Virus record (IMG/VR): IMGVR_UViG_3300045009_000227
Coordinates: 1-22,989 of that record
Source of the DNA: a virus
Direction: 5' to 3' (one strand)
Length of the DNA: 22,989 nucleotides
The position numbers and the translations under genes are program-made. Below, piece after piece: positions 1 through 22,989 of the stretch. Position 1 is the stretch's first letter; each line of letters starts with the position of its first letter. Under the pieces are notes generated by a model. The model made no database searches and was not told the origin of the DNA. It saw nothing but the letters and a program-made list of their open reading frames with translations.

Positions 1-522
1 AAACGGTTCTTTATCTGGACTACTTGGAATTAAAGTATAACTTGTTTCAGTACCTTGACCATTACGCTTTAACTTCCATGTAAGATTTGAGATGCTGCCA
101 GTTTCAAGCGCATACTCACGAATTGTATTAAATGATGATTGCTTGCTTACACCCATAGCCCAAATTGCGGTATATGGTTTTTCAATGCCGTCATCAACCA
201 AAACATTGCAATAAAAACGAAGACGTGCTCTCCAGCCAGCCTTTGGATCTTTGCGATGCATTTCTTCTGCCCAATCACGACCCTCTGATTCAATTGTGTC
301 AAGAGCGCGACGCTTGTAATCTTTTGGATTAGTGTGCTCTTTAACTACTAAAGCAAGACCACGACTTGAATTATAATTTGCAGAGTCTTCGTCTAATTCT
401 TCAACAAAACGAATTTTTGCTGATTGTCCGTCTGCTAACTTAAGCCAACGAACTTTGCTTCCTTCATATTTTGGTTTATCAACTAAAGCATTGATATTTT
501 TTAACCCTTTTACTATTGTCAT
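1..522 (-). CDS. Probable gp32-like single-stranded DNA-binding protein (C-terminus cut by window edge)
   Basis: The first 174 codons are visible. The ATG follows a good Shine-Dalgarno (GGAGAA) and a consensus promoter. The N-terminus has a WLKLADGQSAKIRF strand pattern, followed by a charged linker and then RARLRFYCNVLVDDG and LTWKLKRNGQGTETSYTLIP, a strand arrangement typical of the OB-fold core of phage gp32/SSB-like proteins. It would coat single-stranded DNA at the replication fork. It lies directly after the primase and helicase genes, which supports this role. Arginine is mostly encoded by CGT/CGC, unlike the AGA-rich neighbouring genes, which suggests high expression as expected for a stoichiometric DNA-coating protein. 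The assignment rests on pattern and context and no zinc-binding cluster is visible; another DNA-metabolism protein is possible. Confidence 0.6.
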   Translation of the reverse strand, partial: MTIVKGLKNINALVDKPKYEGSKVRWLKLADGQSAKIRFVEELDEDSANYNSSRGLALVVKEHTNPKDYKRRALDTIESEGRDWAEEMHRKDPKAGWRARLRFYCNVLVDDGIEKPYTAIWAMGVSKQSSFNTIREYALETGSISNLTWKLKRNGQGTETSYTLIPSSPDKEPF

Positions 523-537
523 ATTTCTCCTTATTTT

Positions 538-1461
538 TTATTCTAGCATAGCGAGTATTGAATTGTCAAACTTATAATTTAGTTTTTTGATTTCTTCATC
601 GCTCATTTCGCCTATATCTTTATATTTTTTGTCAATGTTTATGACAGCGACTTTAGACCCTATTTTACCTAAAATACGATCTACCATTGTTGCCCCTGCT
701 TCATCATTGTCTGCTACTAGTATAACATCATTGAAATACTTTTCTAATAGATTCATTTGAACAGATGAAACATTAGCCCCTAGCGTAGCCACAGCGGGAA
801 ATCCTACCTGATCTAATCTAATTGCATCAAAAGAAGACTCTACCACATAAACAAACTTAGAGGATCGAACCCTATGCAAATTAAATAATATTTTTGATTT
901 TTGAAGTCCTGGTGTATTTTTAAAATTTTTACCATCAATAGATCTACCCACAAAACCAATAGTCATGCCATCTGGAGATTGAACTGGAATAGTTACATAG
1001 TTTTGTTTTTTAGAATATCCTAGAACAAATTTTTTGACAGACTCTTCTGTTATTCTGCGACTATAAAAATAATTCATTGCCTTAGGAGATTCTATTGCTT
1101 GATTGTTTAATCTTTTAATTAATATCTCATCATATTGAACAAATTCAGGAACGACGTGTAATTTTTTGTTTACCAATTTTTCTATATCTGTTTCTTTGTC
1201 TTTTTGTTTAATGTATCTAGCAGATTCAAAATATGTTTTATTAGAAACTGACATTACAAATTCTGTTAAATTTTTACTAGTTTGACATCCAAAACAATAA
1301 AACAAACCTTTTTCTTTAGAAATAGTTCCTGCTGGAGTGCGAAAATTATTGTGAAATGGACAAAATATCATAAAGTTGCTTTCAGTTTGAGAAACAATAT
1401 CTATGCCTACTCCAGTTAGAATGCGTTCTATTTGCTCTTGATTATATATTTCTTTATACAT
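538..1461 (-). CDS. DnaG-like DNA primase with CHC2 zinc finger and Toprim domain
   Basis: This 307-residue protein synthesises RNA primers for lagging-strand replication. The N-terminal CHC2-type zinc finger uses C34, H37, C56 and C59 (CPFH then CFGC). The catalytic Toprim fold has the conserved glutamate E208 (VYVVESSFDAIRL), a LGAN turn near 227-230, and the metal-binding DND motif with D251 and D253 followed by EAG. It stops shortly after the Toprim domain, so the C-terminal helicase-binding domain of bacterial DnaG is missing, as in many phage primases. Its start overlaps the helicase end by 8 bases, so translational coupling is likely; there is no strong separate Shine-Dalgarno. The family call is firm. 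Confidence 0.93.
   Translation of the reverse strand: MYKEIYNQEQIERILTGVGIDIVSQTESNFMIFCPFHNNFRTPAGTISKEKGLFYCFGCQTSKNLTEFVMSVSNKTYFESARYIKQKDKETDIEKLVNKKLHVVPEFVQYDEILIKRLNNQAIESPKAMNYFYSRRITEESVKKFVLGYSKKQNYVTIPVQSPDGMTIGFVGRSIDGKNFKNTPGLQKSKILFNLHRVRSSKFVYVVESSFDAIRLDQVGFPAVATLGANVSSVQMNLLEKYFNDVILVADNDEAGATMVDRILGKIGSKVAVINIDKKYKDIGEMSDEEIKKLNYKFDNSILAMLE
540..569 (-). promoter_or_regulatory. Consensus sigma70-type promoter for the SSB-like gene
   Basis: On the minus strand TTGACA (564-569) is separated by 18 bases from TAGAAT (540-545), with a TG one base upstream of the -10 (TGCTAGAAT, 540-548). It lies within the last codons of the primase gene. The -10 ends 17 bases before the ATG at 522, so the predicted mRNA has a leader of about 10 bases carrying the Shine-Dalgarno. 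It is the only promoter in the window with a perfect -35 hexamer, consistent with a strongly expressed gene. Confidence 0.7.
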
Positions 1462-2680
1462 TTTTTATCTCAAAATCTTTATATCTATAATAACCTTTGT
1501 CAAAATCTACCTGAACTAAAAAGTCTCCCATAAAACCATTTCTGTTTTTTCTAAATGCACACTCAATAGTATCACTATTAGATGAACGACCAAGCGCCAA
1601 TACCCAATCTGCATCATAAGCAATTTGTCTTGACCAAGCAGTCTGACCCAAAGTTGGCACGGTACTTAAATTAGTAACATCATCAGGAGTAGCAGATGAA
1701 ATAGCAATAATAGGAATCTCCTCACTTATAGACATAAGTTTAAGTTCACGAGATAGATTTTTCATCCGTACCGTTTCGTTATCAGATTTTTGGTTTGGTG
1801 ACATAAGTTGTAAATAATCTACAACAACAAAATCTGGCCTATACTGATCCACTTTGCCACGAATTACAGAAGGGTTTATTTCTCCTCCACTGTCATTAGA
1901 AACAATATGAAATGGTGGTTTGTTTTTAATTTTATCTTCATGCCATTTTTTTAACATATCTATTTCTATTTCACCATTACTAAGTTTACGATGAGACCAC
2001 AAGCCCTCGCCCATAATGGCATAAACACGATTACGAACTTCAACTTCTGACATTTCAAGGCTCACAATAAGTGGCGTTTTGCCTTGTTTCCATGCCTGAA
2101 CTGCAAAATATAAAGAAAGCCAAGATTTACCAATTCCTGGATAAGCAAGAAAAACACCAAGTTGTCCTGGCATAATTCCAGAAGGCAGGTAGTTATCAAA
2201 TCCTGGCAAACCTGTTTTTATTCCCACTTTGCCTAATTTTTGTTCTTTACGAAGATTTTCAAAGTATGCAACTGCAGAGTCTATATCTGTTGCATCAATA
2301 TCACGAATAGCAGAAGTGTTCTTTTTTAATTCTGCCGTTCTTGTTATTAGTTCATTTAGTGCTGCAGTCCCGTTGCCCATTTGAACTTCAGATGCTGCAG
2401 ATCTTAAAATATCTTTTATTGTTTCATTTAAATATTCTACCTGCAATTCTTCTAAATGATGTTTTGTGCTGCCAACATTATCTTCTAAAATAAAATCTCT
2501 AAACTTTTCAACTACTACTGTAACTGGCGGAGTTGATCCATTTATTTCTGAATATTTACGAATAAATTGCCAAATGTCATTATGTGTACGCATAATATTT
2601 TCAACATTAGCCTGTAACAAAACATGCACTTGTTTGTCTTTAAGAACTGCTGAAATAAGTCTAGACTCTACATTAATCAT
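1454..2680 (-). CDS. DnaB-like replicative DNA helicase
   Basis: This 408-residue RecA-fold helicase would unwind DNA at the phage replication fork. The N-terminal ~120 residues are helical, as in DnaB primase-interaction domains. The Walker A motif is AYPGIGKS at 179-186, a SLEMS segment follows at 207-211, Walker B is DFVVVDYLQLM around 283-293 with D288, and RKNRNG near 377-381 fits the arginine-finger/DNA-contact segment of the family. It overlaps the upstream 102-residue gene and the downstream primase gene by 8 bases each, forming a compact helicase-primase unit. The length is slightly below the ~450-470 residues of cellular DnaB, mostly through a shorter N-terminal domain. The start is the first ATG in frame and its Shine-Dalgarno is weak, consistent with coupling. 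Confidence 0.93.
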   Translation of the reverse strand: MINVESRLISAVLKDKQVHVLLQANVENIMRTHNDIWQFIRKYSEINGSTPPVTVVVEKFRDFILEDNVGSTKHHLEELQVEYLNETIKDILRSAASEVQMGNGTAALNELITRTAELKKNTSAIRDIDATDIDSAVAYFENLRKEQKLGKVGIKTGLPGFDNYLPSGIMPGQLGVFLAYPGIGKSWLSLYFAVQAWKQGKTPLIVSLEMSEVEVRNRVYAIMGEGLWSHRKLSNGEIEIDMLKKWHEDKIKNKPPFHIVSNDSGGEINPSVIRGKVDQYRPDFVVVDYLQLMSPNQKSDNETVRMKNLSRELKLMSISEEIPIIAISSATPDDVTNLSTVPTLGQTAWSRQIAYDADWVLALGRSSNSDTIECAFRKNRNGFMGDFLVQVDFDKGYYRYKDFEIKNV

Positions 2681-2981
2681 TTAACCACTTTTTTGCCATT
2701 GCTCTGCGTTCTGCTCTTTCTTCATCATCTTTAATTTTATCTAATTTTGCTTGTAATATTTTTTCTGCATTGTACGCAAAGTAACTCCAAGAAGGAGCAA
2801 GAGCGACGTTAAAATAATAATCCAATAAATCATAACAAACTCCAATTCCATAAGATTCAATCAAAGCATCTGCTGCCCATTGTTCGGCATTAAGGTTTAT
2901 TACAGACTTGACTTCGTATTTTTGTAAATATAATTTGTTATATCTACTTAGCAAAGCCATTCGGTCTTTGCGTTCTGCCAT
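2673..2981 (-). CDS. Small helical protein upstream of the helicase; candidate helicase loader or replication accessory
   Basis: I do not recognise this 102-residue protein by family. It is predicted to be almost all helical, with an aromatic patch (YGIGVCYDLLDYYF at 44-57, then PSWSYFAYNAEKI at 63-75) and a highly charged C-terminal helix (KDDEERAERR...). The W-x-Y-F-x-x-N-A-E segment resembles the short C-terminal motif of some phage replisome-organiser proteins. It lies one base after the preceding stop and overlaps the helicase start by 8 bases. That position, next to DnaB and primase, suggests a helicase loader or a primosome adaptor. The existence of the gene is well supported by its tight operon fit; the function is inference. 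Confidence 0.75.
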   Translation of the reverse strand: MAERKDRMALLSRYNKLYLQKYEVKSVINLNAEQWAADALIESYGIGVCYDLLDYYFNVALAPSWSYFAYNAEKILQAKLDKIKDDEERAERRAMAKKWLND

Positions 2982-2982
2982 G

Positions 2983-3192
2983 TTATTGCGCTGCCAACTC
3001 TGACTTTGCCTCTTTTACCTTTTCTACAAGTTGAACTTCGACTAATTTATATATACGATCTTGCGCCTGTATAATATCTTCGCCTTGGCGAACATGATCT
3101 GTAATACCTAAATCAACCCTTAAAGATTCAAAATTACCAAGATTTAATGTATATCCAAGTGTTGCTGATACTTTTGCTGCTTCTGTTTCCAC
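2983..3192 (-). CDS. Small protein of unknown function, GTG start
   Basis: A 69-residue protein starting at the GTG at 3192. A longer reading with an ATG at 3282 would overlap the upstream gene by 74 bases and has no ribosome-binding site of its own. The GTG follows GGGGGG with four bases between, and starts 16 bases after the upstream stop, so it is preferred. The protein has a hydrophobic beta-like N-terminal half (LGYTLNLGNFESLRVDLGI) and a charged helical C-terminus (VEVQLVEKVKEAKSEL). The pattern 'LGN-[FY]-ES-x-[RK]-[VI]-D' is seen in small phage proteins of unknown role found near replication genes. No catalytic motif is visible. Confidence 0.7.
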   Translation of the reverse strand: METEAAKVSATLGYTLNLGNFESLRVDLGITDHVRQGEDIIQAQDRIYKLVEVQLVEKVKEAKSELAAQ

Positions 3193-3196
3193 TATT

Positions 3197-3202
3197 CCCC
3201 CC
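3197..3202 (-). promoter_or_regulatory. Ribosome-binding site that decides the GTG start at 3192
   Basis: On the minus strand GGGGGG is followed by AATA and then GTG. No comparable purine tract precedes the upstream in-frame ATG at 3282, so this site supports the shorter 69-residue product. Confidence 0.55.
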
Positions 3203-3208
3203 AAAGGA

Positions 3209-3751
3209 CTAGATTTTTTCTGACCAGACTGGAATAAATCTTCCGTCTTCTGTTCTGGTATATGTAAGTATACCATCACCAATTCTGCGTGTCAATTCTT
3301 GACTAGTAGGCGTAATTCCATTTGTAATTAATTTATCTCTTCTAGGCCTACCTAAATGATAACTTGCAAGTATATCACGAATTTCTTTTACTTGCGATTC
3401 AGAATAATATGCCCTAATTTGAAATCCTCTTTTTCCATTTTCTTGTGCCCCAAGTGGCGGTGGAATGACTCCTCGTTTTATTAAACTTGGCATATATTTT
3501 CTGTGTCTATTGACAAGTTGAGCAGTTTCTGATACAGTAAATGCCCTTTGTCTATTTTTTCTAAAATCAGATCTTAAACAAGTTTCTAATCTATTTTTTG
3601 TAATATTAAACACAGTTACCATTCCAGTTGACCTAGAACTATGATAAAATCTTACAAGATCATTATTAAGAAACCAAATTTTTTTATTACCCCTAATTAC
3701 AGGCTTGTTATTATAACCTTGGACCTCAATTTTTCTTGGTTCATAAGCCAT
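3209..3751 (-). CDS. MerR-like helix-turn-helix DNA-binding protein
   Basis: A 180-residue protein. Residues 70-130 match the MerR/excisionase-type winged-helix pattern: AFTVSETAQLVNRHRKYMPSL is the helix-turn-helix, GVIPPP begins the wing, and RAYYSESQVKEIRDIL follows. The N-terminal ~65 residues are basic and beta-like (KKIWFLNNDLVRFY) and the C-terminus has an RPRRDK patch. There is no MerR-type dimerisation coiled coil or metal-binding cysteine pair. A strong Shine-Dalgarno (AAGGAGGG) precedes the ATG at 3751, although the start lies inside the end of the zinc-ribbon gene. It probably binds phage DNA as a transcription regulator or replication-initiation factor; position between the tail and replication genes fits either. 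Confidence 0.8.
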   Translation of the reverse strand: MAYEPRKIEVQGYNNKPVIRGNKKIWFLNNDLVRFYHSSRSTGMVTVFNITKNRLETCLRSDFRKNRQRAFTVSETAQLVNRHRKYMPSLIKRGVIPPPLGAQENGKRGFQIRAYYSESQVKEIRDILASYHLGRPRRDKLITNGITPTSQELTRRIGDGILTYTRTEDGRFIPVWSEKI

Positions 3752-3891
3752 GTGCCCTCCTTACTACTTGACGGGGGATGAAAAAATTTTCTGTATCCAC
3801 AAATTAAACAATATGTCTCTAAATGTATTTGACTAGAATATTGTCTATCAATAAACATTCTGCCATTGCATTTATTGCAATAAAGAAACAA
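3697..3891 (-). CDS. Small zinc-ribbon protein, probable TTG start
   Basis: A 64-residue protein with two CxxC pairs: C5-x2-C8 (YCNKCNGRMF) and C28-x2-C31 (CLICGYRKFF), typical of a zinc ribbon in small nucleic-acid-binding proteins. The start is taken as TTG at 3891, preceded by AAGGGG at a spacing of 8 bases. The next in-frame ATG (residue 12) would remove the first cysteine pair. The last 55 bases overlap the MerR-like gene in another frame, so its C-terminal tail (after residue ~45) is constrained by that overlap. A DNA- or RNA-polymerase-binding role is possible; only the zinc-ribbon fold is supported by sequence. Confidence 0.65.
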   Translation of the reverse strand: MFLYCNKCNGRMFIDRQYSSQIHLETYCLICGYRKFFHPPSSSKEGTWLMNQEKLRSKVIITSL

Positions 3892-3903
3892 AAAATTTAC
3901 CCC

Positions 3904-4347
3904 TTAGTTTGAAATACCAATAGCAATAATATTAACGTTTAAAGAAAGATCTCCTGATGCTCCAAATCTTACAACACCTTCTACCCTTGATACTGTAATA
4001 GATTTTAAAATAACCGTAACATTTTGTCCAGCAGGAGTATTGCCAATATTTACTGCAGTTGCTGTAACAATTGGTGGAAACTTAAAGTCTGATTTAAAAT
4101 TATATTCAAAAGTTTTTTCGTTTCCTGCGCTTACTGTAGAATTATTTGCTACTTCTCTAAAACCACCAACAATTTGCAACTCAGAAGTTTTTAAGGTTTG
4201 TTGTGCAGCGCTTACGGTATCAATAGTACTATTTTTATAGGTAGCAGAAGATACTTGAGTAGATAAATCATTAATTGTATTAGCCAAGTCATAAATGTAA
4301 GTAACATCTAATGGTTGACCTCGTTCTGGTAAAGGTATTTTAGCCAT
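3904..4347 (-). CDS. Tail-tip or fibre-associated structural protein, lectin-like beta domain
   Basis: This 147-residue protein begins MAKIPLPERGQPLDVTYIYD followed by a short helix (DLANTINDLSTQV), an opening typical of small appended tail proteins in environmental phages. Residues ~58-147 form an all-beta domain with FPPIVTATAV and SLNVNIIAIGI strands, resembling the H-type lectin-like domain used by phages to contact host surface sugars. It is the last gene of the tail cluster but has its own promoter and Shine-Dalgarno (GGAG), and its stop runs into the Shine-Dalgarno of the zinc-ribbon gene. It is therefore the first gene of the transcript that also carries replication genes. The role in virion attachment is inferred. 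Confidence 0.65.
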   Translation of the reverse strand: MAKIPLPERGQPLDVTYIYDLANTINDLSTQVSSATYKNSTIDTVSAAQQTLKTSELQIVGGFREVANNSTVSAGNEKTFEYNFKSDFKFPPIVTATAVNIGNTPAGQNVTVILKSITVSRVEGVVRFGASGDLSLNVNIIAIGISN

Positions 4348-4363
4348 TTTTCTCCTTTATTTA

Positions 4364-4372
4364 ATTATATCA
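4364..4372 (-). promoter_or_regulatory. Extended -10 promoter for the last tail gene and replication genes
   Basis: TGATATAAT on the minus strand, a perfect extended -10, ends 16 bases before the ATG at 4347. No good -35 lies 17 bases upstream. The region overlaps the stop of the preceding 137-residue gene (4374). The predicted transcription start falls at or beside the Shine-Dalgarno. This is the only promoter seen upstream of the primase/helicase block. Confidence 0.6.
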
Positions 4373-4373
4373 G

Positions 4374-4787
4374 TTATAGTGATGTTATGTTAGATTCAAA
4401 AATAGTGAGTGTTGCATTTCTTTCTTTAACTGCCCCAGCAATTTGAACTGCAACTCTAACATTACTTGTTGCTGCGCCTTTTAAAAATAAATATGAATGA
4501 ACTGAAGTTGTACCGTGGTAAGAGTATGATCCCCCATCAAACTTAGTAAATACATCATATGAAGGCCTGCCCTCTTCATCTCCCCAAATTGCTGTTATTG
4601 CTGATCCATTAACAACAACAGTTCCGCTTACAGATACTGGAGTTATTGAATCAATAACAAACACTGGCGACCAATGCGATACTCTGTTTTTATCTTCTGA
4701 AATTATTCTAAATCTAGCAGAATAAACATTGTCAGATTCTACTGGCGGAAGTTCGTTTTTTGGAATTCTTAATATCCTATTAGTCAT
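4374..4787 (-). CDS. Minor tail protein, fibronectin-type-III-like beta fold
   Basis: A 137-residue all-beta protein. Residues ~18-48 (NVYSARFRIISEDKNRVSHW) and the following strands (SGTVVVNGSAITAIWGD, YDVFTKFDGGSYSYHGTTS, NVRVAVQIAG) resemble the Fn3-like domains appended to siphovirus tail-tip proteins, which bind surface carbohydrates or stabilise the tip. There is no signal peptide or catalytic motif. Its start overlaps the previous stop by one base (TAATG), showing it is co-translated with the 373-residue tail gene. The exact position in the virion cannot be read from sequence. Confidence 0.65.
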   Translation of the reverse strand: MTNRILRIPKNELPPVESDNVYSARFRIISEDKNRVSHWSPVFVIDSITPVSVSGTVVVNGSAITAIWGDEEGRPSYDVFTKFDGGSYSYHGTTSVHSYLFLKGAATSNVRVAVQIAGAVKERNATLTIFESNITSL

Positions 4788-5908
4788 TATGAAACACCTA
4801 TTGAAAATCTAAATTCTACATAGTTATTTGTATTTGGTGATTTAATTACCGTTTCTGCATCTGTATTTTTAACTACAGTATACCCAGTTAATCCATATAA
4901 AGGATTAATTGTAGATGTATTTTCTAATCTTAAAGCGTCTAAAGCAACATAATAATCGTCTGATGGAGTTGAACTAACTTCTACTGATGAGTATATTCTT
5001 ATAATATTTACTGTATCCCAAGTAAAACTATTTGTTTTTACCAATTCTTGAATTTCTTTAGAAACTACATAATATCTATTTGTTGCAAAATTAAAATCTT
5101 CAACACCATCTTCTGCTTCTAAAACAAATCTAGCGTATTGACTGTCTGGTGCAGAAAATTCAATTAAAATTTTAACTTTGTCTGGAGATACACCAGAATC
5201 TCCATCTTTATTTATTAAAGAAAAAGCAAGCCTTAGTTCATCTGTTGGAGAGTTTCTTGTAAAATCAGCAGCAGTTCCAATTCCAGTTAAGCCAATATAG
5301 TCTGATCCAGCCTGCACTGCAAAACCAGAGGTTGCAGATGTTTGTAGTTCTGAAGTATCTCCTTGAACTACTATAATATTATTAAAGAAACGACACCTTT
5401 CATATATTTCATCTCTACCCGCTTTAAAAAATATAGCATTATCTGCATTTGTTTGAAATACAGAATCTTCAACTGCAATAACATTATCATCGTTTGGATC
5501 GTCTAGTGGCTCTGATACTGAATCAATTGCAACTGCAGAAGTGCCAGAATAATATTGCCAGCCTTCATTTGCCGTAAAAGCAAAAATTGTTTTACTATCA
5601 TATGCTCCTGCGGAAGGGTTTGTTCCAGCAGAATATATTCCAATTTCAGAAATTTCATATCTTTCTTCTGTTGGTAATTCTGCAGTAAGTACTAGTTTGG
5701 TTACATCACTTTCTGTTACAAAGCCTCTAGAAGAAATAGGAACACGAAACATTTCAAAATCAAGATTTTCTTTCCCTGAGTAGTCTCCATATGCATCTCC
5801 TGTTTCTAAAGGCTGTGGACCGCATCCTATGGCTATATAAGAGGCATAGGCAGGGGCCTGACCAAGCAGGTATTTGCCAATAATATTCTTACCAGTATTA
5901 GTTATCAT
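4787..5908 (-). CDS. Tail fibre or tip protein with collar-like N-terminus and carbohydrate-binding-like domain
   Basis: A 373-residue structural protein. The N-terminus (MITNTGKNIIGKYLLGQAPA, then YIAIGCG) and ISEIGIYSAG near residue 86 resemble the attachment domain of phage tail-collar fibre proteins. Residues ~185-330 form a beta-sandwich (LRLAFSLINKDGDSG, KVKILIEFSAPDSQYARFVL, DYYVALDALRLEN) resembling carbohydrate-binding modules. It could be a receptor-binding protein or an adaptor for it. It starts two bases after the upstream stop and has only a weak Shine-Dalgarno, so it is probably coupled. Confidence 0.65.
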   Translation of the reverse strand: MITNTGKNIIGKYLLGQAPAYASYIAIGCGPQPLETGDAYGDYSGKENLDFEMFRVPISSRGFVTESDVTKLVLTAELPTEERYEISEIGIYSAGTNPSAGAYDSKTIFAFTANEGWQYYSGTSAVAIDSVSEPLDDPNDDNVIAVEDSVFQTNADNAIFFKAGRDEIYERCRFFNNIIVVQGDTSELQTSATSGFAVQAGSDYIGLTGIGTAADFTRNSPTDELRLAFSLINKDGDSGVSPDKVKILIEFSAPDSQYARFVLEAEDGVEDFNFATNRYYVVSKEIQELVKTNSFTWDTVNIIRIYSSVEVSSTPSDDYYVALDALRLENTSTINPLYGLTGYTVVKNTDAETVIKSPNTNNYVEFRFSIGVS

Positions 5909-5910
5909 GA

Positions 5911-6765
5911 TTAATTAAACTCCGCTTCATATATTGTACCACTTTGACTGATTTCAACTTCTAATTGTTGATCTGTCTCTAAATTTGCAAGTTCTATTAT
6001 TAAGTCTCCTGTTTCTGTATCTATATATACATATTCTCCAGAAGGGCCACTTCCGTTTCCTTCGTTTAAAACATAATTTTCTAATTTAATTGGAAAATTT
6101 ATGAAATATTTATCAGAAGTATCTTGAAGACTAAGAATATTATTTGGATTGTATTGTTGTTGAATAGATGTAAGATTTTTTATTGGTTGATAAGAAATAG
6201 TTTGTCCGTTAACAGTATCATTACGTGCAACATTTATTAATTCTTGACCTCCAATATCTTCAAAAATTAAATCTGTCATAAAGTCTGTACTAATTTCATC
6301 TTGATCAATTAAAATTGTGTCTATTGGAGCAGTTTTAACTGGTGGTTTTATTTCTACTGGTGTTGTTTGTGGCAAAACGGTTGGCGTTGCCGAAGGAGTA
6401 CTGACTCCAATTTCATCATCACCGCTATCAACATTAACATTGTTATTTTTTTGAGAAAATAAAGATCCCTGTCCTGCCGCTATTGATTTTTTATTTAAAA
6501 TTGCAAGCATTGCATTTGTATTAGTAGTTCCATCAGGAAGTGTTACTGATTTTCTTTCATTGGCAGTTAGTTGTTGATAGGCAGGAACATCATTAAAATA
6601 TCCCTGTGCATTAACACCGCCTCTACGTTCTACTTCTGCTGCACCAACTATTGAAATTGCCTCCGCTGTCTTTGCTGCATCTATTGCAGTGCTGACAACA
6701 TCGTCTGCTTCTTTTGCTAGATTTCTACCTAATTCTCTTGCCCAGTTTTGACTATCGGTACCCAC
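5911..6765 (-). CDS. Tail-tip-associated protein of unknown fold, GTG start
   Basis: A 284-residue protein starting at GTG (6765), which follows GGAGG at a spacing of 6 bases. The N-terminal ~60 residues are helical (LGRNLAKEADDVVSTAIDAA). A low-complexity linker rich in N, P, S and T follows around 105-150 (SATPTVLPQTTPVEIKPPV). The C-terminal part (~150-284) is acidic and beta-rich, ending with YVYIDTETGDLIIELANLE. The helical-linker-beta layout suits a virion protein that anchors by one end. I do not recognise the family; position directly after the hub gene suggests a tail-tip component. Confidence 0.6.
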   Translation of the reverse strand: MGTDSQNWARELGRNLAKEADDVVSTAIDAAKTAEAISIVGAAEVERRGGVNAQGYFNDVPAYQQLTANERKSVTLPDGTTNTNAMLAILNKKSIAAGQGSLFSQKNNNVNVDSGDDEIGVSTPSATPTVLPQTTPVEIKPPVKTAPIDTILIDQDEISTDFMTDLIFEDIGGQELINVARNDTVNGQTISYQPIKNLTSIQQQYNPNNILSLQDTSDKYFINFPIKLENYVLNEGNGSGPSGEYVYIDTETGDLIIELANLETDQQLEVEISQSGTIYEAEFN

Positions 6766-6766
6766 A

Positions 6767-9700
6767 TTACACCTCCACTAAATATGCTGTCATATTTGGT
6801 CCTGAAGTATTTCTAGAATATTCAATATTATACACAACAAATCTTGTATCATCTGCAGTAACCAAATCAAGATTGTCTTTGTCTTTATAGTCTACTGTAA
6901 CCAAATCTCCTATTTGTAAAGTTGGAATAGCAAATAAATTAACTCCTATTGTTTTTTTAGGATCTTTTGTTTTACTGATAATCCAACCCAATAAATCTTC
7001 TGCATCATCTTGAGTTTGTATATATGGACTTTCTAATGAAAATTCATTTTTGCCATATATTAATCTGCTTAATTTTATTTCATCATATCTTGCTTGTTCT
7101 ACTAAAGCAGATGTTGTTATTGAGTTACCTTCAAATTCAGGGTCTGACAAATTGCTTTTCTTTTTAAAATATTCATCTACAGTTAATTCATGAGTTGTAT
7201 CTTGTGTAAAAGTAACTCCTAATATTCTTAAATAATTTCCGCTAGTACTATCTAGATTTAAGAAAGTATCTGTGATGTTAAATACTAAAAATTCTGCTCC
7301 ATAAGAATTTGCTCTAAATCCAGAAACGGTGTATCCTTTTAGTCTATTAAATGTTGGTGCTATTTTAGCATAAAGAGCGGGGTATGCACGATCATATCTA
7401 ACATCAAAATAAGCACATTCACGCATAATAGTTCCAAATTCTTCAAAATATAAAAGATATTTAGGAGGCTCCTGTGCTCCAATATTAGACAAATGTGTAG
7501 CCTGAATCATTCCGCTAGTTCCGTATTTTCTAAAAGATTCTGTGTCATCAACTCTAACGTCTGAGTAAGAAGAAAATAATGTTTCTCCTGTTGCCATAGT
7601 AGTATTTTGAGATACATTATTGCCTAAAGCAAAAATATTTTCAAACATGCATCTAGAAGAGCCACGAACAAATACGGCCATATTGTTATAAATTGGCAGC
7701 GGATCTTTATCATCTATTACTTTTATAAGTTTATTATTAATGTATAAATAAAATCTACGAGTGCTTCCTATGTCTTGGTATTCTACTGACAAATCATATA
7801 CAGTTGGATTTTCTTCTGCAGTTTGTCTGTGTTGACCAGTAAATCTACCATCATCAACCAAAATATTTGTTAAGCCTCCATAAATTTTAATAGGAATTGC
7901 ATTATTGTTTGAAGAGTCTTTTTTTACTTTATAAAAAACAACGTTATTAATTGAAATTTCTGTTTCATTAGTTTTGCTATTACGTCTTAAATATTGTTCA
8001 ATATTATTTTCTGTTAAAGCAACAATTTCAAAATAATATCCGTTATTAGTTTCTGGATTTAGCAAAATTGCAATTCCTCCAGAACCGCCACCAATATTAG
8101 GATTTTGATTAGTTGCAACTCCAGAAACTGTATAATATGATGTGCTTCCAACTGGAGTTTGAGAACGAACTTCGCTGTTTTCAGTTTTTCCTACAATTCT
8201 CATTCTTGTACCAAAATGTTTAAATGGTTGATTTAAGGGTTTGTATACATAAGAAATAAAATTTCTTGCAATTTCTGTAGTTTTAAAAGATGGACCATTC
8301 ATTACAAGTGCAGAAGATTGTATTGTTCCCGCTTGCGTTGACTTTAAATTACTTACTTGCGTTTCTGTTAAATAATTTGTTGCTAAAAAGTTTTTAATAA
8401 TACCATTTCTGGTAGTTTGTTTAGCCAAAATGTTATTTATTCCCGCAGCACCAGTTGTTGTTGCTGGAGCATTAATATCTGAATCCAATGCGGTTGTAAA
8501 TAAATATTCACTTTGCATATCGCAACCGCGAACATTATCCTCATTTGTCCAGTAACTGTTAATGCCAGCAGTATGTTCAGCAATTGTAGTTCCAAATTGT
8601 GCACGACCATGTTGATATACCGCTCCAGATTTCATTCTTGTATTTCCGTCTATGGTTTCATAAAAAGGAAGAGAATATATTCTAACTAAACCAGTTGGAT
8701 ATATTTTTCCATTAAACGGAAGAGATGAAAAATATCTCTGATATTCTTGATTATTACTTATATAAACATTTCCAGTTCCTGTTATATTAAATTCAACTGC
8801 GTCATATCTTATAATTTCTGCATTGGAATATAAGTATCCTTGATATCTATATAGCCAATATGCATTTTCTCCTACGTCTATTACGTTGTTTATAACTGCT
8901 CCATTAGAAACTGTTGGAAGTACGGCTGGAAGATTTGAATTAATTGGAAATACTGCTAGTCCATAACTGCTTGATTTTTGTACTGCATTATTTACAGTTT
9001 TAGTTGCTTCTGTTCCAGATATTTCCCATAAAAGAGATGGTAAATATTTCCATGTTTTTTCTGAATCTAATCTTGTTGCTTGATTTTTTATGCCATAAGT
9101 TCTTTGTATATATCTTGTTGTATAGTTTATTTTCCCATCATTATAAACTTTTTTATCTTGAGAAGCAATTGATAAAATATTAGGAAGATTTCCAGAAGAA
9201 AAATTTTTAACAACTCCTTCATTGCTTTGATTATTAGATCCAGACAAAACAAAATTAGTGTCTCTATCAGTACTAGAAGGCAATAAATAATTTTTGCTCA
9301 TTACAACAAAATTATTATATTCATCAAAAAACATTGCGCTTTGTGTTGCAATTGCAAGTTGTGTTAATACTTCAGCAACGTTTTGATCAGGAGCAACAAA
9401 AAAATATGGAATTATTGGATCTGATTCATTATCAATTCTTCTAAAGACATAATTAGAAAAACCAATATAATCCAACATTGTGGCAATTGCTACACTTAAA
9501 GATGCTTGCGTTATTAACAAATATGGTGCTGGCATTGATTCTAAGAAAAAATAAAAATCTCTTAAGTCTAAAGATACTGTTGCTCCAGTAATATCTGCTT
9601 GTGGAAAACCTTCAGAATATAAACTTTTAATAGGTATAAAATAATCAAATCCATCTACGTTTATAATTTTTTCATAAAAATTAAATTTAATATTTTTTCT

Positions 9701-11092
9701 TAAATAATCTGAAACTATACTATTTTCATTATTATCATTAAACGCTTGATCATCATCAAAAATTGTTAAGTTTCCATTTGAAGCAAGAAGACTTCCTACT
9801 GGAAGAGAGTTATTTCCAAGATCAGATAACAATTTTGTTATTTTATAATCAATTACTTTATTAGATATATCAACAACTAATCTTGGAGACATTTCAATTA
9901 AATCAAATGTAGAATCAAATTTATTCATTACTTCTACAACTATTCGTATTCCTTTAATATATTGAAATTCTCTATATTTTTCAACACTAACTCCATCAAT
10001 GCTATCTGTAAAAGATTGTGGAGATGTTAAATCAGTAACAAAACTAGTTTGATTGTTAATTGTTTCAGATCCTAAAGACCAGCCATATTCAGCATTAAAC
10101 TCTTCATATTCTGTGCCAGTCCAAATATAAAATGTACCAACCTCTCCATCATTTTCAACTACTAAATAAGCATATCCTTCTACATTTGTTTCTGGAAGCA
10201 GGGTATCTGAAGAAAGTTGTTCTGCAAAAATAAATATATCTTTATAGGCATCTGGAATAATCAAACCATATTCTATTTCTACATATCCATCTGAGCCTAT
10301 AATAGGGGTATTGTCTTCATCATCTCTAGTATCAAATTCGTTTATTACGTATAGATTTGTCCAGTTGTTTTCTATTAATCCCTGAATTTTCCAGCGCGAA
10401 GGTGTAGTTTTATTGGCGGTACCAAATAAAGGATCATCAATACTTCCAGTGCTAGTAATAAAAGGACCAAGATCAACATCTCCAACATTTGTTTGCATTT
10501 TGATAACAATTCGATTTGCTGGTATGGCTTCTTTATAAACAACAAAAGGAGCAGCATCATCAATAAAATTTAAACCATTAGATATTTTTTTGGCTATTCC
10601 GTACTCATTTCCACCTTCGGTTCTATAAGATGTAAAATATTTAAATTGATCATTTTTGGAAGGCATGTAGTATCTTGGTCTTTGTGCTAGGCTAACTCCT
10701 GAATTTGCAAGTTTTCTACCAGCAACATAAAACGCCTTATTAATACCAGACCTTGGTCTAAATGGTTTTAAGCAATCTTCTAAAGAATAAATCATTTTCA
10801 TTTTATCTTTAGTTAAAGTAAATTCTTTTACTGTATCATCATCTTCAAATCCACCATCAATTAATACATCTGAGTCTGTAGCGCCAGTATAATAATTTCC
10901 TGCATCTAACTGATCGAAAGTAGATGGTAGTGTGCTATAAATAGATTCAGTTGTAATTGGACGATACCTATAATTACCAATTTTAAAAATATTATCTGGC
11001 ATATTCATATTCCATTCAGCCAGAATTAGGGATTGTGTGTTTATTGTTGCAGATGTTTCAAGATGAGTTTTTAAATCTTCGCTTTCAAACAT
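6767..11092 (-). CDS. Large tail hub/minor tail protein with gp27-like regions and a concanavalin-like insert
   Basis: This 1441-residue protein follows the Dit-like gene after a one-base gap, where tail-hub (Tal-like) genes normally lie. Residues ~520-610 (AEVLTQLAIATQSAMFFDEY and FVVMSKNYLL) match the repeated hub-domain pattern. The C-terminal ~200 residues (IGDLVTVDYKDK, RFVVYNIEYSRN, NMTAYLVEV) close the hub in the manner of prophage tail endopeptidase-like proteins. In between, residues ~945-1160 look like a concanavalin/LamG-like sandwich (NNGYYFEIVALTEN, RRFYLYINNKLIKVIDD). No peptidase or lysozyme active site is visible. It probably forms the tail tip under the tape measure and contributes to host binding. 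Domain borders are approximate. Confidence 0.75.
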   Translation of the reverse strand: MFESEDLKTHLETSATINTQSLILAEWNMNMPDNIFKIGNYRYRPITTESIYSTLPSTFDQLDAGNYYTGATDSDVLIDGGFEDDDTVKEFTLTKDKMKMIYSLEDCLKPFRPRSGINKAFYVAGRKLANSGVSLAQRPRYYMPSKNDQFKYFTSYRTEGGNEYGIAKKISNGLNFIDDAAPFVVYKEAIPANRIVIKMQTNVGDVDLGPFITSTGSIDDPLFGTANKTTPSRWKIQGLIENNWTNLYVINEFDTRDDEDNTPIIGSDGYVEIEYGLIIPDAYKDIFIFAEQLSSDTLLPETNVEGYAYLVVENDGEVGTFYIWTGTEYEEFNAEYGWSLGSETINNQTSFVTDLTSPQSFTDSIDGVSVEKYREFQYIKGIRIVVEVMNKFDSTFDLIEMSPRLVVDISNKVIDYKITKLLSDLGNNSLPVGSLLASNGNLTIFDDDQAFNDNNENSIVSDYLRKNIKFNFYEKIINVDGFDYFIPIKSLYSEGFPQADITGATVSLDLRDFYFFLESMPAPYLLITQASLSVAIATMLDYIGFSNYVFRRIDNESDPIIPYFFVAPDQNVAEVLTQLAIATQSAMFFDEYNNFVVMSKNYLLPSSTDRDTNFVLSGSNNQSNEGVVKNFSSGNLPNILSIASQDKKVYNDGKINYTTRYIQRTYGIKNQATRLDSEKTWKYLPSLLWEISGTEATKTVNNAVQKSSSYGLAVFPINSNLPAVLPTVSNGAVINNVIDVGENAYWLYRYQGYLYSNAEIIRYDAVEFNITGTGNVYISNNQEYQRYFSSLPFNGKIYPTGLVRIYSLPFYETIDGNTRMKSGAVYQHGRAQFGTTIAEHTAGINSYWTNEDNVRGCDMQSEYLFTTALDSDINAPATTTGAAGINNILAKQTTRNGIIKNFLATNYLTETQVSNLKSTQAGTIQSSALVMNGPSFKTTEIARNFISYVYKPLNQPFKHFGTRMRIVGKTENSEVRSQTPVGSTSYYTVSGVATNQNPNIGGGSGGIAILLNPETNNGYYFEIVALTENNIEQYLRRNSKTNETEISINNVVFYKVKKDSSNNNAIPIKIYGGLTNILVDDGRFTGQHRQTAEENPTVYDLSVEYQDIGSTRRFYLYINNKLIKVIDDKDPLPIYNNMAVFVRGSSRCMFENIFALGNNVSQNTTMATGETLFSSYSDVRVDDTESFRKYGTSGMIQATHLSNIGAQEPPKYLLYFEEFGTIMRECAYFDVRYDRAYPALYAKIAPTFNRLKGYTVSGFRANSYGAEFLVFNITDTFLNLDSTSGNYLRILGVTFTQDTTHELTVDEYFKKKSNLSDPEFEGNSITTSALVEQARYDEIKLSRLIYGKNEFSLESPYIQTQDDAEDLLGWIISKTKDPKKTIGVNLFAIPTLQIGDLVTVDYKDKDNLDLVTADDTRFVVYNIEYSRNTSGPNMTAYLVEV

Positions 11093-11093
11093 C

Positions 11094-11744
11094 TTATACC
11101 TCTTCTAAGGTTACAGATATATTCCACATGTCAAAATTATCGCCACCACGTTTTACGACAGAGTAATTAAAATCAACAAAATATACTTCTACAATTTGAT
11201 TATATTGTGCTAGGTGTCCAAAAGAATCATCTATTATTTCTTCATCTGTTTTAAAATTAGCATAGTTGTCGTATGCTAAATACATCCAGAATGGACCTGT
11301 ATGACTGTTATACCAGTCTAATATTGCTACCCCGCCAGCGCCACCATCTGCAGTAAATTCTTGAGATGTTACATTTTTATATGGAGATGCGCCAGTTGCA
11401 TCATCAAAATCTGCTACTTGATAATATGCTCTTGAAGGAAGTAAATTCCATGAAAAATTAATTTGTAATTTATCTGCAATATGATATGAACGCATACGGC
11501 CATTTATTGTGCGCTGACGCTGTTCTATTCTTTGCGGGGTAAAAGAAAGTTCACTTCTATTATGATCAGATAAAATAATAAATTGATTTAATAAATCTGG
11601 ATCTGTTTCTTCTGTATCTGCGCCCACTTCTTGTCCATTGGGAATATAGATCCCATCTGTTAAGGTTCCAGAATTATTAGACCATAAAATTCCTTGAGGT
11701 CTTTGATATCTTTTTCTACCAGTTAAATAGGCTGAGGTTGTCAT
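11094..11744 (-). CDS. Distal tail (Dit-like) minor tail protein
   Basis: A 216-residue protein between the tape measure and the hub, the usual place of the distal tail protein that ends the tube and joins it to the tip. The central strands (DKLQINFSWNLLPSRAYYQV) and the C-terminal MWNISVTLEEV match the beta-rich pattern of actinophage minor tail proteins at this position. The start ATG overlaps the tape-measure stop (ATGA). The classification as Dit is from gene order and fold pattern rather than clear sequence identity. Confidence 0.65.
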   Translation of the reverse strand: MTTSAYLTGRKRYQRPQGILWSNNSGTLTDGIYIPNGQEVGADTEETDPDLLNQFIILSDHNRSELSFTPQRIEQRQRTINGRMRSYHIADKLQINFSWNLLPSRAYYQVADFDDATGASPYKNVTSQEFTADGGAGGVAILDWYNSHTGPFWMYLAYDNYANFKTDEEIIDDSFGHLAQYNQIVEVYFVDFNYSVVKRGGDNFDMWNISVTLEEV

Positions 11745-14700
11745 GATACTCTCTGCCCCCTAACCCTTTGTGAATCTAGGTATTTAATTTCATTCATTAC
11801 AGTTTTTGCTATTTGATTTGCTGAAACGTTTGTTCCGCCAACACTAATGCCAACACTATAATTATACACGTCAGTTGAGTTGTCTTTAATTGATATGTTT
11901 CTTGATGATCCTTTGCCTGTTCCGTAAGAAGGCCTTATCATTGATGGATATTTAGATTCATTGAGCATTGACAATAGTGGACCAAATTGTTGTGCTGCCC
12001 TTCTATTCATTACAAATTCTCCAGGGGTAAGCATGGCAGGTACTGAATCAGACCCCATCCTTCCACCAACAGCAAAATACTCAGGAACCATTCCACCTAT
12101 GTTCATAGGCTTTATAAGTCCACCATACATTTTTTTTGTTTTTGGTTGTACAAAAGGATTGCCTGCTCCATAAGTAAAATTGCTTTTTGGAGCAACTTTT
12201 GGTTGTACAAAAGGATTGCCTGCTCCATAAGTAAAATTGCTTCCTGGCTTTGTTTTATCATTTTTACTTGAGCCACCCTTATCACTACCTCCTGAGCCAC
12301 CCGCACCACTACCTCCTGAGCCACCCGCACCACTACTTTCTGAGTCATCCGCACCACTGGCCATCCCTTTTTTAATAGTTCTAATAACATGAATTGTTTC
12401 TACTGTTGTATTTAAACTAAGAATCGCTTTTAAAAGTTTGTCTGCTGTCTTTCTTGCTGCATCAACTTTGGTTTCATAATCTATCATGTTAACTTTTGCT
12501 ATATCATCTGCAACTTTTTTGTCAGCAAAAAATTGTTTTTGTTGATTAATAAATGCCAAATCTGCATTTTTTTGATCATTTATTTTTTGTAAATTATTTT
12601 GTGCAGCAATTAAACTATCTTGTGCTACTTGCAATTTTCCTTTTTGAATAGAGTAAATTTGATCTTCTAATAAACGAATTGCTGAAGAGGCAGCATTTTT
12701 TTGTTGTTCTAAGTTAAAAATTTGTTGTTCAATTGCTAATTGTCTTTGACTAATTTGATCTTTAGTCATTCCTCCAGCAGTAAGCCCAGCAATTGCCTGT
12801 CCACGAGAAGCCTCAATTCCTGCTTTTTGTTTTTCTAATTGAGATGCGGCTGCCTGTGCTCTTGCATCTTGAACCGCCTGCGCTGCTGCTGCAACGTCTC
12901 CAGATGTTAAGGCGGTAGCAATATTTAATCTTGATTTTTCTTGATTGGCTATTTCTTGATTAATAGAAGATATTTTTTCAAGGGCATTAATTTGAGTATC
13001 ATACTTTTTATTAATTTCATCTGTTGCAGTATCAATTAATTTTAGATTGTTAGAAAGTATTGATCCCTCGTCTTGCAGGGCTTGAATTGGACGATCATAC
13101 AATATTTCTATATTTCTTCTTTTCTTTTCTATAGATTTTTCAATACCGTCAATTTCTTTTTCTATATCATCAACAACCTTTTCAGCATTTTTAACTGCAG
13201 CCTCTCCCTGTTGAATAGAGCCTCTGTATCTAATATCGATAACTTTTTCTTGTAAATCAAGAATTTCTTCTGGATCTGTAATGTAAGACTCTTGTTTTGC
13301 TCTTTGTTTTTGAAGTTTTAATAATTCTTTAAGTTGTGCTACTAATTGTTTTTGACTTTTTGTTGTTTTTGCATTTACAATCATTTCTGCCAAAGCAGCA
13401 TTATTTGACAATTCTGTTGCGGCTTTATAATCAAATTTTAATTTAATTAATTTATTAAATGCTTGTATTTGTTGTTTTTGTGAATTAATCATTTTTTCTA
13501 ATTCATTTTTTTCTTTTGTTGTTGTTGTTGTTGTTGTTGTAGTAGTTGAGCCAGATATTTGTTTTTTTGTTTTTTCTTTAATTTCTAATAATTCGTCTAG
13601 TCTTTTTTGTGCACCTTGAGCAATGTATGGTATATTAGAAACTAAACCGTTTAAAATATCTTGTGCAACAGAAGCATCAATTAAAGCGGCTCGTAATAAT
13701 TTAACTTTTGTATTATAATCTGTAATGTTTTTTGTTGATTTTGCAAAATTTGGATTAATATTTATCAATGCTTCATCTAAAAATTTTAATCCTACTTCTC
13801 CTTTTGGAAGAGTGTTAATTAATGTTAAAACTGAAGACTCATATTCCTTCACTTTCATGTCTGATCTAGCAAATTCGCTAGTTAGGGCAGTTAGGTTGGC
13901 AGCAGTTTCACTTACAGTTATGTTAAATAGTTTTTGTTGTTTTGTGTTTAATTCAATTTTTGATTTGCCAAATCCCGCAACAGACCCGCCTCCTCTACCA
14001 ACAGTAGAAAGTTTTAAATCTGGAACCTTTTTTACACCTTTTGATAATTCCTTATTTAAAGCATCAATAGAATCTTGTGTTAATTTTTTAGCAGCAACTC
14101 TTCCTTCTTCAGTGCTAATGTCAATGTTTTTAAATTTTAATAAAACATTTGTTTTTTCTGATTGTAATGCTAATGCCTGAATAATGTCGTCTATTGTTTT
14201 TTGTGAAAATCCTTGACCACTAAGATCTAAAGAAATTGTTTGAAATGCAGCCAATGCTTCGTCTTGTGTTGCTGTTTTAAGTTGTGCAATATCTTTTTTA
14301 AATGTAGTTAAAAACTCTTCGCCTTTTCTTATTTCTTCAACCCTATTTTTTTGTTGTGCAGTAAGTTGAACTGAACTAACAGTTGCTCCAGATCCCGCTC
14401 TTGGTGTTGGAGTTTCTCCAAAAAGATTTCCTAAAGTTTTAGCCTTTTCTGATGTTATTGTCATTGCATCAGCAAGACCTTCAGTTTTTAATCTTTCTTT
14501 TTCTTTTGCAGCAGCCAATAATTTTGTAATTCCATAAAGTCCGCCAAATGCAACCGCAACTAATTTAAGTGGTCCAGGCAACATCATTAAAGACTGTGCA
14601 ACAAATGCTAAGCCTCCAACTTTCATTCCTATTTCTCCTGCTTTGCCTGGAAGCATAGATGCTGCCATGGTAGCGCCACCAATTCCTGCTAATCCTCTTC

Positions 14701-17700
14701 CACCCATTCCTCTTATGTTTGCAAATCTACCTGAAATTTTAGGTGCTGGTGGTTCTGGTGGAATTATTTTTGGTGCTGCTTTTACTAATTTTTCTTGTTG
14801 TCTTCTGTAAGATTTTTGTATAGCATCTACTGTTGTTGTTCCATATAATTGTGCTTGTGATTGTGCTGCTTTTATAGCGGCTGTAGACAAATTACTTCCT
14901 GACTGTGCTACATTTCTTTGTCTACTATTCATTCCTTGTTCAAGCCCACGAGCAATGTCTTGGCCTATTAGAATTGTTTTTTTAGATGGAGACGCAGCGG
15001 CAGCACCTTGTTTTACACCAGTTACAGTAGACATAGATAACTGTTGTCCTTGATTAAAACCTTGTTTTTGTAATTGTGACAATAAAGTTTGTGACTTGTA
15101 AGAGGTCATTCCTTGCTCATATCCAAATGCAAGCATTTGACTTTTTCTAGATAAACCTATTCTCTGTCCACGTTCTCCTCGATTAATTTCTCCACCAAAT
15201 GCACCTATTGTCGTTATTTGTTTTTGTATTTTTGGTATGGATTGTCTAAATGCTTGAGTTGTTGCCTGTGTCATCGTTTTTTGTAAAGCATTTTCTACAG
15301 CATTATAAAATTCTGGTTCTGAAACAGCCTTTGAACCTGCCAAAGATAGTTGTTGTCCTATATTTTTACCAAATAAAATTACATCTTGCTTTACTGCTGG
15401 GTCAGATGCTGCTGAAGGTAAAAGACTTGTTATACTCTTGTATATTCTTGATGTAGCCAATTCTGCATTTTGTTGAAAAAATTGTCCGCTTTCTGTTCCA
15501 GACATTTGTCCTTTGTTTAGTTTTTCAGGAGCAATAAATCCAAAATTAGTAAATGCTTTTACTCTTGTTGCTTGTGCAAGGCTTCTACTTATTGATGATG
15601 AAACAGCAGAGGCTAATTGTTGAATTTCTTGTTTATCAAGATTTCTACCAGCCGCTCCATGAGAAAAAACCATACCCATAGAATTAGAAGCATTTTTTCC
15701 AATTTCAAATCCAGGAATATTGTCTGCAATTATTCCTTGAATTAATGGTGCATATTTTTCTACAAACTTTGCTGGAATAACCGCTTCTCCTGGAGACAGC
15801 ATTGCTGGAACTATATCTCCTGCGCCCTTTGGTCCTGGTACTGAAACAATACCACTTGCTAATTTTCTACCGCCTCTTGGTGGCATCATCATTCCAGGAT
15901 TATTAAATGCAAAGTTTCTTGCTGCTATGTTAGCAGATTGATATGCGGCAATTAATCTTCTAAGCGCTTCTCTTTCTACATTAAATGTTTGAGTTAATTT
16001 GGCATGTGTTTGATCTAATGAATGTGCGGCTGCTGCGGCTTCTAATTGTTCTGAGTTTAAATATTTTGTTTGTTCTCCAAGAACCTTAGATTGTCCAGTA
16101 AGCCGCAAAAATCCTTGACGTAATATTAATGCACCTTTTAATGTGTTTGCCAAACCATTAGCCAACAAACCAAATGTCATTAAAAAGATAGGTCCTACTG
16201 CTCCTATACCTACTGTTAGTAGGGTTATTAATTTTTTTGTACCGTCTGAAAGATTGCCAAACCTTTCTAATACTTTGCCAACAAACTCTACAATCGGAGT
16301 TGCTGCTTCTAAAAATGATTTACCAACTGGAACAAGAGCAAGTTTAAGATCTTCTACACTCTTTCTAAATTTATTCATAGATGAATCTGCGGTCATGCCT
16401 AACTCTTGTTCAGATAGTGCAGAAAGTTCTTCTACAGATGCGTTTGCTAAATCAAGAACACGAGAGGCCTGATTTCCATCTTTAGCAACGTTAGCAAATA
16501 ATGTTGACAGACGAGCGAATTGAAACTTACCAAACATTTGTTCAATTGCTCTGGCTCGTGAAAGTGGATCTAATCTGTTAAGAGCATTAGCAAACTCAAT
16601 TACTGTTGCTTTCAAATTTCCCTTATTTTTTTCAATAATTGCAGTAGCATTAATTCCAAAACTTTTAAGCATGTCTGATGCTTTGTTAGTTGGATTAATT
16701 AATGCTCCAAGACCTGATTTTAAAGCATTGGCACCTTCTGATGCATTAATACCGCCTTCTTTCATTGCTGCAATAAAAAATGTTAAATCTTTTACATCTC
16801 CGCCAAGTTGTTGAACAACGGGGGCAACTTTAGGAATAGCAGTAGTGATGTCATCTAAAGATACGACAGTTTGGTTTTCTACTGCGTTTAAAAAGTTAAT
16901 TGAATCTGCAAGTTTATCAGATGACATTCCAAAAGCATTTTGTAATGAAATAGTTGTTTCAAGTGCTTTTTGACTATCAATTTGACCCAAAATAGAAAGT
17001 CTAGTTGCTTCTGTAGTTTGACGTTGTAAATCTAATCCTTGGAAACCTGCCGCTGCAGCCTCTGCTGCTAAACCAACAGTAGTAGAAACTGCCACACCAT
17101 ATTTTGTAAATTGTTTTCCAAGTTCTGTTATATTTTCTAATGCTGCCTGTGTTTCAGACTGCGGTGTAAATAAATCTCCATAAACTTTTCTAAATTTAAT
17201 AGTTTGCGCTTCCATTTCCATGAAAGTTTTTGCAGCGGTAGACGCAACTATTGAGAGCGGTATCGTAAAACCAACCATTAATTGACGACCAGCCCATTGT
17301 GTATTTTTACCAAAATTTAATAGATTGGTTGTACCTTGTTTCATTAATTGATTAAATAGTGCTTGTTTCTGTGCTGCTATGGCTGTTTTGACACCATAGT
17401 CTTGCATATTAAGAGCGGTAGGTCTAACAGCAATTGCTTCCATTGCCCCGCTAGCATTACGACCTAATTTTATGTATTGTGTTTGTAAGGTCTTAACACG
17501 CTCTTCTGCTACCTTGCCAATTGTGTCGAATTCTGTTTTAAATAATCTACCAAATGTTTTTGTAGAGGCACCAGCATAGCGGAAGTACTCCCGCATTCCA
17601 AATTTATTTTTTTCTAAAGAATTGGTGAAAGTTTCTGCACTAGTTCTTACAGTACGAAGTTCTGCAGAAAAAGCGCCAATAGAGTTAATACTATTAATTA

Positions 17701-17857
17701 AGTTTTTCTGCAGAGACTTCTGGGCAAGCGCTGCTGACTCGCTGGACCTAGCAATTGAAGCATGAAACTGAGATATTTGTCTTTGTAAAGACTTTAATTG
17801 TGCTAATGCTTGCGACGTATCTATATTTACGCCAATATTAGCATTAACATCAGCCAT
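11741..17857 (-). CDS. Tape measure protein (siphovirus, 2038 residues)
   Basis: The tape measure sets tail length and is ejected with the DNA. At about 0.15 nm per residue, a general relation for such proteins, 2038 residues predict a tail near 300 nm. The N-terminus is coiled coil; residues ~212-420 match the TP901-1-type tail core (FMEMEAQTIKFRKVYGD, KSGLGALINPT). Hydrophobic segments lie near 545-575 (LITLLTVGIGAVGPIFLMTF) and 1070-1115, candidates for membrane passage. Two copies of a PAML-[ST]-PGE motif lie near 685 and 1940. The C-terminal third is coiled coil, then a Gly/Ser linker and two NFTYGAGNPFVQPK repeats. No peptidase or lysozyme domain is seen. GAAGGTG precedes the ATG. Confidence 0.95.
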   Translation of the reverse strand: MADVNANIGVNIDTSQALAQLKSLQRQISQFHASIARSSESAALAQKSLQKNLINSINSIGAFSAELRTVRTSAETFTNSLEKNKFGMREYFRYAGASTKTFGRLFKTEFDTIGKVAEERVKTLQTQYIKLGRNASGAMEAIAVRPTALNMQDYGVKTAIAAQKQALFNQLMKQGTTNLLNFGKNTQWAGRQLMVGFTIPLSIVASTAAKTFMEMEAQTIKFRKVYGDLFTPQSETQAALENITELGKQFTKYGVAVSTTVGLAAEAAAAGFQGLDLQRQTTEATRLSILGQIDSQKALETTISLQNAFGMSSDKLADSINFLNAVENQTVVSLDDITTAIPKVAPVVQQLGGDVKDLTFFIAAMKEGGINASEGANALKSGLGALINPTNKASDMLKSFGINATAIIEKNKGNLKATVIEFANALNRLDPLSRARAIEQMFGKFQFARLSTLFANVAKDGNQASRVLDLANASVEELSALSEQELGMTADSSMNKFRKSVEDLKLALVPVGKSFLEAATPIVEFVGKVLERFGNLSDGTKKLITLLTVGIGAVGPIFLMTFGLLANGLANTLKGALILRQGFLRLTGQSKVLGEQTKYLNSEQLEAAAAAHSLDQTHAKLTQTFNVEREALRRLIAAYQSANIAARNFAFNNPGMMMPPRGGRKLASGIVSVPGPKGAGDIVPAMLSPGEAVIPAKFVEKYAPLIQGIIADNIPGFEIGKNASNSMGMVFSHGAAGRNLDKQEIQQLASAVSSSISRSLAQATRVKAFTNFGFIAPEKLNKGQMSGTESGQFFQQNAELATSRIYKSITSLLPSAASDPAVKQDVILFGKNIGQQLSLAGSKAVSEPEFYNAVENALQKTMTQATTQAFRQSIPKIQKQITTIGAFGGEINRGERGQRIGLSRKSQMLAFGYEQGMTSYKSQTLLSQLQKQGFNQGQQLSMSTVTGVKQGAAAASPSKKTILIGQDIARGLEQGMNSRQRNVAQSGSNLSTAAIKAAQSQAQLYGTTTVDAIQKSYRRQQEKLVKAAPKIIPPEPPAPKISGRFANIRGMGGRGLAGIGGATMAASMLPGKAGEIGMKVGGLAFVAQSLMMLPGPLKLVAVAFGGLYGITKLLAAAKEKERLKTEGLADAMTITSEKAKTLGNLFGETPTPRAGSGATVSSVQLTAQQKNRVEEIRKGEEFLTTFKKDIAQLKTATQDEALAAFQTISLDLSGQGFSQKTIDDIIQALALQSEKTNVLLKFKNIDISTEEGRVAAKKLTQDSIDALNKELSKGVKKVPDLKLSTVGRGGGSVAGFGKSKIELNTKQQKLFNITVSETAANLTALTSEFARSDMKVKEYESSVLTLINTLPKGEVGLKFLDEALININPNFAKSTKNITDYNTKVKLLRAALIDASVAQDILNGLVSNIPYIAQGAQKRLDELLEIKEKTKKQISGSTTTTTTTTTTKEKNELEKMINSQKQQIQAFNKLIKLKFDYKAATELSNNAALAEMIVNAKTTKSQKQLVAQLKELLKLQKQRAKQESYITDPEEILDLQEKVIDIRYRGSIQQGEAAVKNAEKVVDDIEKEIDGIEKSIEKKRRNIEILYDRPIQALQDEGSILSNNLKLIDTATDEINKKYDTQINALEKISSINQEIANQEKSRLNIATALTSGDVAAAAQAVQDARAQAAASQLEKQKAGIEASRGQAIAGLTAGGMTKDQISQRQLAIEQQIFNLEQQKNAASSAIRLLEDQIYSIQKGKLQVAQDSLIAAQNNLQKINDQKNADLAFINQQKQFFADKKVADDIAKVNMIDYETKVDAARKTADKLLKAILSLNTTVETIHVIRTIKKGMASGADDSESSGAGGSGGSGAGGSGGSDKGGSSKNDKTKPGSNFTYGAGNPFVQPKVAPKSNFTYGAGNPFVQPKTKKMYGGLIKPMNIGGMVPEYFAVGGRMGSDSVPAMLTPGEFVMNRRAAQQFGPLLSMLNESKYPSMIRPSYGTGKGSSRNISIKDNSTDVYNYSVGISVGGTNVSANQIAKTVMNEIKYLDSQRVRGQRVS
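12140..12242 (-). repeat. 46-bp exact direct repeat inside the tape-measure gene
   Basis: Copies at 12140-12185 and 12197-12242 are identical and spaced by 57 bases (19 codons), so the frame is kept. They encode two copies of NFTYGAGNPFVQPK. The identical DNA implies a recent duplication or ongoing gene conversion. Confidence 0.9.
12283..12354 (-). repeat. 24-bp tandem repeat encoding a Gly/Ser linker in the tape measure
   Basis: Two identical 24-base units (12283-12306 and 12307-12330) are followed by a diverged third (12331-12354). They encode the GAGGSGGS-type stretch before the C-terminal repeats of the tape measure. Unit length is a multiple of three, so changes in copy number would keep the frame. 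Confidence 0.85.
13517..13540 (-). repeat. Trinucleotide microsatellite (ACA)8 in the tape measure
   Basis: Eight perfect ACA codons on the minus strand followed upstream by two ACT codons give a run of ten threonines between coiled-coil segments. Such tracts can change length by slippage without breaking the frame. Confidence 0.9.
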
Positions 17858-17882
17858 GAATTACACCTTCTTTAATATGTAT

Positions 17883-18206
17883 TTATCCTTGTGCGTTAAG
17901 AATGTCAGTAACAGATGACAGATTAATGCCAGATGCTGCTTCAACAATCTTATACACAGTTGGAAGATCTAATAAATCTTCTAGTTTTTGAATGTCTTTT
18001 GCCAATTCTGGCTTATATTGCTCCATAGCAATTTGTACACATTCAACAAGAAGAGTCATTGATTTCTCATTATCTTCTGCAACCTTAGCCACCCCTTCAA
18101 ACTTCTTCATAAACGGACGAAGAAGAGAGATTTTTAAAGGGCGAACTGTAATTTTTGTGCCATCAATGAGAGTAAGTTCTTGAGCCTCATATGTGGTTGT
18201 CGCCAT
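17883..18206 (-). CDS. Short tail assembly chaperone (paralogue of the next gene upstream)
   Basis: A 107-residue soluble helical protein that would coat the tape measure and deliver tail-tube subunits. It aligns almost without gaps to the first ~92 residues of the long paralogue at 18254-18967, sharing by eye about 43 identities including DGT, PLKI, LR-x-FM, LVECV, KDI, ED, PT-x-YKI and GI. It lacks the long C-terminal extension and no overlapping frame adds one: only 25 bases separate it from the tape measure. It has its own extended -10 promoter and a strong Shine-Dalgarno (GGAGG). Both arginines use CGN codons. Role is assigned by position directly upstream of the tape measure and by the paralogy. 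Confidence 0.8.
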   Translation of the reverse strand: MATTTYEAQELTLIDGTKITVRPLKISLLRPFMKKFEGVAKVAEDNEKSMTLLVECVQIAMEQYKPELAKDIQKLEDLLDLPTVYKIVEAASGINLSSVTDILNAQG

Positions 18207-18230
18207 TTTTTCCTCCTATAGGTTATGTTA

Positions 18231-18239
18231 ATTATAGCA
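18231..18239 (-). promoter_or_regulatory. Extended -10 promoter for the short tail chaperone
   Basis: TGCTATAAT on the minus strand, 24 bases before the ATG at 18206, in the gap between the two chaperone genes. The predicted mRNA has a leader of about 17 bases containing GGAGG. No clear -35 is present. Confidence 0.65.
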
Positions 18240-18253
18240 TAAAACGTTTATTT

Positions 18254-18967
18254 TTAATTTTTTATTAAATTAGGATCACGCAAATCATCATAATCAATTC
18301 CCATGCCTATGCCAAACCCTGCTTTCTCAGCATTAGGACCCTGAAGAGCCAAAATATCATTTCCATCTTTTGTTTTACCACCACTAAAGACTCTGGCTTT
18401 CATGTCTTCCCATTCTTGTTGACCTTTTTTGTTATTGCTATTTTTATCTAAATCTACCCCTTGAATTGCAGCCAAAAATTTTTTCTCTTCATAATCTAAT
18501 TCTCTTTTACTGGAAAGAGTAGCCAATAATTCTGTTATAGATAAAGACTCTTCTAGTTCTTGATAATCTTTCCAAATACCCAACAAAAATACCTCAGATT
18601 CTAGTTTGGCTAAATCTAAAGTATCCCAAGTAGATCCACTTTCAGTTGCCTGATCTTTAACTGGTTGTTCAGATTTTTTGTTAATTTTTATACCTGCAGC
18701 AATATTTAATATTTTATATATAGTTGGCATGTCTACATTGTCTTCAATATCTTTTATATCTTTTGATATTTTTGGATAAAACTGTTTCATACAAATTTTA
18801 ACGCATTCTACTAAAACTAATATTGCCTCATCGTCATTTTTAGTAGTATAAATTGCCTGAAAAACATTCATAAACTGTCTTAAATATTTTATTTTTAATG
18901 GTATTATATCTATTTCAGTACCATCAAATAATTGTATTGTTTCAATTTTATATATTTCTGTAGCCAT
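18254..18967 (-). CDS. Long tail assembly chaperone with C-terminal extension
   Basis: This 237-residue protein has the same N-terminal ~95-residue domain as the short chaperone, then a linker (KINKKSEQPVKDQATESGS) and a C-terminal domain (~112-237) with helices DTLDLAKLESEVFLLGIWKDY and ITELLATLSSKRELDYEEKK. This is the layout of the frameshifted long form (like lambda gpGT), but here it is a continuous frame. It lies just after the tail-tube gene and before the tape measure, as usual. No Shine-Dalgarno precedes the ATG, and a -10 element lies only 7 bases upstream of it, so the message is predicted to be leaderless. Three of four arginines are AGA, in line with lower expression than the short paralogue. 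Confidence 0.8.
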   Translation of the reverse strand: MATEIYKIETIQLFDGTEIDIIPLKIKYLRQFMNVFQAIYTTKNDDEAILVLVECVKICMKQFYPKISKDIKDIEDNVDMPTIYKILNIAAGIKINKKSEQPVKDQATESGSTWDTLDLAKLESEVFLLGIWKDYQELEESLSITELLATLSSKRELDYEEKKFLAAIQGVDLDKNSNNKKGQQEWEDMKARVFSGGKTKDGNDILALQGPNAEKAGFGIGMGIDYDDLRDPNLIKN

Positions 18968-18974
18968 TTTAACT

Positions 18975-18983
18975 ATTCTATCA
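18975..18983 (-). promoter_or_regulatory. Extended -10 promoter producing a predicted leaderless mRNA
   Basis: TGATAGAAT on the minus strand. With the usual ~7-base distance, transcription would start within a base or two of the ATG at 18967. The stem of the tail-tube terminator occupies the place where a -35 would be. The intervening bases (AGTTAAA) contain no Shine-Dalgarno. Confidence 0.55.
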
Positions 18984-18988
18984 TATGC

Positions 18989-19020
18989 AAAAGACCCACT
19001 CCCTTGTTAGGGAATGGGTC
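18989..19020 (-). terminator. Rho-independent terminator of the tail-tube gene
   Basis: A 12-base-pair stem (arms 18993-19004 and 19009-19020) closes a four-base loop and is followed on the minus strand by TTTT. One position is a G-U pair in the minus-strand RNA but a C-A mismatch in the plus-strand RNA, so the hairpin is selected in the minus-strand transcript. It lies 20 bases after the tail-tube stop. Confidence 0.85.
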
Positions 19021-19040
19021 ATTTTAATCTTGATTAAAGA

Positions 19041-19682
19041 TTATGATGCGGTATGAGTACGATCTACGATCTTACCGTATGCACCAGAAACGTCTTCTGG
19101 AAGTAGACGGAATGAAACTTCAAACATTGAAGGTTCATCACGCTTTGCCGATACTGTTACGTTTTCAATTGAAAGCGCACGATATCCGACATAAACACGT
19201 TCTACGTTATCAGAATTAGTACAATCACCAGTTCCTGGTCCTACTGCCAAAATTGCTCGTTCTACTGGACACTCACCTAGTTCACCTGCTGAAAGATTCA
19301 GACGGCGTCCTGCGGAAGTTGACTTTGTACCAGTAAGTTCTGCGGATGGCATTGCAAGAGCGATAAGAAGGTTTTCAAGTGTTGCCTCAGCAAATGCTGT
19401 TGCAACGTTTACCTGCATACCTTGTTTGTATAATTTTGCAACGTCAAGTACTTGATCAACTGCAACTTCACCAAAGTCTGGTTGGAATTGCATTTCAAGA
19501 CCATTCATTGTATATCCAACGTTATCAAAATCAGGGTCTGCTGACAAGGTTGACCTGTAAGACTCTGTTGATACAAAAGGATAGTCTGTAAATACATCAC
19601 CATCTAAAGTTGTGTCGCAAACGAAAAACGCTGCAGCACCAACTATAATATTAGTTGACGTACCACGGGTATATGCTGGCAT
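19041..19682 (-). CDS. Major tail tube protein
   Basis: A 213-residue protein forming the tail tube. It sits between the tail-terminator candidate and the chaperone pair, and has its own promoter and terminator as expected for the most abundant tail protein. The sequence has the beta-strand pattern and loop of tail-tube proteins: DNVGYTMNGLEMQFQPDFG, a central helix (ATLENLLIALAMPS), then VERVYVGYRALSIENVTVSA and SMFEVSFRLLPEDV. Arginine is largely CGT/CGC and it is more G+C rich than the tail-tip genes, suggesting strong translation. Shine-Dalgarno GAGGTG precedes the ATG. Confidence 0.85.
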   Translation of the reverse strand: MPAYTRGTSTNIIVGAAAFFVCDTTLDGDVFTDYPFVSTESYRSTLSADPDFDNVGYTMNGLEMQFQPDFGEVAVDQVLDVAKLYKQGMQVNVATAFAEATLENLLIALAMPSAELTGTKSTSAGRRLNLSAGELGECPVERAILAVGPGTGDCTNSDNVERVYVGYRALSIENVTVSAKRDEPSMFEVSFRLLPEDVSGAYGKIVDRTHTAS

Positions 19683-19737
19683 TTATTTTCACCTCTTTTT
19701 CTTTTTATTGACAAATAGGCGTGTTTCCTCAATTGCA

Positions 19738-19746
19738 ATTATAACA
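19738..19746 (-). promoter_or_regulatory. Extended -10 promoter for the tail-tube gene
   Basis: TGTTATAAT on the minus strand, 55 bases before the ATG at 19682 and just after the stop of the tail-terminator candidate (19753). The predicted leader of about 48 bases is the longest in the window. No convincing -35 is seen and no structured element is evident in the leader. Confidence 0.6.
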
Positions 19747-19752
19747 TCGTTT

Positions 19753-20331
19753 TTAAGTATATGGATATTGTGCTGATTCCCCAGAGGTATGATAATCATA
19801 TTCAATAATAATCTTATTTAAGAAAAGGGTCCTAGCAGAGGCTAATTCAGCCACATCTCTGCTTTCATCTACTTGATATACCCTAATATTGTGAAAATAC
19901 ACTCTGGCTGGGTTATCTTCAGTTGCATTTTGAGCACTGTAATTATTTACATCTTCGGCTGCCGCATCTTCTCTATCTAAAGAGGCGCTTATTATTCTTA
20001 CAGCATCAATTAATTTACCCACATCAGAAGAGTATATAAAATAAATTAACTGTTCTCTTTTGTGACGATAAAACGGGGTAGGCCTAAATCTCATCATTCT
20101 GTCGTAAACAATTAATATAGGAGATTCTACTTGTTGAATTGAAACGGTATCGTTATATAAATCTTCTATGTTTGTTGGATACTGTGCTGGAACCATAGGA
20201 TTAAATCCTGCTTGATTAGGTGTTGAAGGACCAGAGGCTATTAGCCCAAATATTGATAACTGCTCATTAACATAGTTATTAATAAAAGTTGGAGCAAATC
20301 CAGTATCTTTAAGATTTGGAGTATATGTCAT
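19753..20331 (-). CDS. Tail terminator / tail completion protein candidate
   Basis: A 192-residue protein immediately before the tail-tube gene, where the tail terminator, which stops tube growth and contacts the neck, is usually found. The N-terminal part begins MTYTPNLKDTGFAPTFI; the core has PILIVYDRMMRFRPTPFYRH, EQLIYFIYS and KLIDAVRIISASLDREDAA, and the C-terminal strands HNIRVYQVDE and NKIIIEYDYH, an alpha/beta alternation typical of tail-terminator folds. Its ATG overlaps the previous stop (ATGA). The assignment is by gene order and fold pattern. Confidence 0.65.
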   Translation of the reverse strand: MTYTPNLKDTGFAPTFINNYVNEQLSIFGLIASGPSTPNQAGFNPMVPAQYPTNIEDLYNDTVSIQQVESPILIVYDRMMRFRPTPFYRHKREQLIYFIYSSDVGKLIDAVRIISASLDREDAAAEDVNNYSAQNATEDNPARVYFHNIRVYQVDESRDVAELASARTLFLNKIIIEYDYHTSGESAQYPYT

Positions 20332-21005
20332 TTAATACCTACCCTTGCATTTGCTATCCAACTAAAACCAGTGCTTACGCCTTTTGCCCTACCAGTTTTT
20401 GCTCCAGCAGCAATATTTTTCTTAAATATTGTAGGTTTACTTATATAATCATATAAACCAGAAGCACGAATAAAAGACTGTTTAAAATATTTTAACATAA
20501 ACTCATCAAACACATCTTCGTAAGAACCTCTAACTTCATTGCCACCAGGATTTCTTACAACGACAGGTTTTTTAGTATATATTGTTTCTCCGCCAGATTC
20601 AAACCTTAAGACTCCACCACTTTTTGGTTTAATAACAACAGTCTTTCCTTGTTCCATAATTTTTGCTTTGTCATAAAAGGGAGCCGTTGCATCTGCAGAT
20701 ACTGTTTTAGATTGTCTAAAATTAGAAAATAATGACAAACCACTTTTATTAACAACATAGTCAATATCAAATAACCTAGCAGATGGACTTCCAGTTCTGT
20801 ACCATTCATACACATGGTGTAGTGCTTGAGGGTTTGCTTTAGCATTTACATCTATGTATTGTCCTAGGGCTTTTATAACTCCCTTGCCAAGATTATTTAA
20901 GAATACTGTTTTTCCTTTTTCTACTCCATCTAAAAAACCATAAGAATATTTAAGAATATTATCCATTGTCATAGCAAATTTTTTAGTGTTTGTTCTTGCT
21001 ATCAT
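20328..21005 (-). CDS. HK97 gp10-like tail-completion/neck protein candidate
   Basis: A 225-residue basic protein between the head-closure candidate and the tail-terminator candidate. It has an N-terminal helix (LGKGVIKALGQYIDVNAKAN), a conserved-looking LHHVYEWYRTGSPSARLFDI segment around residues 62-81, and a basic C-terminus ending WIANARVGIK. Proteins at this position (HK97 gp10-like) join head connector and tail. The start overlaps the preceding stop by one base (TAATG). It could also be a minor tail component. Confidence 0.6.
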   Translation of the reverse strand: MIARTNTKKFAMTMDNILKYSYGFLDGVEKGKTVFLNNLGKGVIKALGQYIDVNAKANPQALHHVYEWYRTGSPSARLFDIDYVVNKSGLSLFSNFRQSKTVSADATAPFYDKAKIMEQGKTVVIKPKSGGVLRFESGGETIYTKKPVVVRNPGGNEVRGSYEDVFDEFMLKYFKQSFIRASGLYDYISKPTIFKKNIAAGAKTGRAKGVSTGFSWIANARVGIK

Positions 21006-21454
21006 TAGTCACCCACAGTCTGATTTTCAGCCCTGCGTAAAATCATTTTGTAATATTCTGTGCTTCTTAAAGCACCAACAAAAGGCTCTACAGTTGCAAC
21101 CTCATAAATTGTTCCACGACCTGCCCTCACTCCAGCAGTTTCTATATAAACTAAATCATCATTAGAGTGTCTAAGATTGGCAATTAAAATATTGGTAATA
21201 GCATTTTTTTCTTTTTGAGAGGATATTCTAGGATCGTTTTTAGTTCTTGCTAATAATTTGTTTTGTAGTTGCAAAAACGAATCTGCTTTAACATTTTCTG
21301 TGTTGCCCGTTCCAACTGACTCTGCATTACAGGCTATAGTTTTGTCAAATACCCAGTTTTTTTTAGGCTGACCATAATCTCCTTGAGAAATAATTGGATA
21401 ATAAACGTCTGCTTTGAACGGGTATGTAAAATCAGTGCTTTCACATAAAGCCAT
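21005..21454 (-). CDS. Head closure (stopper) protein candidate
   Basis: A 149-residue protein with a beta-barrel-like pattern: FKADVYYPIISQGDYGQPKK, VFDKTIACNAES, DLVYIETAG and TIYEVATVEPFVG, followed by TEYYKMILRRAE. The 'g-x-x-Y-E-V-x-x-V-x-P-F' segment and length match phage head-closure/stopper proteins that seal the connector after packaging. It sits between the connector and the tail-completion candidate and is joined to both by one-base TAATG overlaps. Confidence 0.65.
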   Translation of the reverse strand: MALCESTDFTYPFKADVYYPIISQGDYGQPKKNWVFDKTIACNAESVGTGNTENVKADSFLQLQNKLLARTKNDPRISSQKEKNAITNILIANLRHSNDDLVYIETAGVRAGRGTIYEVATVEPFVGALRSTEYYKMILRRAENQTVGD

Positions 21455-22422
21455 TATAAAACTCCAGGACGAGTTATTGTTTTAACGTATTTTTTTAGTA
21501 TCTTATCTACTAGCAAATTACCAGTGCCACTAAAAATATTTTTATCATATTTAAAATTAAATTGATCAGTTCTATAAGACTCTATGTATCGCTTGTAATA
21601 ATCTAGTTTGCCACATCTTATGTCATCAATAAGCATATTGGTTGCGTCTTTAATATCATTAGGTACTACCTTATACCCTGTTTCAAGATAGAACATATAG
21701 TCTACGCCTTCTGGAAAACTAACTCCGCCTTGAAAGGTTTGAATGTTAGCACTGTCTGCGGTATCAAACCAAGAAAACGAATCTGATGCTGCAATTGCCA
21801 TTCTTGCTGGTTTTCTTTCTGCTCTGTTCCATTTATCTACACCTGAAGATGGATCTTTTACAATACCGCTTTTATCTTTTGTAATACTATAATCATAACT
21901 ATCTAACGCTGGCTCTTCTTCGCTAGAATCCCAAACCAACTCAGCATTTTCATATGCTTTAAGAACCTTATATCCTCTTTTCCAAATTGGAATGTAGTCA
22001 GTGCCTTGACCAACTACCTGGAGCCATTCTGTTGTAAAATAAAATCCATCTGGAACATAAGAATCAATTATTTGTCTTGCTAGTTTTTCTTGCTCTGTGT
22101 ACTCTGCTATTTCCGTAGCGGTAGTTGCAAGGTCATTTGGATCAACATATGGTCTAAGTATTTCTAAATTATCTTCAACTACAATATCTCCACGACTAGA
22201 TCCATTTTTTTCATATATGGTTACAGCGTAATAATCATCGTAATTAGAAAAAGAATCAGCCAAGGTGCGTGTTACTAGGGCACTAGCGTTTGCTGTGACT
22301 GTCACATCCAATATTTCTTCATATCTATCATTGTTTGATATTACAAGAAAATATGATGTACTTGCTGTTGGAACAGTATATTCAATGCTAAGCGGATATG
22401 GGGGAAGTCTTAAAATTTCCAT
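21454..22422 (-). CDS. Head-tail connector/adaptor protein with an added N-terminal beta domain
   Basis: A 322-residue protein. Residues 1-90 form an Ig-like beta domain (TSYFLVISNNDRYEEILDVT, NYDDYYAVTIYEKNG). From LRPYVDPNDLATTATEIAEY the sequence matches helical head-tail adaptors that bind under the portal, and a second helical part near residues 240-290 (YKVVPNDIKDATNMLIDDIR, YYKRYIESYR) completes it. Between them lies an insert of ~110 residues with charged, aromatic loops. It follows the SAP/Rho-N-like gene through a TAATG overlap. The adaptor role is well supported by position and motif; the role of the beta domain is unknown. Confidence 0.75.
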   Translation of the reverse strand: MEILRLPPYPLSIEYTVPTASTSYFLVISNNDRYEEILDVTVTANASALVTRTLADSFSNYDDYYAVTIYEKNGSSRGDIVVEDNLEILRPYVDPNDLATTATEIAEYTEQEKLARQIIDSYVPDGFYFTTEWLQVVGQGTDYIPIWKRGYKVLKAYENAELVWDSSEEEPALDSYDYSITKDKSGIVKDPSSGVDKWNRAERKPARMAIAASDSFSWFDTADSANIQTFQGGVSFPEGVDYMFYLETGYKVVPNDIKDATNMLIDDIRCGKLDYYKRYIESYRTDQFNFKYDKNIFSGTGNLLVDKILKKYVKTITRPGVL

Positions 22423-22754
22423 TATTCTATGCCATAATATCTTGCTAACTCGTGAGGAGTTGCTAATCTAACACCTTTACGAGTTAGCCACCAATTGGCT
22501 GCCTCCTTATTGACTATATTATATCCGTTTTTCAAAATACCAAATTCTTTATTTATACTATGTTTGCTATTATCTGAAAATAATGCAACTTTTTCTGAAT
22601 TTTGTGTTTTGGCTATTTTCACAACCTCTTTACCCTCTAGTATTTTAAGCATTTGTTCTCTTGTTTTTGCATCTTTTAAATCAATATCATTGTTTTTAGC
22701 AAATGATTTTATTTCAAATACACTTTTTGTTTTTAAATTTTCTACATCTAACAT
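22422..22754 (-). CDS. Small SAP/Rho-N-like protein downstream of the capsid gene
   Basis: A 110-residue protein. The N-terminal ~40 residues (SVFEIKSFAKNNDIDLKDAK, then EQMLKILEG) form a helix-extended-helix of the SAP/HeH/Rho-N type, a nucleic-acid or protein-docking motif. The C-terminal WWLTRKGVRLATPHELARYY is a compact segment commonly found in small neck-region proteins of phages. The start is ATG 22754, which follows GGAGGA. An in-frame ATG six codons upstream (22772) overlaps the promoter -10 and has no ribosome-binding site. It is probably a head-neck accessory protein. Confidence 0.7.
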   Translation of the reverse strand: MLDVENLKTKSVFEIKSFAKNNDIDLKDAKTREQMLKILEGKEVVKIAKTQNSEKVALFSDNSKHSINKEFGILKNGYNIVNKEAANWWLTRKGVRLATPHELARYYGIE

Positions 22755-22758
22755 ATTT

Positions 22759-22764
22759 TCCTCC
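22759..22764 (-). promoter_or_regulatory. Ribosome-binding site deciding the start at 22754
   Basis: GGAGGA with four bases to ATG 22754. The longer reading from ATG 22772 would place the start within the TATAAT box, upstream of the predicted transcription start, so the shorter protein is preferred. Confidence 0.75.
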
Positions 22765-22770
22765 ACTGTC

Positions 22771-22779
22771 ATTATATCA
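22771..22779 (-). promoter_or_regulatory. Extended -10 promoter for the head-tail connector operon
   Basis: TGATATAAT on the minus strand ends 16 bases before the ATG at 22754, exactly the same spacing and same nine bases as the promoter at 4364-4372. It follows the capsid-gene terminator, whose stem occupies the -35 position. Confidence 0.65.
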
Positions 22780-22780
22780 G

Positions 22781-22819
22781 AAATACTAAAAGAGAGCGGT
22801 TTTTACGCCGCCCTCTTTT
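22781..22819 (-). terminator. Rho-independent terminator of the major capsid gene
   Basis: A 12-base-pair stem (arms 22788-22799 and 22808-22819) with an eight-base loop, ending in TTTT within the arm and followed by TAGTATTT on the minus strand. The single imperfect position is a G-U pair only in the minus-strand RNA. It lies 18 bases after the capsid stop. Confidence 0.8.
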
Positions 22820-22837
22820 AATTTTGTTGCTTATATT

Positions 22838-22989
22838 TTATGAGTCTGCGCTATCTGCGTCAACATATGCGACTGCATCTAACTCTTCCCATGCTAGACC
22901 AAAGCGAACAAATACTGTATATTCTACAGTGTCTTTCTTTGGCTTATATTCACGATTTACTGTGATATCTCTCTGGAAGCCCCATACAC
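22838..22989 (-). CDS. Major capsid protein, C-terminal end only
   Basis: The last 50 codons of a gene that begins beyond the window. The visible residues include VWGFQRDITVNREYKPKKDT, VEYTVFVRFGLAWEELDAV and the acidic end YVDADSADS. This strand pattern, in which R-x-F-G-x-A-W closes the last strand, is typical of the C-terminus of HK97-fold capsid proteins, and the following terminator and neck genes fit. Codon use (GTT CGC, AAT CGT) suggests high expression. Confidence 0.7.
   Translation of the reverse strand, partial: VWGFQRDITVNREYKPKKDTVEYTVFVRFGLAWEELDAVAYVDADSADS

Follow-up and report, generated by a model that had tools for sequence, protein, structure and literature searches.

The synthesis of the tail assembly chaperones G and GT by frameshifting is a textbook recoding event, maintained since the ratio between the two proteins matters, and the programmed frameshift in the tail genes is conserved in most long-tailed phages. 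In lambda, approximately 30 copies of G are made for each GT (PMC5009743). In phage TP901-1, when GT is made from a permanent fusion and no free G is present, the particles look normal but are non-infectious (PMC4493119). A tail chaperone encoded by two genes is a kind already known from the Bacillus phage 0305phi8-36, for which an arrangement without a frameshift was proposed in 2007; one of the two chaperone genes was reported to be without a recognisable ribosome binding site (PMC2147016).

Here we analyse a stretch of viral DNA of 22,989 nucleotides (IMG/VR record IMGVR_UViG_3300045009_000227, referred to below as the window), in which a -1 frameshift has most likely been replaced by a gene duplication, with the ratio of the products set by initiation signals. 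Duplication instead of a programmed frameshift had been put forward in a preliminary description of the window, and the idea is supported by a comparison with its relatives: the nearest characterised ones have a one-gene, -1 layout, and the window's own clade has a fused long gene together with a short one.

Two paralogous genes between the tail tube and tape measure genes

On the minus strand of the window, the genes follow one another in the order major tail protein, long chaperone, short chaperone, tape measure. The upstream neighbour (19041..19682) is a major tail (tube) protein gene by its match to PHROG 2175, and a major tail protein is annotated at the equivalent position in Streptomyces phages. 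The downstream neighbour (11741..17857) encodes a tape measure protein of 2038 residues, identified through PF10145 and PHROG 10030. Both chaperone ORFs lie between these two genes, as is typical of the tail assembly chaperone (TAC) family. The long gene (18254..18967, minus strand) encodes a GT-type protein of 237 residues, a one-frame fusion identified by PHROG and BFVD matches, and the short gene (17883..18206, minus strand) a G-type protein of 107 residues, identified by its N-domain homology and by PHROG. The major tail protein is the likely client of the T-like domain and the tape measure protein the likely client of the G-like domain. Within the tape measure gene, the region that encodes the C-terminus (11741-12390, minus strand) contains repeats rich in Gly and Ser, as well as a duplicated SNFTYGAGNPFVQPK segment. 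Searches for tRNAs and Rfam elements found none in the window.

The G-like, N-terminal domain of the long protein (residues 1-97; 18677..18967, minus strand) aligns with the short protein by BLASTP at 43/97 identical and 69/97 similar positions (E 2e-29), so that the earlier count by eye of 43 identities over about 92 positions in a shared N-terminal domain was essentially right. The two proteins are homologous, and the N parts of both match PHROG 10504. The T-like, C-terminal domain (residues 113-237; 18257..18631, minus strand) matches PHROG 10474 instead, a family whose members in known phages are encoded by a separate ORF; in Streptomyces phages the homologue of this domain is the -1 frame ORF. 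That the N and C parts of one long protein fall into separate PHROG families was counted in favour of a G/GT identity. The short protein matches PHROG 1932 (TAC) in 12 of 38 relatives, with a best E of 6e-4, and there is homology to the TACs of Streptomyces phages.

Searched against BFVD, the model of the long protein found GT-type chaperones (best E 1.6e-13), with matches named TAC at E 6e-4 and weaker and the GT protein of N15 at 0.08. The model of the short protein could be aligned with HK97 gp14 (2ob9) over 100 columns, a weak match (TM 0.47, E 3.3); no match was significant in a PDB fold search with the model of the long protein or in a PDB sequence search with the short family. A hit of the long protein to Pfam DUF4778 was weak, fell below the cut-off and was set aside. 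By family membership, the two genes are predicted to encode tail assembly chaperones of the G and GT types.

The two paralogues might instead have diverged in function, so as to act at different tape-measure sites or assembly stages rather than as the excess and minor members of a G:GT pair. This would be in keeping with a within-locus identity of only ~41%, and with the faster change of the long N domain, which has a mean pairwise identity of 0.60 and a dN/dS of 0.26, as compared with 0.74 and 0.14 for the more conserved short protein, under purifying selection on both genes. It is, however, rather unlikely in our judgement, as the gene layout mirrors that of lambda G/GT, the strands and main helices follow in the same order in both predicted N domains, and there is colinearity between the long gene and the predicted frameshift product of its relatives.

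Survey of relatives and the reading frame of the long gene

A profile (HMM) survey of IMG/VR identified 333 loci, among which 272 have a fused long gene and a separate short gene ('N+C N'), 47 have the frameshift layout ('N C') and none is mixed; the remaining few are incomplete, mostly at contig ends. Removal of duplicates left 153 distinct long/short protein pairs, and in these the window's clade always has the fused long gene followed by the separate short paralogue, making the pair universal in this large clade of uncultured viruses. Exactly two copies, in ORFs of ~110 and ~240 residues, are present on every one of the 14 contigs of 83-110 kb. WhiB is found on 13 of these 14 large contigs, which points to actinobacterial hosts for the clade, placed to phylum level only. 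A search of genome contigs found no cellular or prophage copies.

Annotated relatives were limited to the Streptomyces phages of the Stanwilliamsviridae (127 records), along with three Rhodococcus phages. In all of these, the N domain is encoded by a single gene that has no second copy, and the C domain lies in a different frame. Some of these frameshift-type chaperone genes are annotated in their records as joined features. In 37 of 37 distinct frameshift-type loci the C domain lies in the -1 frame, with an overlap of 43-88 nt, and nearly all 37 have, at the 5' end of this overlap or close to it, GAC CCA AAT (with the heptamer C CCA AAT) or GAC CCG GAA (loci with the conserved -1 overlap motif: L001, L164-L169, L172-L173 and L254-L288). 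GAC CCG GAA contains no standard X XXY YYZ heptamer, yet occupies the position of GAC CCA AAT. The Rhodococcus phages Trina and NiceHouse have G GGA AAA.

In a protein tree, built from few columns and with rough bootstrap values, the N domains of the long, short and frameshift-type proteins form three clades (support 96/92, 94/95 and 98/91), a topology that fits a single duplication followed by vertical inheritance. A conserved Trp is most often at residue 114 both in the fused long protein and in the virtual frameshift product; the long gene is thus colinear with the frameshift product of the relatives, and its fusion lies at the old slip site.

The long protein had been described as continuous in frame, and the ORF is indeed open through both domains in a single frame in the window and in every complete relative examined. 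A sequencing error behind the fused frame is ruled out by the same open frame in all 153 distinct pairs. L160, listed as an exception with its C domain not in frame, translates into a normal fused long protein. A programmed -1 frameshift of the G/GT type would call for a T-like domain in the -1 frame, an overlap and a slippery site; no conserved heptamer was found in the clade, whose complete loci are all one-frame fusions, and a cryptic frameshift in the long gene was likewise rejected, as the A-run is not conserved and heptamers are at chance level.

Recoding could still take place in a dnaX-like manner, if ribosomes slipped into the -1 frame on A-runs where the two domains meet and so came to an early stop, giving a short product; the separate short gene would then be a redundant or specialised extra. 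In the window, the codons AAC AAA AAA TCT GAA lead to an immediate stop in the -1 frame, and an AAA AAR pair occurs within codons 90-112 in 66 of the 153 long genes, 49 of these having a -1 stop within 12 codons. Against this, most relatives are without an A-run, canonical heptamers occur in 23/153 long genes as opposed to 20.4 by synonymous shuffling, with no fixed position, and the clade as a whole has a separate short gene, which is strongly conserved. We therefore regard continued recoding of the long gene as very improbable, and favour a fused gene that is read in one frame and accompanied by its short paralogue.

Start signals, codon use and the expected product ratio

In the window, the major tail protein gene is separated from the long gene by an intrinsic terminator (18993..19020, minus strand; hairpin z -5.4), which is followed by an extended -10 element (TGATAGAAT, 18975..18983, minus strand) that ends 7 nt before the long gene's ATG. 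The short gene has an extended -10 (TGCTATAAT, 18231..18239, minus strand) 24 nt before its ATG, and a Shine-Dalgarno (SD) sequence, AGGAGG (18212..18217, minus strand). The preliminary description had assigned an SD to the short gene and none to the long, and had seen the short copy as a separate gene with its own promoter; both observations were confirmed, and the long gene also has a promoter-like element.

These features were counted in 149 distinct loci. An SD was found for 0/149 long genes and for 148/149 short genes, 120 of which have the full AGGAGG. The extended -10 of the long gene ends 5-9 nt before the ATG in 141 of 149 loci (1.9% expected by shuffling), and that of the short gene is mostly 23-30 nt before the ATG, which would give a leader of ~25 nt. 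The -10 sequence itself is TATAAT in all 149 short genes, and in the long genes mostly TAGAAT or TAAAAT, which are weaker variants. A terminator-like hairpin with a T tail precedes the long gene in 138/140 loci and is found between the long and short genes in 0/141.

In actinobacterial hosts, leaderless genes make up over 20% of the total, as recognised by a TA-like box ~12 bp before the start codon and no SD (PMC3160421). By this criterion the long gene, with its -10 box and no SD, is predicted to be leaderless, the transcription start site itself being a prediction. The frameshift-type gene has the layout of the short gene (SD in 27/29, leaderless in 0/29), which indicates that the short copy keeps the ancestral start signals and that it is the long gene that has changed. 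In seven relatives, 14-20 nt separate the -10 of the long gene from its start, several with a G-rich stretch. Given these gaps, the leaderless state is not absolute across the clade, and the long genes of L125, L141, L142, L207 and L330, with a gap of this size and a G-rich stretch, are perhaps reversions to leadered initiation.

Similar elements occur elsewhere in the window. An extended -10 (TGATATAAT, 22779-22771, minus strand) overlaps the called ATG of an ORF of 116 residues (22422-22772), which probably starts instead at an in-frame ATG at 22754, with GGAGG before it. Further tail genes lie upstream of the ORF at 3904-4347 (minus strand), and this ORF too has an extended -10 of its own (TGATATAAT, 4364-4372) 16 nt before the ATG, as well as an SD-like AGGAG. 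Promoter-leader-SD units seem to be common in the late region of this phage.

With the major tail protein as the reference, the short gene has a higher codon adaptation than the N part of the long gene in 151/153 loci, and the latter falls below the tape measure gene in 143/152. The long gene has the poorest codon bias and the short gene the one closest to the major tail protein. An initial claim of CGN codons in the short copy and AGA codons in the long rests, in the window, on 2 versus 4 Arg codons; family-wide the CGN contrast holds, with CGN fractions of 0.82 for the short gene, 0.36 for the N part and 0.15 for the C part of the long gene, and 0.88 for the major tail protein. The codon and conservation data agree with a predicted excess of the short protein over the long.

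In mycobacteria, leaderless initiation has been reported to be comparably robust to leadered initiation (PMC4633059), so a missing SD alone does not show that the output of the long gene is low. The long gene is without an SD, as first stated, but what had been taken as a sign of low output points rather to an mRNA predicted to have no leader. With such efficient leaderless translation, and with read-through from the long gene's promoter serving both genes, which no terminator separates, the two proteins might even be made in similar amounts. We consider this quite unlikely, given the poorest codon bias in the long gene, with an N part that mostly ranks below the tape measure, the short gene's bias towards that of the major tail protein, an invariant TATAAT for the short gene in place of the mostly weaker -10 of the long, and a G:GT ratio that is essential in lambda (PMC5009743) and TP901-1 (PMC4493119). 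Control of the ratio by initiation fits the clade-wide differences in promoter, SD and codons, from which we infer the positions of the transcription starts and the short-over-long excess.

Proposed origin and comparison with known systems

The two-gene architecture of the clade and its single origin, the homology between the two proteins and the dichotomies between their genes in initiation signals and codon use can be brought together in one scheme, and we think it probable that the G and GT pair goes back to one duplication of an ancestral -1 frameshift gene, with the ratio set by initiation and codons combined. The single ancestral gene, of the type still present in the Stanwilliamsviridae, would have been duplicated once in the ancestor of the clade. 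The short gene would be the copy from which the T-like domain was lost, its leader, SD and TATAAT promoter remaining those of the ancestor. In the other, the long gene, the two frames would have become fused at the old slip position, behind the terminator after the tail-tube gene, with a -10 so near the ATG that the mRNA would begin on the start codon or directly beside it. The short protein, in excess, would coat the tape measure, and the scarcer long protein would recruit tail-tube subunits via its T-like domain, and the ratio between them would depend on how strong the promoters are, on whether initiation is leaderless or SD-led, and on the choice of codons. Since TP901-1 particles made with GT only are non-infectious, a fused gene needs another source of the short protein, which here would be the paralogue. 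As to whether the frameshift was replaced once, and the replacement kept clade-wide, by a pair whose leaderless and SD-led starts set the G:GT ratio, our confidence and our doubt are evenly matched.

One clade has lost the frameshift and its sister clade retains it, and the proteins of the two are homologous; this makes it testable whether selection maintains the ratio or the recoding, and also whether leaderless and SD-led starts can work as a fixed-ratio device. If this is true, a stoichiometry device would have been made from two bacterial modes of translation initiation, possibly responsive to the state of the host ribosomes. For annotation, there is the warning that two chaperone ORFs need not imply a missed frameshift. 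In the searchable literature, we found no earlier report that describes such a replacement across a clade whose sister group has kept the frameshift, nor one of a leaderless/SD-led split of a chaperone pair.

Among the known systems, 0305phi8-36 is of the same two-gene type, with paralogous short and long chaperones and no frameshift. It is a single phage lineage, however, its gp143 has an extra N-terminal domain, and the accessible part of its description includes neither a frameshift-type sister clade nor a promoter analysis (PMC2147016); its proteins had no sequence match to those of the window, which matched only Streptomyces and Rhodococcus phages. Compared with the actinobacterial leaderless (TA-led) genes described earlier (PMC3160421), the long gene differs in being one of a duplicated pair within a phage structural module, and in being paired with an SD-led paralogue. 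As in lambda gpG/gpGT, the short protein corresponds to the N domain of the long one, to which a T-like domain is added, and the genes lie between those for the tail tube and the tape measure; unlike in lambda, the window's clade has two genes and no frameshift, and its ratio would be set by initiation signals, not by the rate of slipping. The chaperone pair of the Stanwilliamsviridae has homologues of both domains (~35-46% identity) in the same gene order, and an N-domain gene with the promoter/SD layout of the clade's short gene, but it has only the one N-domain gene, with the C domain in the -1 frame and no second copy.
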